A DNA stretch of 61,029 nt from Campylobacteraceae bacterium (GTDB taxonomy: Bacteria > Campylobacterota > Campylobacteria > Campylobacterales > Campylobacteraceae): positions 1-61,029 of the forward strand of contig JAISGD010000028.1 of assembly GCA_031263195.1 (NCBI GenBank), read 5' to 3'. Every line of letters starts with the position of its first letter. Position 1 is the first letter of the stretch. The position numbers were made by a program, and so were the translations under genes. Under the pieces are notes generated by a model that had not been told where the DNA came from, did no database searches, and worked only from the letters and a program-made list of their open reading frames with translations. Below are positions 1 through 61,029 of this stretch, one piece after another.

Positions 1-173
1 ACAGAGTAAGTTGTAATCGGAGAGTTATTTGCATTTGACGAACTTCCTCCACCTCCACCGCAACCAACTAAAGAAAAACTAAAAAAGAGAGTTAATAAGA
101 GAGAGAGAGAGAGAGAGAACGCTTTAAATTTAAACAAAGATAAAGCTTTGAAATTAGTCATTGAAGACAACAT
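1..173 (-). CDS. lipoprotein, 5' part only (runs off left edge), candidate phase-variable
   Basis: Read on the minus strand, an ATG at 173-171 follows an AAAGGGG ribosome-binding site by five bases and opens a frame that runs off the window edge. The product begins with a long hydrophobic signal ending in S-L-V-G-C, a good lipobox, followed by a run of glycines and serines, as in bacterial surface lipoproteins. A second in-frame ATG lies at 161. The codons for the alternating Ser-Leu stretch in the signal are a pure (CT)10 tract (99-118). As sequenced the frame is open through the tract; one unit more gives TAT-TAA at once, and one unit less gives TAG seven codons on. The mature domain is outside the window, so its role is unknown. 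The lipoprotein at 32085-32828 has a similar Gly-rich post-lipobox region. Confidence 0.75.
   Translation of the reverse strand, partial: MLSSMTNFKALSLFKFKAFSLSLSLLLTLFFSFSLVGCGGGGGSSSNANNSPITTYS
99..118. repeat. (GA)10 dinucleotide microsatellite inside a coding region
   Basis: Ten uninterrupted GA units (CT on the coding strand) lie within the signal-peptide codons of the lipoprotein at 1-173. Unit gain or loss changes frame, so the tract could act as an on/off switch by slipped-strand mispairing. As sequenced it is in the on state. Confidence 0.85.
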
Positions 174-290
174 TGCGACCCCTTTGATTTGAAATTTATT
201 CATGAAAATGAATTTGGCACATTATATCAGAAATTTAATATAAAAGAAATATTGTTATTGAATAGCAATAAAGAGTTTTTAAAATTATAA
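165..290 (+). pseudogene. possible remnant of a gene 3' end
   Basis: A plus-strand frame without a start codon is open from about 165 to a TAA at 288-290. It encodes roughly 41 residues of ordinary composition (…DPFDLKFIHENEFGTLYQ…). It partly overlaps the start of the lipoprotein gene on the other strand. It may be the tail of a gene lost by rearrangement, or chance. The rest of the stretch to 420 is very AT-rich and should hold the promoter of the M48 gene; nothing else was recognised there. Confidence 0.2.
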
Positions 291-420
291 ATATTCCTGT
301 AAAATACCATATTGTTTTAATCAAAAGCTTTATATGTATATAAAATCATATTTTTAATTAATACAATAAAACAAAAATTATGATATAATTCATTTAAAAT
401 TATATTTTTTGGAAATTTTA

Positions 421-2343
421 ATGAATTTTTATAAAGAGCAGGAAGTTTCTCAAAAAAAGACAAAAGCCCTATTGCCATTTTTTACTATCAGCGTAATGAT
501 AGTTACGTTTAGTGCCGGTATGTTTTTTATAACGATTTACATGTATCTGTTTGACGAACAATATCATCCTTTAACATTATCACCCTTTTATATCTTAACT
601 CATACAGGCATTAATATTATTATCATATCGTTTTTGACTATTTTCGCAATTATAATGTATGGATTTTTAAAAAAGATGGAAGAGCTGTCAAAGGGCGGCG
701 AAACAATAGCAAAAGAGCTTTATGCCATACGGCTTTTTAGTGACAAAGCAACCGCAAAAGAGAGAGTTTTGATAAATATAGTGGAAGAAATATCTATAGC
801 GGCCGGTATTCCTGTACTTCCAATATATATTATAGAAAATAGACATATCAACGCTTTTGTAGCCGGCACAACATATGATAACGCTGTTTTTGGCGTAACA
901 AAAGGGGCTGTAGAGCTATTGAATCGCGACGAACTTCAAGGCGTTATAGCGCATGAATTCAGCCATATATTCAGCGGTGATATGAGGCTAAACAGTTATA
1001 TTTCAGGCTTTATAAACGGCATTATGTATATCTTTATTATAGGTATGGAGCTTATAATGCCTGTGCGACTTATAAGCACTTCGCATGAAAAACCTAAAAC
1101 TTTGTATGATATATTATTTATTATATTATATCCTCTCAGTATTATTGTGGGTATATTTTTAGCTCTCATAGGTTTTACCGGAGCTGCATGTGCCTCTTGT
1201 ATTCAACTCTTTATCAATTATCAAAGAGAATACCTCGCAGACGCTTATGCGGTACAGTTTACAAGATATCCGGGCGGAATCGCAAATGCCCTTAAAAAAA
1301 TAGGACATTACGGTTATCGACTTACTTCTGCAAATATAGGCTACTTTAATCATATATTTTTTGCAAGCTGGTCATCGCCATCTATTTCACATAGAATATA
1401 TAAAGTAGAACCTATGTGGAACGGAAAATATATAAACACGAAAAAACAGAGCGATAAGATATTTAAAAAAGCACAACAAAAAGAGACGTTGAGAGTTGTC
1501 GATACAATGAGTATCGCTTACATGTTAAATCAACTTGCAAATAGCGGCAACATCACTAAAGAACAGATAGAACGGGCTCATAGAATACTTGAAAATATCC
1601 CTGTCTCTTTAAAACAAAGTGCGGCAAATCCTCTTGAGTCGGAATTTATAATATATTCGCTTTTATTTGATAAAGAATTTGAAGCAAGACAGATACAGAT
1701 GGAGTTTGCAGCGGATAAAATCTTCCCCGATGATAAAAAAGTACAGAAAACAGCAGTAGATAAAATGAGCGACATATATGCCGATATGATTTTACTGAAT
1801 CGCTCTTTATATCTTAATATTATTCATATATGCGTTTCCACACTAAAAACAATATCACCTGAACAGTACAAAACGCTAAAATTTATAATAAACACTTTTA
1901 TGGAATATGATGACCATATATCGCTTTTTGAATGGTGTATAAAATATCTTGTGCTTTATCCTCTGGATATTAATTTTGCTCTTAAAAAACCATTTATCGG
2001 CAGACATACGCACATAGGCGCAGTAAAAGACGATATTGAGATACTTTTATCTTCTCTTGCCTATACGCAATCAAAAAATGACAAAGATGCCAAAGAGTTG
2101 TTTCATAAAGCGCGAAATAAGGCAAAACTGACATCTTTACAATATATATCACACTCTGATTTTTCACAAAAAGCATTTGAAAAAGCTATTGACGAGATGC
2201 AGGACTCCAAACCGCTTGTGCGCCGTAAAATCATGGAAACGGCGATATACGTACTAACACTTGACAACGAAATAAGTACGGATGATTTGATTATTATGCA
2301 TACTATCAGCGAAGCTTTGCACCTGCCGCTTGGAGTAAGCTGA
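421..2343 (+). CDS. M48-family membrane metalloprotease (HtpX-like) with TerB-like tail
   Basis: Predicted zinc metalloprotease of the inner membrane. Two hydrophobic segments lie at about residues 20-45 and 62-83, then the zinc-binding helix HEFSH at residues 178-182 with a downstream E-Y-L-A-D third-ligand motif, separated by further membrane segments. The C-terminal ~45 residues resemble a TerB-like helical domain. The reading frame extends to a TTG at 409, but the ATG at 421 is preferred: it is preceded by GGA and gives an N-terminus (MNFYKEQE) matching the paralogue MNFFERQE at 2998. Longer than plain HtpX (about 290-330 residues) because of a ~350-residue C-terminal extension shared with the paralogue. 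First gene of an M48-LemA-M48 set, probably one operon. Substrate unknown. Confidence 0.85.
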   Translation: MNFYKEQEVSQKKTKALLPFFTISVMIVTFSAGMFFITIYMYLFDEQYHPLTLSPFYILTHTGINIIIISFLTIFAIIMYGFLKKMEELSKGGETIAKELYAIRLFSDKATAKERVLINIVEEISIAAGIPVLPIYIIENRHINAFVAGTTYDNAVFGVTKGAVELLNRDELQGVIAHEFSHIFSGDMRLNSYISGFINGIMYIFIIGMELIMPVRLISTSHEKPKTLYDILFIILYPLSIIVGIFLALIGFTGAACASCIQLFINYQREYLADAYAVQFTRYPGGIANALKKIGHYGYRLTSANIGYFNHIFFASWSSPSISHRIYKVEPMWNGKYINTKKQSDKIFKKAQQKETLRVVDTMSIAYMLNQLANSGNITKEQIERAHRILENIPVSLKQSAANPLESEFIIYSLLFDKEFEARQIQMEFAADKIFPDDKKVQKTAVDKMSDIYADMILLNRSLYLNIIHICVSTLKTISPEQYKTLKFIINTFMEYDDHISLFEWCIKYLVLYPLDINFALKKPFIGRHTHIGAVKDDIEILLSSLAYTQSKNDKDAKELFHKARNKAKLTSLQYISHSDFSQKAFEKAIDEMQDSKPLVRRKIMETAIYVLTLDNEISTDDLIIMHTISEALHLPLGVS

Positions 2344-2397
2344 CATAATATCTAATTTGTAGTATAATTTTAAAAATTAATTCTAAAGGAGAGACAG

Positions 2398-2994
2398 ATG
2401 GAAACAACATTGATTGTTGTTTTGGTGATTGTTGTTTTGCTTATATTTTTTATAATCAGCATCTACAATACGTTGGTTGCGCTTAAAAACCGCTATTTAA
2501 ATGCTTTTGCGCAAATTGAGGTTCAGCTGAAAAGAAGATATGACCTCATCCCAAACCTTGTTGAGACGGCAAAAGCTTATCTAAAACACGAAAAAGAGAC
2601 TTTAGAGCTTGTCGTAAAAGCAAGAAATCAAGCCGCTCAAGTTTTAGAAAGAGCAAAAGCAAATCCGTCAAATCCGTCAAATATTGAAGCTCTAGGTACT
2701 GCCGAGCAAAATCTCGCAGGCGCACTTAGTAAATTCAATGTAGTTGTTGAAGCCTATCCGGAGCTGAAAGCAAATGAAAATATGATAAAACTTCATGAAG
2801 AGATAGCAACAACAGAAAATAGAGTCTCTTTTGCAAGACAGGCATACAACGACGCTGTTATGTCTTACAACACTTATCGCCAATCATTCCCTCAAAATCT
2901 TTTTGCTCCGACATTCGGACATGCAAATGATGCTGCACTGCTGGAGTTTGACGACCATATTGCTATACAAAATGCCCCAAAGATTGCGTTTTAA
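2398..2994 (+). CDS. lemA: LemA family protein
   Basis: A 198-residue protein with one N-terminal membrane helix (about residues 3-25) followed by the LemA signature: N-R-Y-L-N-A-F-A-Q-I-E-V-Q-L-K-R-R-Y-D-L, then I-P-N-L-V-E-T and a long alpha-helical region including A-R-N-Q-A. AAGGAG lies seven bases before the ATG. It sits between two M48 proteases and is separated by only three bases from the second. LemA-HtpX neighbourhoods are common in bacteria, and the pair is thought to act together in envelope stress or membrane protein quality control. The exact role of LemA is not known. Confidence 0.92.
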   Translation: METTLIVVLVIVVLLIFFIISIYNTLVALKNRYLNAFAQIEVQLKRRYDLIPNLVETAKAYLKHEKETLELVVKARNQAAQVLERAKANPSNPSNIEALGTAEQNLAGALSKFNVVVEAYPELKANENMIKLHEEIATTENRVSFARQAYNDAVMSYNTYRQSFPQNLFAPTFGHANDAALLEFDDHIAIQNAPKIAF

Positions 2995-2997
2995 CAG

Positions 2998-4866
2998 ATG
3001 AATTTTTTTGAACGGCAAGAGAAAGCGAAAAAAAATACAAAACTTTTAATTCTACTCTTTTTGGCAGGTACGGTTGGAGTTTGTATTGGAGTATGCTACA
3101 CTGTGGGAGTAATTTTACTCCACAGTTATGAAGTTGAGTTGATTTTCTCACCTATTGTTGTTTTTCAAAATATGCCCTATAATATGCTTTTATACCTTTT
3201 TGGAGGGACATTTGCGCTTATTGTCATAGGTTCGCTATATAAAATATCTCAACTTTCAAGTAACAGCGGTATGCTTATAGCGAAATCGCTTGAGGGTAAA
3301 TCCGTAACAAAACGAACAACTAATGCTCAAGAGTTAATGCTTTTGAATATCGTGGATGAGATTTCAATAGCTTCAGGTATTCCCTCGCCGCCTGTTTTTA
3401 TTCTTGAAAACGATCATACAATAAATGCATTTGCGGCAGGTATGAGTTATGACGATGCTGTTATAGGCGTAACAAAAGGGGCGGTTGAATTATTGACAAG
3501 AGAGGAGCTTCAAGGCGTTATAGCGCATGAATTCAGCCATATTTTTAACGGAGACATGAAACTTAATATTCGCTCCATAGGTATTTTAAATGGTATTTTA
3601 TTTGTAAGTCTTGTTGGCGAATTTTTAATAAGATCATCTTCCAGAAACAGTAAAAAAAATGGCGGAGGAGTGATTTTGATAGGAATTGCGCTATATGTCA
3701 TAGGATATATAGGACTGTTTTTCGGCAATCTTGTAAAAGCCACTATAAACAGAGAGCGAGAATATTTAGCCGATGCTTCTGCCGTGCAATTTACAAGATA
3801 TCCTCAGGGACTGGCAGGCGCTCTTAAAAAAATAGGCGTTGTGGGCGGGATTATCAGTTCGCAAAAAGCGGACGAATTCAGCCATCTCTATTTTTCAGGC
3901 GGAGTTAAAAACTTTTTCTCATTTAGTACGCATCCGCCGCTTGAGAAAAGAATTCGTGCGCTTGAGCCAAACTGGGATGGTAAATTTATTATTCCAAAGC
4001 AGACAAAAAATAAGGAGAAAAAGCATATGCAAAACAGTAATGAAAATAAAATAAAAGCCGTAACGGCCGCTGCTATTTTAAATGATATAGATAATATAGG
4101 AACGCCAAATCCGCAAAAATTAAACGATGCCGCACAAAAGATAGAGCAAATCCCGCAGATTTTATACGAGGGGACGACTGAACCCGTTTTGGCACAATTA
4201 ATCATCTTTTCGCTACTGTTGGATAAAAACGAAACGATTAGAAAAATACAGGAAAATATCATCGTAAATGAGTTTGATGATAATGCGAATTTCGATACGA
4301 TAAAAGAAGCTGTTTTAAAACTTGAGAGAGAAGCAAACCTTAACCTAATTAATCTTAGCATGGCGACATTAAAATCCATAACAAAAGAGCAATATTTGAA
4401 ATTTAAAGAGGTCGCGAACCATCTTATAGAAGCTGACAAAAGCGTCTCATGGTTTGAGTTGAACCTAAAATATCTTGTGTTATACCCTTTAGATATTTCA
4501 TTTGGTCTGCAAAATATACCTGCCGAGACATACTCAAATCCGGTTACTATCAACTTTGAAATATCGGCTCTGTTATCAGCAGTCGCATGCAGTCAATTTG
4601 ACGATGAACAAAGCGCGCAGAATGCATTTAACAAAATGGCGGATATAGCCGACGCAAAAACATTAAGATACGTACCGCTTCAAAATATCTCGCTGCCATT
4701 ATTGGAAAACGCATATCGCGAGGCACAAAAATGCAAACCTATGCTAAGAAAAAAGATACTTGAAATGGCTCTTGGTCTATTAAAATCGAATGGCAAGATA
4801 AACGCTAAAGACTTGGAAACAATACATGCTCTGGCTGCTCTTTTACATCTGCCGATAAGTATATAA
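2998..4866 (+). CDS. M48-family membrane metalloprotease (HtpX-like), second copy
   Basis: Paralogue of the protease at 421-2343, same architecture: two N-terminal membrane segments, HEFSH at residues 177-181, further hydrophobic segments, the E-Y-L-A-D ligand motif, then a long soluble C-terminal region ending in a TerB-like helical tail. DNA around the zinc motif (3511-3546 against 937-972) is nearly identical between the copies, so the duplication is recent or kept uniform by conversion. It starts three bases after lemA, implying co-transcription and coupled translation. Substrate unknown; envelope proteolysis is inferred from the family. Confidence 0.87.
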   Translation: MNFFERQEKAKKNTKLLILLFLAGTVGVCIGVCYTVGVILLHSYEVELIFSPIVVFQNMPYNMLLYLFGGTFALIVIGSLYKISQLSSNSGMLIAKSLEGKSVTKRTTNAQELMLLNIVDEISIASGIPSPPVFILENDHTINAFAAGMSYDDAVIGVTKGAVELLTREELQGVIAHEFSHIFNGDMKLNIRSIGILNGILFVSLVGEFLIRSSSRNSKKNGGGVILIGIALYVIGYIGLFFGNLVKATINREREYLADASAVQFTRYPQGLAGALKKIGVVGGIISSQKADEFSHLYFSGGVKNFFSFSTHPPLEKRIRALEPNWDGKFIIPKQTKNKEKKHMQNSNENKIKAVTAAAILNDIDNIGTPNPQKLNDAAQKIEQIPQILYEGTTEPVLAQLIIFSLLLDKNETIRKIQENIIVNEFDDNANFDTIKEAVLKLEREANLNLINLSMATLKSITKEQYLKFKEVANHLIEADKSVSWFELNLKYLVLYPLDISFGLQNIPAETYSNPVTINFEISALLSAVACSQFDDEQSAQNAFNKMADIADAKTLRYVPLQNISLPLLENAYREAQKCKPMLRKKILEMALGLLKSNGKINAKDLETIHALAALLHLPISI

Positions 4867-4890
4867 TTTAGGGCAAAATGCCCTAAATTA
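4864..4890. terminator. bidirectional hairpin between convergent genes
   Basis: A perfect 12-bp inverted repeat (4864-4875 with 4879-4890, loop AAA) fills the gap between the convergent M48 and TonB-receptor genes and abuts both stop codons. The stem begins with A/T pairs around a GGGCA core. T-runs are weak on both sides, so termination is inferred mainly from position. Confidence 0.75.
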
Positions 4891-7194
4891 TCAAAAATAC
4901 CCCGTAACACCAAGCCAAAAGTTTCTTGATTTGGCTTTTAAATTATAATCATCCGTGAATGACGCGGTATAACCGCCACTACCGTCAGGTGTAAATACCG
5001 TCTTATAAGATGTAAAATCCTTATCGAGCAGATTATTGACTCTGGCGTGAAATACTATATTATCATTTGCTTTATATGAAGCTCCGAGATTTACAACCTC
5101 ATATCCTTTGTAGTATAAAGTATTGTTGTTTGCATCAACTCCTCGATATCTCTTATCTTCCAGTTCAATAGCCAGATTTGTACTAAAAGACGGCGTCACA
5201 TCCCAGTCAAACATAATATTTCCTTTGTGTTTCGCACTTGATGTAAGAGGTCTGCCCTTTTCGCTTCCGCTTGTTTGTTCCGAGTCAATATAAGTATAAT
5301 TCACTCTCATAGATAGCTGTGGCATGAAAACAATTTTTCCTGCCACTTCAAAACCCTTTACTTCCGCCTCGGATATATTTTGTTTTCTCGTAAGACCGTT
5401 ATTACTTCCCAAAACATCTGCCCAAGCTTCGCCGATATCGACACAATTTGTTGTAACGCTTGCTGTACAAATCTGTAGTGTATCACTGTTTACTATCTTG
5501 TCTTTAAATTTATTTACAAAAAATGTAAAATTAAAACTATGCCCTTTGGCGTTATTATAATATACGGCAATTTCACTATTTACACTCTTTTCCGGTTTCA
5601 AGTCAGGATTTCCTATCCACGGAGAAGTTCCCTGTCCGCCAAATCCTGTGATCCCATACTGCAAATCCGTTGCTTTAGGAGTTTTATATCCTGTTGATAC
5701 GCCGCCTTTGAATGCCCAGCTCTCAAAAGGTTCATAATTAAAATATATTCTGGGACTCACATTAGCGCCAAAATTGTCATGATGGTCATATCTGGCTCCT
5801 CCTGTGAATGATAGAGTATCGGTAAGGAAAAAAGTATCTTCGGCAAAAAGTGCAAATTGCTTAAATGAAAATTCGTCACTTCCCGTATAAGAACCGTTAT
5901 TATCCAATGCGTATATTCCATCTTTTAATCCGGCGTCTATAAATTGACCCCCAACTACTATATAGTTTGACTCTAATGGGATTTTACTTGTATGGTCAAA
6001 CACAAACTGTTTGGATTCAAGCGTTCTTGTCGGACGCGGCAAAAATGCATTAAGTTCATCTCTTTGGGCAGGGGTTAAGCTTGCCATATTTCCGCCGGAC
6101 GCATCCCATAGCGCTTGAAGTCTGCTTCTCTCTTCGGCAGAAAACGGCAATGAACGGCCATAATTATTTGTAATAATCTCGGAGATTGAAGTCTGGGTTG
6201 TTACTCCACCCCATTTACCGGTATGGCTAAGTCCGTACTGTTCTCTTTCAAAACGTTGATCAGCAGCATATCCGACTCTTGGAGCAACTCTGCCTCCCTG
6301 CGCGCGCCAAATAGACGCTATGGAGTCCAATGTGCCCACTTGCGACTCCGCATTGTCATACTTTTGTTTGGATATATCATAGTCAAATGTAAATTCGTGA
6401 TTTTCTTGAGGTGAAAATACAATAGTTGTTCCAGCTTCCCAATTGGTATTAGCGACAGTACGTCCGCCGTTACCAAAACCCAACTCCCTTTGATGAGCAA
6501 CACCATTTGGATCTATCGCCGGTTCATATTGTGGATTTGAGGCCTCTCTTTTGTAAATACTTCCTCTAAGAGCTATAGAGAGTTTATCTTTAATGATGGG
6601 TCCCATAACATTGAAATCTGCCGTCCTGTCATCGCCAAAATCGGAATTTCCCTCCATTGTCAAGGAACTGCTCACCGAACCGCTCCACTCAGAAGTAATC
6701 TTCTTGGTGATGATATTTATAACTCCGCCTATCGCATCCGAACCGTAAAGCGTGGACATTGGTCCCCGTATAACTTCTATTCTCTCTATGGCGGTAACCG
6801 GAGGCAAATGATTGTAATGAGCACCGACATAGACATTATTTTGATACAAATCCCCCACATTGTTTTGACGTCTTCCGTTTATCAATAAAAGCGTATAGTC
6901 AGAACCCATACCTCTTATACTGATAGTCCCTTCCCCCCCCTTGTCTCTTGTCTCTCCAACATCCACGCCTTCTATATCTCTAACTGCATCAAGCAGTGTG
7001 ATATATGGCTTTTTGGCAAGATCTTCGGCTGTTATAACAGAAATACTCGCAGGTGCTTCTACAATCTTTTGCTCATGTCCGGCGGCACTTACAACTTTTA
7101 TCTCATCTAATTCAGTTGCTTCATTAGCTAAAGACGATGATGCAAAACAAACCAAAGCGGCAATGACGCTGTACAACACTCTCTTCTCTCTCAT
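4891..7194 (-). CDS. TonB-dependent outer-membrane receptor, probably siderophore/iron
   Basis: A 767-residue outer-membrane receptor. A signal peptide (about 1-23, ending S-S-L-A-N) is followed by a TonB box (D-E-I-K-V-V-S-A), the plug domain (SISVITAEDL…, RIEVIRGPMSTLYGSDAIGG, then GGVINIITKK) and a long 22-strand-type barrel ending in an aromatic (…WLGVTGYF). The plug's R-G-P-x-S-x-L-Y-G motif is typical of the CirA/FepA/BtuB group. AGGAG precedes the ATG. A Fur-type box lies just upstream, which argues for an iron-linked substrate, with energy from ExbBD-TonB at 24.7 kb. An 8-G tract at codons 85-88 could make expression phase-variable. Ligand not identifiable from sequence. Confidence 0.93.
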   Translation of the reverse strand: MREKRVLYSVIAALVCFASSSLANEATELDEIKVVSAAGHEQKIVEAPASISVITAEDLAKKPYITLLDAVRDIEGVDVGETRDKGGEGTISIRGMGSDYTLLLINGRRQNNVGDLYQNNVYVGAHYNHLPPVTAIERIEVIRGPMSTLYGSDAIGGVINIITKKITSEWSGSVSSSLTMEGNSDFGDDRTADFNVMGPIIKDKLSIALRGSIYKREASNPQYEPAIDPNGVAHQRELGFGNGGRTVANTNWEAGTTIVFSPQENHEFTFDYDISKQKYDNAESQVGTLDSIASIWRAQGGRVAPRVGYAADQRFEREQYGLSHTGKWGGVTTQTSISEIITNNYGRSLPFSAEERSRLQALWDASGGNMASLTPAQRDELNAFLPRPTRTLESKQFVFDHTSKIPLESNYIVVGGQFIDAGLKDGIYALDNNGSYTGSDEFSFKQFALFAEDTFFLTDTLSFTGGARYDHHDNFGANVSPRIYFNYEPFESWAFKGGVSTGYKTPKATDLQYGITGFGGQGTSPWIGNPDLKPEKSVNSEIAVYYNNAKGHSFNFTFFVNKFKDKIVNSDTLQICTASVTTNCVDIGEAWADVLGSNNGLTRKQNISEAEVKGFEVAGKIVFMPQLSMRVNYTYIDSEQTSGSEKGRPLTSSAKHKGNIMFDWDVTPSFSTNLAIELEDKRYRGVDANNNTLYYKGYEVVNLGASYKANDNIVFHARVNNLLDKDFTSYKTVFTPDGSGGYTASFTDDYNLKAKSRNFWLGVTGYF
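6933..6940. repeat. homopolymeric (C)8/(G)8 tract inside the receptor gene
   Basis: Eight consecutive G on the coding strand fall in the plug-domain codons reading …D-K-G-G-E-G. In this AT-rich DNA, and in this phylum where poly-G tracts commonly mediate phase variation, the tract is a candidate contingency site. Loss or gain of one G would truncate the receptor. As sequenced the frame is intact. Confidence 0.7.
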
Positions 7195-7220
7195 TTTTGC
7201 TCCTAATAATTTATATAAAT

Positions 7221-7239
7221 AATAATGATTATCGCAATT
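7221..7239 (-). promoter_or_regulatory. Fur-type box upstream of the TonB-dependent receptor
   Basis: The minus-strand 19-mer AATTGCGATAATCATTATT matches the classical Fur consensus (GATAATGATAATCATTATC) at 14 of 19 positions and lies 27-45 bases before the receptor ATG. Iron repression of the receptor is inferred. Confidence 0.65.
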
Positions 7240-7380
7240 ATTATTTTGGGCTGATGATATATGAAAAAGACTTAAAAAAATATAAAAATTTAATAAAGAG
7301 AAACAAATAAATTATGCAGTATAGAAGTTTTGAAATATTATGATAAAAAGGTATATTTTAGCAGCTTGTGCTTTTAAGAA

Positions 7381-8196
7381 TTATTTTTCAATAACAACAA
7401 TCTCTTGTGTGAATTTTACCTTTTCATTCTTTTTGATAAGCGGTTTGAAAACTTTTCTTTCACCTAAAAACACAATGGTTGAACCCATCTCAAAAAAGCC
7501 CATTTCCTCGCCCTGAAAAAGTTTTAAATCATTGTATAAATGATAACTCTCCTTCTCTTTTCCAGCATTTGTTGCAATATTTTCATCAAATAAAAAGCGA
7601 ATCTTGCCAACATTTAAAGCGCCGACAAATATAAGCCAAAAATGTTTTTTTGAGGTTGTTTCGCATTCCAAGACAACCCTTTCGTTTTCGCAAAAAAGTT
7701 CCGTTTTTTTATGAAGCCACTTTAAATTAACAGGATAAAGTGCACCGGGTATATGAGTCGCTTTTAAAACAGTCATATCGCATGGAGCATGATAGTGATG
7801 ATAGTCTGACGGGGAGAGGTAAAAATTAATGAAAAGTCCGCCTTTTAGTCTCTCTTTATCCTGCTTTAACGTGTAGTTCCCTAAAAGCGAATTGACCGAA
7901 TACGAAAAACCTTTTATTTGCAACGCTTTAATGGCATTTGTATCTATCGTGCCAATTTCTGTTATCAAAGCGTCACATGGGGATATAAGTAAGTTTTCGC
8001 TTTTAATAAAATCTCTTTTTTTGATCAAATCTCTTGTAAAAAGTTTACTCAAACTCTCATAATATGCCGCTTCTTTAAATTCCCTCATATCAATTTTGAA
8101 AAGTTTAATATAAGTTTGATTGATAAAAATCTGTAGTTTTTTAGGAAAATGAACAGCAGCAAACACACCAAAAATTTTCGAGATAATATTTGTCAT
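7381..8196 (-). CDS. psd: phosphatidylserine decarboxylase proenzyme
   Basis: Makes phosphatidylethanolamine from phosphatidylserine at the inner membrane. The 271-residue proenzyme carries the self-cleavage motif G-S-T (Gly238-Ser239-Thr240, in FEMGSTIVFL), which would yield a short alpha chain with an N-terminal pyruvoyl group. The upstream Y-L-S-P-S-D-Y-H-H-Y-H segment holds the conserved histidines of the family. Length is normal for the short bacterial type. It lies three bases downstream of the metallophosphoesterase gene, so the two are probably co-transcribed. Confidence 0.93.
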   Translation of the reverse strand: MTNIISKIFGVFAAVHFPKKLQIFINQTYIKLFKIDMREFKEAAYYESLSKLFTRDLIKKRDFIKSENLLISPCDALITEIGTIDTNAIKALQIKGFSYSVNSLLGNYTLKQDKERLKGGLFINFYLSPSDYHHYHAPCDMTVLKATHIPGALYPVNLKWLHKKTELFCENERVVLECETTSKKHFWLIFVGALNVGKIRFLFDENIATNAGKEKESYHLYNDLKLFQGEEMGFFEMGSTIVFLGERKVFKPLIKKNEKVKFTQEIVVIEK

Positions 8197-8199
8197 AAT

Positions 8200-9315
8200 T
8201 TATCCTTTTAATTCTAGTTTTACAATTTCAGAAGGGGCCAATATTCTTAAAGGAGGCCCCCAATAACCAACACCCGAACTTACAAAAACCTGTGTAACAG
8301 GACTATGCTGGTAAAGCCCGTAAAGATACGGTTGATCCAATAACACCAAAAAGCCAAACGGAAATATCTGCCCGCCATGCGTATGTCCGCTCACTATCAA
8401 GTCCACCCGATCTTCGTCCGTTATCTTTTCAACTACTTTTGGCTGGTGCGATAAAAGCAATGTCGGAAGACTCATATCTCTGCCGCTTAAAGTCTTTTTA
8501 ATATCGGGCTTGAAAACACTAAATCTCTCGCCCCTAATATCATTAATACCTGCCAAATTTATGCGTCCGTCAATAATAACGTTTTCGTTATTCAATACTC
8601 TTATGCCGAAGCTTTTTATCAACTCTACAACGCCTGCGACATTATCGAAATATTCATGATTACCAAGTACATAATAGACGCCGTATCTACTCTTTAATTT
8701 TTTTAAAGGTTCAAGTTTTTCTTTAACATACTTTGGAGACATATCTACCAAATCGCCTGTAATTACGACTATGTCCGCATCAAGTTCATTTGCGCCGTTT
8801 ACAACTTCCTGCATAAACTCTTTACCCAAAACTTTCCCTATATGCGCATCCGTTATATGCGCTATACTTAAAGGCGTGCTCAAAGAGTCTATCTTTACAG
8901 CTACTTTGCGTCTGATTGGTTTGCCAAAACCACCTGCTAAACCTTTGAGTACCCACGAAAAAGCCGCTATAAATATCGTAATGTCAAGTATAAATTTTAA
9001 AGCCTGTCTGCGCTCTTTGCTAAACGGTATAATAAAAAGCGGCACACGCAAAATAAAATATAAGAGCGAAAAGAAAAACAATATAAAAGAGATGCCTATA
9101 AGAGCCGCTGTAAATTGCAGCATAAATATATCGTCTCCACCGCGTCTGAATGATGTTAAATAGTATACTTCCAAAGCTGTAACGATAAGCAGTATAACGG
9201 CTATAACAATACGTCCTCTTGCTTTAAAAAACTCAACTCTGCAAAAAAGGCATATAAAGCTGAAAAGATTTATGGCAAATATCACCGCTGATGCCATAAT
9301 ACTAAAAGTAAGCAA
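8200..9315 (-). CDS. membrane-anchored calcineurin-like metallophosphoesterase
   Basis: The N-terminal third has several hydrophobic helices, followed by a complete two-metal phosphoesterase domain. Numbered from the chosen start: D155-x-H157, G-D188-L-V-D191, G-N219-H220-E, H290, and G-H311-T-H313-G-G. This matches the YaeI-like subgroup acting on membrane lipid or nucleotide phosphates; the substrate is not known. The frame extends to a TTG at 9327, but GGAGGGG (9318-9324) lies inside that extension and is ideally spaced for the TTG at 9315, which is chosen here. An ATG at 9297 is too far from the site. Adjacent psd suggests a lipid-related role, an inference. Confidence 0.85.
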   Translation of the reverse strand: MLTFSIMASAVIFAINLFSFICLFCRVEFFKARGRIVIAVILLIVTALEVYYLTSFRRGGDDIFMLQFTAALIGISFILFFFSLLYFILRVPLFIIPFSKERRQALKFILDITIFIAAFSWVLKGLAGGFGKPIRRKVAVKIDSLSTPLSIAHITDAHIGKVLGKEFMQEVVNGANELDADIVVITGDLVDMSPKYVKEKLEPLKKLKSRYGVYYVLGNHEYFDNVAGVVELIKSFGIRVLNNENVIIDGRINLAGINDIRGERFSVFKPDIKKTLSGRDMSLPTLLLSHQPKVVEKITDEDRVDLIVSGHTHGGQIFPFGFLVLLDQPYLYGLYQHSPVTQVFVSSGVGYWGPPLRILAPSEIVKLELKG

Positions 9316-9444
9316 AATCCCCTCCAATTTAAATCATAAACGGATTTTACAAAAATAGCTATAAATAGTAGGTAAAAGTATGAAGGGTGTTTTGTTGTAA
9401 TTTTGCAAAAAAATAGTGAAGATATACTATGAAAACGCCAATAA

Positions 9445-9684
9445 TGGCTTGAGAATGAGCTGCTTTTAGGGATAAAAGGCAAAAGAGTACCAATATATGA
9501 AAACCAAAAATACTTCGCTTTTATTGCGATATTTGTCACTATTATTGTATGCAATATACTTTTGGCAGATATAAGTTTTTTTAATTGGCAAGTTTTATCA
9601 AGGTCATTCAAATTCATATTAGCACAGAGTTTTGCACTTCTGGTCAAAGATAAGAATATAGGCGAAACAGGAAGTTTGATTTAG
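9445..9684 (+). pseudogene. start-less fragment encoding a membrane-like segment
   Basis: A plus-strand frame with no ATG, GTG or TTG at its 5' end is open for 79 codons and ends in TAG. The sequence looks protein-like: charged start (WLENELLLGIKGKRVPIYEN), one hydrophobic helix (FIAIFVTIIVCNILLA), then a soluble tail. I do not recognise the family. Lack of a start and the surrounding non-coding DNA suggest a truncated gene. The overlapping minus-strand frame (9282-9647) has poor composition and was not accepted. Confidence 0.35.
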
Positions 9685-9788
9685 CTTTTATCTGCTCGCT
9701 ATCATAATTCTAACTTTTGCTTAAAGGTTTTACATCTGTCTTAACAGGCACTCTATTATAGTCTCTAAAACTTTTTTGAGATGCATTA

Positions 9789-9929
9789 ATGTTCTTTAGA
9801 TTGTACAGTTGGACGCTGTTTTATAGCAAGCTAAAATACGACAAAATCATCTATTTCAATAAAACTTTGTATCTTGCCGTCGAACCGTTCAGCTTAAGGA
9901 GAATATATACGGCTGAATTTTACAGATAA
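9789..9929 (+). other. short ORF of 46 codons in decayed intergenic DNA
   Basis: ATG at 9789 to TAA at 9927. The predicted peptide is rich in aromatic and basic residues (MFFRLYSWTLFYSKLKYDK…) and matches nothing I know. No clear ribosome-binding site. It may belong to the same broken locus as the fragment at 9445-9684. Apart from these two frames, 9328-10021 holds nothing recognisable. Confidence 0.2.
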
Positions 9930-10021
9930 TTACATTGAGTCAATATTGGCAAAGAATTATTTATACATAGTTTTTAACAAAATACTATATCCCTTGGAAC
10001 GGCGTAAATATACTCAAAAGC

Positions 10022-10053
10022 TTTAACTCAAGGGGTAACCCCCTTGAGTTAAA
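10022..10053. terminator. hairpin after nrfA
   Basis: A perfect 14-bp inverted repeat (10022-10035 with 10040-10053, loop TAAC) with a GGGG/CCCC core begins three bases beyond the nrfA stop. It is the probable terminator of the nrfHA operon on the minus strand. Confidence 0.8.
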
Positions 10054-10055
10054 AG

Positions 10056-11606
10056 TTATTTAGGATTACCAAAATACGATGAAACATCATCGTTATAATC
10101 CCTCAAATTCTCATCTAAAATTCCATTATCTTTAGCTTGTTTAATCCACTCTTTTTCAAGTCTCTTTTTAAACTCCAGTTTTTCGGCGATGAGTTTTGAC
10201 ATATCAAGTCCTGCTAATTTTTGCGCATTTTCTTTTGTAGAAAAATCGGGCGCAATATAGTTTGACACGCCGTTTTTCGCCAATACGCTCACAAGAGCTA
10301 CGCGCGCTTGCTGTGCGTAATCATTAGCTTTTGCCAAAGTGTAGAGCGTCTCATCCGGTGCGTGAAAAAACCCGCCGTGACTTGCTACCGCATAATCCCA
10401 TCTCCACTGTCCCTGCCTTATAAGATTAAGCGGCTTTTGCATATCAATCTCTGAAGCTCCGCTATCCCAAGCTTTGCCTGCCTCCAAGTGTGCTTTTGCC
10501 AGATTGTCCACTGTAAGCGCAAAGAGCTCCTCTTTTCTATCATACTTCTCTTTGACAATAGCCTTTAGTTTTGTCTCACTCTCTCTGTGACAAGTCATAC
10601 AACTTCTATCCATTGTTCTAAGTGGATTTTGGATTTGGTGGTCTGAAAATTTCACCGCGCCTTCTTGCGTATAAGGCATATGACAATCGGCGCACGATAC
10701 GCCTTTTTTGCCATGAATACCCGTTGTATGAAGTTCATAATCAGGATGCTGTGCTTTTACTATAGGAGTTTTAGAAATTGTATTGACAAAATCTTTAAAC
10801 GGTTCGCCATCAGGAAAATTCGAACCGTTATCGTAATACTTCATCATATCATCCGCTGTTAATCCTTCTTTCCACGGAAGCGTTACAACCATCGCCGTTT
10901 TTTGTACTTTTGCGCTATCTTCATAATTTGTACTTCTAAAGTAGTACTCAGAGTGGCATTGCGCACATACCAAATCTCTCTTTATTTGATGAGAAGAGTG
11001 CTCAAACGTTTCCAATCCTGCTGCTTCCAAACCACCGTTTAGATATTTTCTGCCGACTTTTAACTCTGCCGTGTCTGCCTTATGACAATCATAACAGCCT
11101 ATCGTATTTACTATTTCATTACCCCATTTATCCCATTTACCCGTATAGTACTCCAAATCACCATTTGTTTCCATTAGTCTTACAACATCAGGTGATTTAC
11201 ATGTCCAACAAGCCGTAGGAAGCGGACTTTGCGCGGATGAATTGGGCACTCCAGGAGCAGCAACACGAAGAGTATTGACGTTATCCTGTACGGCATAATA
11301 GTGTCCGCGCGGTGCATTATAGTCTTTTGAAAACGGATACCCTGCCCAAACTATCGCAAGTTGCGGCCATTTTTTGACCATATCTTCCAATCTTTTATTA
11401 TCTTTTGTTTTTTTCCAAGAGTCATATTCTCTGGGATAATACCTTTGCCACTCAGAACTAAATATGGGATTTACAATCTCAATCTCTCTCTTCATAAGTT
11501 CTTTTCTCTCGTTTTCTTTCGCATTAATATCATTTGCTAAAAATCCCAAAACAATAATCGCCGTGATAGCACAGCCCAATAACAATATATATTTTTTCAT
11601 TTTCAA
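10056..11606 (-). CDS. nrfA: cytochrome c nitrite reductase, catalytic subunit (ammonia-forming)
   Basis: Periplasmic pentahaem enzyme reducing nitrite to ammonium with six electrons. The active-site haem motif is C-W-T-C-K (residues 133-137), the lysine-ligated type unique to NrfA, followed by four CxxCH sites: CYDCH 171-175, CAQCH 214-218, CADCH 305-309 and CMTCH 336-340. A hydrophobic N-terminal signal (about 5-25) directs export. The length of 516 is as expected. Five bases separate it from nrfH upstream, so the two form one operon, with NrfH supplying electrons from menaquinol. Confidence 0.97.
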   Translation of the reverse strand: MKMKKYILLLGCAITAIIVLGFLANDINAKENERKELMKREIEIVNPIFSSEWQRYYPREYDSWKKTKDNKRLEDMVKKWPQLAIVWAGYPFSKDYNAPRGHYYAVQDNVNTLRVAAPGVPNSSAQSPLPTACWTCKSPDVVRLMETNGDLEYYTGKWDKWGNEIVNTIGCYDCHKADTAELKVGRKYLNGGLEAAGLETFEHSSHQIKRDLVCAQCHSEYYFRSTNYEDSAKVQKTAMVVTLPWKEGLTADDMMKYYDNGSNFPDGEPFKDFVNTISKTPIVKAQHPDYELHTTGIHGKKGVSCADCHMPYTQEGAVKFSDHQIQNPLRTMDRSCMTCHRESETKLKAIVKEKYDRKEELFALTVDNLAKAHLEAGKAWDSGASEIDMQKPLNLIRQGQWRWDYAVASHGGFFHAPDETLYTLAKANDYAQQARVALVSVLAKNGVSNYIAPDFSTKENAQKLAGLDMSKLIAEKLEFKKRLEKEWIKQAKDNGILDENLRDYNDDVSSYFGNPK

Positions 11607-11611
11607 ACTCC

Positions 11612-12127
11612 TTATTCTATATACCGTACACCAAGATTATAAGGCGTAGTACTCAAGCCTCGCACTTTACCGTGAGGCACCTCTTTATGGCATTCGAAAC
11701 AGCGTCTGTCATCATAGCGATGATTTATATCACCGTTGGCCGCTATAGCGGAAACAAGAGATGAATGACACAAAACGCAATTATCTTGTACGCGCATGGC
11801 TCCGTCATCACTAATTTTTATTGCATTGTCATAATTATTGAAAGTAAATGCTATAGCGTGATTAAAACCATCTTTGGCTTTAGATATATACTTACTCACA
11901 ACTCCGTTTTGCGGCAAATGGCAATCCGCGCATCCCGCGACAGACGCATGAGAACTATGCTGCCAAGTAGCGTATTGAGTATTCATAACATGGCAGTTAA
12001 TACAGGCTTTGGAATCACTTGTGAGATAAGAAAATGCTTTGGAAATGTTCAGTATGTAAATAAGTAAACCTATTGCTACAACAAACACAACTATCGCGCT
12101 TCCCACAAGCACTTTGTTTGTTTTCAC
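11612..12127 (-). CDS. nrfH: NrfH, membrane tetrahaem quinol dehydrogenase for NrfA
   Basis: NapC/NirT-family protein with one N-terminal membrane anchor (about 7-28) and four CxxCH sites: 42-46, 66-70, 117-121 and 143-147. The first is C-I-N-C-H-V-M; a Met two residues after the haem His is characteristic of NrfH haem 1. It oxidises menaquinol and passes electrons to NrfA. First gene of the nrfHA operon. The stretch upstream to 12811 is AT-rich and holds a 9-bp inverted repeat that could be an operator. Confidence 0.96.
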   Translation of the reverse strand: MKTNKVLVGSAIVVFVVAIGLLIYILNISKAFSYLTSDSKACINCHVMNTQYATWQHSSHASVAGCADCHLPQNGVVSKYISKAKDGFNHAIAFTFNNYDNAIKISDDGAMRVQDNCVLCHSSLVSAIAANGDINHRYDDRRCFECHKEVPHGKVRGLSTTPYNLGVRYIE

Positions 12128-12309
12128 CCTTCCTCCTTACGAAAGATTTACTTAATTATATTACTCTTATATATTTATAGAGCTTATGCTTTAAAGTGCA
12201 ACTTATTTTTTAATATTATATTAATATATAATAAAATAGGCTGAAATTGTCTGTTTTTTGTCATTTTTATAGTTTTTATAATAGTGTTCAAAATCAATAA
12301 CGGCAAAAA

Positions 12310-12331
12310 ATATCAAATCATCATTTGATAT
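12310..12331. promoter_or_regulatory. perfect inverted repeat upstream of nrfH
   Basis: ATATCAAAT-N4-ATTTGATAT (12310-12318 and 12323-12331), about 183-204 bases before nrfH. The arms resemble Crp/Fnr-family half-sites in spacing but not orientation (TCAAAT…ATTTGA rather than TTGAT…ATCAA). It could be an operator for the nitrite-reductase operon. Confidence 0.4.
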
Positions 12332-12811
12332 GTCAAATTCATTGAATAGATATAATATTAGAAACAAAAAGTCAAGTATTTAAGTTATTGTATAAATCAA
12401 AAAAAGATATTAAATAAGAATTGTAAAAATACCAAAGCGATAAAAGCTTTAGAGTTTGAAAAGCAACCGTAACAGGTACGCCTCCAAAAAAACATAACCC
12501 TACAGAAGGGAAGGGATTATTGTCCTGCATTCAGAAAAGATATAATCGCTGCATCTAGGATTATGCAATAAAATTTCATTACAAAAATAAAATCTCTGTC
12601 ATTATTAGCATCAATCAGCATCTTAACATGAACCAGCAAAGATAAATTTTTATAATAATTACTGACTTTACACTGCATGATATGCCATTTCAATATAACG
12701 CAAGAAATGGATAAATTGCATCTTATCTCTAATACTGTCTTCGTATAAAAAGAAAATTTATAGATCTGAACATTACCAACCAATATTTAAAAGCAGCTCG
12801 GTTCAAAATTG
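12332..12811. other. intergenic stretch without a recognised gene
   Basis: About 480 bases between the nrfH upstream region and xseA. A minus-strand frame of 88 codons (12517-12783) has no convincing ribosome-binding site, homology or composition. No RNA gene or clear repeat was seen. Confidence 0.5.
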
Positions 12812-14053
12812 TTAAATATTTACCTTTTTTAACGCTTTTGCCGTAAGTTTGATTTTTGGCGTCTGAAGTTCAAAATCATCACCTTCATTTATCTTTTCAA
12901 GCGATACTTTTTTGCTATTTTTAACTACCTGCGCAAAACCATCTCTGCTTTCCTTCGTGGGTTCTCTAAGCGCATATATATTTTGAAAACTCTTTAAAAG
13001 ATTCTCTTTTGAGTTTAAAACGCGCATAGCACAGGACGTTAAAAGCAGTAAAATCTCTTTTTTTTCTTGCATTTTTAATATAAGTTTATTGTGAAAAAAA
13101 GTATTTAGTGATTTTTTCAATACCATAATGTTGGAGAGTTGAAGTTTTATCCGCGCATCAAAAGAGTTTTTTTTATACAATTCACTGACATGAGTTAAAA
13201 TTTGTTCTTTTTGTAAAAATTTTTTGCGCATTATCTGTATGAACTGTACCCCGATATAATCAACCGTCTGCTTTAGCTCGTCTTGCTGCGGCAGTATCAT
13301 CTCCATAGCCGCTGACGGCGTAGGCGCTCTAACATCCGCGACAAAATCGCTTATCACATAATCTATCTCATGTCCTACAGCTGATACAATCGGTGTTCGC
13401 GCATAATATATAGCGTCTGCAACCAACTCTTCGTTAAATGCCCACAGATCCTCTATACTTCCTCCGCCGCGTCCTACCACTATCACATCACAGCCAAGAG
13501 TATCGGCTTTTTTTATAGCTTGCGATATGGAAGCGACCGCACCCTCTCCCTGCACCAAAGACGGAATTAAAATAAGTTTTGTCAAAGGCCATCTTTTATC
13601 AGCGACTTTTAACATATCCTGCCATGCCGCTCCCGTAGCGGAAGTCACAATCGCTATAACAGACGGAAAGCGAGGGAGCGGTTTTTTATTTTCAAAATAA
13701 CCCTTTTTTGCAAGTTTGACTTTCAATTGTTCGTAAGCTTTAGCAAGAGCACCGATACCGGAAGGTTCTATATGGATGCAATTTATCTGATAGCTTCCGC
13801 GCGGAACATATACAGTAACACTTCCGTCTACAACAATTTTTAATCCATCCTCCAACTCAAACTTGAGTCCTTTGGTGTTACCTTTAAACATTACGCACGA
13901 TATCGCACTTCCGTTGTCTTTGAGTGTAAAATAGACATGACCTGAAGCATGATATGTCGGACGCGATATTTCACCCTCAACTCTCACATGCAAAAACGTA
14001 CTTTCTAGAAGGGCTCCTATTTGTTGATTTAGTTCGGTTACACTTATAGACAT
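12812..14053 (-). CDS. xseA: exodeoxyribonuclease VII large subunit
   Basis: Catalytic subunit of the single-strand DNA exonuclease ExoVII. The N-terminal OB-fold (residues 1-100, SVTELNQQI…VRVEGEISRP) is followed by the catalytic core with V-I-A-I-V-T-S-A-T-G-A-A, V-I-V-V-G-R-G-G-G-S-I-E-D-L and S-A-V-G-H-E-I-D, then a coiled-coil-rich C-terminus. Length of 413 is typical. It overlaps the upstream menG/ubiE gene by ten bases, indicating an operon; the same pairing is known in Campylobacter. A small subunit (xseB) is not in this window. Confidence 0.95.
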   Translation of the reverse strand: MSISVTELNQQIGALLESTFLHVRVEGEISRPTYHASGHVYFTLKDNGSAISCVMFKGNTKGLKFELEDGLKIVVDGSVTVYVPRGSYQINCIHIEPSGIGALAKAYEQLKVKLAKKGYFENKKPLPRFPSVIAIVTSATGAAWQDMLKVADKRWPLTKLILIPSLVQGEGAVASISQAIKKADTLGCDVIVVGRGGGSIEDLWAFNEELVADAIYYARTPIVSAVGHEIDYVISDFVADVRAPTPSAAMEMILPQQDELKQTVDYIGVQFIQIMRKKFLQKEQILTHVSELYKKNSFDARIKLQLSNIMVLKKSLNTFFHNKLILKMQEKKEILLLLTSCAMRVLNSKENLLKSFQNIYALREPTKESRDGFAQVVKNSKKVSLEKINEGDDFELQTPKIKLTAKALKKVNI

Positions 14054-14769
14054 TTTTTGGCTATTAAAAGTGTTGATATGTCAAAAGAGAAACTTTTGAC
14101 ATATTCCATTTTAAAACCTGCATCCTTTAATTCGTCTTGCAAAGTTGACGCGGTTAAAAAACCTTCTATGGAATCAGGTAAATATTTATAAGCTTCATAA
14201 TTTTTTGATATAAGAGCACCTAAAAAAGGGAGTATTTTATGTAAATAAATCTGTTTCAAGGAGTTAAAAATGCTCTTTTTATCACTTTTCGTAAATTCCA
14301 ATATAACGACAAAGCCGCCTTTTTTTACAACCCTCGCAAACTCTTTAAAAGCTTTTTGTCGCTCTATTACATTTCGTATGCCATAACTTATACTCAAAAT
14401 ATCAGCGCATGCGTTCGGCAAAGGTAAATCAACAGCTTCGGCTTTCGCAAAATCAAAATCAGGAAATTTTACCTCAGCGAAACTAAGCATTTTAGATGAC
14501 GGATCTACACCAAGTACTCTTTTGATATTTATATCTTTTTTTTTCGCTCTCTTATGCCAAAAACCTATCATATCACCTGTACCGCAAGCCACATCAACTA
14601 TCAATCCTACCTCTTTTTTCATGTGCATCAACTCATAAGTTTTATCACAAGCTTTTTTACGCCACGAAATATCTATGCCCATACTTAGGATATGATTTGC
14701 CTTGTCGTATGTAGGAGCAATATCGTCAAACATTTGTATAATTTTTCTCTGTTTTTTATGAGTTTCCAA
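14044..14769 (-). CDS. ubiE: demethylmenaquinone / ubiquinone biosynthesis C-methyltransferase
   Basis: SAM-dependent methyltransferase of the UbiE/MenG family, 241 residues. Motifs seen: F-D-D-I-A-P-T-Y-D-K-A-N near the N-terminus, W-R-K-K-A, SAM motif I V-D-V-A-C-G-T-G-D-M at about 60-69, and S-Y-G-I-R-N-V. In this phylum it should catalyse the last step of menaquinone synthesis, supplying the quinone used by NrfH. It overlaps xseA. Confidence 0.94.
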   Translation of the reverse strand: METHKKQRKIIQMFDDIAPTYDKANHILSMGIDISWRKKACDKTYELMHMKKEVGLIVDVACGTGDMIGFWHKRAKKKDINIKRVLGVDPSSKMLSFAEVKFPDFDFAKAEAVDLPLPNACADILSISYGIRNVIERQKAFKEFARVVKKGGFVVILEFTKSDKKSIFNSLKQIYLHKILPFLGALISKNYEAYKYLPDSIEGFLTASTLQDELKDAGFKMEYVKSFSFDISTLLIAKKCL

Positions 14770-14814
14770 TATAAAGCCTTATGTAAAATTTTAGCAGCGC
14801 AAAAAAAAGAGTTT

Positions 14815-15165
14815 TTATTTATCGGGAGCAAAATTTTGTTGTATGTATAATAATACGCTGCTGAACTCTTGTTTACTTAAACCGGAGGCTTGCTTACTCA
14901 TCACTCCGCTCACGCCGCCGGAGTTTTGGAGATTTTTATCGTTATGAAAAAGTGTCAGTCTATCGCTCATTTCGGCATATGGTATCTCTACAAGCTTTCT
15001 GCTGATGCCATACGCTTGCGTTTTGCCATCTTTTCCATGGCAACCAGCACACATCTTTTTAAATATCTGCTCGCCCATATTATCTTCAATCTCTTGTGCA
15101 AAAAAGCTACAGGGCATTATTATACATACAAAAACAAAAATTACTTTTAATAAAATACTTTTCAT
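14815..15165 (-). CDS. small periplasmic c-type cytochrome
   Basis: A 116-residue monohaem cytochrome: signal peptide (about 1-23), haem site C39-A-G-C-H43 followed by G-K-D-G, and a candidate axial Met at residue 89 in the segment before K-Q-A-S-G. This is the class I (cytochrome c553-like) pattern. A soluble electron carrier in the periplasm is inferred. AGGGGC precedes the ATG. It lies alone between ubiE and ribD. Confidence 0.88.
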   Translation of the reverse strand: MKSILLKVIFVFVCIIMPCSFFAQEIEDNMGEQIFKKMCAGCHGKDGKTQAYGISRKLVEIPYAEMSDRLTLFHNDKNLQNSGGVSGVMSKQASGLSKQEFSSVLLYIQQNFAPDK

Positions 15166-15258
15166 TTTAATGCCCCTTTATTGAAACCATTATTTTTAAT
15201 TTGAAATCAAATTATTAGGATAACAGATAAAAGCTTAAATACTTATATTAAATCGATA

Positions 15259-16260
15259 TTATAATCGCTCTTTGCGATACCATCCAAATGAACAATTGTC
15301 GACAATACCTTGATAAAGTAGTTTTAATTTCAAATCAGCTTCTATCTTTTTGTTACCGTTCAGATTAAAATCACAACTACGAAAAATCAAAAATCTATCC
15401 ACTCTGCTACTCATAGCGCATAAAAAATTATTGCCGCCTTCCACCATAATATTTCTGTATTTTTTAGGAAAATCAAGGCTATTTTGGATAATTGTTTTTC
15501 TATCTTTTACACTAAAAACATTGGCTTTTTTTTGCACTGTTTTCTTTGTACAAATAAGTGCATCCGGGGCTTTACTATCTGTCAATCTCGCATCAAGCAG
15601 CGGATCATCGGCGCGCAGTGTTTCACCTCCAACAACAATCAGGTCGCAAGCGCTTCTTATTTTATGCATAAAAACTCTAGCTTCATGCGGCGTAATAATA
15701 CCATTATCATATGTCCCATCAAGCCTCAAAGCCAGCTTAAAAAATGAGAAACTTCCATTCTGCCACAATAAAAAAGGTTCTAAAAGTTCGCCGCACTCTT
15801 CAACTAAAATATCTGTTTTTACATCAATACCCGCTCTTTTTAAAATTTGCGCTCCACCTTTTGCATTATCTGTATTATCTGTCATACCGATAATCACGCT
15901 TTTTGCGCCAAGAGTTACGATAAGATTGGCACACGACGGCGTTAAACCCTGATGCGAACAAGGCTCAAGCGTAACATAAAAAGTTGAGTTTTTCAATAAA
16001 TTATCATGATTTTTACCAATAAAATCATAGAGTTCATTCGGTTCAAGCGGAAATACCAAAAGGGGATTTAGTTTGGAGAGTGCCTCTTTTGCCGCTTCAA
16101 GTTCGGCATGAGGCAAACCGCATTTTTTATGTGCTGCTATAGACAAAATAGCACCATTTTTATCTGTTATGACACATCCGACAGCCGGATTTGGGTATGT
16201 CAAACCTTGATATTTCCAAGCTTCATTAATCGCCAATGAAAGATAAAATCTATCGTTCAT
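15259..16260 (-). CDS. ribD: bifunctional riboflavin biosynthesis protein RibD
   Basis: Deaminase/reductase of riboflavin synthesis. The deaminase zinc site is visible: H51-A-E53, then P-C101-S-H and C110. A reductase domain follows (R-L-D-G-T, V-G-G-E-T-L-R-A-D-D-P-L). The frame could begin at a GTG six bases earlier, but the ATG at 16260 overlaps the rimP stop codon as TAATG, a standard coupled arrangement, and is chosen. 333 residues, a little shorter than the E. coli enzyme. Confidence 0.93.
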   Translation of the reverse strand: MNDRFYLSLAINEAWKYQGLTYPNPAVGCVITDKNGAILSIAAHKKCGLPHAELEAAKEALSKLNPLLVFPLEPNELYDFIGKNHDNLLKNSTFYVTLEPCSHQGLTPSCANLIVTLGAKSVIIGMTDNTDNAKGGAQILKRAGIDVKTDILVEECGELLEPFLLWQNGSFSFFKLALRLDGTYDNGIITPHEARVFMHKIRSACDLIVVGGETLRADDPLLDARLTDSKAPDALICTKKTVQKKANVFSVKDRKTIIQNSLDFPKKYRNIMVEGGNNFLCAMSSRVDRFLIFRSCDFNLNGNKKIEADLKLKLLYQGIVDNCSFGWYRKERL

Positions 16261-16670
16261 TACCACTCAAAGTAAGTTTTGGCTTTATTGATATCGGAGT
16301 AATTAACAAACTGCCCGTCTATTTCCGCACTTTCATCATTTGCATTTATAATAATACCTTGTAAACTCTCGCCACTGTTTAGTTTTATTTTGACTTTATC
16401 GCCAATGGATGCTTTGAAATGTTTTGGAAGTTTTAGTATTCTCTCAATCCCCGGAGAGCTCACCTCAAGGAAATACTTCCCCGATACGGGCGGATTCAAA
16501 TCGAAAATGGGAGAGATAATTTTACTTATCTCTTCGCATTTTTCAAGCGTCACACCACCTTCGCACGTGATATATACGCGAAAAACCCTATGGCCATTTT
16601 CCATCACACTTTCAAAATCATACAACTTTGCGTCACAGCCCTGTATAATTTTTTCTATACTCTCATTCAT
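16260..16670 (-). CDS. rimP: ribosome maturation factor RimP
   Basis: A 136-residue 30S assembly factor. Recognised by the N-terminal domain with V-E-V-S-S-P-G-I-E-R-like motif (F-L-E-V-S-S-P-G-I-E-R-I-L), the family's best-conserved stretch, and a C-terminal small beta-barrel. It overlaps rbfA by eight bases and ribD by one base, in the infB-rbfA-rimP ribosome-biogenesis operon. Confidence 0.95.
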   Translation of the reverse strand: MNESIEKIIQGCDAKLYDFESVMENGHRVFRVYITCEGGVTLEKCEEISKIISPIFDLNPPVSGKYFLEVSSPGIERILKLPKHFKASIGDKVKIKLNSGESLQGIIINANDESAEIDGQFVNYSDINKAKTYFEW

Positions 16671-17025
16671 TCTTTAACTCTTTTTCTATCTTTTCAAAAA
16701 GTTCATCTATGCGGTTTTGTTCCTCTAATAAATCATCAAAATAAAATACAAAGTCGGGTGCTCTAAACCACCCTTCTTCGCCGGCACAATAGTTTTGCAG
16801 ATAACTTTTAACCTTTTTGAGTTTTGAGTAAATCTGAGATACTTCAGCGCTTGTGAAATCCATCTTATCAAGATAAACATCCGCGTTATAACGTCCTTTA
16901 CGACAGACCACATCTGTTACTGCAAGACCGCGCAACTGCTCATCTTCAAGTGTTGAGAGGGCTTCGGGGATAAGCTCTTTCAATATGCTCTCGGTTCTTT
17001 TCAGTTTAATTTCGCTTTGCGTCAT
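16663..17025 (-). CDS. rbfA: ribosome-binding factor A
   Basis: A 120-residue cold-shock and 30S maturation factor with a KH-like fold. Visible features are an N-terminal helix ([17 protein letters not shown]), V-T-D-V…A-D-V-Y and the C-terminal P-D-F-V-F-Y-F-D-D. It overlaps infB by four bases (ATGA) and rimP by eight, so translation is tightly coupled. Confidence 0.94.
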
Positions 17026-19640
17026 AGAACGACTTGTTCCTCAATATGTTTAAAACTCTCTATAAAATCGTTTACTTTTATATCATTGAAATTCTCTATA
17101 CCAACACCGCACTCAAAGCCTTTAGCCACCTCTTTAGCGTCATCTTTAAATCGTTTTAAAGATGAAACAATACCCTCATATATAACAACACCTTCCCTGA
17201 TAACTCTCATTTTTGCACCGCGATTGATAACGCCTTCTGTTACTATACAGCCTGCAATTGCTCCGATTTTAGGTACGACAAAGACTTCGCGTACCTGCGC
17301 TTGCCCAAGATTTTCTTCGTGTATAATAGGCGACATGAGACCGCTTAATAACCCTTTGACATCGTCTATAAGGTTATAAATAATATTATAAGTCTTTATC
17401 TCTACGCCAAGTGTTTTGACTTTTTCTTTCACAGCTCCGGTAGGACGCACGTTAAAACCCAAAATAACGCTGTTTTGACTGGCGTTTGCAAGAGCGATAT
17501 CGCTTTCGCTGATACCGCCTATACCGCTATGGATAATATTTATCTTAGTCTCTTGATTGCGCAGCTTCTCAAGACTTCCTTTGATGGCTTCAAGACTGCC
17601 GCCCACATCAGCTTTAACGATAACGGGCAAGACTTTAAGTTCGCCTTCCGCTATCATTGCGCCAAGCTCGTCTATTGTAACTTTAGTAGACTTGGACAAC
17701 TCTTTTTGGCGCAAATATTCGGCTCTTTTACCGGCATATTCTCTAGCTATTTTGTCATTTTCTACTTTAACCACCGTTTCACCTGCCAGCGGCACTTCGC
17801 TAAGACCAACGATAACGCCGGGCTCTCCCGGACGAATAACTTCTATATTTTGCCCTGCGGCATTCAATAACGCTCTTACCTTGCCATATGCTACGCCGGC
17901 AACAACAGTATTGCCCACTCTCAGTGTACCGTTTTTAACTATCACAGTAGCAACCGGACCTCTGCCTTTTTCCATGGAACTCTCTATGACAGTAGCTTTA
18001 GCATCCCTTGAAGCATCCGCTTTAAGCTCCATAAGCTCGGCTTGAAGCAATATCACATCCAATAAATGCTCTATTCCCTCTCCGCTTTTTGCCGATACAT
18101 TTACAAACTCGTACTCTCCTCCCCAATCTATAGGCAGTATATCTAATTCAGCCAATTGACTTTTAACTTGGTCGGGATTTGCTGTCGGTTTGTCTATCTT
18201 GTTTACAGCGATAATCATCGGTACCTTTGCCGCTTTAGCATGAGATATAGCTTCAATGGTTTGGGGTTTTACACCGTCATCAGCTGCCACAACAATAATA
18301 ACGATATCCGTTACCTGCGCACCCCTTGCTCTCATCTCGGTAAAAGCTTCATGTCCAGGAGTGTCTATAAATGTAATCTTTTTACCGTGCTGCTCCACAG
18401 CATAAGCGCCTACATGCTGCGTGATACCGCCCGCTTCACCGCTTGCTACATGGGATTTCCTAATATAATCAAGAAGTGAGGTTTTACCATGGTCAACATG
18501 TCCCATTATCGTGATAACGGGTGCTCTTTCTTCTAAATTGTGGCTGGTTTCCTCATCATAAGCTTTAACATAGTCAAACTCATCTTGCTCATTTACAACA
18601 TTTACTTCTATGCCAAACTCTTCAGCCAAAATCTCAATGGCATCTCTGTCCAAAAAGTCATTTTTAGTTACCATAACGCCAAGCGCAAAAAGTACTTTGA
18701 TAATTTCAGCAGGCTGTCTATTGATTTTGTTGGCAAATTCATAAACTCTTATATCTTCGGATATTTCAACAGCTTTTACGCCCTCTTCATTTTTCTCTTC
18801 AACTCTTCTTTTATGTTTTTTGAAAGATTTCCGCTGGATACCCTGTTCTAAAAATGGATTATATTTAACGGTTTTGACTTGTGTCGAATTTGATATTTTG
18901 CGTTTCTCATCCTCAAATCTTTTTGTTCCAAGATTAATCGTCAAGTCGGGAAGCACGACCATATTCTCTTCCATGTCGTAACTGCTATCCCCCAAATCTC
19001 TATCAGATAAAAGGTCCATTTTTGCACTTTCATCTTTTTTGACGGCAGAGCTTTTTTTAGGCTTTTTGCGTTTTTGGCGCATCTCTTGCATATTTACCGC
19101 CATATTGGAAAACATATCTTCCAAAGACGGGACGGAACGCATACTTTTTTTTACATCTATGCCTTCTTGTGATATGGGAGCCGGCTCTTCAGCTCTTTTT
19201 TTCTTTACAAATACCAATCCTCTGCGCTGCTTAAGGCTAACCTCTGCTAAAGATTCACTTGGAGCAGCAGGCTGTATAATTACTTCTTTTGGAGTCTCAA
19301 CAACTTTAATTTCTTGGGCTACAGGCTTTGGCTGTTCTTTTTTCTGAGGCTTTTCTTCTTGTTGTTTTGGTTTTTCTTTTAAGTTTTGTGTAGGTTTTGC
19401 GGCAACCTTTTGATTTATCTGAGTTTTTTGACTATTGTCAACTCTTTTATGCAAAGCTTTCGACTCAATTTTCGGCGGCGCATTATCAATGCCTGTAAGT
19501 ATGTAATTTACCAATCTATCCGCCTCTTCAGCGGTTATACTTTTAGCATCAAGTCCGAGTTCTAAGGCTTTTTCAATAATCCTTTTATTCGCTTCGCCTA
19601 ACTCTTTGGCTATTTGCGCAATTGTTACCTTTTCAACCAT
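17022..19640 (-). CDS. infB: translation initiation factor IF-2
   Basis: GTPase that places initiator tRNA on the ribosome. 872 residues: IF2-N domain at the start, a long Lys/Pro/Gln-rich low-complexity linker (about 70-300), then the G domain with G-H-V-D-H-G-K-T (380-387), D-T-P-G-H and N-K-I-D, followed by domains II to IV. Located between ylxR and rbfA, overlapping both, as in many bacteria. Confidence 0.98.
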
Positions 19641-19893
19641 TTAACAGTATCTCCTTCAAAAATTCACCATATGTCGATGCATAAGGTAAGTTTAGGTTGT
19701 ATTTATTATTTAGTGTTCTTATAAGTTTCTGCTGATTTCCATCAAGACATACTTTACAGATATAAAAACTTCTTCCGCTCTTGCAAAACGGCTTTAAAAC
19801 GCCATCTTTTACCTGAAACCGATAGAGGATTTGCTGGCTTAAACGACTTTTGCATACTACGCACATTCGCACAGGGCTGATTTTTCCGTTCAT
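19633..19893 (-). CDS. ylxR: YlxR family (DUF448) RNA-binding protein
   Basis: An 86-residue protein with the DUF448 signature [11 protein letters not shown] (residues 7-17) and a second C-K-x-C pair near residue 49. The fold is thought to bind RNA, and reported roles include a transcriptional regulator and an RNase P partner. It overlaps infB by eight bases, as usual for this gene. Confidence 0.9.
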
Positions 19894-19915
19894 ATTATAC
19901 CAAAATTTCTTTTTT

Positions 19916-20806
19916 TTAACTCTCTAAAATAGTAAATCCATCATTATCAAGTCCGAGTTTAATAACTTCAAACTTTGAAAATGCTGTTTTTAGTACATTT
20001 AGCAGGTTGTTAGAGTGTTTGTCACAGACTAAATTTAAAAAACTTGAACCGCTTCCGGAGAGCGAGCTAAGAAGTGCGCCCTCTTCATAGGCTACGCGTC
20101 TTACATCAAAAAGTTCACTCAAAGCTTGCATACGGATATTTTCATGCATTGCATCTTGAGAAGCGACTTTGAGCATATCCCACTGTTCACTCATAAAAGC
20201 AGCACTTAGAAGTGCGGCATGAGACAGATTGAAAACAGTATCTTTTATCTTATATTGCTGTGGCAAAATACTGCGAGAATGTTTTGTCGACATCGCAATA
20301 TTAGGTATCACAACTACGGCTTTTAACGTATCGGGGAGCTCTTTTTTGATTTTGACGACTTTACCCTTATCAATAATGGCAGATATAAATCCCCCATAAA
20401 CCGCGGGTGTAATATTGTCCGGATGCGCCTCATAAACAAGAGCGCGATTTACGATACAATCTCTGTCTACTTTAAAACACGCCATTTTATAAGCGGATGC
20501 TATCGCACCTACTATAACCGATGATGAACTGCCAAGTCCTCTTGAAAACGGTATAGAATTGTAAAAGGAAAATCTAAAATTATCCTTTCTGCCCGTAAGT
20601 TCTTTATATATATCGTAAAAAATATTCACAAATGTATTGTTTGTTTTAACATAAGGCTTTTCGCTGCCCTCGCCTTTTATGGATATAGATAAGTAACTTG
20701 AATTTTCTATAATAGTTTCATTATAAAGTTTTAAAGCAAGTCCTAAAGTGTCAAATCCCGGTCCTAAATTTGCACTTGTAGCAGGAACTCTTATTTTGAT
20801 TTTCAA
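19916..20806 (-). CDS. thrB: homoserine kinase
   Basis: GHMP-family kinase making O-phosphohomoserine for threonine synthesis. Motifs: V-P-A-T-S-A-N-L-G-P-G-F-D near the N-terminus, ATP-binding P-F-S-R-G-L-G-S-S-S-S, and a C-terminal L-S-G-S-G-S-S. 296 residues, normal length. It lies between tsaB and ylxR in the conserved cluster. Confidence 0.95.
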   Translation of the reverse strand: MKIKIRVPATSANLGPGFDTLGLALKLYNETIIENSSYLSISIKGEGSEKPYVKTNNTFVNIFYDIYKELTGRKDNFRFSFYNSIPFSRGLGSSSSVIVGAIASAYKMACFKVDRDCIVNRALVYEAHPDNITPAVYGGFISAIIDKGKVVKIKKELPDTLKAVVVIPNIAMSTKHSRSILPQQYKIKDTVFNLSHAALLSAAFMSEQWDMLKVASQDAMHENIRMQALSELFDVRRVAYEEGALLSSLSGSGSSFLNLVCDKHSNNLLNVLKTAFSKFEVIKLGLDNDGFTILES

Positions 20807-20814
20807 CTCTTCTC

Positions 20815-21294
20815 CTAAACAGCAGGTAAAATATAGAGCGGCTCATTTTTATTTTCAAACAGACTTTTGTCTAAAGTCAAAGGTAAAATAAATTGAGACG
20901 CTTCATTTTTCGGATTTGGTTTTAGCACAATACCCTCTTCTTCTTTAAAAAACCATTGTGAACCAAGAGCTTTAATAGGAGAGTTGGCGTTAAAAGTAAA
21001 CCCATCGCATGCTAAAAGCGGTATTTTAAGTGCTATAGAGAGGCTTTTTAAAAAAACATAGCTCACTTTGATAGACATAAAACTACCGGGACCATTAGTG
21101 TAAAAAAGTGTGCCAATATCGTAAAAGCGCAAAATTTCATCGAATATTTTCGGTAATGCCTCGCTTGATGGCTCGTTGCTTCTATACGTTTTGATAAGGC
21201 TGCTTTGATTGTAAATTCCCACTATTAACGGTGATGAGAGCGCAAGCACAAGCGTATCTATTTTGATTTTTATGCGAATGCCTTTTCGTACCAA
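20815..21294 (-). CDS. tsaB: tRNA threonylcarbamoyladenosine biosynthesis protein TsaB
   Basis: A 159-residue ASKHA-fold protein, scaffold of the TsaBDE complex for t6A37 of tRNA. Recognised by D-T-L-V-L-A-L-S-S-P near the start and the T-N-G-P-G-S-F-M-S-I-K-V motif in the middle. Short compared with E. coli TsaB (231), as is usual in Campylobacterota. The ATG at 21294 overlaps the lpxC coding end by 25 bases and is the only standard start consistent with the family. Confidence 0.82.
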   Translation of the reverse strand: MVRKGIRIKIKIDTLVLALSSPLIVGIYNQSSLIKTYRSNEPSSEALPKIFDEILRFYDIGTLFYTNGPGSFMSIKVSYVFLKSLSIALKIPLLACDGFTFNANSPIKALGSQWFFKEEEGIVLKPNPKNEASQFILPLTLDKSLFENKNEPLYILPAV

Positions 21295-22151
21295 ACGGCT
21301 TTACTGATGGTTTTAACCTCGTAATTTTGCGGGTCTTTGAGTATCTCTTTTGTAAGCAAGTGGTTTAACTTATGGCTTCCGGCGAAAGAGTCATAATTAC
21401 CAAGCATAGGCATACCAAGCAAGCATAAATCGCCGATAGCGTCTAAAATTTTGTGACGCACAAATTCATTTGAAAAACGAAGCCCTTCGGGATTTAATAT
21501 CTTTTTCTCATCCATAATGATAGTATTATCCAAAGAGCCGCCAAGCCCAAGTCCCATACTGCGTAAAACTTGCGCGTCTTTCAAAAATCCGAAAGTCCTT
21601 GCTCTTGCTATATGCTCTAAAAAATTTTGCCTGCTAAATTCGTATGTATACTCTTGCCTGCCGATAACCGGATGTGCAAAATCAATGATAAAATGGTACA
21701 CGGGATTTGTTGAAGGGCTGACGCGTACAAATTTATCGCCCTCTCTCATTTCAACATCGCGCTTAATAACGATAACTTTTTTATGTGCGTCCAATTCCCT
21801 TATTCCTGCTTCGTCCAGCATCATACAAAAACTCACGCTGCTGCCGTCCATTACAGGTACTTCCATACCGCTGACAGTAATACGCAGATTATCTATACCG
21901 TAAGAATTAACAGCAGAAAGCAGATGCTCTATAGTTGAGATGAAACTATTCTCTCCCGCGCCGATAACCGTCGCCATTTGCGTATTTACAACATATTGCG
22001 GGAGTGCGGGTATAGTCACTCCGACATCGCTTCTATAAAAAACAATGCCGCTGTTAGACTCCAAAGGTTCTAAAATAATCTTTATAGGCTCACCTTTATG
22101 AAGTCCGATACCTATACCCTCCACCCTATTCAGGATGGTTGTTTGATTCAA
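21270..22151 (-). CDS. lpxC: UDP-3-O-acyl-N-acetylglucosamine deacetylase
   Basis: Zinc enzyme of the committed step of lipid A synthesis. The start N-R-V-E-G-I-G-I-G-L-H-K-G is typical, as are T-I-E-H-L-L-S-A (first zinc His), H-K-I-L-D-A-I-G-D-L (second His and Asp) and G-S-H-K-L-N-H near the C-terminus. 293 residues, normal. First gene of the lpxC-tsaB-thrB-ylxR-infB set. Confidence 0.96.
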   Translation of the reverse strand: MNQTTILNRVEGIGIGLHKGEPIKIILEPLESNSGIVFYRSDVGVTIPALPQYVVNTQMATVIGAGENSFISTIEHLLSAVNSYGIDNLRITVSGMEVPVMDGSSVSFCMMLDEAGIRELDAHKKVIVIKRDVEMREGDKFVRVSPSTNPVYHFIIDFAHPVIGRQEYTYEFSRQNFLEHIARARTFGFLKDAQVLRSMGLGLGGSLDNTIIMDEKKILNPEGLRFSNEFVRHKILDAIGDLCLLGMPMLGNYDSFAGSHKLNHLLTKEILKDPQNYEVKTISKAVWYEKAFA

Positions 22152-22230
22152 ATCTTTTACCTCTCTTTAAACTCTACAAAATTAATTTGTATTTATACCA
22201 TATTTTTAGTTAGTTATTTCTTTAATATCG

Positions 22231-23601
22231 CTATTTTTCGCCGTTTATCAAGCTTTTTGCGTTATTTATGACCTCAAATAGATTATCTCTCATCCATTTT
22301 TCGTCCATCCACTCTTCAGGTCTTACCTCTATACCCTGTATAACTATACCAAAATGCAAATGATCGCCAAACGCAAAGCCCGTTTTACCTGTTTTAGCTA
22401 TCATTTGTCCTGCGATTACAACATCTCCTTCCTGTACCAGCAAACTTGAGCAATGCCCATACAGCGAATATATACCCAAACCGTGGTCAATGATAACTGT
22501 TTTGCCGTATATGCCGTTATCGCCTGCAAATACAACTCTGCCTCTATTGCTTGAAGTGATATTAGCTCCTGCCGTACTAGCCAAATCAAGTCCCAAATGA
22601 TATGACTCGCTTACTTTTTCCTTGCCATACTCATATGTTCTGAAATCACCGTAACTTGCCACAACCGCACCATTTCTCAAAGGATAAAACGGCTCAAGCG
22701 ATAAGTACGGGATGTAACTTATATTATCCGTGACTGCCCCAATCGTTTCGACACTCTCTTTTCTCAAACTATCGTTGATGAACATGAATTTATCCAAAGC
22801 GTTCATATCCTGCGTTTTATCGTCAGCTATATCACGTGCCAAAGAGGCTATGGAATTATTCAAAAAAGTGTCACTAAGTGTAATTTTAGAGCTTTTGTAA
22901 TTCTTATCCTGCAAGTAATATCTTATCCTTTCTCTAGCTATATTACCTGCGAGATCAGTCGCTATTATCTCAGCATTTAAGAGATTTTTCTGTTCTCTCG
23001 GCCACGACACAAGTGCTATATAATATCCATCTTTTTCAAATCTGACCGCTTTAAATCTTTTGCCGAAATTTGTCTGAACATACACCTCGTCCATATTAAC
23101 GTCTTCCGCTTTAAATATCACAGCTCCGACGCCGCCTTTTGTTATCTTATAAGAGTTTGAGACTGTGTAAACTATCGGATCTTGTTTATCTACTATAATA
23201 ACCGACTCTTTAATGACTTTATTACCCATGAAAAAATTCCAAAAACTATGGTCAACTACCTCGTAACTAAGCGTGTATTGATTCTTTTTGCTGTAAAAAC
23301 CTTTTTTCGGAAAAGTTATATTAAACTCAAGCTCTTTGTCTTGCGCACTATGTTTTTCATTGAACAGCGTTATACTGTTCTCGCCGTCGCTAAGTTGTAC
23401 TAAAACACGTTTAAAGCCGCTTTCATCACTTATTTTAACATTCAAAGGCTTTTTTAAATTCCAGTAAATAATATCATTTATAAAGATTTGCGGAAGCTCT
23501 CTCTCAAACATTTTTGAATTATAAATAAACGCCATCAGCATGATAGCAACAAGCGATATAATTAAAAGTGTCCTTTTTGAACTTTTATTTTTGCGTGCCA
23601 T
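22231..23601 (-). CDS. M23-family peptidoglycan endopeptidase, membrane-anchored
   Basis: A 456-residue exported peptidase. One N-terminal membrane anchor (about 11-26), a beta-rich middle region, and a C-terminal LytM domain with H-L-G-L-D (zinc) near residue 340 and H-L-H-F-G near 418. Proteins of this kind cleave peptide cross-links and shape the cell wall in Campylobacter and Helicobacter (Csd/Pgp group). It overlaps the DHH gene by 17 bases, so the two are co-transcribed. Confidence 0.88.
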   Translation of the reverse strand: MARKNKSSKRTLLIISLVAIMLMAFIYNSKMFERELPQIFINDIIYWNLKKPLNVKISDESGFKRVLVQLSDGENSITLFNEKHSAQDKELEFNITFPKKGFYSKKNQYTLSYEVVDHSFWNFFMGNKVIKESVIIVDKQDPIVYTVSNSYKITKGGVGAVIFKAEDVNMDEVYVQTNFGKRFKAVRFEKDGYYIALVSWPREQKNLLNAEIIATDLAGNIARERIRYYLQDKNYKSSKITLSDTFLNNSIASLARDIADDKTQDMNALDKFMFINDSLRKESVETIGAVTDNISYIPYLSLEPFYPLRNGAVVASYGDFRTYEYGKEKVSESYHLGLDLASTAGANITSSNRGRVVFAGDNGIYGKTVIIDHGLGIYSLYGHCSSLLVQEGDVVIAGQMIAKTGKTGFAFGDHLHFGIVIQGIEVRPEEWMDEKWMRDNLFEVINNAKSLINGEK

Positions 23602-24559
23602 ATTCTCTCATTCCTTTATCAAATTCATTAAGTATCATTTCCGCTATATCTTTCGCATGCGTTATAGAGCTTTCAAAGCCTGCCGCTCCGAAGTGTCCGC
23701 CGCCGCCGAATTTCAAAGCTATTTTAGAAACATCAAGATAATTTTTACTTCTTAAAGAGATTTTAAAACTACCGTCTTCCTCTTCTAAAATCATCACTGC
23801 CATTTCAACGCTTACAATATCTCTTATGAGATTTATAATATCCTCAGTATCCTCCCTTTTTGCCCCTGTACGTTTTAAATCCTGCTGCCATATAAATAGC
23901 AATCCAACCATACCGTTTCGAAGCAAATCAAAACTCCTGGCAGCATACTCTTTAAGGCGAAATCTAGCCAGCGGAACGCTCTGTTTTAATTGCCTTGAGA
24001 TAAACGCCGGATCTGCGCCAAGACTTACAAGTTCGCCCATATCGGAAAAAGTTGAGGCATTCATTGCGCCGTAAGCAAAAAAACCGGTATCGTCAATAGT
24101 ACCTGTATACAAACATGAAGCCGCCTGAGAAGTGAGTTTAACGCCATTTTGCTTTAACATCTCATATACAACCATACTAGCACTTGAGTTTGGACTAATA
24201 ACAAGATTTATATCACCGAAATTTGAGTTCGTGAGGTGATGGTCTATATTGATTATACGCGCGCGCTTTTTTATCGCCTCTATATTTAAACCGGTTCTGT
24301 CAAAATTTGCACAATCACACACTATCACAGTATCAAATTCAGACGGTAGATATGAATGTATTTCACTAAAATATGGCATAAAGCGCAATTTTTTAGGTAA
24401 ATTCTCAGTGGCATTAAACAAAAAAACATTTTTGCCCTCTTTTTGCAAAATACTATACAATGCTAAACTGCAGCCAAGCGTGTCACAATCCGGATTAATA
24501 TGCGACATAAGTACTATATTTTGGGCTTTATTTATCGTCGTCCACGCAGTCTTAAACAT
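23585..24559 (-). CDS. DHH-family phosphoesterase (NrnA-like oligoribonuclease/pAp phosphatase)
   Basis: A 324-residue cytoplasmic enzyme. The DHH domain has H20-x3-D24-x-D26, C-D-C-A-N-F-D-R and N-I-D-H-H-L-T; the DHHA1 domain ends with G-G-G-G-H-F-G-A-A-G. This matches the NrnA group that degrades short RNA or pAp/pApA. Which substrate is used cannot be told from sequence. Confidence 0.88.
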   Translation of the reverse strand: MFKTAWTTINKAQNIVLMSHINPDCDTLGCSLALYSILQKEGKNVFLFNATENLPKKLRFMPYFSEIHSYLPSEFDTVIVCDCANFDRTGLNIEAIKKRARIINIDHHLTNSNFGDINLVISPNSSASMVVYEMLKQNGVKLTSQAASCLYTGTIDDTGFFAYGAMNASTFSDMGELVSLGADPAFISRQLKQSVPLARFRLKEYAARSFDLLRNGMVGLLFIWQQDLKRTGAKREDTEDIINLIRDIVSVEMAVMILEEEDGSFKISLRSKNYLDVSKIALKFGGGGHFGAAGFESSITHAKDIAEMILNEFDKGMREYGTQK

Positions 24560-24656
24560 AAAAATATTGACTCCTTAAAGTAGAGTGAATTATACTCTGT
24601 TTTAGCTAAAATTTTAGTAATATTCTAAGACTTAAAAACCATAAAATATCATAATA

Positions 24657-24675
24657 GAATATGATAGTCATTTTC
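24657..24675 (+). promoter_or_regulatory. Fur-type box upstream of exbB-exbD-tonB
   Basis: The 19-mer GAATATGATAGTCATTTTC matches the classical Fur consensus at 15 of 19 positions. It lies 70-88 bases before the exbB start, in the divergent gap with the DHH gene. Iron repression of the TonB system is inferred. Confidence 0.7.
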
Positions 24676-24744
24676 AATAAAGCTATTATAAAAGTTAAAA
24701 TGCTATAATTATAACTTTAGTATCAAAAAACTAAGGGGATTTTT

Positions 24745-25176
24745 ATGGAACTCGTAAAAGAATATATGGATTACGCTATATTCGGCATACTTGGATTGAT
24801 GAGTATTTTATCTCTTACGTTCGCCATTGAAAGAGCTATCTTTTATAAAAGATATAAAGTAAGAGACTATACTAATGAAAATGAGCTTGAGAACGACTTA
24901 ACAAAAAATCTTACAGCACTATCTATTATAGGCTCAAACGCACCCTACATAGGGCTTTTGGGAACGGTTGTGGGTGTTATGGTAACTTTTTACGATATGG
25001 GTGTCAGTAAAGGGACATTTGACACCGACTCCATTCTTATCGGACTATCTTTGGCACTTAAAGCCACAGCTGCCGGACTTTTAGTGGCGATACCAACTCT
25101 TATGATATACACTATGTGTTTGAGACAGGTAGATGTTGGAATAGCTAAATTTAAAGCGGGTAAAGATGCGTCTTAA
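24745..25176 (+). CDS. exbB: ExbB, TonB-system proton channel subunit
   Basis: A 143-residue inner-membrane protein of the MotA/TolQ/ExbB family, short form usual in this phylum. Three membrane segments (about 10-27, 63-83, 103-127) with the conserved A-P-Y-I-G-L-L-G-T-V-V-G-V in the second and A-L-K-A-T-A-A-G-L-L-V-A-I-P in the third. AAGGGG precedes the ATG. It overlaps exbD by 11 bases. It harvests the proton gradient for TonB-dependent uptake such as the receptor at 4.9-7.2 kb. Confidence 0.93.
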   Translation: MELVKEYMDYAIFGILGLMSILSLTFAIERAIFYKRYKVRDYTNENELENDLTKNLTALSIIGSNAPYIGLLGTVVGVMVTFYDMGVSKGTFDTDSILIGLSLALKATAAGLLVAIPTLMIYTMCLRQVDVGIAKFKAGKDAS

Positions 25177-25561
25177 ACGACCGGACGGTATGAATGTAGT
25201 ACCGTTTATAGACGTTATGCTGGTACTGCTCTCCATAGTTTTAACCGTTTCAACATTTATAGCGCAGGGAAAGATAAAGGTCGATTTACCTTCAGCCTCA
25301 AGTGCGATAATCATTGAAAATATCCATACACCGCCGCTTGAATTAATTATAGGTGAAAACGATAAATTATATATAAATGATAGAGAGGTTACGCTTGAAC
25401 AATTCAAAGCCAGAGTAATATTGCTTAGAAACTCCGATGAAATTGTTATCATGGGTGATAAAATCAGCAGCTTCGGACGCTTTATAGATGTTATCGATGT
25501 CCTTAAAAACAAAGGACATGAAAATATACAGATAGTAACAAAGTATGAAAAAGCAAAATAG
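25166..25561 (+). CDS. exbD: ExbD, TonB-system accessory subunit
   Basis: A 131-residue protein with a single N-terminal membrane helix containing the proton-path aspartate (P-F-I-D-V-M-L-V-L-L, Asp at about residue 15) and a periplasmic domain. It overlaps exbB and tonB, making a coupled three-gene unit. Confidence 0.93.
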   Translation: MRLKRPDGMNVVPFIDVMLVLLSIVLTVSTFIAQGKIKVDLPSASSAIIIENIHTPPLELIIGENDKLYINDREVTLEQFKARVILLRNSDEIVIMGDKISSFGRFIDVIDVLKNKGHENIQIVTKYEKAK

Positions 25562-26243
25562 TCTTATTGGACTGCTGGTCGGTTTTGTGTTTTCATGCAT
25601 TATACACGGCGGTTTCTTTTATATTATTTATAACCATTTTATTGATAATGAAAAAGATGTGATAGCGTTACGAGAAGATCTCAAAGCGCCGCTCAAAATG
25701 GCTTTAACAACATTTGCTATAGAGCAACCCAAAGAAGAACCACAAGAAGAGCTGCAAAAGCCCGAAGTAAAAAAACCGAAACTACCCGAACCAAAACATC
25801 ATGAGATTATAAAAAAAGAACCCGTTCCTGTCCCGATTCCCGTGGAAGAACAACCCGTCGAAGAACAGCAAGAAGATGTTAGCGAGCAAAACAATGTTCC
25901 GATCACACAACCGATACAAGCGCAAAACAGCGGAGCTGAAGCAGTCTCATCTTCTATGACCGAAGACGACCATATAATGGCAATTATCAGAGCCGCTATA
26001 GACAAAGAGGCAAAAAAAGATTATCCTTCAAAAGCAAAAAAAATGCGTATGGAGGGAATCGCTAAAATCAAGATAAGGATAGATCAGGAAGGCAAGATTA
26101 CATTATTGGAAATTACCGAGAGTTCCGGCTTTTCAATGCTTGACCAAAGCGCGATAAAATCTATCCAAAAAGCTTCCAAAAACTTCCCTAAACCATCTAG
26201 AATTTTACTATTTATCCTGCCTATCTCGTATGAGATTGTATAA
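25545..26243 (+). CDS. tonB: TonB, energy transducer
   Basis: A 232-residue protein: N-terminal membrane anchor (about 9-29), a Pro/Glu/Lys-rich periplasm-spanning region (about 60-110) and a C-terminal TonB domain (D-H-I-M-A…, Y-P-S-K-A-K-K, G-I-A-K-I-K-I-R-I-D, then S-S-G-F-S-M-L-D-Q-S-A). It physically drives outer-membrane receptors. Its stop overlaps the next gene's start as TAATG. Confidence 0.93.
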   Translation: MKKQNSLIGLLVGFVFSCIIHGGFFYIIYNHFIDNEKDVIALREDLKAPLKMALTTFAIEQPKEEPQEELQKPEVKKPKLPEPKHHEIIKKEPVPVPIPVEEQPVEEQQEDVSEQNNVPITQPIQAQNSGAEAVSSSMTEDDHIMAIIRAAIDKEAKKDYPSKAKKMRMEGIAKIKIRIDQEGKITLLEITESSGFSMLDQSAIKSIQKASKNFPKPSRILLFILPISYEIV

Positions 26244-27118
26244 TGTTTTATCTAATCATTGTAACAATACTGTGGGCTTTTTCATTTAGCCTTATAGGCG
26301 AATATTTGATGGGATTGGACAAATATTTTTTAGTTTTTATCCGTATAGTTTTAGCCGCAGCTCTTTTTATACCATTTACGAGATTTAGAGATATACCGCG
26401 AACTTTACAGTTTAAACTGCTACTCATAGGTTCTGTGCAACTGGGTGTAATGTATCTGCTGCTATACCACTCTTACAACTTTTTAAGTGTGCCTGAAATA
26501 CTGCTTTTTACAATATTTACACCATTTTATGTAACGCTTATATATGATATTTTAGCCAAACAGTTTCGATTTTTATATATTATAAGTGCTGCAATTGCCG
26601 TACTTGGAGCTTTTATCATACGATATGATAATGTAAGCAATGAATTTTTGACGGGATTTTTACTGGTACAAGCTGCAAATATCTGTTTCGCGGCGGGACA
26701 AAGCGCATACAAATACATGGCTGAAAAAGAGCATAGATTCAAGCAAGAGGAGATTTTCGGTTATTTTTATTTCGGCGCGCTTATTGTGACCTCTCTTGCA
26801 TTTCTCGCATTCGGAGATTTTGAAAAGATTAGTCCTTCGCCTTTAGAGTGGTTTATTCTATTGTGGCTTGGCTTAGCAGCTTCCGGAATTGGATATTTTT
26901 TATGGAATAAAGGCGCTACAATGGTAGACGCCGGGATTTTGGGTATTATGAATAATGCGTTAATTCCGGCGGGACTTATCGTAAACATCGTTATATGGAG
27001 TAAAGTGGAAAATTATATAACTTTAACTATCGGTACGGCAATCATGCTTTTTTCTCTATGGCTTCATGCCAAATTGATAAAAAAAGACAAATCTACTTGC
27101 CAAGACAAAACTTATTGA
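26243..27118 (+). CDS. EamA/DMT-family transporter
   Basis: A 291-residue inner-membrane protein with about ten hydrophobic helices and two EamA repeats, the drug/metabolite transporter fold. The substrate is unknown. It is translationally coupled to tonB (TAATG), so it may belong to the Fur-controlled unit, possibly for siderophore or metabolite export, which is speculation. Its last 26 bases overlap the 3' end of mnmE on the opposite strand. Confidence 0.87.
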   Translation: MFYLIIVTILWAFSFSLIGEYLMGLDKYFLVFIRIVLAAALFIPFTRFRDIPRTLQFKLLLIGSVQLGVMYLLLYHSYNFLSVPEILLFTIFTPFYVTLIYDILAKQFRFLYIISAAIAVLGAFIIRYDNVSNEFLTGFLLVQAANICFAAGQSAYKYMAEKEHRFKQEEIFGYFYFGALIVTSLAFLAFGDFEKISPSPLEWFILLWLGLAASGIGYFLWNKGATMVDAGILGIMNNALIPAGLIVNIVIWSKVENYITLTIGTAIMLFSLWLHAKLIKKDKSTCQDKTY

Positions 27119-28427
27119 ACATCACTTCAAGTATCTCATCGCGTTCGTAAGCTTCAGTAATCGATGAGAGCGCGCTTATAGCCTCGTTCAAATGAAACGC
27201 AAACAATTCCAGTGCATTCTCCTTTATCAAATCCTGCGCTATTTTAAGATTATCCATTGTTAGATTTACAGCGTTAATTTGTCTTAATGATGAGAGTATT
27301 ATCTCATCGCCCGCGTCAAGTGTGTTCAGATATTCGTTTAGCACATTTGTTAAAGGCTTTATATTGTGTATACAACTGAGATTTATAGGGCTGTCCAAAA
27401 GTTTTTTATCAAAACTGCTTTCAAGATCACATTTATTTAAAACATGAAAGATTTTCTTGTTTTCGCCATCTTGTCTCAAAAGTTTCAAAATAGTCATATC
27501 TTCATTATCAGCCAATCTCGCGTTATCAAAAACAGCAATAATAATATCAGCTGATTCTACCGCTTTTAAAGAACGTTCTATCCCTATGCGCTCTATTTTA
27601 TTATCGGATTCTCTAATACCGGCGGTATCTACAAACCTGACTATATGCGTACCTATATTTACGTCTTCTTCTATAGTATCTCTCGTTGTTCCTTCAACAT
27701 CACTTGTAATGGCGCGCTCGTAACATAAAAGCCTGTTCAGAATGGAACTTTTGCCAACATTTGTTTTGCCCACAATCGCCACTTTAAAGCCCTCTATAAG
27801 TCCCTCGCGCTGTTTGGAGTTTTCCAAAATACGTTCCATTTGTAAAGATAAAAAGCAAAGTTTTTCCTCTATTTTTTTCTCCAAATCCGGCGGCAAATCT
27901 TCTTCGGCATAATCAATCGTAACTTCCGTAAAAGCTATAATTTCAAGTAAGTCGATGCGGGCTTTTTCCACAAACTCTTTCAATTCCCCTTTTAAATGCC
28001 GCGATAACAGTTTTGCCGCACTGACACTTTTTGTCTCAATTAGTTTGCCTATGGCTTCAGCCTTACTCAAATCTATACGTCCATTTAAAAAAGCTCTTTT
28101 TGTAAATTCACCAGGATTGGCCAATCTGGCGCCACATTTTAAAACAGACTCCAATACCATATTTGCAGTAACAATACCACCATGGCACTGAAATTCCACG
28201 ACATCTTCGGCCGTATAGCTATGCGGTGCTTTGAAATAGATAATAATGGCCTGATCTAAAATCTCACTGTTTTCATTATAAATGTAAGAAAGAGCGGCAT
28301 ATCTTGGGACTAAAACCTCTTTGCCACTCAAAAGAAGAGCTATTTCGTAGGCTCTCTCTCCGCTTACTCTCACAATCGCGATAGAGCCTACTCCATACGC
28401 AGTCGCGACAGCGGCGATAGTATTTAT
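27093..28427 (-). CDS. mnmE: tRNA uridine-5-carboxymethylaminomethyl modification GTPase MnmE (apparent ATA start)
   Basis: GTPase that with MnmG modifies U34 of tRNA. The N-terminal domain has V-R-V-S-G, the G domain has G-K-T-N-V-G-K-S-S and D-T-A-G-I-R-E, and the protein ends in the catalytic C-L-G-K. The first standard start in frame is the GTG at 28373, but the 18 codons before it encode N-T-I-A-A-V-A-T-A-Y-G-V-G-S-I-A-I, the conserved beginning of the family. No ATG, GTG or TTG exists in that extension; the frame is closed by TAA just upstream. The codon in the right place is ATA at 28427-28425, overlapping the jag stop codon as ATAA where ATGA is usual. 444 residues from ATA. The start is inferred; the gene identity is certain. 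Confidence 0.93.
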   Translation of the reverse strand: MNTIAAVATAYGVGSIAIVRVSGERAYEIALLLSGKEVLVPRYAALSYIYNENSEILDQAIIIYFKAPHSYTAEDVVEFQCHGGIVTANMVLESVLKCGARLANPGEFTKRAFLNGRIDLSKAEAIGKLIETKSVSAAKLLSRHLKGELKEFVEKARIDLLEIIAFTEVTIDYAEEDLPPDLEKKIEEKLCFLSLQMERILENSKQREGLIEGFKVAIVGKTNVGKSSILNRLLCYERAITSDVEGTTRDTIEEDVNIGTHIVRFVDTAGIRESDNKIERIGIERSLKAVESADIIIAVFDNARLADNEDMTILKLLRQDGENKKIFHVLNKCDLESSFDKKLLDSPINLSCIHNIKPLTNVLNEYLNTLDAGDEIILSSLRQINAVNLTMDNLKIAQDLIKENALELFAFHLNEAISALSSITEAYERDEILEVMFNKFCLGK

Positions 28428-29293
28428 GTATTTTTCCTGTTAAATTCATTTACGACGATAAATCTCCCGCCGTCTTTACCATTTTTGATACCGACATATT
28501 TTTCCGGAAATTCACCTCGTAATCTCTCAAGAGCTATTTTTATGAGCACACCGTCAAGTATCTTAGTCTGACCTCTGCCCTGAATGCGTATACGCTCCAT
28601 AATCGGCTCCAAATAACGCCCTATCATTTCCTCTTGATTTTTCAAAAATTCCGCAATCTCAAGTCTAACACCAAGAGCGTATCTGATATTTATCCAACTA
28701 TAAAAAAGATATGAGAGCGCTTTGTATCTGCATCCGTCTTTTCCTATCAAAAGTGCGGCATCCGGACCATCAATCTTTACCAAAAGCGTCTCATCATCAT
28801 AAACCGATACGCTGATATCCTTAATCTCAAAGCAGAGATTTGCAAAAAGCATCTTTATTTTATCCTGCACTTCGTAAATAACATCGTTTGGATTAATCTT
28901 GTCTTTATGAAATTTATCGTCAAAAGGAGTGGTAATAGATGTACCCTTTTTACTAACAGATCGTTCATTAGATATGAGCACCTCTTGTTTTTTTACAACT
29001 TCTTGTTTTTTAGGCTCCTGAACGATCACCCCTTCTCTTGTCCTGCGCTCTTTTTTATCAAATTTTTTGCGCTGTTCAAAACGATCGTTTTTACTATTAA
29101 AGTTTCGCTCGTAACGTTGATTGTTAGCGTTTATCTTTCGCCTGACCTCTACAATAGCGCTTTTTTTACCAATACCTAAAAATCCGCTTTTAGGATACTG
29201 CAAAACCTGCAAATCAAGCTCCGTAACAGAGCAGGATAACTCTTTAGCCGCTTTTGAATAAGCCTCTTCCAGACTGCTTGCTTCTACTCTCAT
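28424..29293 (-). CDS. jag: Jag/KhpB RNA-binding protein
   Basis: A 289-residue protein: Jag-N domain (about 1-50, M-R-V-E-A-S-S-L-E-E-A and K-S-G-F-L-G-I-G-K-K), a basic linker (50-130), a KH domain with L-I-G-K-D-G and a C-terminal R3H region. It binds RNA and is linked to cell division and envelope regulation. It overlaps yidC by four bases and mnmE by four bases. Confidence 0.92.
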   Translation of the reverse strand: MRVEASSLEEAYSKAAKELSCSVTELDLQVLQYPKSGFLGIGKKSAIVEVRRKINANNQRYERNFNSKNDRFEQRKKFDKKERRTREGVIVQEPKKQEVVKKQEVLISNERSVSKKGTSITTPFDDKFHKDKINPNDVIYEVQDKIKMLFANLCFEIKDISVSVYDDETLLVKIDGPDAALLIGKDGCRYKALSYLFYSWINIRYALGVRLEIAEFLKNQEEMIGRYLEPIMERIRIQGRGQTKILDGVLIKIALERLRGEFPEKYVGIKNGKDGGRFIVVNEFNRKNT

Positions 29294-30870
29294 TGCTTTA
29301 TCTTCTCCTTCTCTTGCTCTTTGAGGCGTTTAAAGTGCCTGTTAACATACATCTGTTGAAAAATAGAAAAGAGATTGTTGACAAACCAATATAACGTAAG
29401 ACCAGCAGGAAACCATAAGAAAAAGAGTGTAAAGATGAGCGGCAGAAATTTCATAACTTTCTCTTGCGTTGGGTCGGTAAAAGTTGTCGGCGTCATTTTT
29501 TGCTGTAAAAACATAGTAAGTCCCATAGCGATAGGGAGTATATAGTAAGGATCTTTCACCGCCAAATCCTGCACCCAAAAAATCCACTCTGCATTTTTAA
29601 GTTCTATAGTATTAAACAGCATTTTATAAATCGCGAAAAATATAGGTATCTGTATAAGTATCGGTAAGCATCCGCCCATAGGATTTGCACCGTGTTTTTT
29701 ATACAGATCCATAACATGAGCATTCAATTTTTGCTTATCGCTTTTATATTTCTCTTGAAGCTCTTTAACCTTCGGTGCAAGATCTTTTAATTTGTTCATA
29801 GATACCATTCCGCGGTACGTAAGCGGATATAAAATAAGTCTTATAATTATTGTGATGATAACTATTGACCAGCCCCAATTTCCGACTTTTGAATGAATAA
29901 AGTACAAAAATGAGAAGAGCGGTTTCGATATCCATGTAAAAAAGCCATATTCTATAACATCGTCAAGCCTTTTATCCACAGCGTGTATATTGGCTTTTGA
30001 CTTAGGCCCTATATAACCTGTAAGTTTTAAATCCTCTTTGCCTTCTATAAAGATATTGGGATTTTCATCTTTTTTAGTCGGACTCACAACTACATTCATT
30101 TTTTCATCAAAATTAGCCAGCAGAGTTGTATAGTATCTATCACTCGCAGCGGCAAATGAGGCGCCGGAAAATGTCACTGTTTTTTTAATGTCACCGTCTT
30201 CTATCGTCTCTATGGAATCATCGCTTTTTTTGATAATAGCCCCATGAAATGCATATCCATCAGCTAAAACATTCGGACGAAAACCTGTCGATACAAAGTA
30301 GACTTTCGGATCTGTGAGCGATATCTCTAAATTGTAACCTCTATCTTGCGTAAATGTTATCTTTTTTGTGATAGTTACGCCACTTAACTCTTGCGTTAAT
30401 ATCAAAGTTTCGGGTTTATCACCTAAAACTATCTCTTTTCTATCGGCGGTATAAGAACTTTTAAAAAACGCTTCATCATTCAAAGCGCTGTCACTAAACC
30501 TAATCTCCAGCGGTAATAGCGGTGAAACCGACGAGTCTATAAGTTGTATCCTTTCACCGTTTTCATCTTTAAAATCATCACCATTCAAAAAATATTTGGC
30601 AATACGCCCAAGTTTATCTACATATATCTCAAAATCCTGCGCCTCGACTTTAGCTATGATCTCATCCATATTGACGCTTTGTGTACTCACAGGAGCTGCT
30701 AGAGTCGTAGTTTGGACCACTTGCGGAGCTTCGTTGGATTGGCGCTCCGTAGTATTATTGCCGTCGATTTGAGGTTGCGGGGAAAAGTAGTATGAGTAAA
30801 AAACAAAAAACAGTATCGCTAAAACCGTAGCTAAAATTACTCTGTTTTGCGCGCTCATTTTATCTATCAT
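29290..30870 (-). CDS. yidC: membrane protein insertase YidC
   Basis: A 526-residue Gram-negative-type YidC: N-terminal membrane helix (about 9-27), a large periplasmic domain (about 30-320), then five clustered membrane segments with Y-R-G-M-V-S-M-N-K-L, N-P-M-G-G-C-L-P-I-L-I-Q-I-P and L-T-L-Y-W-F-V-N-N. It inserts and folds inner-membrane proteins. It lies in the classic rpmH-rnpA-yidD-yidC-jag-mnmE operon. Confidence 0.97.
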   Translation of the reverse strand: MIDKMSAQNRVILATVLAILFFVFYSYYFSPQPQIDGNNTTERQSNEAPQVVQTTTLAAPVSTQSVNMDEIIAKVEAQDFEIYVDKLGRIAKYFLNGDDFKDENGERIQLIDSSVSPLLPLEIRFSDSALNDEAFFKSSYTADRKEIVLGDKPETLILTQELSGVTITKKITFTQDRGYNLEISLTDPKVYFVSTGFRPNVLADGYAFHGAIIKKSDDSIETIEDGDIKKTVTFSGASFAAASDRYYTTLLANFDEKMNVVVSPTKKDENPNIFIEGKEDLKLTGYIGPKSKANIHAVDKRLDDVIEYGFFTWISKPLFSFLYFIHSKVGNWGWSIVIITIIIRLILYPLTYRGMVSMNKLKDLAPKVKELQEKYKSDKQKLNAHVMDLYKKHGANPMGGCLPILIQIPIFFAIYKMLFNTIELKNAEWIFWVQDLAVKDPYYILPIAMGLTMFLQQKMTPTTFTDPTQEKVMKFLPLIFTLFFLWFPAGLTLYWFVNNLFSIFQQMYVNRHFKRLKEQEKEKIKQ

Positions 30871-30879
30871 AAAAAATCC

Positions 30880-31224
30880 TTAAAATTTATTTAAATTACG
30901 AAATGATTTCACTATCCAAAAAGAGTTCTTTTTAGTTGGGATAAACCAAACCGCAATACGTATATCACTAAACGATTTTCTTAAAAGCAGAGGCTTCTTA
31001 AAGGCACTTTTTCCTACAACAGGATAATCGATACCGCCTTTAAAAAGCTGATTGCAGCGAAGTATCCTGAAAGCGCTTTTTGTAAACGCCAAAATAAGAT
31101 TATCATACTCAAACAGCCACTTCGCGTATTCCGAACAGGTTGGGTAGTAGCGACAGCTTCCGAAACTAAAAAGCGTAAAAAAACTCTGATAAAGTCTTAA
31201 AAAGCCTAGCGCAAATCTTCTCAT
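30880..31224 (-). CDS. yidD: YidD, membrane insertion efficiency factor
   Basis: A 114-residue small basic protein with the family signature C-R-Y-Y-P-T-C-S-E-Y-A (residues 24-34) and F-K-G-G-I-D-Y-P-V. It assists YidC at the inner membrane. The start overlaps the rnpA stop as TAATG. Confidence 0.94.
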   Translation of the reverse strand: MRRFALGFLRLYQSFFTLFSFGSCRYYPTCSEYAKWLFEYDNLILAFTKSAFRILRCNQLFKGGIDYPVVGKSAFKKPLLLRKSFSDIRIAVWFIPTKKNSFWIVKSFRNLNKF

Positions 31225-31559
31225 TATTTAAAGCACTCAAGTCGTTTAAACGACCACAAAAGTGAGCTTTTTAACTGTTTATAATCCATATTTTTCAAGC
31301 CCTCTTTAGCCACAAAAACATAAATACCGTCTTTTAATTTTTGCTCTATTTGCGCAAATATTGCTCTGAGTCTTCTTTTCGCGCGGTTTCTAAGAACAGC
31401 GTTGCCAACTTTTTTGCCGGCTGTAAACCCTACTTTTTTCTCGTCTGATATTTTGTAAAAGACCACGGCACCGTTACAGTGCCACTTATTTGCAACTTTA
31501 TAAATTACTGAAAACTCACCGCTTTTCTTTAACGAGCGGTAAGAACCTACACTGCCAAT
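31224..31559 (-). CDS. rnpA: ribonuclease P protein component (no standard start codon)
   Basis: Protein subunit of RNase P. The conserved RNR core is R-N-R-A-K-R-R-L-R, with [12 protein letters not shown] before it. The first standard start is the GTG at 31466, giving only 80 residues and losing the conserved N-terminal strand. In frame upstream lie [13 protein letters not shown], the usual RnpA beginning, and no ATG, GTG or TTG. The nearest candidate is ATT at 31559-31557, which overlaps the rpmH 3' end by 13 bases and gives 111 residues, a normal length. The start given here is an inference. A sequencing error or another initiation mode is also possible. Confidence 0.88.
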
Positions 31560-31681
31560 CTTCTTCTGCCTTTTGCGCGGCGCGCGTTTATGACTTTTCT
31601 ACCGTTCTTGGTTTTCATTCTGGCTCTGAAGCCATGAGTTCTTTTGCTTGGTGTATTATGCGGCTGATATGTGCGTTTCAT
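31547..31681 (-). CDS. rpmH: 50S ribosomal protein L34
   Basis: A 44-residue protein beginning [10 protein letters not shown] and ending A-K-G-R-R-R-L-A-V, the textbook L34 pattern ([10 protein letters not shown] in the middle). AAGGAA lies before the ATG at 31681. First gene of the rpmH-rnpA-yidD-yidC-jag-mnmE operon. Confidence 0.98.
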
Positions 31682-31763
31682 AAAATTCCTTGATATTAAT
31701 TTTAGCGTGGAATTTTACTGTAATATTCTTAAAAAACTACTTAGCGTCTAAATAGCGCCGCAT

Positions 31764-31815
31764 AAAACGGCGTGAAGAAAAGCGCTAAAAAGCCGCTATT
31801 TTTTCACGCCGTTTT
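31764..31815. terminator. long hairpin upstream of the rpmH operon
   Basis: Arms 31764-31776 and 31803-31815 are perfectly complementary over 13 bp (AAAACGGCGTGAA / TTCACGCCGTTTT), and pairing continues inward with a bulge to an inner AGCG/CGCT stem. The inner stem is followed by a T-run on either strand, as in a bidirectional terminator. It lies 270 bases beyond the lipoprotein gene's stop and 83 bases before rpmH. A structured RNA is an alternative. Confidence 0.5.
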
Positions 31816-32084
31816 AATATCATAGAAAAATTCCTGCAAATATCATAAATAATATATATGACAGCTTACATGTAAGCGCTAATATAAATTTAAGCAAAAA
31901 CGTTCCGATATGCCAAACAATAAAAATGCGATATTAACAGCCATGTTTTTGAAATCTTGCTTTTTACAAATCCATCCTTTATTTCGCGCAATCTAATAAA
32001 ATTTGCTCTGTTTGCATAATTTCCATACATTCCAAACTATCATCAACAAACCTCCTTTTATTTATCTTGACGCTGAAAACTTAT
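31816..32084. other. intergenic stretch with a 14-bp palindrome
   Basis: No gene recognised. GCTTACATGTAAGC at 31864-31877 is a perfect palindrome of unknown meaning. The small plus-strand frame at 32003-32212 overlaps the lipoprotein gene on the other strand and is not accepted. Confidence 0.4.
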
Positions 32085-32828
32085 TTAATATCCAAAACCT
32101 TTATCAAACCCAATATAAGACAATATTCCGTCAGTCCGAAGAGAAAAAGAGTAATAAATCGTTTTATCTCCCTCTAAATCTCTCTTTTCACAATACCAAG
32201 AATAGACGATAGCGGGACCATTCCCCCAACTATCCGTATCACATTGTACATTTGCGTCGCTTATGTCAAAAAACCCCCCGACTTTTGTTACTTCGGTATA
32301 ATAATCGGTAAACTTCGCGCTCATATCGCCTTCGTATCTTGAATCAATATACATACGCAAAAGTAAATCGTCGTCTACATCTCCGAATACATCCGCAAAT
32401 TCACTGTTTGATATGGTTCTGTTGGCTTCCAAATACATATATGCATATGATGATGGGTTATAATATTCAACATAAGCTTCTGCATATTCCAAACCCTTAA
32501 AGGTAGGATTATTTAGCTCATATCCATACCAAAAATCATTAATATCAGCATAGTTCCAACTAATGATATTAAAATCTTTCTCATTTACCAATGTAATATT
32601 CATAGCTACCGCTAAATCTGCGGAAGAGTTATCGTAGTATGTTACCGCTCTTTCTTCTTTGATTAGAGTAAATCCTGAAGTATCAAGCGTCGGAAAATCA
32701 GACATAAACTGGGTTATATGGTCCCCCTCTTGATAAGCATCGCCATTGTTACTGCTACCTCCGCCTCCGCAACCTGTAAAAAACAGTATAACAAGAGCCG
32801 TTAAGCCCAACTTTAGTAAATATTTCAT
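32085..32828 (-). CDS. lipoprotein of unknown function
   Basis: A 247-residue exported lipoprotein. A signal peptide with lipobox F-F-T-G-C (Cys20) is followed by four glycines and a Ser/Asn linker. The mature part is acidic and aromatic-rich with several W-x-Y and Y-Y motifs; I do not recognise the fold. The Gly-rich segment after the lipobox is like that of the edge lipoprotein at 1-173. No partner gene nearby. AAGGAG precedes the ATG. Confidence 0.8.
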   Translation of the reverse strand: MKYLLKLGLTALVILFFTGCGGGGSSNNGDAYQEGDHITQFMSDFPTLDTSGFTLIKEERAVTYYDNSSADLAVAMNITLVNEKDFNIISWNYADINDFWYGYELNNPTFKGLEYAEAYVEYYNPSSYAYMYLEANRTISNSEFADVFGDVDDDLLLRMYIDSRYEGDMSAKFTDYYTEVTKVGGFFDISDANVQCDTDSWGNGPAIVYSWYCEKRDLEGDKTIYYSFSLRTDGILSYIGFDKGFGY

Positions 32829-33305
32829 ACTAAACTCCTTGTAAAAAGATTTTTTGATAAATGCAGAGAAAAAGCGAAAAGTTTTGATATTTTAGATATT
32901 GAAATACGATTATTTTCCGCTATGAAAGGGTGGGGAGTTGTATAAAAAGTTTGTCTATTATTTTGCTCTACTGCAAAAAGATATAAAATCGTAAGTTTCG
33001 GTATTTTGACGGTATTTGAGGAATTTAAAAGAAAATTTATAAAAATTAGAATATAGTTTAAGCTTTTATTAAGGTAATCTCTCTCTCTCTCTCTGCAAAT
33101 TTTCTTAAATTAATATTAAGCATTTTGTCTTCTTTAACAAAAAATTGTAAAATTTTACAAAAACTTATATTAAATGTAGCTTTTATAAATAAAACTATTG
33201 CATTACTCTTTTTTTCAAAGAAATTAACAGTATAAAAGATTTTAGTCGTGACAGAAACTCTGTTTTGCCAAAAAAGCTACCGAAAAAATACATAAAACCA
33301 TAAAT
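32829..33305. other. AT-rich intergenic stretch with a (CT)8 tract
   Basis: About 480 bases between the lipoprotein gene and the clpB terminator. All frames are broken by stops. It contains an uninterrupted (CT)8 at 33079-33094, about 250 bases upstream of the lipoprotein start. No promoter stands out and no RNA gene was recognised. Confidence 0.5.
33079..33094. repeat. (CT)8 dinucleotide microsatellite, non-coding
   Basis: Eight CT units in intergenic DNA. The same unit makes up the coding tract at 99-118. Whether it affects transcription or marks a lost reading frame is not clear. Confidence 0.7.
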
Positions 33306-33335
33306 AGTCTGTGTGAAATAAATTTCACACAGACT
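33306..33335. terminator. hairpin after clpB
   Basis: A perfect 14-bp inverted repeat (33306-33319 with 33322-33335) a few bases past the clpB stop. Probable clpB terminator on the minus strand. Confidence 0.75.
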
Positions 33336-33340
33336 AACTG

Positions 33341-35914
33341 TTAGACTTTCTCTATCGTTATTTCTCCGTCTTTTGCGTCAATTTTTAACTTATCGCCTTC
33401 ATTTATTTTTTCCTCAAGCAGCATTTGCGCGAGCTTATCTTCTACCAATTCGTACAAAGCGCGTTTTAGAGGTCTGGCGCCGTAAACGTTATCAAATCCG
33501 GCTTCCGCTATCAGATTTGCCGCCTCTTTCGTAAGACTTGCCTCAATGGATTTTGCTTCAAGCTTTCTATTTATCTCTTTGAACATTATGTTCACTATTT
33601 CGCGCAAACCGTCTTCGTTTAGAGGATTAAAAATGATAATATCGTCAAGTCTGTTTAAAAATTCGGGTTTAAAATAGTTTTTCAATTCGCTCAAAACCGC
33701 CGCGCGTCTCGTATCGCCTTCCGTTTCCATAATTTTAGCGCTCGCTATATTTGACGTCAAAATAACAATCGTATTTTTAAAATCGACCGTAACGCCTTTA
33801 TTGTCGGTTAAGCGTCCCTCGTCCAATACTTGCAGCAATATATTAAACACGTCCGGATGCGCTTTTTCTATTTCGTCAAACAAAATAACGCTGTACGGCT
33901 TTCGCCTCACCGCTTCTGTTAGCTGTCCGCCCTCCTCATATCCGACGTATCCCGGAGGCGCTCCGACAAGGCGGCTTACGGCATGTTTTTCCATATATTC
34001 GCTCATATCAAATCTCAAAAGCGCTTTTTCGCTGTCAAATAAAAACTTCGCTAATGCTTTCGCGCTTTGAGTTTTTCCTACGCCTGTCGGTCCTAAAAAC
34101 AGAAAGCTTCCTATAGGTTTATTTGTTTCGCTAAGTCCTGCTTTGTTTCTTTTTATAACTCGTCCGATGGCGCGTATAGCCTCGTCTTGTCCTACTACTT
34201 CGACTTTTAAATGCTCCTCTGCCGCCAAAACTTTCTCTTTTTCGCTTGTTAGCATTTTGCTTACCGGTATTCCCGTCCATTTGCTCACGATTCCCGCTAT
34301 CATCTCTTCGTCCACATGGTTTTTAAGAAGTGTTCCGCTTTGCACCATCTTTTCCCACATCTGCTTTAAATCATTCTCTTTTTTATTAAGTTCCGGAATT
34401 GTTCCGTGTTTGATTTTCGCCGCTTTATTGTAGTCGCCCTCTCTTTCGGCAAGCTCTACTTCTCTCTTAGCGATATCTGTTTCGGACTTTATGGACGAGA
34501 GTTTATTAAACACCTCTTTTTCGCTTTCAAACTGGCTTTCAAGCAGCCTTCTTTTCTCTTCGGCGTTTGATAACTCTTTTTCTATCTCTTTTAATCTGTT
34601 TGCGTTTTTTTCGCTCTCCTCCATTTTTAAAGCTTCTTTTTCTACATGCAAAGAGCTTATCTCTCTTTTAACGGCGCTTAATTCGGTCGGTTCGCTCTCT
34701 ATTTGCATTTTAAGCTCCGCGGCGGCTTCGTCTATCAAATCAATAGCTTTATCAGGCAAAAATCTATCCGTTATATATCTGTCTGAAAGTTTTGCCGCCG
34801 CAACTAACGCGCTGTCCATTATGGAAACTCCGTGATGTGCCTCAAGCTTCTCTTTTATACCGCGTAAAATTTGCAAAGCTTCGTTGATATTCGGCTCATT
34901 CACCATTATAGGTTGAAATCTTCTTTGCAAAGCAGCGTCTTTTTCAAAATACTTTCTATACTCTTTAAGTGTTGTCGCTCCAACGGTATGAAGTTCGCCT
35001 CTTGCAAGTGCCGGCTTTAAGATATTCGCCGCATCCATACTCCCTTCGCTTGCTCCTGCGCCCACTATAGTGTGAATTTCGTCTATAAAAAGTATCACAT
35101 CGCCAACACTCTTTACTTCTTCTATAACAGCTTTTAGTCTATCTTCGAATTCGCCTCTGTATTTGGCTCCGGCGATAAGCGCGCTCATATCAAGGGCTAT
35201 AACGCGTCTGTTTTGAAGAGAAACAGGCACCTCTTTTTTGACTATGCGTTGCGCCAAGCCTTCTACTATCGCCGTTTTTCCAGTTCCTGGCTCTCCTAAA
35301 AGTATAGGATTGTTTTTTGTCTTTCTAATCAGTATCTGCATCATTCTATGAATCTCTTCGTCTCTGCCGATAACAGGATCTAACAAATTTTCTCTCGCTT
35401 TTGCGGTCAAATCTATGCCGTATTTTGATAAAGCTTCCAAGTTTTCATCCGCCGTTTGTTTGTCTATTTTTTTATCGCCTCTTAAAGCTTGAATACTCTT
35501 TTTAAGCTCAACTAAATCAACATATTTTGAGAAAATGTCCTTTATCTCGCTGATATTTAGCGAAGACAAAAGCCAAGTATCCACAGCCAAAAAGCTATCT
35601 CCAAATTCTCGCATTAACCCTTCGGCATTTTGCAAAGAGTTTACGAGTTCGCGGGAAAGCTTGATGCTCTCTTTTGTAAGAGCAGATGATTTTGGATACT
35701 TATCAACCGCGCTTTTTACTTCAAGCTCGAGCGCGTTTTTGTCAATCGACATCTTATTAAACGCTTGATTTAAAATGGAATTTGAGTTTGTTAAAAGCGA
35801 CCATATCACATGTAAAGGTTTTACTTCGGCATTTTTCGCATAAAGCGAAAGGGATATTGCGCCCTCCAGTGCAGCGGTCATTTGGTGAGTCAATTTTTCA
35901 AATATTGATTGCAT
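33341..35914 (-). CDS. clpB: ATP-dependent disaggregase ClpB
   Basis: Hsp104-type chaperone that resolves protein aggregates with DnaK. 857 residues: N domain (1-145), first AAA+ module with G-E-P-G-T-G-K-T, a long coiled-coil middle domain (about 390-510) that separates ClpB from ClpA/C, then a second AAA+ module with G-P-T-G-V-G-K-T. Single-gene unit with its own promoter carrying a HAIR-like element, which points to HspR control. Confidence 0.97.
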
Positions 35915-35942
35915 ATTTTCTCCTTAATTTTGTTTGCCAAAG

Positions 35943-35973
35943 ATTATACAACATTGAGTGTTATTATGTCAAG
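35943..35973 (-). promoter_or_regulatory. clpB promoter with overlapping HAIR-like (HspR) element
   Basis: On the minus strand TTGACA (plus 35967-35972) and TATAAT (plus 35943-35948) are 18 bases apart, a near-ideal sigma-70 promoter ending 29 bases before the clpB ATG. Overlapping it, CTTGACA-N7-ACTCAAT (plus 35953-35973) matches the HspR operator CTTGAGT-N7-ACTCAAG at 11 of 14 positions. Repression by HspR is inferred; HspR control of clpB is established in Helicobacter and Campylobacter. Confidence 0.7.
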
Positions 35974-36042
35974 ATTATTGCAAGAATTTTGTAAGAGTAT
36001 AAAATTACTTATCTTGAAACAGCTTCTCTTTAACTTAATTTT

Positions 36043-36062
36043 TAGGGAATTTTCCCTATAAT
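36043..36062 (+). promoter_or_regulatory. ctpA promoter -10 with overlapping inverted repeat
   Basis: TATAAT at 36057-36062 lies 48 bases before ctpA. A perfect inverted repeat TAGGGAA-N2-TTCCCTA (36043-36058) overlaps its 5' end and could be an operator. The -35 region is weak. Confidence 0.45.
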
Positions 36063-36109
36063 TTTTATTTCCTAAAAATCTCACATTCCGCGAGGAGTTT
36101 ACAAAGTCT

Positions 36110-37435
36110 ATGAAAAATTTAAAACTATTCGCTTTGGGCTTTTTCGCTACTTTTATAGCGATATCTGCCTTTACGAGTTCGCTTTTGGCCGATAGCGACA
36201 ACAGCTCAACGGTAAAAAATACAAATCGCCTTGAATCCTTAGTCAAATACTCAAGAGTTTTGGGCATTATTGAAGACGCATATGTAGATGATTTGACTCT
36301 TGATGAAATTATCACAAAATCTCTTGAAGGATTACTCACAAATCTTGACGCTCATTCGGCTTATCTTAACGAAAAGAGTTTTCAAGATTTTAAAACGCAA
36401 ACAGAAGGAGAATTTGGCGGACTTGGCATAACAATAGGTATGAAAGACACAGCTATTACAATTATAGCACCTATTGAAGGCACTCCTGCAGATAGAGTCG
36501 GACTAAAATCAGGCGATGTTATTTTGAAAATCGATAATCGTTCAACAATAGGTATGACGCTTGATGAAGCGGTATCTTTAATGCGCGGCGAGCCAAATAC
36601 TGCCGTCAAAATCGCAATTGTCAGAAAAGGCGAAAATAAACCGCTCTCATTTGATATCGTAAGAGATATGATAAAGGTCGAATCTGTCTACACTAAAATA
36701 ATAGAAGATGAAAAGATACTCTATATAAGAGTTACTAACTTTGATAAAAATGTAGCCGAAATGACTGAAGAAGCTCTAAAAAAACATAAAAACATAAACG
36801 GCGTTATTTTGGACATACGAAATAATCCGGGCGGTCTGCTTGACCAAGCTGTAAAGCTGACTGACATATTTGTGGATAGCGGTACGATAGTTTCACAAAA
36901 AGGGCGCAATGCGGCCGACGATAAAATCTATAAAGCCAAAAAAGGAGTATTGACAACAGCTCCGATGGTTGTTTTGGTAAACGGCGGCAGCGCATCAGCC
37001 AGTGAAATATTAAGCGGAGCGTTACAAGATTTGAAACGCGCGGTTATAGTCGGTGAAAATACATTCGGCAAAGGAAGCGTACAACAGATAATTCCGCTCA
37101 ACGAATCCCAAACCGAAGCGGTAAAACTAACTGTAGCAAGATATTATCTGCCAAGCGGACGTACAATACAAACGGTAGGCGTTAAACCGGATATTGTAGT
37201 ACATGCCGCAGCTGTGCCTAATAACGAAAACGAATTTTCACTTAAAGAGTCGGATTTGAAAAAACACCTTGAAGGCGAACTTACCAAAATCGACAACAAT
37301 ACAAAAAACAGCGCCGATGTGAATAACACAAAAAGGCAAGAGGCGACGATTTCACAAGATGATTTACTGAGAGACTTGCAGCTAAAAACAGCTGTAGACA
37401 TCATAAAAGTTTTGAATATTACAACTAAAAAATAG
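36110..37435 (+). CDS. ctpA: S41-family carboxyl-terminal processing protease
   Basis: A 441-residue periplasmic serine protease. Signal peptide (about 1-27), PDZ domain (about 100-185, with G-L-G-I-T-I-G and [11 protein letters not shown]), then the S41 catalytic domain: [18 protein letters not shown] with the inferred nucleophile Ser296, and G-K-G-S-V-Q with the general base Lys321. It trims proteins at their C-termini in the envelope. First gene of the ctpA-purC-purS-purQ run, an order also known in Campylobacter. Confidence 0.95.
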
Positions 37436-37445
37436 AGGAATAAAA

Positions 37446-38159
37446 ATGCAAAGAAAAGAGCTTTTATACGAAGGAAAAGGTAAAAAGCTTTACGCTACGG
37501 ATGATAAAGAGTTGCTAATCAGCGAGTTTAAAGACGACCTAACAGCTTTTAACGCCCAAAAAAAAGGTAATGAAAAAGGTAAGGGCGAGTTAAATTGCAA
37601 AATAAGCACGCAGCTTTTTAATCTTTTAACAAAAGAAGGCATACAAACGCATTTGGTAAAAACTCTGGATGAAAACTCGCAACTTATCAAAAAAGTTTCC
37701 ATTATACCTATTGAAGTTGTTGTAAGAAATATCGCCACAGGCTCTTTAACAAAAAGACTTGGCATTAAAGAAGGTTCCGTATTGCCATTTACTTTGATTG
37801 AGTTTTATTATAAAGACGACGCACTTGGCGACCCACTTGTTAACGACGAACACTGTTTGATATTAAATATCGTAAAAGATAGAGATAGTTTGCAAAAATT
37901 AAGAGAACTGGGGACAAAGATAAATGACATCTTAAAACCATTTTTCGCAAAAAGAGACTTAAAACTTGTGGATTTTAAAGTGGAATTTGGCGTTGATGAG
38001 GATGGAAATATTCTTTTAGCCGACGAGATAAGTCCTGATAGTTGCAGATTTTGGGACGCAAAAACGGATGAAAAACTTGACAAAGACAGATTCAGACAAG
38101 GCATAGGCGAAGTAAAAGTCGCTTATGAAGAGGTTTTGAAAAGAATTTTAAGAGACTAA
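37446..38159 (+). CDS. purC: SAICAR synthetase
   Basis: Phosphoribosylaminoimidazole-succinocarboxamide synthase of purine synthesis. 237 residues with [11 protein letters not shown] at the N-terminus, [20 protein letters not shown], and [13 protein letters not shown]. Eleven bases after ctpA. Confidence 0.97.
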
Positions 38160-38240
38160 AACCGATTTGATTTTTTTAGTTTTTCCAAAATATCGCGCTA
38201 TTTTGTTGAAAAACTTGATTTTACCACTGAGAGTTAGAAA

Positions 38241-38480
38241 ATGAAAGTTATAGCAAATATCAAACTAAAACAAGGCGTTCTTGACCCGCAAGGCAAAGCC
38301 GTTCACCATGCGCTTACTTCTTTAGGATTTAACGAAGTTGAAAATGTAAGAATAGGCAAGCAAATAGTCTTACATGTAAACGAAACCGATAAAGAAAAAG
38401 CCAAAAAAATGGCGGAACTTATGTGTGAGGAGTTGCTTGCCAATACCGTAATAGAAGATTATGAAATTGAGCTTAAATAA
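38241..38480 (+). CDS. purS: FGAM synthetase subunit PurS
   Basis: A 79-residue small subunit of the three-part formylglycinamide ribonucleotide amidotransferase (PurS-PurQ-PurL). Typical start: K-V-I-A-N-I-K-L-K-Q-G-V-L-D-P-Q-G-K-A-V. The stop overlaps the purQ ATG (TAATG). purL is not in this window. Confidence 0.95.
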   Translation: MKVIANIKLKQGVLDPQGKAVHHALTSLGFNEVENVRIGKQIVLHVNETDKEKAKKMAELMCEELLANTVIEDYEIELK

Positions 38481-39157
38481 TGAAAGCGGCTATTATTGTA
38501 TATCCGGGCACAAATTGCGAAAATGACACAAAATATGCGTTTGAGCTTTTAGGACAAGATGTCGTTATGCTTTGGCATAAAGAAGAAAAATTGCCAAAAG
38601 ATATTGATATTGTAGTGCTTCCGGGCGGTTTTAGCTATGGGGATTATTTGAGATGCGCGGCGATTGCGAAATTTGCTCCGATTATGAAAGATGTGATAAA
38701 TTTTGCTAATAACGGCGGATTTGTGCTTGGTATTTGCAATGGATTTCAGATACTGCTTGAATTAAAGTTATTGCCGGGCGCTATGATAAAAAACAAAAAT
38801 GTTCATTTTGTATCAAAGTATCAGCATTTAAAAGTTATAAATAACGACAACGCCTTTTTAAGACGTTTCAAAGTCGGCGATATCTTAAATGTTCCCATAG
38901 CGCACGGAGAAGGAAACTATTTTATCGACGATAACGGTTTAAAAGAGCTTAAAAACAACAACCAAATATTGCTAAATTATTGCGATAAAAACGGCAACCG
39001 CGATAATCCTAACGGCTCCATTGAAAGTATTGCCGGAATTTGCAATAAAAACAGAAATATTTTCGGACTTATGCCCCACCCCGAACGTGCCGTAGAAAAA
39101 CTTTTAGGGAGCGACGACGGCATAAAAATGCTGCAAGGATTTATAAAAAGCGTATGA
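38480..39157 (+). CDS. purQ: FGAM synthetase glutaminase subunit PurQ
   Basis: A 225-residue class I glutamine amidotransferase supplying ammonia to PurL. P-G-T-N-C-E near the start, the nucleophile cysteine in G-I-C-N-G-F-Q, and P-H-P-E-R-A near the end as the His/Glu pair. It overlaps purS by one base and the next gene by four. Confidence 0.96.
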   Translation: MKAAIIVYPGTNCENDTKYAFELLGQDVVMLWHKEEKLPKDIDIVVLPGGFSYGDYLRCAAIAKFAPIMKDVINFANNGGFVLGICNGFQILLELKLLPGAMIKNKNVHFVSKYQHLKVINNDNAFLRRFKVGDILNVPIAHGEGNYFIDDNGLKELKNNNQILLNYCDKNGNRDNPNGSIESIAGICNKNRNIFGLMPHPERAVEKLLGSDDGIKMLQGFIKSV

Positions 39158-40305
39158 AAAAATTTATTTTAATAGCAGTATTTTTTACAATTTTTACAAA
39201 TACAATAAACGCACAATACTTTGACTTGAACCAGCAGATAAAACAATATCAAGCTACAATAGGTGAAGAAGAGACATACGAGGAAGAGATCGTTGTTGAT
39301 GAAGAACCGCAACAATCGCTATTTTTGTCATATGTAGCTATCCCTCAAAGAGTATATCTTGGTGAAATCTTTCCAATAAAACTAAAAGCCGTCATAACAC
39401 GTGATGACTACGAAAAGATAGTGACGAACTTAGCAAATTCCGAAGGATTTCGCGCTTTTAATTTAAAATCCCAATGGGAAAAAGACCAAAACGGCGAATA
39501 CTACACAAATACTTTTTATCTTCAAGCTTTAAATGCAAACTCCAAACTTCCGGAATTCATCATAGAACTCACTGATGCTGATAATGTTGTAGAAAGAGCA
39601 ACATTAGACGGTATCGGCATAGAAGTATCACAAATAAAAGGCGATGCTAAATTTTCGCATGTAACAGCACAGAGTCTTGCTGTTAAAAACGAAGCAACAA
39701 GCAAGTTTGACGATAAATCCCTCATAGTGACGCTCGTAATAGAGTCCGCATACGGTAACTTAAAAGATTTTAGCATCCACAACGGCAGTATCGGCGACTA
39801 CAAAGAGAGTCCGTCGCTCCAATCCCTAGAGTACACTATAATCGTTCCAAATTATACAAAAAGTATTGATTTTACATATTTTAACACTATAAGCGGCGAT
39901 TTTCAATCCATCTTGGTGCCGCTCAATATCAAAAGCGATGATTTAAGTACACATACGGATTTAAACCCGAAAGAGAACAAATTTAAACTTTATAAAGACA
40001 TACTCTTTACTATTCTTGGTGTTTTGGGAATTATTATATTTATCTTCAAAAGGTATAAAATAGCTCTTATTATTTCTGTTTTATTTTTTGTATATCTCTT
40101 TTACGCAAATAACCCATTCAACAAAGGCACTGTCGTGGAAGAGAGTATCATACGCGTTTTGCCAACTCAAAAATCCTCCATTTTTCACATCACTGATGGG
40201 GATTTGGAGATAGAGATACTCTCTTATAAAGACGGCTACGTCAAAATACTGCTCCCAAGCGGCAGAATCGGCTGGGTAAAGGAAGAGAGTGTTATCAAAA
40301 ATTAG
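39154..40305 (+). CDS. exported membrane protein with C-terminal SH3-like domain
   Basis: A 383-residue protein of unknown function. Signal peptide (1-20), acidic stretch (35-51), a large beta-rich periplasmic part (55-265), two membrane helices (about 283-322), and a C-terminal ~60-residue SH3b-like domain (I-R-V-L-P-T-Q…G-R-I-G-W-V-K). Overlaps purQ and plsC. A gene of this type at this place, between purQ and plsC, is known in Campylobacter. A cell-wall or BatD-like role is possible but unproven. Confidence 0.75.
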   Translation: MKKFILIAVFFTIFTNTINAQYFDLNQQIKQYQATIGEEETYEEEIVVDEEPQQSLFLSYVAIPQRVYLGEIFPIKLKAVITRDDYEKIVTNLANSEGFRAFNLKSQWEKDQNGEYYTNTFYLQALNANSKLPEFIIELTDADNVVERATLDGIGIEVSQIKGDAKFSHVTAQSLAVKNEATSKFDDKSLIVTLVIESAYGNLKDFSIHNGSIGDYKESPSLQSLEYTIIVPNYTKSIDFTYFNTISGDFQSILVPLNIKSDDLSTHTDLNPKENKFKLYKDILFTILGVLGIIIFIFKRYKIALIISVLFFVYLFYANNPFNKGTVVEESIIRVLPTQKSSIFHITDGDLEIEILSYKDGYVKILLPSGRIGWVKEESVIKN

Positions 40306-40975
40306 ATCTGTTTATACGGGGGCTGAATTTATCCTAACTATTGCGATTACTATAATTTTAATGTTTCTTTTTAGACCATATCATAAATTTTTTAGACGCA
40401 TTTGGGCAAATACGCAAAAATATTTGATAGGATTTAAAATTGACATCAGGGGCAAACCTGATTTAAACGCGAAACTTCTTGTAATCAACCACCAGAGCAT
40501 ACTTGATATAGTTGTGATAGAGGCGATATATCCGTTAAATACTGCATGGGTAGCCAAAAAAGAGATATTTGATATATTTTTTTTAGGGCAAGCGACAAAA
40601 CTCTCAAATATGATATCTCTTGACAGAGGTAACAAAAGAGCTATGGTAAAACTTTTGAAGGATGTTAAAGACAGGATTGATAACGGCCGCCCTGTCGCGA
40701 TATTTCCGGAAGGTACAAGAGGTAAAGGTGAAAAATTGTTGAAGTTTCAAGTCGGTGCAAAAATCATCGCCGAAAAACTTAATCTCACGGTCCAGCCCAT
40801 CGTTATAGCAAATGCCAGAAATGTTTTTGATTCGCAAGATTTTAAAGCAAAAAGCGGAACGGTTACAGTATCATATCTTCAGCCGATAAACCCAAGTGAG
40901 AATGAAAAATGGTATGAAAAACTCTATAACGACATGCAAGAGGAATTAACAAAGCTTTCGGAAAACAAAAGTTAG
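40289..40975 (+). CDS. plsC: 1-acyl-sn-glycerol-3-phosphate acyltransferase
   Basis: Makes phosphatidic acid from lysophosphatidic acid at the inner membrane. 228 residues with an N-terminal membrane helix (about 12-30), the catalytic N-H68-Q-S-I-L-D73 (HX4D) and F-P-E-G-T-R-G (139-145). It starts with GTG at 40289, overlapping the previous gene by 17 bases, with GGAAGAGAG just before. Confidence 0.93.
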   Translation: MLSKIRSVYTGAEFILTIAITIILMFLFRPYHKFFRRIWANTQKYLIGFKIDIRGKPDLNAKLLVINHQSILDIVVIEAIYPLNTAWVAKKEIFDIFFLGQATKLSNMISLDRGNKRAMVKLLKDVKDRIDNGRPVAIFPEGTRGKGEKLLKFQVGAKIIAEKLNLTVQPIVIANARNVFDSQDFKAKSGTVTVSYLQPINPSENEKWYEKLYNDMQEELTKLSENKS

Positions 40976-41112
40976 TTTCTCGCGTTTGCTTTGAGCAAAT
41001 ATACAGCTTTCTGAATTTTATACTGTATAAACACAAAAAAGAGAATTTTTTTATTTTTATATAAATGAAAAAATTTTAAAATATCGCTCTAGAAAAATCA
41101 TAGGAGACATGT

Positions 41113-42987
41113 ATGGCAAAACACAAATTTCAAACGGAAGTCGCACAACTTCTAAATCTGATGATCCATTCTTTATACTCTAATAAAGAGATTTTCTTAA
41201 GAGAGCTTATCTCAAACGCTTCTGACGCGCTTGATAAGTTAAATTATCTATCTTTGACAAACGAAGATTATAAAAACCTAAAGTATGAGCCCAAAATCAC
41301 TATCTCAATCGACAAAAAAGCAAGTACTTTAACGATTGAAGATAACGGCATAGGTATGAATGAAGAGGATTTGATAAACAATCTCGGCACTATCGCCAAA
41401 AGCGGCACAAAGTCGTTTGTGGAAAAACTAAGCGGGGACGCCAAAAAAGACTCTTCTTTGATAGGACAATTCGGCGTTGGATTTTACTCCGCTTTTATGG
41501 TCGCGGATAAAATAGAAGTTTTAACCAAAAAAGCTCTTGAAGAGGACGCGTACCTATGGAGCAGCAGCGCGGATAGCGACTATAGTATCAAAAAGGCAAA
41601 AAAAGAGTCTCATGGAACATCTATTACCTTGCATATCAAAAAAGACGAGAGCGAGTTTTTGGAAACTTACAGATTAGAATCCATAATCAAAAAATACTCA
41701 AACCACATCCCGTTTGGCATTTATATGGATAAAGAGGAGTACATTCCGAGTAAAGAAGAAGGCAAAGAGGGAACAACGGAGATAAAACATACCCAAATCA
41801 ATAAAGCTTCGGCGCTTTGGAGGTTGCCAAAATCATCTATAAAAGACGATGAATACAAAGATTTTTACAAACAAATTTCACACGATAGCTCAGACCCGCT
41901 TTTATGGATTCATACAAAAGCGGAAGGAACGCTTGAATACACTACGCTTTTTTATATACCAAAAAATGCGCCGTTTGATCTCTTTAGAGTAGATTATCAA
42001 CCGGGCATTAAACTATACGTCAAAAGAGTTTTCATAACAGATGACGATAAAGAGCTTATGCCGACATATTTGCGTTTTATCAGAGGCATTATAGACGCCG
42101 AGGATTTGCCACTTAATGTCAGTCGTGAGATTTTACAACAAAATAGAACTCTCTCATCCATAAAAAAAGCTTCTGTGAAAAAGATTTTGAGCGAACTTAA
42201 CAAATTAAAAGAGAGCGATAAAGAAAAATATGTCGAATTTTTCAAAACATTTGGCAAAGTACTTAAAGAAGGACTTTACAGTGATTATGAAAATAAAGAG
42301 GCGCTTTTGGATTTGATGCTTTTCAAATCCAATAAAAGAGATACTCTTGTAAGCTTAAAAGAGTACAAAGAAGGTATGAAAGAGGGGCAAAAAAGTATCT
42401 ATTATATAACGGGCGAGAATGAGGCTATGCTTAAAAACTCACCTTTAATTGAGCAATTTAAAAAACAAGATATCGAGGTTTTGTTGCTTGATGAGGAGGT
42501 GGATGCCATAGTTATTCCAACAGTTTTTGAATATGATAAAATCCCGCTAAAACCTGTCAATCATTCGGATATCGATGAAGAGATTAAGAGTGATAAAGAG
42601 GAGACAAAAGAGCAAGAAAATAAGTTCGCGCCTTTACTTGTAAAGATGAAAGAGATATTAAAAGATGAGGTAAAAGACGTCAAAATATCTTCAAGACTAA
42701 GCGACTCGCCGTCTTGTCTGATATATGACAAAAACGACCCTGATTTTCAAATGCAGCAAATGTTAAAACAGATGGGACAAAATAATCTGCCAAGCGTAAA
42801 ACCGATACTTGAGATAAATCCAAATCATGAGATTTTACAAAAATTATCAAGTCTTGACGACCAAACAACGCTATATGATATCAGCTTTTTGCTTTTAGAC
42901 CAAGCTAAAATGCAAGAAGGAATGAAAATAGACGATGCGGCTGGATTTACAAAAAGATTAAACAAGCTCATCACAAAAGCACTTTAA
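41113..42987 (+). CDS. htpG: molecular chaperone HtpG (Hsp90)
   Basis: A 624-residue cytosolic Hsp90. N-terminal ATP-binding domain with [22 protein letters not shown] and [10 protein letters not shown], then the middle domain (S-R-E-I-L-Q-Q-N-R) and dimerisation domain. Own promoter region of about 135 bases; AGGAG before ATG. No HAIR or CIRCE element recognised. Confidence 0.98.
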
Positions 42988-42994
42988 ACTTCAC

Positions 42995-43022
42995 AAATAG
43001 CCTTGCAAAAGCAAGGTTATTT
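42995..43022 (+). terminator. hairpin after htpG
   Basis: A 12-bp stem (42995-43006 with 43011-43022, one G-U pair, loop AAAA) eight bases after the htpG stop. Confidence 0.7.
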
Positions 43023-43133
43023 CTCTATGCAGCGCGACTTTAATACTTAGTAGTCATCACGAGAACAATCGGAAGACGATTGCCATTTAGAGCAATATTC
43101 ATCTCTTTTTAAGAAAAATTGCAAACAAATACT

Positions 43134-43160
43134 ATAAAAAACGCCCCGCTAAAAAGCGGG
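43134..43160 (-). terminator. rho-independent terminator after the VWA/RCC1 gene
   Basis: On the minus strand CCCGCT-TTTT-AGCGGG followed by GCGTTTTTT. The stem is at plus 43145-43160 and the T-run at 43136-43141. It begins about 15 bases past the stop of the 1162-residue protein. Confidence 0.85.
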
Positions 43161-43174
43161 ACATTTCTGATTTG

Positions 43175-46100
43175 TTATTTATATTCTATCTTTACTCCTG
43201 GCCATTTAATAATACCGCCCAATTTGTCAAGATTTAATTTATACAAGTCGTTATACCCTACTCCATATAAATTTCCATCCGTCGTTTTATAGAATATATG
43301 CTCTTTTCCTCCGCCTATCTCTATAACCTCTTCATTAATTTCATGAGGCGATGCGTACTCTCCATAAATATGCTTAAACGCGCTTCCTGCCGTTTGCCCC
43401 CAAGTATAAATGACACCCTCATCGTTTAAAGCTATAGAACCTACATATCTCGCAAAAAGCTGCTTGACATTATGTAGGATAACAACAGGGTTAGGACTGC
43501 TCAAGCTTGTTTTTGTCGTTCCTTGGCCAAGAGCCGCCTCAAGTCCCCAGCCTATAACAGTACCATCATTCAACAACGCTTCGCCCCAACCGTTGCCTCC
43601 CGCTATATATACGATATCATTCGCGTATGTATCAAGATTTGTTACATGTGTTGGCGTTCTTACTATCTTTTGCACTCCATAATTAGTTCCCTTAAAGCCT
43701 AAACCGCTTGCTTCATTATCGCCCCAAGCGTAAACATGTCCTTCCTCAGTTACCGCAAATGCCCCTTCATATGCTGCGCCTATAAGTCTTGCTTTCTCTC
43801 CGTTTAAATTTACAAGCACGGGAGTTTGACTGTTTTTTGAGTTACCATTGCCAAGTTGTCCATACAAATTGTGTCCCCAAGTATAGACTTTGCCCTCATT
43901 ATCAAGAGCTATAGTAAAATATTCGCCTGCGGCTATTCCTGTTATATTGCCGATAACTTTGCAAAGCGTATCCACATATATGCCTATCGTATGTTCGCAA
44001 CCTGTTTCGCCGTATCCGCTTTGTCCCCATCCCCAAACATCTCCGTTAGCGTCAAGAGCTATCAAATGATATGCTCCGCCCGTAAGTTGCACTACATTGC
44101 TTAGACTCTCAACTTTGGCAGCAGGTTTATTGCTTGAAACTATCATTTTCCCGTTTCCTTGTTGAGCGGAACCTCTAAAGCCCCATACATAAACGTCGCC
44201 GTTTTCGTCAATTAATGTTCCGGTTGTGATAAGAGAGGATTTGGATATAGTACTTTTTGGTTTGGCTTTTGCGACTGTACTCTCAACAACAGCGTAATTT
44301 CCAACCTTTTTGTCATTGATTGGATACGCTAAAAAAGTTAATGTGCTTCTTGTACCCATCTCACTATTGCTACCAGGATTTAGCGTAACATTAATATCAA
44401 CGCTTTCATTGTTATCAATTGCAACAGTGTTTGGTTTTACACTAACAACAAATCCTTTGTCATCTACCGCCATAAAACCAAATAGCCCGTTTTCGGCATA
44501 ATTGACAACTTTAAAAGTGTAAGTTGTATTTGTATCCAACGGTAACTCTTTGCCAAACGGAGCAATCACGCGGATCGTTTGAGGAGCAACCTTTTGGGGC
44601 AGTACTCTTTGAAACTCTACGCCGTTTTTATCTTTACCAAAAGCGTAAACTATGAAATCCTCATTCGGTACAACAAAATCCTCTTTGAGAAAAACTGTTT
44701 TTACTCCCGGATATTCGTCAACCGTTGCAAGATTTAAAGTATCCAGCAACTCGCCGTTTTTTGCTCTAAGCTCAAAATAGACATCTGAAGTTACATCTGA
44801 TAATGTAGCTTCTATAGCAGAAACGGTTCCTGCTACAGGAAATCCGCTTATCTCAAAAAATCCTTCATGAGCCAAACGTCCGCCGTATTCTACAAATTTG
44901 AAACTGTCAAAAGAGAGCGGACTGTTTCCCGCTATGTTGATACTGAATTCGCCGTTACCCTCTAAAACTGTTTTCCATTCTCCGGCTTGAGGATTTGATA
45001 TGTCGTAAACAACGGCAGACGATAAAACTATGCGTTTCACATCAGCGTCATTAATATCAACTATTGTACCGTCCGGACGCACTATGGATGCTGTGGCGCT
45101 ACCGCTGACAATACTTATGGAGATAGATACTCTGTCTATCTTTGAATCAACCTTAAAACCGTATGACTTTTCATCGCTTGCTGTCAGCGTGCCACTGATA
45201 CTCATAATGCCGGTATAGTATCCGCTCATCATAATATCTGCAAGCGACGCCAACTCTCCGGCTTCCGCTCTGTTGATGATAAAGACCTGACCTCCCGTCA
45301 TATCGGATATTTCAAAATAATACGGATCATAGGGCGAGCAGCTTCCGCTCAAACTATTGTTTATTTTTATATTTTTAGATATAGCCATAACCGACGCCAG
45401 ATTAGCGTTGCTCGGGTCTTTAACGGAAGCGTCTGTGTAAACAAATAAGTTGCTTCCCGTTCCAAGAACTGCGACAGCTTTGTAAGTGCCAAGTCCGGAT
45501 AATTCCGGACAATCTCCGCCGTTCCCTCCGTATCCGGCGCGTAAACTTGAAAGTTTGTTAAGAAAAGTTTCTGATTCTGTTGTTACTAAAGGCTCCGGCA
45601 CATTAGGGTCATTGATGATAGAAAGTACATAGTGCGAAGGCTCATCGCCGCTGTCTATACGATTATTGACGATAGCGCTTACAGCCGCTTTTACTCCTCC
45701 TATCTCTTCGCTCATACTGCCTGTAGTATCTATGGCAAATCCAAGCGCAGGACCAAATCCGAGAAACTTTTTAAATGCCTTGTCGCCCTCAGTCACACCT
45801 TTTTTGGCTATCAGCGTATCTCTTATACTTTTGAAATACTTAACGGTAGCGGCGTTGGCGGCATTGGCTGCCGGTTTATGAAAATCATTATGAGGAGACA
45901 CGACGATACCGGCTCCCAAGACGCTTGTCACCAAACTGCAAGCAGACGAATCTTTGTTTATACCTTCGCTCCCAAGTCCGTCAAATGAACCGCCGTGAAA
46001 GCATTTTTTAACGCCTGCAAGCGGCGCGCCCGATGTCCCTTCAAAGTAACCGCTCGTGAGCTTACTTGTAACGATGTTGTTATCATTCATAAGCAAACAA

Positions 46101-46663
46101 GCGAGTGCCGGAGGAGTAAACGGAGGGATATTTGCATATTCGCAAGTATTCTCATTCGGTTCTGCTACATTGCTTATAGTGCCATATCCCATCTCGTTAT
46201 TTATGACAGAGCCGTGCATCTCTACCCAGTTGGAGTGGGCGTAAAAATCTTGCAAAGGATGCGTGACCGCGCCTATCGCTTTGCGGGCATCATCCATTTG
46301 TTCAGATAAGATATGACCAATCCCTTCCTCAGTACTGCTCTTGACCAGATTGCTGCACTGACTCAACTGCTCGCCGTCGCAATGCCAAATAGGATCTTTT
46401 TTCTTATCATCGTTATGGTCGGCGTTAGCGTTTGACTGTGATATAGTCTCTCTCACAGCTTTCATAACGTTCGTATAAGCTATACCTTCAGGTCCATAAC
46501 CGTACCCTGCATAAATCACATCCAATGCTTCAAGCGTTATCCTCTTATGATGCTCACCCGGAGCTACCGCCCTTGGATAGTCGGGGATGAAAGCCTCTGC
46601 ATTTGTTCCAAAAATCAGCGATATCAGCGCTATCGCGCTAAAAACTCTACTTTTTAAGTTCAT
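43175..46663 (-). CDS. large exported protein: VWA7-like head, VWA domain and RCC1-type repeats
   Basis: 1162 residues. Signal peptide ends at about 24 (A-E-A). Residues 30-300 have spaced histidines (H38-H39, H94, T-H135-P-L-Q-D-F-Y-A-H142-S-N-W-V-E), like the zinc-phospholipase-type / VWA7 N-terminal domain. A von Willebrand A domain follows with a MIDAS motif D312-T-T-G-S316. The middle (about 460-800) is beta-sandwich-like. From about 810 to the end are roughly seven RCC1-type repeats with V-Y-x-W-G-x-x-x-x-G-x-L-G spacing, enough for a seven-bladed propeller. AAGGAG precedes the ATG. It is the last gene of a cluster with three membrane-anchored paralogues. Surface binding or adhesion is a guess; no function is assigned. 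Confidence 0.85.
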   Translation of the reverse strand: MNLKSRVFSAIALISLIFGTNAEAFIPDYPRAVAPGEHHKRITLEALDVIYAGYGYGPEGIAYTNVMKAVRETISQSNANADHNDDKKKDPIWHCDGEQLSQCSNLVKSSTEEGIGHILSEQMDDARKAIGAVTHPLQDFYAHSNWVEMHGSVINNEMGYGTISNVAEPNENTCEYANIPPFTPPALACLLMNDNNIVTSKLTSGYFEGTSGAPLAGVKKCFHGGSFDGLGSEGINKDSSACSLVTSVLGAGIVVSPHNDFHKPAANAANAATVKYFKSIRDTLIAKKGVTEGDKAFKKFLGFGPALGFAIDTTGSMSEEIGGVKAAVSAIVNNRIDSGDEPSHYVLSIINDPNVPEPLVTTESETFLNKLSSLRAGYGGNGGDCPELSGLGTYKAVAVLGTGSNLFVYTDASVKDPSNANLASVMAISKNIKINNSLSGSCSPYDPYYFEISDMTGGQVFIINRAEAGELASLADIMMSGYYTGIMSISGTLTASDEKSYGFKVDSKIDRVSISISIVSGSATASIVRPDGTIVDINDADVKRIVLSSAVVYDISNPQAGEWKTVLEGNGEFSINIAGNSPLSFDSFKFVEYGGRLAHEGFFEISGFPVAGTVSAIEATLSDVTSDVYFELRAKNGELLDTLNLATVDEYPGVKTVFLKEDFVVPNEDFIVYAFGKDKNGVEFQRVLPQKVAPQTIRVIAPFGKELPLDTNTTYTFKVVNYAENGLFGFMAVDDKGFVVSVKPNTVAIDNNESVDINVTLNPGSNSEMGTRSTLTFLAYPINDKKVGNYAVVESTVAKAKPKSTISKSSLITTGTLIDENGDVYVWGFRGSAQQGNGKMIVSSNKPAAKVESLSNVVQLTGGAYHLIALDANGDVWGWGQSGYGETGCEHTIGIYVDTLCKVIGNITGIAAGEYFTIALDNEGKVYTWGHNLYGQLGNGNSKNSQTPVLVNLNGEKARLIGAAYEGAFAVTEEGHVYAWGDNEASGLGFKGTNYGVQKIVRTPTHVTNLDTYANDIVYIAGGNGWGEALLNDGTVIGWGLEAALGQGTTKTSLSSPNPVVILHNVKQLFARYVGSIALNDEGVIYTWGQTAGSAFKHIYGEYASPHEINEEVIEIGGGKEHIFYKTTDGNLYGVGYNDLYKLNLDKLGGIIKWPGVKIEYK

Positions 46664-46733
46664 AAAATCTCCTTCAAAACTTAATATGTAAGCTCTATTT
46701 TATAAAGCGCCTTTGCTTCAAATACCGGCAATT

Positions 46734-47306
46734 TTACTTCTCCTCTTTATATTTGTTTTTTATCTCTATAATATAATTTAACCCTGATATATGTTCTATC
46801 TCTGATACTCTATTTTTAAAAAACATTTCGTCAATAGGGAGTGAAAAATCTGTATTATCGATTCTGCACTCAAGGATAGCGATAGCCTCTTTGCCTCCTG
46901 CGGCAAAAATCACCCTTATCGCTTCTGCCATATCATCACTATTCAACCACCACTTTCTATAATCTTTCATAAATACTTCGGATAAAATATCCCAATCCTC
47001 AATGGATAATTTAGCCTGCATTTCGTAAACTCTTTTAATCTTGGGACCTATGCCCGGCAATTCTATACCATGTCCTTCCATTCTGATACCTATAGTGTTT
47101 GACAAAGCTTTTCTAAGTTCTGTCTCTCTTTGTTCTCTTTGTTCTTTCTCTTGAACTGTGAATGTTTTTGTCTCGTTAGAACATATAAATCCTTCTAATG
47201 ATGTATTTGAGGCGGATTTCAGCGGAGGATTTGCCAGAAAATCATATGCGAAAAATATCGCCAACGCTAATATTAATGCAATAAATATTTTGTATCTTAA
47301 CTTCAT
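46734..47306 (-). CDS. membrane-anchored protein of unknown family, paralogue 1
   Basis: A 190-residue protein with one N-terminal membrane helix (about 6-25), then S-A-S-N-T-S-L-E-G-F and a helical charged domain with G-I-R-M-E-G-H-G-I and L-S-I-E-D-W-D-I-L. Close relative of the protein at 48158-48727 and more distant relative of that at 47433-48077. Not recognised as a known family; the C-terminal half looks helical-repeat-like. AAGGAGAT lies six bases before the ATG in a leader duplicated upstream of paralogue 2. Confidence 0.75.
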   Translation of the reverse strand: MKLRYKIFIALILALAIFFAYDFLANPPLKSASNTSLEGFICSNETKTFTVQEKEQREQRETELRKALSNTIGIRMEGHGIELPGIGPKIKRVYEMQAKLSIEDWDILSEVFMKDYRKWWLNSDDMAEAIRVIFAAGGKEAIAILECRIDNTDFSLPIDEMFFKNRVSEIEHISGLNYIIEIKNKYKEEK

Positions 47307-47358
47307 ACTGATCTCCTTATAAAGATTTTATATAACTGTTAGTTTCAAAAGAAACGCC
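47307..47358 (-). repeat. duplicated 5' leader of paralogue 1
   Basis: On the minus strand this segment reads GGCGTTTCTTTTGAAACTAA… and ends at the ribosome-binding site. It is about 85 percent identical to 48078-48130 before paralogue 2. It shows the leader was duplicated with the gene. Confidence 0.75.
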
Positions 47359-47432
47359 TTAAAAATTAAAATTACGCTATAGGCTAAAATGCCAACAAGC
47401 AATTTAACAGCCTCTTACTCAAATATCTGCCG

Positions 47433-48077
47433 TTATCTTTTTGCCTCCTTTGCTCGTATCTCTCTTATGCGTTGTTGTATACCATAAGAATTAAGTGCAC
47501 CTCTCAAGTCATCTATCATATATTGAACATGTTTTTTTGTCTCAGATGATAAATTTTTAGCATTGGCTTTGCATTCAAAGATAGCTATAGCTCTATCTCC
47601 TCCTATAACAAACAAAGCATATATTGCACTTTTCTTATGACTATATCTTTCACCACTGTTATACATATCCGCCAACAGTCCCCAATCCTCCAATGAAAAC
47701 TTCTTTTGCAGTCTGTAGAGATTTTTCCATCTTGGTTGTATGCTGAACCATGGTATGTCATGTCCTCCGAAAGTAAGTCCAACACTGCTATCGATAGCTT
47801 TTTCTATCTCTTTGATTCTCTCTTGTTTTTGCTCTGTGTTTAAAATCTCGTTCTTGTCTTCACATACAAATCCTTCCAAAGATGTATTTGAAGCAGCTTT
47901 AAATGTGCTTCCGTCATATTTCATGGCAATTTGTAAAAGAGCATATATCAAAAATATCACTGAATATATGAATGTCATAGTCCTGATGCCCTTATCTGCG
48001 GTTTTTACCTTTACGGAAAGAACTAAAAGTATTATCGTTGCTATGGCAATAGAAAGTTCAACGCCTAAACCGGTCAT
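47433..48077 (-). CDS. membrane protein of unknown family, paralogue 2 (extended N-terminus)
   Basis: A 214-residue protein. The N-terminus has two hydrophobic segments (about 5-23 and 31-50) instead of one, then A-A-S-N-T-S-L-E-G-F and the same domain as paralogues 1 and 3 (G-L-T-F-G-G-H-D-I, F-S-L-E-D-W-G-L-L). Diverged from the other two in the membrane part. AAGGAGG before the ATG. Confidence 0.72.
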   Translation of the reverse strand: MTGLGVELSIAIATIILLVLSVKVKTADKGIRTMTFIYSVIFLIYALLQIAMKYDGSTFKAASNTSLEGFVCEDKNEILNTEQKQERIKEIEKAIDSSVGLTFGGHDIPWFSIQPRWKNLYRLQKKFSLEDWGLLADMYNSGERYSHKKSAIYALFVIGGDRAIAIFECKANAKNLSSETKKHVQYMIDDLRGALNSYGIQQRIREIRAKEAKR

Positions 48078-48130
48078 GATTTTCCTCCTTATGAAGATTT
48101 CATATAATTGTTAGTTTCAAAAGAAACGCC
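48078..48130 (-). repeat. duplicated 5' leader of paralogue 2
   Basis: Partner of 47307-47358. The core of CTTTTGAAACTAACA followed by an A/T stretch and the ribosome-binding site is shared. Confidence 0.75.
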
Positions 48131-48157
48131 CTGTTTATCAACCCTTCCTCAACTTTA

Positions 48158-48727
48158 CTAATCCTTTTTATATTTTTCATAAGATAGAATAAATCCTGGG
48201 GATCCAGTTAAGCCTAAAATATAAAGTTCAACTGCATGCTCAAGGTCTGATTTTTCCGATTGAGCAATGTTCATATTGTTGATTTTACATTTAAGAATAC
48301 TTATAGCCTCTTTATTTTGTATGGCGAACAATTTAATTATGGCTTCCCTTCTATCATTATGTTCCAACCACCACCTTTCATAATCTTTCACAAATACTTC
48401 AGATAAAATATCCCAATCCTCAATAGACAGTTTGGTCTGCATCTCATAAACTCTCTTGATCTTAGGACCTATGCCATGCAATTTTATACCGTGTCCTTCC
48501 ATTCTGATACCTATGGTGTCCGACAAAGCTTTTCTAAGTTCTGTCTCTCTTTGCTCTCTTTGTTCTTTTTCTTGAATTGTCAAAGTTTTTGTCTCATTAG
48601 AACATATAAACCCTTCAAGAGATGTGTTTGAGGCGGATTTCAGCGGAGGATTTACCAAAAAATCATATGCGAAAAATATTGCCGATATTAAAGCTATCGC
48701 GATTAATATTTTATATCTTAATTTCAT
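48158..48727 (-). CDS. membrane-anchored protein of unknown family, paralogue 3
   Basis: A 189-residue protein. The frame runs up to 48754, but those codons read through the leader (ATAAGGAGATTGAT); the ATG at 48727 follows AAGGAGAT and gives M-K-L-R-Y-K-I, matching paralogue 1. One membrane helix, then S-A-S-N-T-S-L-E-G-F and the shared domain. The region from residue 25 to 110 is almost the same as in paralogue 1. Confidence 0.75.
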   Translation of the reverse strand: MKLRYKILIAIALISAIFFAYDFLVNPPLKSASNTSLEGFICSNETKTLTIQEKEQREQRETELRKALSDTIGIRMEGHGIKLHGIGPKIKRVYEMQTKLSIEDWDILSEVFVKDYERWWLEHNDRREAIIKLFAIQNKEAISILKCKINNMNIAQSEKSDLEHAVELYILGLTGSPGFILSYEKYKKD

Positions 48728-48763
48728 ATCAATCTCCTTATAAAGATTTTTCAATTATGATTT

Positions 48764-48964
48764 TTATTGCTCACAATCAGAGCAAGACGTATCAAAACCC
48801 GACTGAGTCTCTTGAGTATGCGCGGTTCCGTCATTTGGAAGCGGCGCTTTGAGCGATACAGTTGTATTGGCATTTATTGTCTCGTTTGAAGCAACTTCTA
48901 CATTTGCACTTAAGGCAAATGATATTAGGCATATTATGCTAAAAATTATACTTTGAACTTTCAT
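48764..48964 (-). CDS. small exported peptide (66 residues)
   Basis: A clear signal peptide (about 1-19, ending F-A-L-S-A) leaves a mature peptide of about 47 residues, rich in Asn, Thr and Ser and ending S-C-S-D-C-E-Q. The C-x-x-C near the C-terminus could form a disulphide or bind metal. AGGAG precedes the ATG. First gene of the minus-strand cluster that ends with the VWA/RCC1 protein. No known family. Confidence 0.6.
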   Translation of the reverse strand: MKVQSIIFSIICLISFALSANVEVASNETINANTTVSLKAPLPNDGTAHTQETQSGFDTSCSDCEQ

Positions 48965-49222
48965 AAAAATCTCCTAAAAATCAATTAATAGATTAAATCA
49001 TATCTAAACTATAAAATAAATACAATAAATATACATTTTTATATCTCAATTTACTTCGACACGTTACATTTTGTTATATATTCTGACTAATAAAATATAT
49101 ATTAAATATAATTGCTATGCTGATTATTAATATCATATTATGAAAATAAATAGGAACGTCTTTTAAGCAAAAGTTTCGCCACGGTAGATTATCATATCCG
49201 GAAAACATCCAAAGGAGAATTT

Positions 49223-49438
49223 ATGAAAGTAAGATATTCGGTGCAAAACATTCATTGCCAAAAATGCGTAAATACAATACTAAATTCGCTAAGCGACGAA
49301 TTTGACGGTATTGAGATTTTGCTTGACAAAGAACCAAAAGAGATTGTCGTGGAATTAACAGCTGAACAAGAACAAAAATTCAAAGACGAGATGAACGATA
49401 TAGGCTATCCGATAATACAAGAGTTGGAAAGAAGTTAA
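49223..49438 (+). CDS. heavy-metal-associated (copper chaperone-like) protein
   Basis: A 71-residue HMA-fold protein with metal site H-C-Q-K-C (CxxC at residues 11-14). CopZ-type copper chaperone, inferred from the stop/start overlap (TAATG) with the copper ATPase. AAAGGAG before ATG. Confidence 0.88.
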   Translation: MKVRYSVQNIHCQKCVNTILNSLSDEFDGIEILLDKEPKEIVVELTAEQEQKFKDEMNDIGYPIIQELERS

Positions 49439-51591
49439 TGTCTAAAAAAATATCTTTGCAAATCGGCGAAATGAGTTGCGTAAACTGCTCAAACGCCATA
49501 ACAAAAGCCGTTAAAAAAATAGACGGCGTGCAAGAAGCAAACGTCAGCTTTGCCACAAGCGAAGGTATTTTTACTTATGACGAAAACAAAACCTCACAAA
49601 AAGATATAGAAGCGAGAATAGAAAAAATAGGTTATAAAGTTTTAAAACAAGAGGATAATACGGACGATGCAAAAACAGTCTTAGCAAAAGTCTTGCTCTC
49701 TTTTATTTTGACAATTTTTCTACACTTCGCCCATCATTTAAATCTACCTCATCTAATAACAAATATCGCCATTTTTATAGCCGCCTCTATAGTTCAATTT
49801 GGTTGCGGCGGCAGTTTTTATACACGCTCTTTCAAAGCCTTGAGAAACGGGACGCTTGATATGAACGTGCTTGTAGTGCTTGGCACAAGTGCGGCATATT
49901 TTTACTCGGCTTTTGTATTGATTTTGCCTAATTTATTTCCTGAAAATCTAAGATTTATCTATTTTGACGGCGCGGCGATGATTATAACGTTTGTGCTTTT
50001 TGGAAGATATCTTGAAGCGAGAGCCAAAGTAAAAGCTACCGGTTTTATGAAAGAATTACTCTCTTTAACGCCAAAAAAAGCGATTTTGCTTAAAAACGGT
50101 GAAAATAAAGAGATTGCCATGGAAGAGCTAAATATCGGAGATATCATAGAGGTAAAATCTGGTCAAAATATCGCGTTAGACGGCATTGTGGTAAATGGTG
50201 AGGGTGAGGTTGATACTTCAATGATAGACGGTGAGCCTATACCTAAATTTACAAAAACAGGCGATAAAGTCATAGGCGGTACTATTTTAAAGTTCGGATA
50301 CTTACATGTAAGAATTGAAAAACTATATCAAGATACGATATTATTTGAAATTATCAAACTATTAAAAGACGCTGAAAATAAAAAAATGCCCATAGCGAGA
50401 CTTGCGGACAAAATAGCCTCAATCTTTGTACCTATCGTTATCGTTATATCGTTAATTACGTTTATTGTGTGGAGCATTTTGGGAAATATGCAAATAGCGA
50501 TTTTATCGTCTATTGGCGTACTCATTATCTCATGTCCGTGCGCATTAGGACTTGCTACGCCGATCGCGATAGTGACCGGAATAGGACGCGGCGCTAAAGA
50601 GGGAATATTTATAAAAAATCCCGAGATTTTAGAGATAATATCAAAAATCAAATTCGCTGTTTTCGACAAAACAGGCACGCTCACAAAAGGAAATATAAGA
50701 GTATTTGAGAGCACGATTTTGGATAAAGAGTTGCTTGGCATATTCGCCTCTTTAGAAGCTAAAAGCGAGCATCCGATATCGCGCGCGATAGTAGATTTTG
50801 CTAAAAAAAACAGAATTAGCGAAAATTATGATATTCAAAATCTTGAGATAAAATCAGGATTTGGCATAACAGGAGTTCATAAAGATAAAACTGTTGCCAT
50901 AGGTACCGCCAATTTAATGAACGCGTTAAAAATAGATATGAGCGAAGCTATCAAACAACAATATGAAAAGGGACTGGAATACGGAAAAACTACTATTTTG
51001 GCAAGTTTTGACAATAAAATAGCGGGAGTATTTTATTTAGAAGACGAGATAAAAAACGGGGCAAAAGAGTTAGTAGACTATTTGAAATCAAAAAATATCG
51101 AGCCGATAATACTAACGGGAGATAAAAAAGCACCCTCTTTATTTTTGGCAAAAAACATAGGTATAGAAAATATTATAAGCGAAGTTTTACCGCAAGAGAA
51201 ATTTGAAAAGATAAAATCGCTTCAAAAAGATGGACTTGTGCTATTTGTAGGGGACGGCATAAACGACTCTTTGTCCATTAAGCAAGCCGATATAGGCATA
51301 GCGATGAACAGCGGTTCGGACATAGCTAAAGAATCTGGCGATATCATCATTATAAACAACGACCTTATTAGCGTTAAAAAGAGTATTGAGCTATCGCGCG
51401 CGACGCTTAGAGTGATAAAACAAAATCTATTTTGGGCGTTTATCTACAATACGATAGGTATTCCTTTAGCCGCAGGCGTCTTTTACTTTGTAAACATCAC
51501 GCTAACTCCAGCTATCGCCGGTGCGGCAATGAGTATCAGTTCCGTAACCGTCGTATTAAATTCGTTGAGGCTTAGAGTAAAAAGGTTTTAA
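49438..51591 (+). CDS. copA: copper-translocating P-type ATPase
   Basis: A 717-residue P1B-type ATPase exporting Cu(I). One N-terminal HMA domain (C14-V-N-C17), the CPC ion motif (S365-C-P-C368), phosphorylation site D410-K-T-G-T-L-T, S-E-H-P-I and G-D-G-I-N-D. C-terminal M-S-I-S-S-V-T-V-V and N-S-L-R-L are typical of CopA. Odd: the actuator-domain T-G-E motif reads D-G-E (M-I-D-G-E-P-I-P); the catalytic Glu is kept. Works with the chaperone directly upstream. Confidence 0.95.
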   Translation: MSKKISLQIGEMSCVNCSNAITKAVKKIDGVQEANVSFATSEGIFTYDENKTSQKDIEARIEKIGYKVLKQEDNTDDAKTVLAKVLLSFILTIFLHFAHHLNLPHLITNIAIFIAASIVQFGCGGSFYTRSFKALRNGTLDMNVLVVLGTSAAYFYSAFVLILPNLFPENLRFIYFDGAAMIITFVLFGRYLEARAKVKATGFMKELLSLTPKKAILLKNGENKEIAMEELNIGDIIEVKSGQNIALDGIVVNGEGEVDTSMIDGEPIPKFTKTGDKVIGGTILKFGYLHVRIEKLYQDTILFEIIKLLKDAENKKMPIARLADKIASIFVPIVIVISLITFIVWSILGNMQIAILSSIGVLIISCPCALGLATPIAIVTGIGRGAKEGIFIKNPEILEIISKIKFAVFDKTGTLTKGNIRVFESTILDKELLGIFASLEAKSEHPISRAIVDFAKKNRISENYDIQNLEIKSGFGITGVHKDKTVAIGTANLMNALKIDMSEAIKQQYEKGLEYGKTTILASFDNKIAGVFYLEDEIKNGAKELVDYLKSKNIEPIILTGDKKAPSLFLAKNIGIENIISEVLPQEKFEKIKSLQKDGLVLFVGDGINDSLSIKQADIGIAMNSGSDIAKESGDIIIINNDLISVKKSIELSRATLRVIKQNLFWAFIYNTIGIPLAAGVFYFVNITLTPAIAGAAMSISSVTVVLNSLRLRVKRF

Positions 51592-51699
51592 TTTTACCAT
51601 TTTTTTAATTTAAATTCTTTTCTCTTTAATTTTTATGGTCGCTTTACTCGTAAGCTTTTTAATATTGGCAAAAAATATGAAATTCTGTAGATAATTAGT

Positions 51700-52419
51700 T
51701 TAATGTTCATGCGGATGCGTATGAGGCGGCAATCCGTCATGAGCGTGCGTATATTCCGTATCCGAATTTAACATACGCTTTAAACCGTCGGGAGAAATTT
51801 TATATATTTTATCTACTACGGATTCCACAAACTCTTTATCGTGCGAGACAATAACTATGCTTTTGTCTATTTTTTTAAGTATCTGGGTTAATTTTAGTTG
51901 TATGGAAAAATCAAGCCCCGACGTCGGTTCGTCAAGCAGCATTAATTTAGGCTCAGTTATAAGTACGCCTGCCAACGCGACAAGTTTTTTTTCTCCGCCG
52001 GAGAGATGATAGACAACTTTTTTCGCTAGATGCGAAATTCCCAAATCATTTAACATCATATCCGTTTTTGCTTTCGCCTCATTTTTGCCCACGCCGCGCG
52101 CCAAAAGGCTAAAAGCGATATCGTCTTCTACAATTGGGGCTAAAAATTGATTATCGGAATCTTGCAAAAGATATCCGACCATATGACGAATGGATTTAAA
52201 ATCGTTGCCGCAACTGATTTTTTGATGAAAAAGCTCAATACTACCCTCTTTTATGGGAGAAAATCCGACTATTGTTTCCAATAAAGTCGTTTTTCCGCAG
52301 CCATTTGGTCCTATAATGGCGATTTTTTCTTTATGGGAGACGTTGAGCGATATGTTTTTTAAAAGTTCTTTACCGTCTCTTTCCACAGATATATTTTTGA
52401 TATTTAACGAACAACTCAT
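51700..52419 (-). CDS. nikO: nickel/cobalt ECF transporter, ATP-binding subunit
   Basis: CbiO/NikO-type ABC ATPase: Walker A G-P-N-G-C-G-K-T, Q-loop Y-L-L-Q-D, signature L-S-G-G-E-K-K and Walker B L-M-L-L-D-E-P. The frame opens at 52467, but the ATG at 52419 overlaps the stop of the upstream T-component as ATGA and gives a normal start, so 239 residues are taken. The C-terminus is His-rich (T-H-A-H…H-T-H-P-H-E-H), a likely metal-binding tail. Confidence 0.9.
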   Translation of the reverse strand: MSCSLNIKNISVERDGKELLKNISLNVSHKEKIAIIGPNGCGKTTLLETIVGFSPIKEGSIELFHQKISCGNDFKSIRHMVGYLLQDSDNQFLAPIVEDDIAFSLLARGVGKNEAKAKTDMMLNDLGISHLAKKVVYHLSGGEKKLVALAGVLITEPKLMLLDEPTSGLDFSIQLKLTQILKKIDKSIVIVSHDKEFVESVVDKIYKISPDGLKRMLNSDTEYTHAHDGLPPHTHPHEH

Positions 52420-53075
52420 AAAATAACTCCCCATCTTAATACAAGCGATATAAACGTTATCAAACAAAGAGCTATATCGCAGCTATTAAAAACTTGATGA
52501 TTTGCCAGCGTATAAATCTCGCCCTTGAAACCGCGAAGAAGCATACTTTTTTGAATATATTTTGCTCTTTCATACGCTTTTATAATCAAAATACCCACAA
52601 AACCAGCCATAATCTTATAACTTAAAAGATCCGTTTTAGGTTTAAATCCTCTTACATGTAGAGTTTTTTTAAATAGCACAAATTCGCGTTTTATCAAAAA
52701 AATAGATTTAGCGGTAAAAAACACAATAGAGACAAGCTTGCGCGAAAATCGCAGTTTTTGCAGCGCCAAGGCTATGTCAAACTCGTTTTTTTGATAAAAA
52801 AGCAAAAGAACCGTTAGCAGTATAAGATTTGAACGCATAAAAATAAGTAAAGCGGTTTTAAAATCATCTTGTATAAGTAAGCTTATGACAATAATAACAA
52901 CAAAGATATTTAAAAAAAGCAGCTTTTTTAACACCTCCTTTAAAGCGCGAAAATTCATAAAAATTAAAAATAACGCAGGCAAGAACATAAATATGTATAT
53001 ATGCTCTTGCAGCGCTATGGTAAAACTATAGAAAAATATCACTAAAATAGAGATTACAGGGGATATAGATCTCAT
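52416..53075 (-). CDS. nikQ: nickel/cobalt ECF transporter, T component
   Basis: CbiQ/NikQ-type coupling protein, 219 residues with about five membrane helices and two cytoplasmic coupling motifs of the A-R-G type (here L-H-V-R-G-F and L-L-R-G-F). It joins the ATPase to NikM. It overlaps nikL and nikO by four bases each. Confidence 0.88.
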   Translation of the reverse strand: MRSISPVISILVIFFYSFTIALQEHIYIFMFLPALFLIFMNFRALKEVLKKLLFLNIFVVIIVISLLIQDDFKTALLIFMRSNLILLTVLLLFYQKNEFDIALALQKLRFSRKLVSIVFFTAKSIFLIKREFVLFKKTLHVRGFKPKTDLLSYKIMAGFVGILIIKAYERAKYIQKSMLLRGFKGEIYTLANHQVFNSCDIALCLITFISLVLRWGVIL

Positions 53076-53488
53076 TTTTTCTTTTTAACAAACCATAATA
53101 CCGAAAAAATCCCCGCCATAATCACAAGAGCGATAAAAAGATTAGGCAACGGGATATCGGAAGGAAGATTTTGCGTGTCCTCTTTTGTGAGGCTTTTTAG
53201 TATATATTTTGTCTCTTTAAAATGTCCCATACCTCCATCAACGCTCACAATTACCGCATCATTTGACATTTGAACGGAAGTTTTACCCTCATCGTCTGTG
53301 AGCAATCTTACGATGTCTTTAGCATTCTCATCCTTTACAACTACTTCGCAGTTTTTGCAAGGAGATGATTTTGTGAAATAACTTTGAATATAAAGCGTAC
53401 CATTATCATCGTACATAAAAAGATTTATCTTGTGAGCCGACAATACGCAAACGGTTAAAATTAATAATGCTGATATTTTGCGAAACAT
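53072..53488 (-). CDS. nikL: nickel/cobalt ECF transporter, small NikL/CbiL-like membrane component
   Basis: 138 residues: signal peptide, A-H-K-I-N-L-F at the mature start, a small beta-sandwich (Y-I-Q-S-Y-F…S-V-D-G-G-M-G-H) and a C-terminal membrane helix ending in lysines. This is the accessory NikL/CbiL architecture; C41-K-N-C44 could bind metal. Placed by operon position. Confidence 0.75.
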   Translation of the reverse strand: MFRKISALLILTVCVLSAHKINLFMYDDNGTLYIQSYFTKSSPCKNCEVVVKDENAKDIVRLLTDDEGKTSVQMSNDAVIVSVDGGMGHFKETKYILKSLTKEDTQNLPSDIPLPNLFIALVIMAGIFSVLWFVKKKK

Positions 53489-53497
53489 AAATTTTCC

Positions 53498-54094
53498 TTA
53501 TTTTAAAAAAGACGGTTTGACTTTTTCGATGAAGTTTAAAGTTAAAAGCGTGACGATTCCCTCTATGAACATCACTGGTATATGCGCTAAAAACGCGATT
53601 TTAGCGGCGGTTAAAAAACCTTTTCCATCCCCATTTAAAGCTAAAATGAAAGATAAAAGCAGCGCTCCGAAAATGACAGGTAAAAAACCTATGAGAAACC
53701 AGATTATCTGTTTTTGCCATACCGTTTTATAGTGAATTCTAAAAAGCCAATAACCAATAAGCGCCGGAGTAGCGAGGGTAAAAAGATTTATGCCAAGAGT
53801 CGTTATGCCTCCGAATCCAAATAAAAGTCCTTGCAGTAACAATGCGACAAAAATCGCGATAAACGCCCTCACTCCCAAAACCGCCCCGACAATCCCGTTT
53901 AATATCAAATGCACGGATGTGATGCCAATCGGAATATGAATAAACGAGGCTAAAAAAAAGAGCGCGGAAAAGGCTGAAACTTTTGGTATGTCGTCGCTTT
54001 TTAAAATCTTTAAAGCGTATATAGTGACAACCGCCGAAATAGCCGCTCCCGCAATCAAAATTTTAGGTTCTAAAACACCTTCGCTTATATGCAT
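53498..54094 (-). CDS. nikM: nickel/cobalt ECF transporter, substrate-binding subunit
   Basis: CbiM/NikM-type membrane protein, 198 residues, about six helices. It begins M-H-I-S-E-G-V-L-E; the N-terminal Met-His is the metal ligand of this family and fixes the start. Metal specificity (Ni or Co) cannot be told, though no cobalamin genes are near. Confidence 0.92.
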   Translation of the reverse strand: MHISEGVLEPKILIAGAAISAVVTIYALKILKSDDIPKVSAFSALFFLASFIHIPIGITSVHLILNGIVGAVLGVRAFIAIFVALLLQGLLFGFGGITTLGINLFTLATPALIGYWLFRIHYKTVWQKQIIWFLIGFLPVIFGALLLSFILALNGDGKGFLTAAKIAFLAHIPVMFIEGIVTLLTLNFIEKVKPSFLK

Positions 54095-54840
54095 TATTTA
54101 ACGCTCTCAGTCTTTAGCCAAAGTACAGCCCCAAGTTCCACAGGGTATTCTTTGCCATCTTTTTTGATACTCTCATCATCGTCTATCAACGCGGCAAATC
54201 CCCACCAACCCTCAAAAGGAAGCGCCGCATGAAAAACTCCGTTTTGGTCTGCTTTTATCACTTGCGTAATATACATGTCATTCGGGGCTTTTAAATCTTT
54301 TACGTTATAAAACTCTATCTCAATCTCGGCATTTGCCGCGGGTTTACCTTTGTACAATACTTGCGCGCTGAATATATTTCCCGTATATAAAGAGTATGGA
54401 CGCGACAACGGGACAATCTCGGCTTTCAATCCTATCGGCTCATCCCAACCCTCGCCGGAACCAAAAGCATCTACTATAGTTTTTGTTTGATGTCTAATGA
54501 ATTTATTCTCCGCAGGTTCAAAATACGGCACGGGATCAACATAAAACTGATAAACTCCGGGCTCTTTTACGATATATTTTGCGCTCCAAACGTTTTGAGA
54601 GCTTTTTTTAGCGGATTTTAAAGAGCTAAGAAACGATATCTTTTTGCCGTCTATAAACACGCCGGCGTCTTGCGGTTTAGCCATATTCATAAGTTCTTGT
54701 TCAAACGGATGAGTAAACTCATAAACTATGTTAATTTCATTTCCGTTTTCTTGTTTAAGAACGCTTTTATCAACGATGACGGTTTGAAAATGCGCAAAAG
54801 CCGATGAGATGAAAAACAGAATAAGCAATAATACTTTCAT
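54094..54840 (-). CDS. nikK: NikK-like periplasmic protein (DUF4198)
   Basis: A 248-residue exported protein beginning, after its signal (1-16), with A-H-F-Q-T-V, giving an N-terminal His after cleavage. The DUF4198 pattern continues with F-T-H-P-F-E and G-W-W-G-F-A-A-L near the end. Members of this family accompany NikM transporters and are thought to collect Ni2+/Co2+. First gene of the five-gene operon; the stop abuts nikM by one base. Confidence 0.88.
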   Translation of the reverse strand: MKVLLLILFFISSAFAHFQTVIVDKSVLKQENGNEINIVYEFTHPFEQELMNMAKPQDAGVFIDGKKISFLSSLKSAKKSSQNVWSAKYIVKEPGVYQFYVDPVPYFEPAENKFIRHQTKTIVDAFGSGEGWDEPIGLKAEIVPLSRPYSLYTGNIFSAQVLYKGKPAANAEIEIEFYNVKDLKAPNDMYITQVIKADQNGVFHAALPFEGWWGFAALIDDDESIKKDGKEYPVELGAVLWLKTESVK

Positions 54841-54856
54841 ATGTATACTCCTATTA

Positions 54857-54885
54857 AATAATATTAAAATGGATTTGGTATTATT
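54857..54885. promoter_or_regulatory. inverted repeat upstream of the nickel-transport operon
   Basis: AATAATA-N15-TATTATT, 17-45 bases before the nikK start. The half-sites equal those of Helicobacter-type NikR operators but in the opposite order and with longer spacing, so identity as a NikR box is uncertain. Confidence 0.35.
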
Positions 54886-54978
54886 ACACTTATGAAATAA
54901 ATTTATGCTTATGAATTTTGCTTAAAAAATATTACTCAACACTTGATTTGGATTTGTTACAACACTCTCATTTATCTA

Positions 54979-55073
54979 TTAGACGAATGATATTGATTTA
55001 ACTGTTTGTCCGTTTTGGTTCGTTACGGATATTAAACTTCCTTGATGATTATATGAGGGGATTGCGGAAAAAC
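54979..55073 (-). pseudogene. rhs gene fragment at the end of the tip array
   Basis: Minus-strand frame ending in TAA reads …Y-N-H-Q-G-S-L-I-S-V-T-N-Q-N-G-Q-T-V-K-S. It matches the core of the main rhs gene at the right edge (…[17 protein letters not shown] at 60960-61029). No start and no core after it. It is a scar from an earlier rhs copy and marks the left border of the array. Confidence 0.7.
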
Positions 55074-55592
55074 TCATTGGGTTTTATTTTCACTCATATT
55101 ATCAGCTTTTTGACTATAATATTTGTATATATCGGAATGGTTGCAAAAGTCGTCTTCTGAACAAATCTGTACAAACTGCCGCAGTATTGTAATACCATCT
55201 AAAAAATCTTGCAACTCTTTCTTTTTATCTAAATATAACTGATATTTTTCTAATTTTTCTTTGGCTGTTTCATTTCCAGCCTTGACATATTCTGATAATT
55301 GTTTGTATTTATCGTTTGAGAGGAAATATTGTGTCTCATAAGATTTGTATTGATAAAACATGTACATTCCTGTTTTAGTACTAAGATAATGCCATCCTAA
55401 CTTATCCATTGCTATAATATTTCCTTGTTTTGCCTGCTCTATCATCTCTTTGTATTCCGATTCTGATAATTCATGATTTCCACCACAACTAAAATAACTT
55501 GGCAAAAAAACCAAAAATACCAATAAGACTAATAATGTAAGCAATATATAAAATATAACTCTAAGTATTATATCACCGTATTTTCTTTTCAT
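55074..55592 (-). CDS. membrane-anchored Sel1-like protein, candidate immunity protein
   Basis: 172 residues: one membrane helix (about 10-30), then a helical domain with Sel1-type motif A-K-Q-G-N-I-I-A-M-D-K-L-G-W. Last gene of the RHS array. No toxin tip directly before it (immunity gene at 55632 intervenes), so it may be an orphan immunity gene. Confidence 0.55.
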   Translation of the reverse strand: MKRKYGDIILRVIFYILLTLLVLLVFLVFLPSYFSCGGNHELSESEYKEMIEQAKQGNIIAMDKLGWHYLSTKTGMYMFYQYKSYETQYFLSNDKYKQLSEYVKAGNETAKEKLEKYQLYLDKKKELQDFLDGITILRQFVQICSEDDFCNHSDIYKYYSQKADNMSENKTQ

Positions 55593-55631
55593 GTTATCTC
55601 CTCATTATTATGGAGCAAAACCTGCAAATGT

Positions 55632-55883
55632 TCAAAATAATAACATCAATATAAACTCAAAAAACCACCACTGCCCAATCAATAAACATATGATTACCGC
55701 TATTGTCGGTAACAATTTTTTTCTTGAATATACAATAATAGCAATAGCAAAAATTGTACTTAAGATACCAAGCAACAATAACAAAATATAATACCACTCA
55801 AACATCCACAAAGTATCAAATGATATCACTGTCAACAACAATAGGCTTATAAAAAGCAACCAAAGATATATTTGTAATTTCAT
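55632..55883 (-). CDS. small integral membrane protein, candidate immunity to the PLA2-like tip
   Basis: 83 residues, almost entirely hydrophobic with three likely helices. A GTG at 55919 would add 12 residues; the ATG at 55883 is preferred. It follows the PLA2-like rhs tip directly, and a membrane-protein inhibitor suits a toxin that attacks membranes. Confidence 0.6.
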   Translation of the reverse strand: MKLQIYLWLLFISLLLLTVISFDTLWMFEWYYILLLLLGILSTIFAIAIIVYSRKKLLPTIAVIICLLIGQWWFFEFILMLLF

Positions 55884-55955
55884 TTTAATAATGCTGATTT
55901 CCAAAATATACAATAGCACTACGCCTATATCTGGAACTATCTCCTTCTGTACCAG

Positions 55956-56498
55956 TCATTGGCGGTATGGGCCATAAAGCGGATCTTCAGGTAATTGTCG
56001 CAATTCGTCTACCAATACTCTATCACAGTTTGCTATACACTGCTTGGCATTATTTGCGCCACACTCAACATAACATTCATCATGATGTTTATAGCATTCA
56101 TCTCCGCTATCAACAAGTGAGAGATTACCTGGTCCACGGCTACCACACGAATATTGTCCGCCGCTCCAACATTTTCCACCCCAATTTCCATTTGTCGGTC
56201 CATTTGTTGCCCTTCTGCTACCATCACCGCCATCATTATACCAATTGGTTTTCGCTAACCCCTCCACATCAATCAAATTCACCGGATCTCCCAACACATA
56301 CCCATAAAGATTTAAACTTCCACCATTAAAGTCAATGGGATCCTTGCTTGTCCATCTTCCCGTATAACTGTCATATTCACGATAGCCGAATTTGATTAAC
56401 TTTGTGTCCTTATCGTATAATCCTCCCGCAAAGCCAAATGGAATGTTGATAGTTGGGCTTATGTAATTTATTATGTTGTGATGATTTGAAAAATTCAT
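55956..56498 (-). CDS. orphan RHS tip with phospholipase A2-like toxin domain
   Basis: 180 residues. Residues 16-81 are the shared rhs core ([25 protein letters not shown]). The C-terminal ~100 residues hold seven cysteines and C135-Y-K-H-H139-D140-E-C, the phospholipase A2 active-site pattern with the second Cys changed to Tyr, plus C-D159 as in the PLA2 Asp site. Starts with ATG overlapping the previous gene's stop by four bases. No upstream rhs shell, so it is probably a silent cassette. Confidence 0.8.
56277..56447. repeat. 171-bp rhs core repeat, copy D
   Basis: One of four direct repeats encoding the 57-residue conserved core before the variable tip. Confidence 0.9.
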
Positions 56499-56989
56499 TC
56501 TTTAAATTCTTTATCTAACTCACACTCTTTGATATTTATTCCTTTTTCTTCACATTCAGATATTCGAGTTAGATATTCTATTTTAGTTATATTTTTCTCA
56601 ATAAACCAACCTTTTTTGTAAGCATCAGCCAAATCTATTTGTGCTTTGAAATCTCTATTTTCGGCAAGTTCGACAGCAAGATTGAAAATTTCATTATTAT
56701 CATCAAAATATCCGCGAAGCATCAATAACTCATATAATTTATATTTTGTCCAAGTGGAAAAATTTTGATATTTTCTAAAAAAGGTAATTTTTTTATCAAT
56801 ATCATACTTTATTTCGCAATAATAACTTTCGAATGTAAAATCATTATATCTGGTAAGTTTTTCAAACCATTCAATATCATCCGAACCATGAGGGCGATCA
56901 TGACATAAAACTCTTGGCATGAGCAATACTGCAATAGCAACACATACAAACATAATCATCAGCAAACAATATTTCTTTTTTAAAGTCAT
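56495..56989 (-). CDS. exported or anchored protein, candidate immunity to rhs tip C
   Basis: 164 residues with an N-terminal membrane segment (about 7-25). The segment [12 protein letters not shown] resembles S-K-K-I-D-F-F-H-K-H-Q-N in the gene at 58623, which follows the related tip B. So both immunity candidates and both tips pair up as homologues. Sel1-like A-D-A-Y-K-K-G-W near the end. Confidence 0.6.
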
Positions 56990-57000
56990 TTTATAATTTC

Positions 57001-57663
57001 TTATTGCCCAAAAGTCCGCACTGTAGAGCCAGATGACGGACCATTTAAGAAGGGATACAATATATGATATTCGTAAAGCCCATCTATGCCATGTACTGTG
57101 GTATTTAATATTTTTGATAATTGTTCTGCAAAAGAATTATTTCCATTTATATCGCCACTTGCGGAACGACAAGTATTTAATGTTATACATTTTTTACCTT
57201 GATAGTTAGGATCGGCTTTTATTAATGCGGCTAACTGTTCTGGCGATAGTTTTGTCTCTGGATTGTTTGGGCACTGTTTAAATTTGTCGTTACCTCTTTC
57301 ATCGCATATATATCTACTTCCGCCATATGACCCACCATGTCCTGCTACTACATAACATTGACCGAATAACGTTGAAACGCTTCCTGAAAAACTAGCAGGG
57401 TCATCATCGTTAAACAAGCTTATTCCAGCTAACCCACTCGGATCCACCCCATTCACCGGATCACCCAACACATACCCATAAAGATTTAAGTCTCCTCCTC
57501 CAAAGTCAATAGGGTCTTTGCTTGTCCATCTGCCAATATGACTATCATATCCTCTGTATCCGAATTTGATTAACTTAGCATCCTTATCGTATAATCCTCC
57601 CGCAAAAGTGAAAGGAATGTTGATAGTTGGATTTGTCGGATACAAGAATTTTTTTATACTCAA
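57001..57663 (-). CDS. orphan RHS tip with His/Cys peptidase-like toxin domain (C)
   Basis: 220 residues. Core at about 18-76, ending [13 protein letters not shown]. The C-terminal domain has V-V-A-G-H109-G and, about 55 residues on, I-T-L-N-T-C165, a pattern like clan CD cysteine peptidases (caspase or CPD type). It ends [12 protein letters not shown] as does tip B. The first residues M-S-I-K-K come from an immunity gene fragment read in another frame (57652-57694). Confidence 0.75.
57451..57621. repeat. 171-bp rhs core repeat, copy C
   Basis: Direct repeat of the rhs core, the most diverged of the four at the protein level (G-R-G-Y-D-S-H-I-G). Confidence 0.9.
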
Positions 57664-57694
57664 TATTCACTGGTTTTAGTAACGGTATTTGCAT
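57652..57694 (-). pseudogene. 5' fragment of an immunity gene fused to rhs tip C
   Basis: 43 bases, 38 identical to 60241-60283, the first codons of the immunity gene at 59693-60283 (M-Q-I-P-L-L-K-P-x-N-I-E-Y-K-K). The rest of that gene is missing and rhs core follows immediately. It marks a recombination joint. Confidence 0.85.
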
Positions 57695-57700
57695 ATTAAC

Positions 57701-58090
57701 TCATTTTCCATACAAATCAACATAAACTTCAGCGCCGATTGTATGTATAAAATCAATAGCTCTTTTATTGAAAGTAATTGAAGACATACCTCGTTTGAAA
57801 AAACAAGTTATAAAAATTTCAAAAATACACCCTTTTGGCAATTGTTTGAAATTCTCTATTCTGTTTTCAAAGATATCAACAAGAGCATCTATCATCTTTT
57901 CGACATAGATAATATTATATTTGGTGATTTTGTGCATCCAGCAATTTGGCTCATGAAGCGCTATAGCTTTAGGACTTTTCTTCCAAATATGTGTCGATCT
58001 AACACCTAAAATATTAGAAATCTGTGATACATCACATGTAAAATCAGATACTTTAAGCGATACTTGTATTTCGTTTATATAGTCTTTCAT
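57701..58090 (-). CDS. DUF4279-like immunity protein, copy 2
   Basis: 129 residues. About 60 percent identical to the next gene upstream (58183). D-Y-I-N-E-I-Q-V-S-L-K-V at the start, S-Q-I-S-N-I-L-G and a W-x-K motif follow the DUF4279 pattern, a family common next to polymorphic toxins. No matching toxin tip remains beside it. Confidence 0.7.
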   Translation of the reverse strand: MKDYINEIQVSLKVSDFTCDVSQISNILGVRSTHIWKKSPKAIALHEPNCWMHKITKYNIIYVEKMIDALVDIFENRIENFKQLPKGCIFEIFITCFFKRGMSSITFNKRAIDFIHTIGAEVYVDLYGK

Positions 58091-58182
58091 GGGTTATCCT
58101 GTTATTATATATAAAATTATTTTCAATATTTTTAGGATTAGCATATGCTTATTTGCTTTGAGGATATGCGATAGTCCATTAA

Positions 58183-58584
58183 TTATTTCCCATACAAATC
58201 AAAGTCAATCTCTGCGCCGATTTTATGTATAAAATCAATTGCTCTTTTGTTAAAAGCAATTGAAGGCATACCTCTTTTGAAAAAACAAATTATGGAAATT
58301 TGTATATAGCACTCTTTTGGCAATTGTTTGAAGTTTTCTAATCTGTCTTCAAAAATACCGACAAGTTCATCTACCATCTCTCCAACATATATAATATCAA
58401 ATTTGATGATTTCATATTCCCAACCATTAGCATCATGAACGACAAGGGCTTTTGGCTGCCTTGGTTCACCTTTTTTCCAAATATCTGTTGATTGAATGCC
58501 TAAGATATCAGAAATCTGCGATGCATCACATTCAAAATCATGTATCTTAATCGATACTTTTATTTCGTTTACATAGTCTTTCAT
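58183..58584 (-). CDS. DUF4279-like immunity protein, copy 1
   Basis: 133 residues, paralogue of 57701-58090: K-D-Y-V-N-E-I-K-V-S-I-K, S-D-I-L-G-I-Q-S-T, then F-K-Q-L-P-K-E and a matching end D-L-Y-G-K. Tandem duplication, about 90 bases apart. Confidence 0.7.
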   Translation of the reverse strand: MKDYVNEIKVSIKIHDFECDASQISDILGIQSTDIWKKGEPRQPKALVVHDANGWEYEIIKFDIIYVGEMVDELVGIFEDRLENFKQLPKECYIQISIICFFKRGMPSIAFNKRAIDFIHKIGAEIDFDLYGK

Positions 58585-58622
58585 GGTTTATCCTGTGTAA
58601 TTGGTATATTTATATAAGTATG

Positions 58623-59012
58623 TCAATTAAATTCTTCACATTGCTTTTCAATAAGTTTGCAATCAAGCAAAAATCCTGCTTTGTATTTTATCGTCGGATC
58701 AATTTCACAATCTTTTTCAGCAAATTCGCAATATCTCAATAATTCATTCTTAAAAATACTTTCTTTATTTTGATGCTTATGAAAAAAATCAATCTTTTTG
58801 CTAATGTTTTGTTCTATAACTCTGTAATGTCTGGTTAGGAGTTTAAACGCTTCGGCATCTCCCTGCTCTGCTTCTGATGTAAGCTTATTGATTTTTTCCG
58901 CTGACGGATAATAATTATTTTGCGTCCAATACCAGTCAAGAATAAATAAACCGACAAATATAGCAATCAATATCGCTATATATATCAAATCCCTTTTTCT
59001 AAATAAAATCAT
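58623..59012 (-). CDS. membrane-anchored Sel1-like protein, candidate immunity to rhs tip B
   Basis: 129 residues: N-terminal membrane helix (about 9-27), then a helical domain with A-E-Q-G-D-A-E-A-F-K-L-L (Sel1-like). 12 bases after tip B. Its relation to the gene at 56495 parallels that of tips B and C. Confidence 0.65.
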   Translation of the reverse strand: MILFRKRDLIYIAILIAIFVGLFILDWYWTQNNYYPSAEKINKLTSEAEQGDAEAFKLLTRHYRVIEQNISKKIDFFHKHQNKESIFKNELLRYCEFAEKDCEIDPTIKYKAGFLLDCKLIEKQCEEFN

Positions 59013-59024
59013 AGGTTAATCCTG

Positions 59025-59642
59025 TCATTTGGGATAAAATGTTCGCATACTTGCTCCCTCTTCCGGACCATTTAAAATTGAAAAAAATGGGTGATACATA
59101 TAGTATCCATTAACTCCTATAACAGGTACACCAAGCCTATTAGCTACTTGTTGTGCCAAAGAACTATCTTTTTCTCCTCTTACATCAGTACCTGAATTGC
59201 AAGACAAGATTTCAACAGATTGACCGTCTTTATATTTTGGATGTCCTTTAATTAATCCTGCTAAATTTTGCGCATCAATATAATTATCATCATATGACAA
59301 TATAACACCCTGACTTCCATGTCCGCTTACTATGAAATTGCTATTAAATATACCTGTATAATAAGCAGAAAAATAATAACCATAGTCTGTATTTGTATTA
59401 AACAAATTTATCTCCGCTAACCCACTCGGATCAACAAAGTTCATCGGATCCCCCAACACATACCCATACAGATTTAAACTTCCACCATTAAAGTCAACAG
59501 GATCCTTACTTGTCCATCTGCCTGTTTGTGAGTCATATTCTCTATATCCGAATTTGATTAACTTAGTATCCTTATCGTATAATCCTCCCGCAAAAGTGAA
59601 AGGAATGTTGATATTCTGAATTTGGTTTGTTGTAGCATTCAT
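59025..59642 (-). CDS. orphan RHS tip with His/Cys peptidase-like toxin domain (B)
   Basis: 205 residues. Core at about 11-75. The toxin part has I-V-S-G-H108-G-S and V-E-I-L-S-C148-N-S-G, a clan CD-like His/Cys pair, and ends [12 protein letters not shown]. It is a diverged relative of tip C. It has no shell and no good ribosome-binding site, so it is probably a silent cassette. Confidence 0.75.
59439..59609. repeat. 171-bp rhs core repeat, copy B
   Basis: Direct repeat of the rhs core encoding [14 protein letters not shown]. Confidence 0.9.
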
Positions 59643-59692
59643 ATCTTACACAGGAACTCCATTAGATTATTTTGAAGTTATATATGAAAAAA

Positions 59693-60283
59693 TTATCTAA
59701 CATACAACCCATACTTACTAGCAATCTTTTCATATATTTTAATATCTTTTTCATTTTTAAATATAAGAGGTAAAGACAGGTCATAATTGCCCATTACCAA
59801 TAAAGGATTTTTATCAAAATACAGACTGTATTGCCAAGATTCTCTTAACATACCCCTTATAAACATTTTTGCTAAATTTACATCGTCGATTAAATAGTCT
59901 TTCTTGTGACCAATATTAGAAAATGTTGTTAATTGACGTAACAGTATAAATTTGTCAATCTCGTCAAAGCAGCACAGTTCACGTCTAAATGTCAGATGAC
60001 TGTTTTCGTTAAATATAGCATCCACATAACACTTTTTACCATTTAAATCAAAAACCTCTTCAATGAAGCCTAGATATCTATACTCTTGAGACAATCTAAA
60101 ATATTCATTGCTTAAAAGTTCTATTCTTGGATCCAATCTATCCAAAACACAATCAAAAACATCCAGGATTTTATGCGGATATTTTATGATTGCGATATCA
60201 TAGAAATCATCTTCGTCCGAAAAGTCGGGCACAAAGTACTTTTTATACTCAATATTTATTGGTTTTAGCAGGGGTATTTGCAT
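59693..60283 (-). CDS. candidate immunity protein to the main rhs tip
   Basis: 196 residues, soluble, acidic, no membrane segment or known domain that I recognise. It starts one base after the stop of the main rhs gene, the usual immunity position. Its first codons also occur at 57652-57694. Confidence 0.7.
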   Translation of the reverse strand: MQIPLLKPINIEYKKYFVPDFSDEDDFYDIAIIKYPHKILDVFDCVLDRLDPRIELLSNEYFRLSQEYRYLGFIEEVFDLNGKKCYVDAIFNENSHLTFRRELCCFDEIDKFILLRQLTTFSNIGHKKDYLIDDVNLAKMFIRGMLRESWQYSLYFDKNPLLVMGNYDLSLPLIFKNEKDIKIYEKIASKYGLYVR

Positions 60284-60284
60284 G

Positions 60285-61029
60285 TTATTTCCTTAATCTT
60301 CTTCCATCATCGCTATATGAGCCTTCTCTTTTTTGGTCGTTCCAATCTCTCTTATTGTTAAATTTTTTCCATTCACTGCCACCATGCTTGTCTTTATCTT
60401 TTGACCATATGCAACCATCCTCATCCTCATATCCTATCTTTCCTCTATTATTTTTTACTCGCCTTCCTTTTGTAGGATCAAATGCATAATTAATATCAAT
60501 CGTTGGAGGTGGATTAAAATAAACGTATGCGGCTACTGCTGGAATAACTATCCATGATAATGGGTTATCAAGTGTGTCTACAAATAACCCCTCTACATCC
60601 ACCCCATTCACCGGATCCCCCAACACATACCCATACAGATTTAAACTTCCACCATTAAAGTCAATCGGGTCCTTACTTGTCCATCTTCCCGTATAACTGT
60701 CATATTCACGATAGCCGAATTTGATCAGTTTTGTGTCTTTGTCGTATAAACCTCCTGCAAAGCCAAACGGAATGTTAAGAGTTGGATTTGAGTTTGTCGC
60801 ACCATTTGTCTTTTGAATAATGTTTCCATTTATATTGTCAGCTATAACATTCTCATTTGTATTATTATAACCCATCTTTTGTACGTTTCCACTCATATCA
60901 TTCACGTCTCTCACAACACCCCCATTCACATCATAATCCATCTCTTCCATGATATTACCATAAGCAGAATAAACTATGGTTTTAACCGTTTGTCTGTTTA
61001 TATCGGTTACTTGTTTTAAAGATCCCTGA
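60285..61029 (-). CDS. main RHS protein, C-terminal part (continues past right edge)
   Basis: The frame is open to the window edge, beyond the ATG at 60950. It reads [20 protein letters not shown] (YD-repeat region), then the core with [10 protein letters not shown] and L-Y-G-Y-V-L-G-D-P, then a ~100-residue tip with a hydrophobic stretch ([10 protein letters not shown]) and a basic end containing H-G-G-S-E-W-K. The end resembles small nuclease-type toxin domains, but I cannot name the family. RHS proteins deliver such tips to neighbouring cells. Confidence 0.88.
60606..60776. repeat. 171-bp rhs core repeat, copy A
   Basis: Core of the main rhs gene; the acceptor copy for tip exchange. Confidence 0.9.

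What the first reader, a model, noticed from the sequence alone, without database searches (positions are those of the whole stretch)
43175..48964. Candidate undescribed system: exported peptide + three anchored paralogues + VWA/RCC1 protein
All five genes are on one strand and end at a strong terminator. The three paralogues share a membrane anchor, the S-A-S-N-T-S-L-E-G-F motif and a helical domain that I cannot match. A large exported effector preceded by several divergent anchored paralogues resembles a protein with self-protection or processing partners. The 66-residue peptide with C-terminal C-x-x-C could be a signal or substrate.
Basis: inference. Interest (0 to 1): 0.75.

Follow-up and report, generated by a model that had tools for sequence, protein, structure and literature searches.

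The report
HET-C enzyme cassette with periplasmic partners
A bacterium whose relatives live in termite guts carries a rare gene cassette for a large exported protein whose front end looks like a zinc phospholipase/nuclease of the HET-C toxin type, together with small periplasm-facing proteins that accompany it even in distantly related bacteria and may protect the cell from it.

Summary
Five minus-strand ORFs end at a strong terminator. Its predicted structure matches only zinc phospholipase C and S1/P1 nucleases above the noise (Z 6.8-10.9; next 4.8). The architecture is HET-C/VWA7_N + VWA + galactose-binding-like + Ig + RCC1. The paralogue domain, unknown to Pfam, NCBIfam, PADLOC and PDB, lies directly upstream of this gene in all five informative full-architecture loci: Campylobacteraceae, a second Campylobacterales family, and two Burkholderiales MAGs with two tandem copies each (hhalign E 4.6e-16). 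It is rare (0 of 368 other genomes in a class sample). Anchoring changes (TM helix, probable lipoprotein, Sec signal with Sel1 repeats) but export does not. Best reading: an exported HET-C-type hydrolase with periplasmic immunity-like partners; a steric chaperone is the main rival. The 66-aa peptide is not conserved. Against: some large genes, mostly degraded, lack paralogues, and orphan paralogues exist. All function is inferred. New variant of a known kind.

The parts
48764..48964 (-). 66-aa Sec-exported peptide (MKVQ...CSDCEQ); no homologue in other loci examined
   Evidence: ORF; no match in fetched loci except the window itself; no such ORF upstream of the Burkholderiales cassettes
48158..48727 (-). 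Paralogue 1, 189 aa, N-terminal TM anchor + periplasm-facing helical domain
   Evidence: same family as L090/L091 proteins
47433..48077 (-). Paralogue 2, 214 aa, two N-terminal TM helices + same domain
   Evidence: same two-TM type in G003, G006, G008
46734..47306 (-). Paralogue 3, 190 aa, TM anchor + same domain; 71% identical to paralogue 1
   Evidence: AF2 core residues 51-157 mostly at pLDDT 70-95
43175..46663 (-). 1162-aa exported protein: Sec signal, HET-C/VWA7_N (zinc PLC/S1-P1-like), VWA, GBD_Hemicentin, Ig_VWA7, RCC1 tail
   Evidence: Pfam; fold match; full-length orthologues of 1190 and 1186 aa in Burkholderiales
45812..46591 (-). HET-C/VWA7_N domain, residues about 25-284; H39, D82, H94xD96, H135xxxD139xxxH143, N145xxE148
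   Evidence: invariant in relatives; PLC/S1-P1 fold Z 6.8-10.9
45275..45748 (-). VWA domain, residues about 306-463, MIDAS DTTGS at 312
   Evidence: Pfam VWA_4 1.6e-29; motif kept in G102, L090, L091, lost in G002 and G010
43178..44263 (-). RCC1 tail, residues about 801-1162, the most conserved part (70-74% identical across lineages)
43137..43168 (-). Intrinsic terminator after the large gene
47313..47358 (-). 46-nt direct repeat upstream of paralogue 3 (other copy 48085-48130 upstream of paralogue 2, 93% identical)

Best explanation
The locus is a mobile two-component cassette. Component one is a Sec-exported, possibly type-II-secreted effector with an N-terminal metal-dependent hydrolase of the HET-C/VWA7_N type (zinc phospholipase C/S1-P1 nuclease fold), followed by a VWA domain, a galactose-binding-like domain, an Ig domain and an RCC1 propeller that probably serve binding or delivery. 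Component two is one to three small proteins that keep the same helical domain outside the cytoplasm, facing the periplasm; they most likely bind the effector and block its attack on the producer's own membranes or nucleic acids (immunity). Shown: domain content, conserved motif residues, fold resemblance, conserved linkage and rarity of both parts. Inferred: enzymatic activity, secretion route, target, partner binding and immunity.
For: VWA7_N 9.9e-34. HET-C motif invariant, matching the published Tox-HET-C motif 'H, [DE], HxD, HxxxDxxxH, Nxx[DE]', for which no immunity partner is listed (PMC3482391). The best 17 structural matches are all zinc PLC or S1/P1-type nucleases, Z 10.9-6.8, next 4.8. 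The paralogue domain lies directly upstream, same strand, in G000, G102, G153, L090 and L091. Homology across lineages: hhalign 98.7%, E 4.6e-16; hmmsearch 1.4e-14 to 1.7e-9 at Z=1e6, best shuffle 7.8 bits. Co-occurrence in 463 genomes, Fisher p 1.9e-9 uncorrected for kinship, 4.9e-5 collapsed to lineages on approximate genus counts. The partner is exported in three different ways (TM, probable lipoprotein, Sec signal + Sel1), as expected if periplasmic exposure is selected. Partners diverge faster (23-41% between lineages) than the HET-C domain (53-57%). Multiple tandem copies and orphans are usual for immunity genes; known phospholipase immunity (Tli) proteins are exported, can be several per effector, and the three Tli5b proteins carry Sel1-like repeats (PMC13133936). 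A gspD-gspE-like pair exists in this genome.
Against: G002 and G010 keep the HET-C motif but have no paralogue. G002 has lost the RCC1 tail and both have lost the MIDAS, so they may be inactive. G176 has three paralogues and no HET-C gene. No binding, toxicity or protection has been measured. The HET-C model is modest overall (mean pLDDT 62.7; residues 223-258 low). The Foldseek E-values alone are not significant.
Confidence: 0.5

Rival explanations
1. The paralogues are dedicated folding or export partners (steric chaperones, in the manner of lipase-specific foldases) that hold the large exported hydrolase at the inner membrane until it is released through the secretion machinery.
For: Membrane-anchored periplasm-facing helical proteins encoded next to a secreted lipase-like enzyme fit the foldase plan (general knowledge of Lif). 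Conserved linkage and export fit equally well. Full-architecture genes always have a partner while degraded ones do not.
Against: Two or three divergent copies per locus and orphan copies are not expected of a chaperone. The anchor is replaced by a freely exported form in Burkholderiales. No Pfam match to a chaperone family.
Confidence: 0.25
2. The large protein is a surface or secreted adhesin or binding protein in which the HET-C domain is no longer catalytic; the paralogues are accessory surface proteins of an adhesion cassette in gut bacteria.
For: VWA, galactose-binding-like, Ig and RCC1 modules are binding modules. The RCC1 tail is the most conserved part (70-74%), and its start is shared by other exported proteins with different heads. 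Human VWA7 has the same core and no known enzymatic role (own knowledge).
Against: All HET-C motif residues are invariant across lineages, which argues for retained catalysis.
Confidence: 0.17
3. Variant of the best explanation on the target: the cassette acts on eukaryotes (gut protists, fungi or the insect), and the paralogues only protect the bacterium from its own enzyme during export.
For: HET-C proteins act in fungal incompatibility and one bacterial HET-C is reported as needed to attack fungi (PMC3482391). RCC1-repeat effectors of Legionella act on the eukaryotic Ran GTPase cycle (PMC7157520). The close named carriers bear sample codes of insect-gut MAG projects, one confirmed as Cubitermes ugandensis.
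Against: No eukaryote-specific feature tested; Sec-type export does not reach a host cytosol by itself.
Confidence: 0.3
4. Chance neighbours: unrelated genes that happen to lie together in this genome.
For: In other congeners the htpG-copZ interval holds different genes or none.
Against: Same two components linked in three lineages and in different genomic surroundings.
Confidence: 0.03

Closest known systems
Tox-HET-C domain of polymorphic toxin systems (Zhang et al. 2012, PMC3482391)
   Same: Same motif set (H, D/E, HxD, HxxxDxxxH, NxxE), predicted PLC/S1-P1 relation, occurrence in exported conflict proteins
   Different: Here the hydrolase is N-terminal on a VWA/Ig/RCC1 scaffold with a Sec signal, not a toxin carried by T6SS or PVC proteins; that table lists no immunity partner, whereas here a linked partner family is found
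VWA7 (Pfam VWA7_N, VWA_4, GBD_Hemicentin, Ig_VWA7)
   Same: Same four consecutive domains over about 780 residues
   Different: RCC1 tail added; bacterial; linked periplasm-facing partners
T6SS lipase effector/immunity pairs (Tle/Tli; Tle5b with three Sel1-repeat Tli5b)
   Same: Lipase-type effector with several tandem exported partners, Sel1 repeats in some (PMC13133936)
   Different: Effector fold of the zinc PLC/S1-P1 type, Sec signal rather than VgrG/PAAR delivery; partner domain matches no Pfam family above cut-off. Analogy, not membership
[quoted passage not shown]
   Same: Only structural matches above background (Z 6.8-10.9)
   Different: About 10% identity; no sequence-level match in the PDB; substrate unknown
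Lipase-specific foldase (Lif)
   Same: Anchored periplasmic helical partner encoded beside a secreted lipase (own knowledge)
   Different: Several copies here, no Pfam match; resemblance recalled, not tested by structure

Membership tests
HET-C / VWA7_N domain family | Profile match above the curated cut-off | tested here: met
   PF25107 117.1 bits against 27.5; PF07217 Het-C itself is below its cut-off (15.1 against 21)
HET-C / VWA7_N domain family | Conserved H, D/E, HxD, HxxxDxxxH, NxxE residues | tested here: met
   invariant across relatives
HET-C / VWA7_N domain family | PLC/S1-P1 all-alpha fold | tested here: met
   VIA Z 6.8-10.9 for the 17 best entries, all of this superfamily, gap to 4.8; model confidence moderate, Foldseek E not significant
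HET-C / VWA7_N domain family | Metal-dependent phospholipase or nuclease activity | not testable with these tools
   needs biochemistry
VWA7-like proteins | VWA7_N + VWA_4 + GBD_Hemicentin + Ig_VWA7 in that order | tested here: met
   all above cut-off; also in P0013 and P0014
Toxin-immunity pair | Effector and partner genes linked across genomes | tested here: met
   5 of 5 informative full-architecture loci, three lineages
Toxin-immunity pair | Toxin harms the cell and partner neutralises it | not testable with these tools
   needs expression assay
Toxin-immunity pair | Partner located where the toxin acts | tested here: inconclusive
   all partners carry an export signal or anchor by inspection; site of action of the effector unknown
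Classical polymorphic toxin (CDI/Rhs type) | Conserved N-terminal carrier with variable C-terminal toxin | tested here: not met
   here the hydrolase is N-terminal and the RCC1 tail is the most conserved part
T6SS Tle/Tli pair | Partner belongs to a known Tli family (DUF3304, DUF2931 and others) | tested here: inconclusive
   no Pfam family above cut-off in Campylobacterota partners; only Sel1 in Burkholderiales partners
Known anti-phage defence system | PADLOC model match | tested here: not met
   no match for the six proteins scanned

The most novel reading that the evidence does not exclude
A previously undescribed exported immunity family for HET-C/VWA7-type hydrolases, exchanged as a cassette between Campylobacterota and Burkholderiales of insect guts. 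The shared RCC1 tail would act as a common carrier onto which different enzymatic heads (HET-C, metallopeptidase-like) are swapped, the mirror image of classical polymorphic toxins.
Probability: 0.35. Interest if true: 0.8.

Novelty: new variant of a known kind. Interest (0 to 1): 0.62.

Why it matters
HET-C domains drive fungal self/non-self killing, sit in bacterial toxins and form the N-terminus of human VWA7 (MHC class III region), yet what they hydrolyse and how producers survive is open. The 2012 survey of polymorphic toxins lists no immunity partner for them (PMC3482391). A conserved, rare, periplasm-exposed partner family next to an intact HET-C protein gives a two-gene test of toxicity and neutralisation, and the model here gives structural support for the PLC/S1-P1 relation that was earlier of borderline significance.

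Tried and rejected
Single-sequence search of genome contigs with a paralogue found no relatives; the Burkholderiales copies are too divergent and came to light only through the large gene. Phage records and viral contigs gave no relatives; plasmid hits to a Burkholderiales partner carry TPR/Sel1-repeat annotations and their alignments lie mostly in the Sel1 half. PDB by sequence: nothing convincing for the paralogue profile (one chain at E 0.76) and nothing for the HET-C profile. Fold search of the paralogue gave no convincing match (best Z 6.8, mixed helical folds), so its fold is left open. Anti-phage defence was considered and dropped. Weak paralogue hits in G136, G154, G185 and G370 (E 9e-4 to 0.008) were treated as chance: G154's lies among virus-like genes, and G136 and G185 have several stops inside. 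The weak G129 fragment (6.9e-6) was not recovered with the larger profile and is not counted.

Full report
Observation. The five ORFs, their order, the shared motif, the anchors and the terminator are as described. Each start has a GGAG-type ribosome site; paralogue 1 starts at 48727. Paralogues 1 and 3 are a recent duplication (71% protein identity; 300 nt at 85%); paralogue 2 is more distant (32%) and has two TM helices. A 46-nt repeat precedes paralogues 2 and 3.

The large protein. Pfam shows VWA7_N (64-284), VWA_4 (306-463), GBD_Hemicentin (497-581), Ig_VWA7 (713-797) and RCC1 repeats from about 817 on. VWA7_N is the HET-C-type domain. The published Tox-HET-C motif, H, [DE], HxD, HxxxDxxxH, Nxx[DE] (PMC3482391), is present as H39, D82, H94-C-D96, H135-PLQ-D139-FYA-H143 and N145-WV-E148, and is invariant in relatives (H39 in the six rows that cover it). 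An AlphaFold2 model from six sequences (mean pLDDT 62.7, the main helices mostly 77-95) was compared with the PDB. The top 17 entries are all zinc PLC or S1/P1-type nucleases (Z 10.9-6.8), then a drop to 4.8. Foldseek E-values were not significant, so this is support rather than proof.

Relatives. A scan of 84,980 species genomes with the HET-C alignment found seven loci: six close and one distant. The close ones are MAGs labelled Campylobacteraceae (L087 = G002, L088 = G010), Helicobacteraceae (L089 = G102, L092 = G153), Burkholderiales (L091) and Proteobacteria (L090, in the same genome family as L091). L090 carries the sample code Cu122, Cubitermes ugandensis gut (PMC7024585); the other codes look like the same kind of termite-gut project but were not confirmed. 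The host of the window's own genome is not known.

Linkage. In L090 and L091 two tandem exported proteins lie directly upstream of a full-length 1190/1186-aa orthologue. Their N-terminal halves are the paralogue domain (hhalign 98.7%, E 4.6e-16; hmmsearch 1.4e-14 to 1.7e-9 at Z=1e6, 4000 shuffles at or below 7.8 bits). Both L090 proteins have C-terminal Sel1 repeats; the first L091 protein looks alike by eye. G102 and G153, in another Campylobacterales family, have one lipoprotein-like copy directly upstream. Every full-architecture gene whose upstream side is on the contig (window, G102, G153, L090, L091) has a partner there; the G102 and G153 large genes carry frame breaks, real or from assembly. 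The outer neighbours differ between L090 and L091 (hydrogenase genes; sugar- and LPS-type transferase genes), so the unit moves as a whole.

Rarity. In 399 genomes of the order, strong paralogue hits occur in four (G000, G102, G153, G176) plus a weak fragment in G129; VWA7_N occurs in five (G000, G102, G129, G153, G223). In the Burkholderiales family of 64 genomes the paralogue is in two and VWA7_N in three, including the same two. No other genome of 369 in the class sample has the paralogue. Fisher p over 463 genomes is 1.9e-9 uncorrected for kinship, 4.9e-5 when collapsed to lineages on approximate genus numbers.

Export. The partner keeps an export signal but changes its form: one or two TM helices in the window and congeners, a probable lipobox in G102/G153/G176, a plain Sec signal in Burkholderiales (read by eye). 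It diverges faster (23-41% between lineages) than the HET-C (53-57%) or RCC1 (70-74%) parts of its neighbour.

Exceptions. G002 (826 aa, no RCC1, no MIDAS), G010 (MIDAS lost, cut by the contig end) and G013 (broken by stops) have the large gene without a paralogue. G176 has three paralogues and no HET-C gene found; one lies next to a sigma-factor-like gene. In G003, G006 and G008 the paralogue runs into a contig end. G008 also has an RCC1 tail (86% identical) beginning another contig.

The 66-aa peptide has no counterpart in other fetched loci, and no comparable ORF precedes the Burkholderiales cassettes. In G102 a 63-codon stub of the large gene's start precedes the partner, and in G003 a 30-aa signal peptide does, so such stubs may be left-overs of earlier genes. 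This is a suggestion only.

Mechanism. Inferred: Sec export, then possibly T2SS (a gspD-gspE-like pair exists); a metal-dependent hydrolase acting on a membrane lipid or nucleic acid of a neighbour, protist or host; partners facing the producer's periplasm that bind and block it. Several tandem exported partners, some with Sel1 repeats, parallel Tle5b and its three Tli5b proteins (PMC13133936) in plan, not in sequence. A steric chaperone role is the main rival.

Status. The HET-C, VWA7 and RCC1 domains are known; the combination with this rare partner family is not in the databases searched.

Noticed in passing
L047:3-3389 (G007, P0005) and L048:565-3539 (G006): Two other exported proteins with metallopeptidase-like motifs (HEFGHAIAHE; HEKTH) run into the same RCC1 tail (56-72% over its first 46-55 residues) and end at contig breaks, suggesting a constant tail with several heads in this genus.
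   Followed up: partly
window 42988-49222 (htpG to copZ): This interval is variable in congeners: empty in G012, GLUG-repeat protein plus a VWA7 remnant in G011, a large autotransporter-like protein and a lipoprotein upstream of copZ in G004.
   Followed up: partly
L077:2507-3208 and L078:3839-4468 (G176): Orphan paralogue-domain proteins with an extra C-terminal hydrophobic segment.
   Followed up: no
L095:5953-6828 (G223) and L093:5881-6603: Short stand-alone HET-C-like proteins (291 and 240 aa) without VWA, RCC1 or an obvious partner.
   Followed up: no
L038:1-192 (G102): A 63-codon truncated copy of the large gene's start, with its upstream sequence, precedes the partner gene; the longer copy follows it.
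   Followed up: partly
window 47313-47358 and 48085-48130: 46-nt intergenic repeat containing a short hairpin (GTTTCTTTTGAAAC), upstream of paralogues 3 and 2.
   Followed up: no
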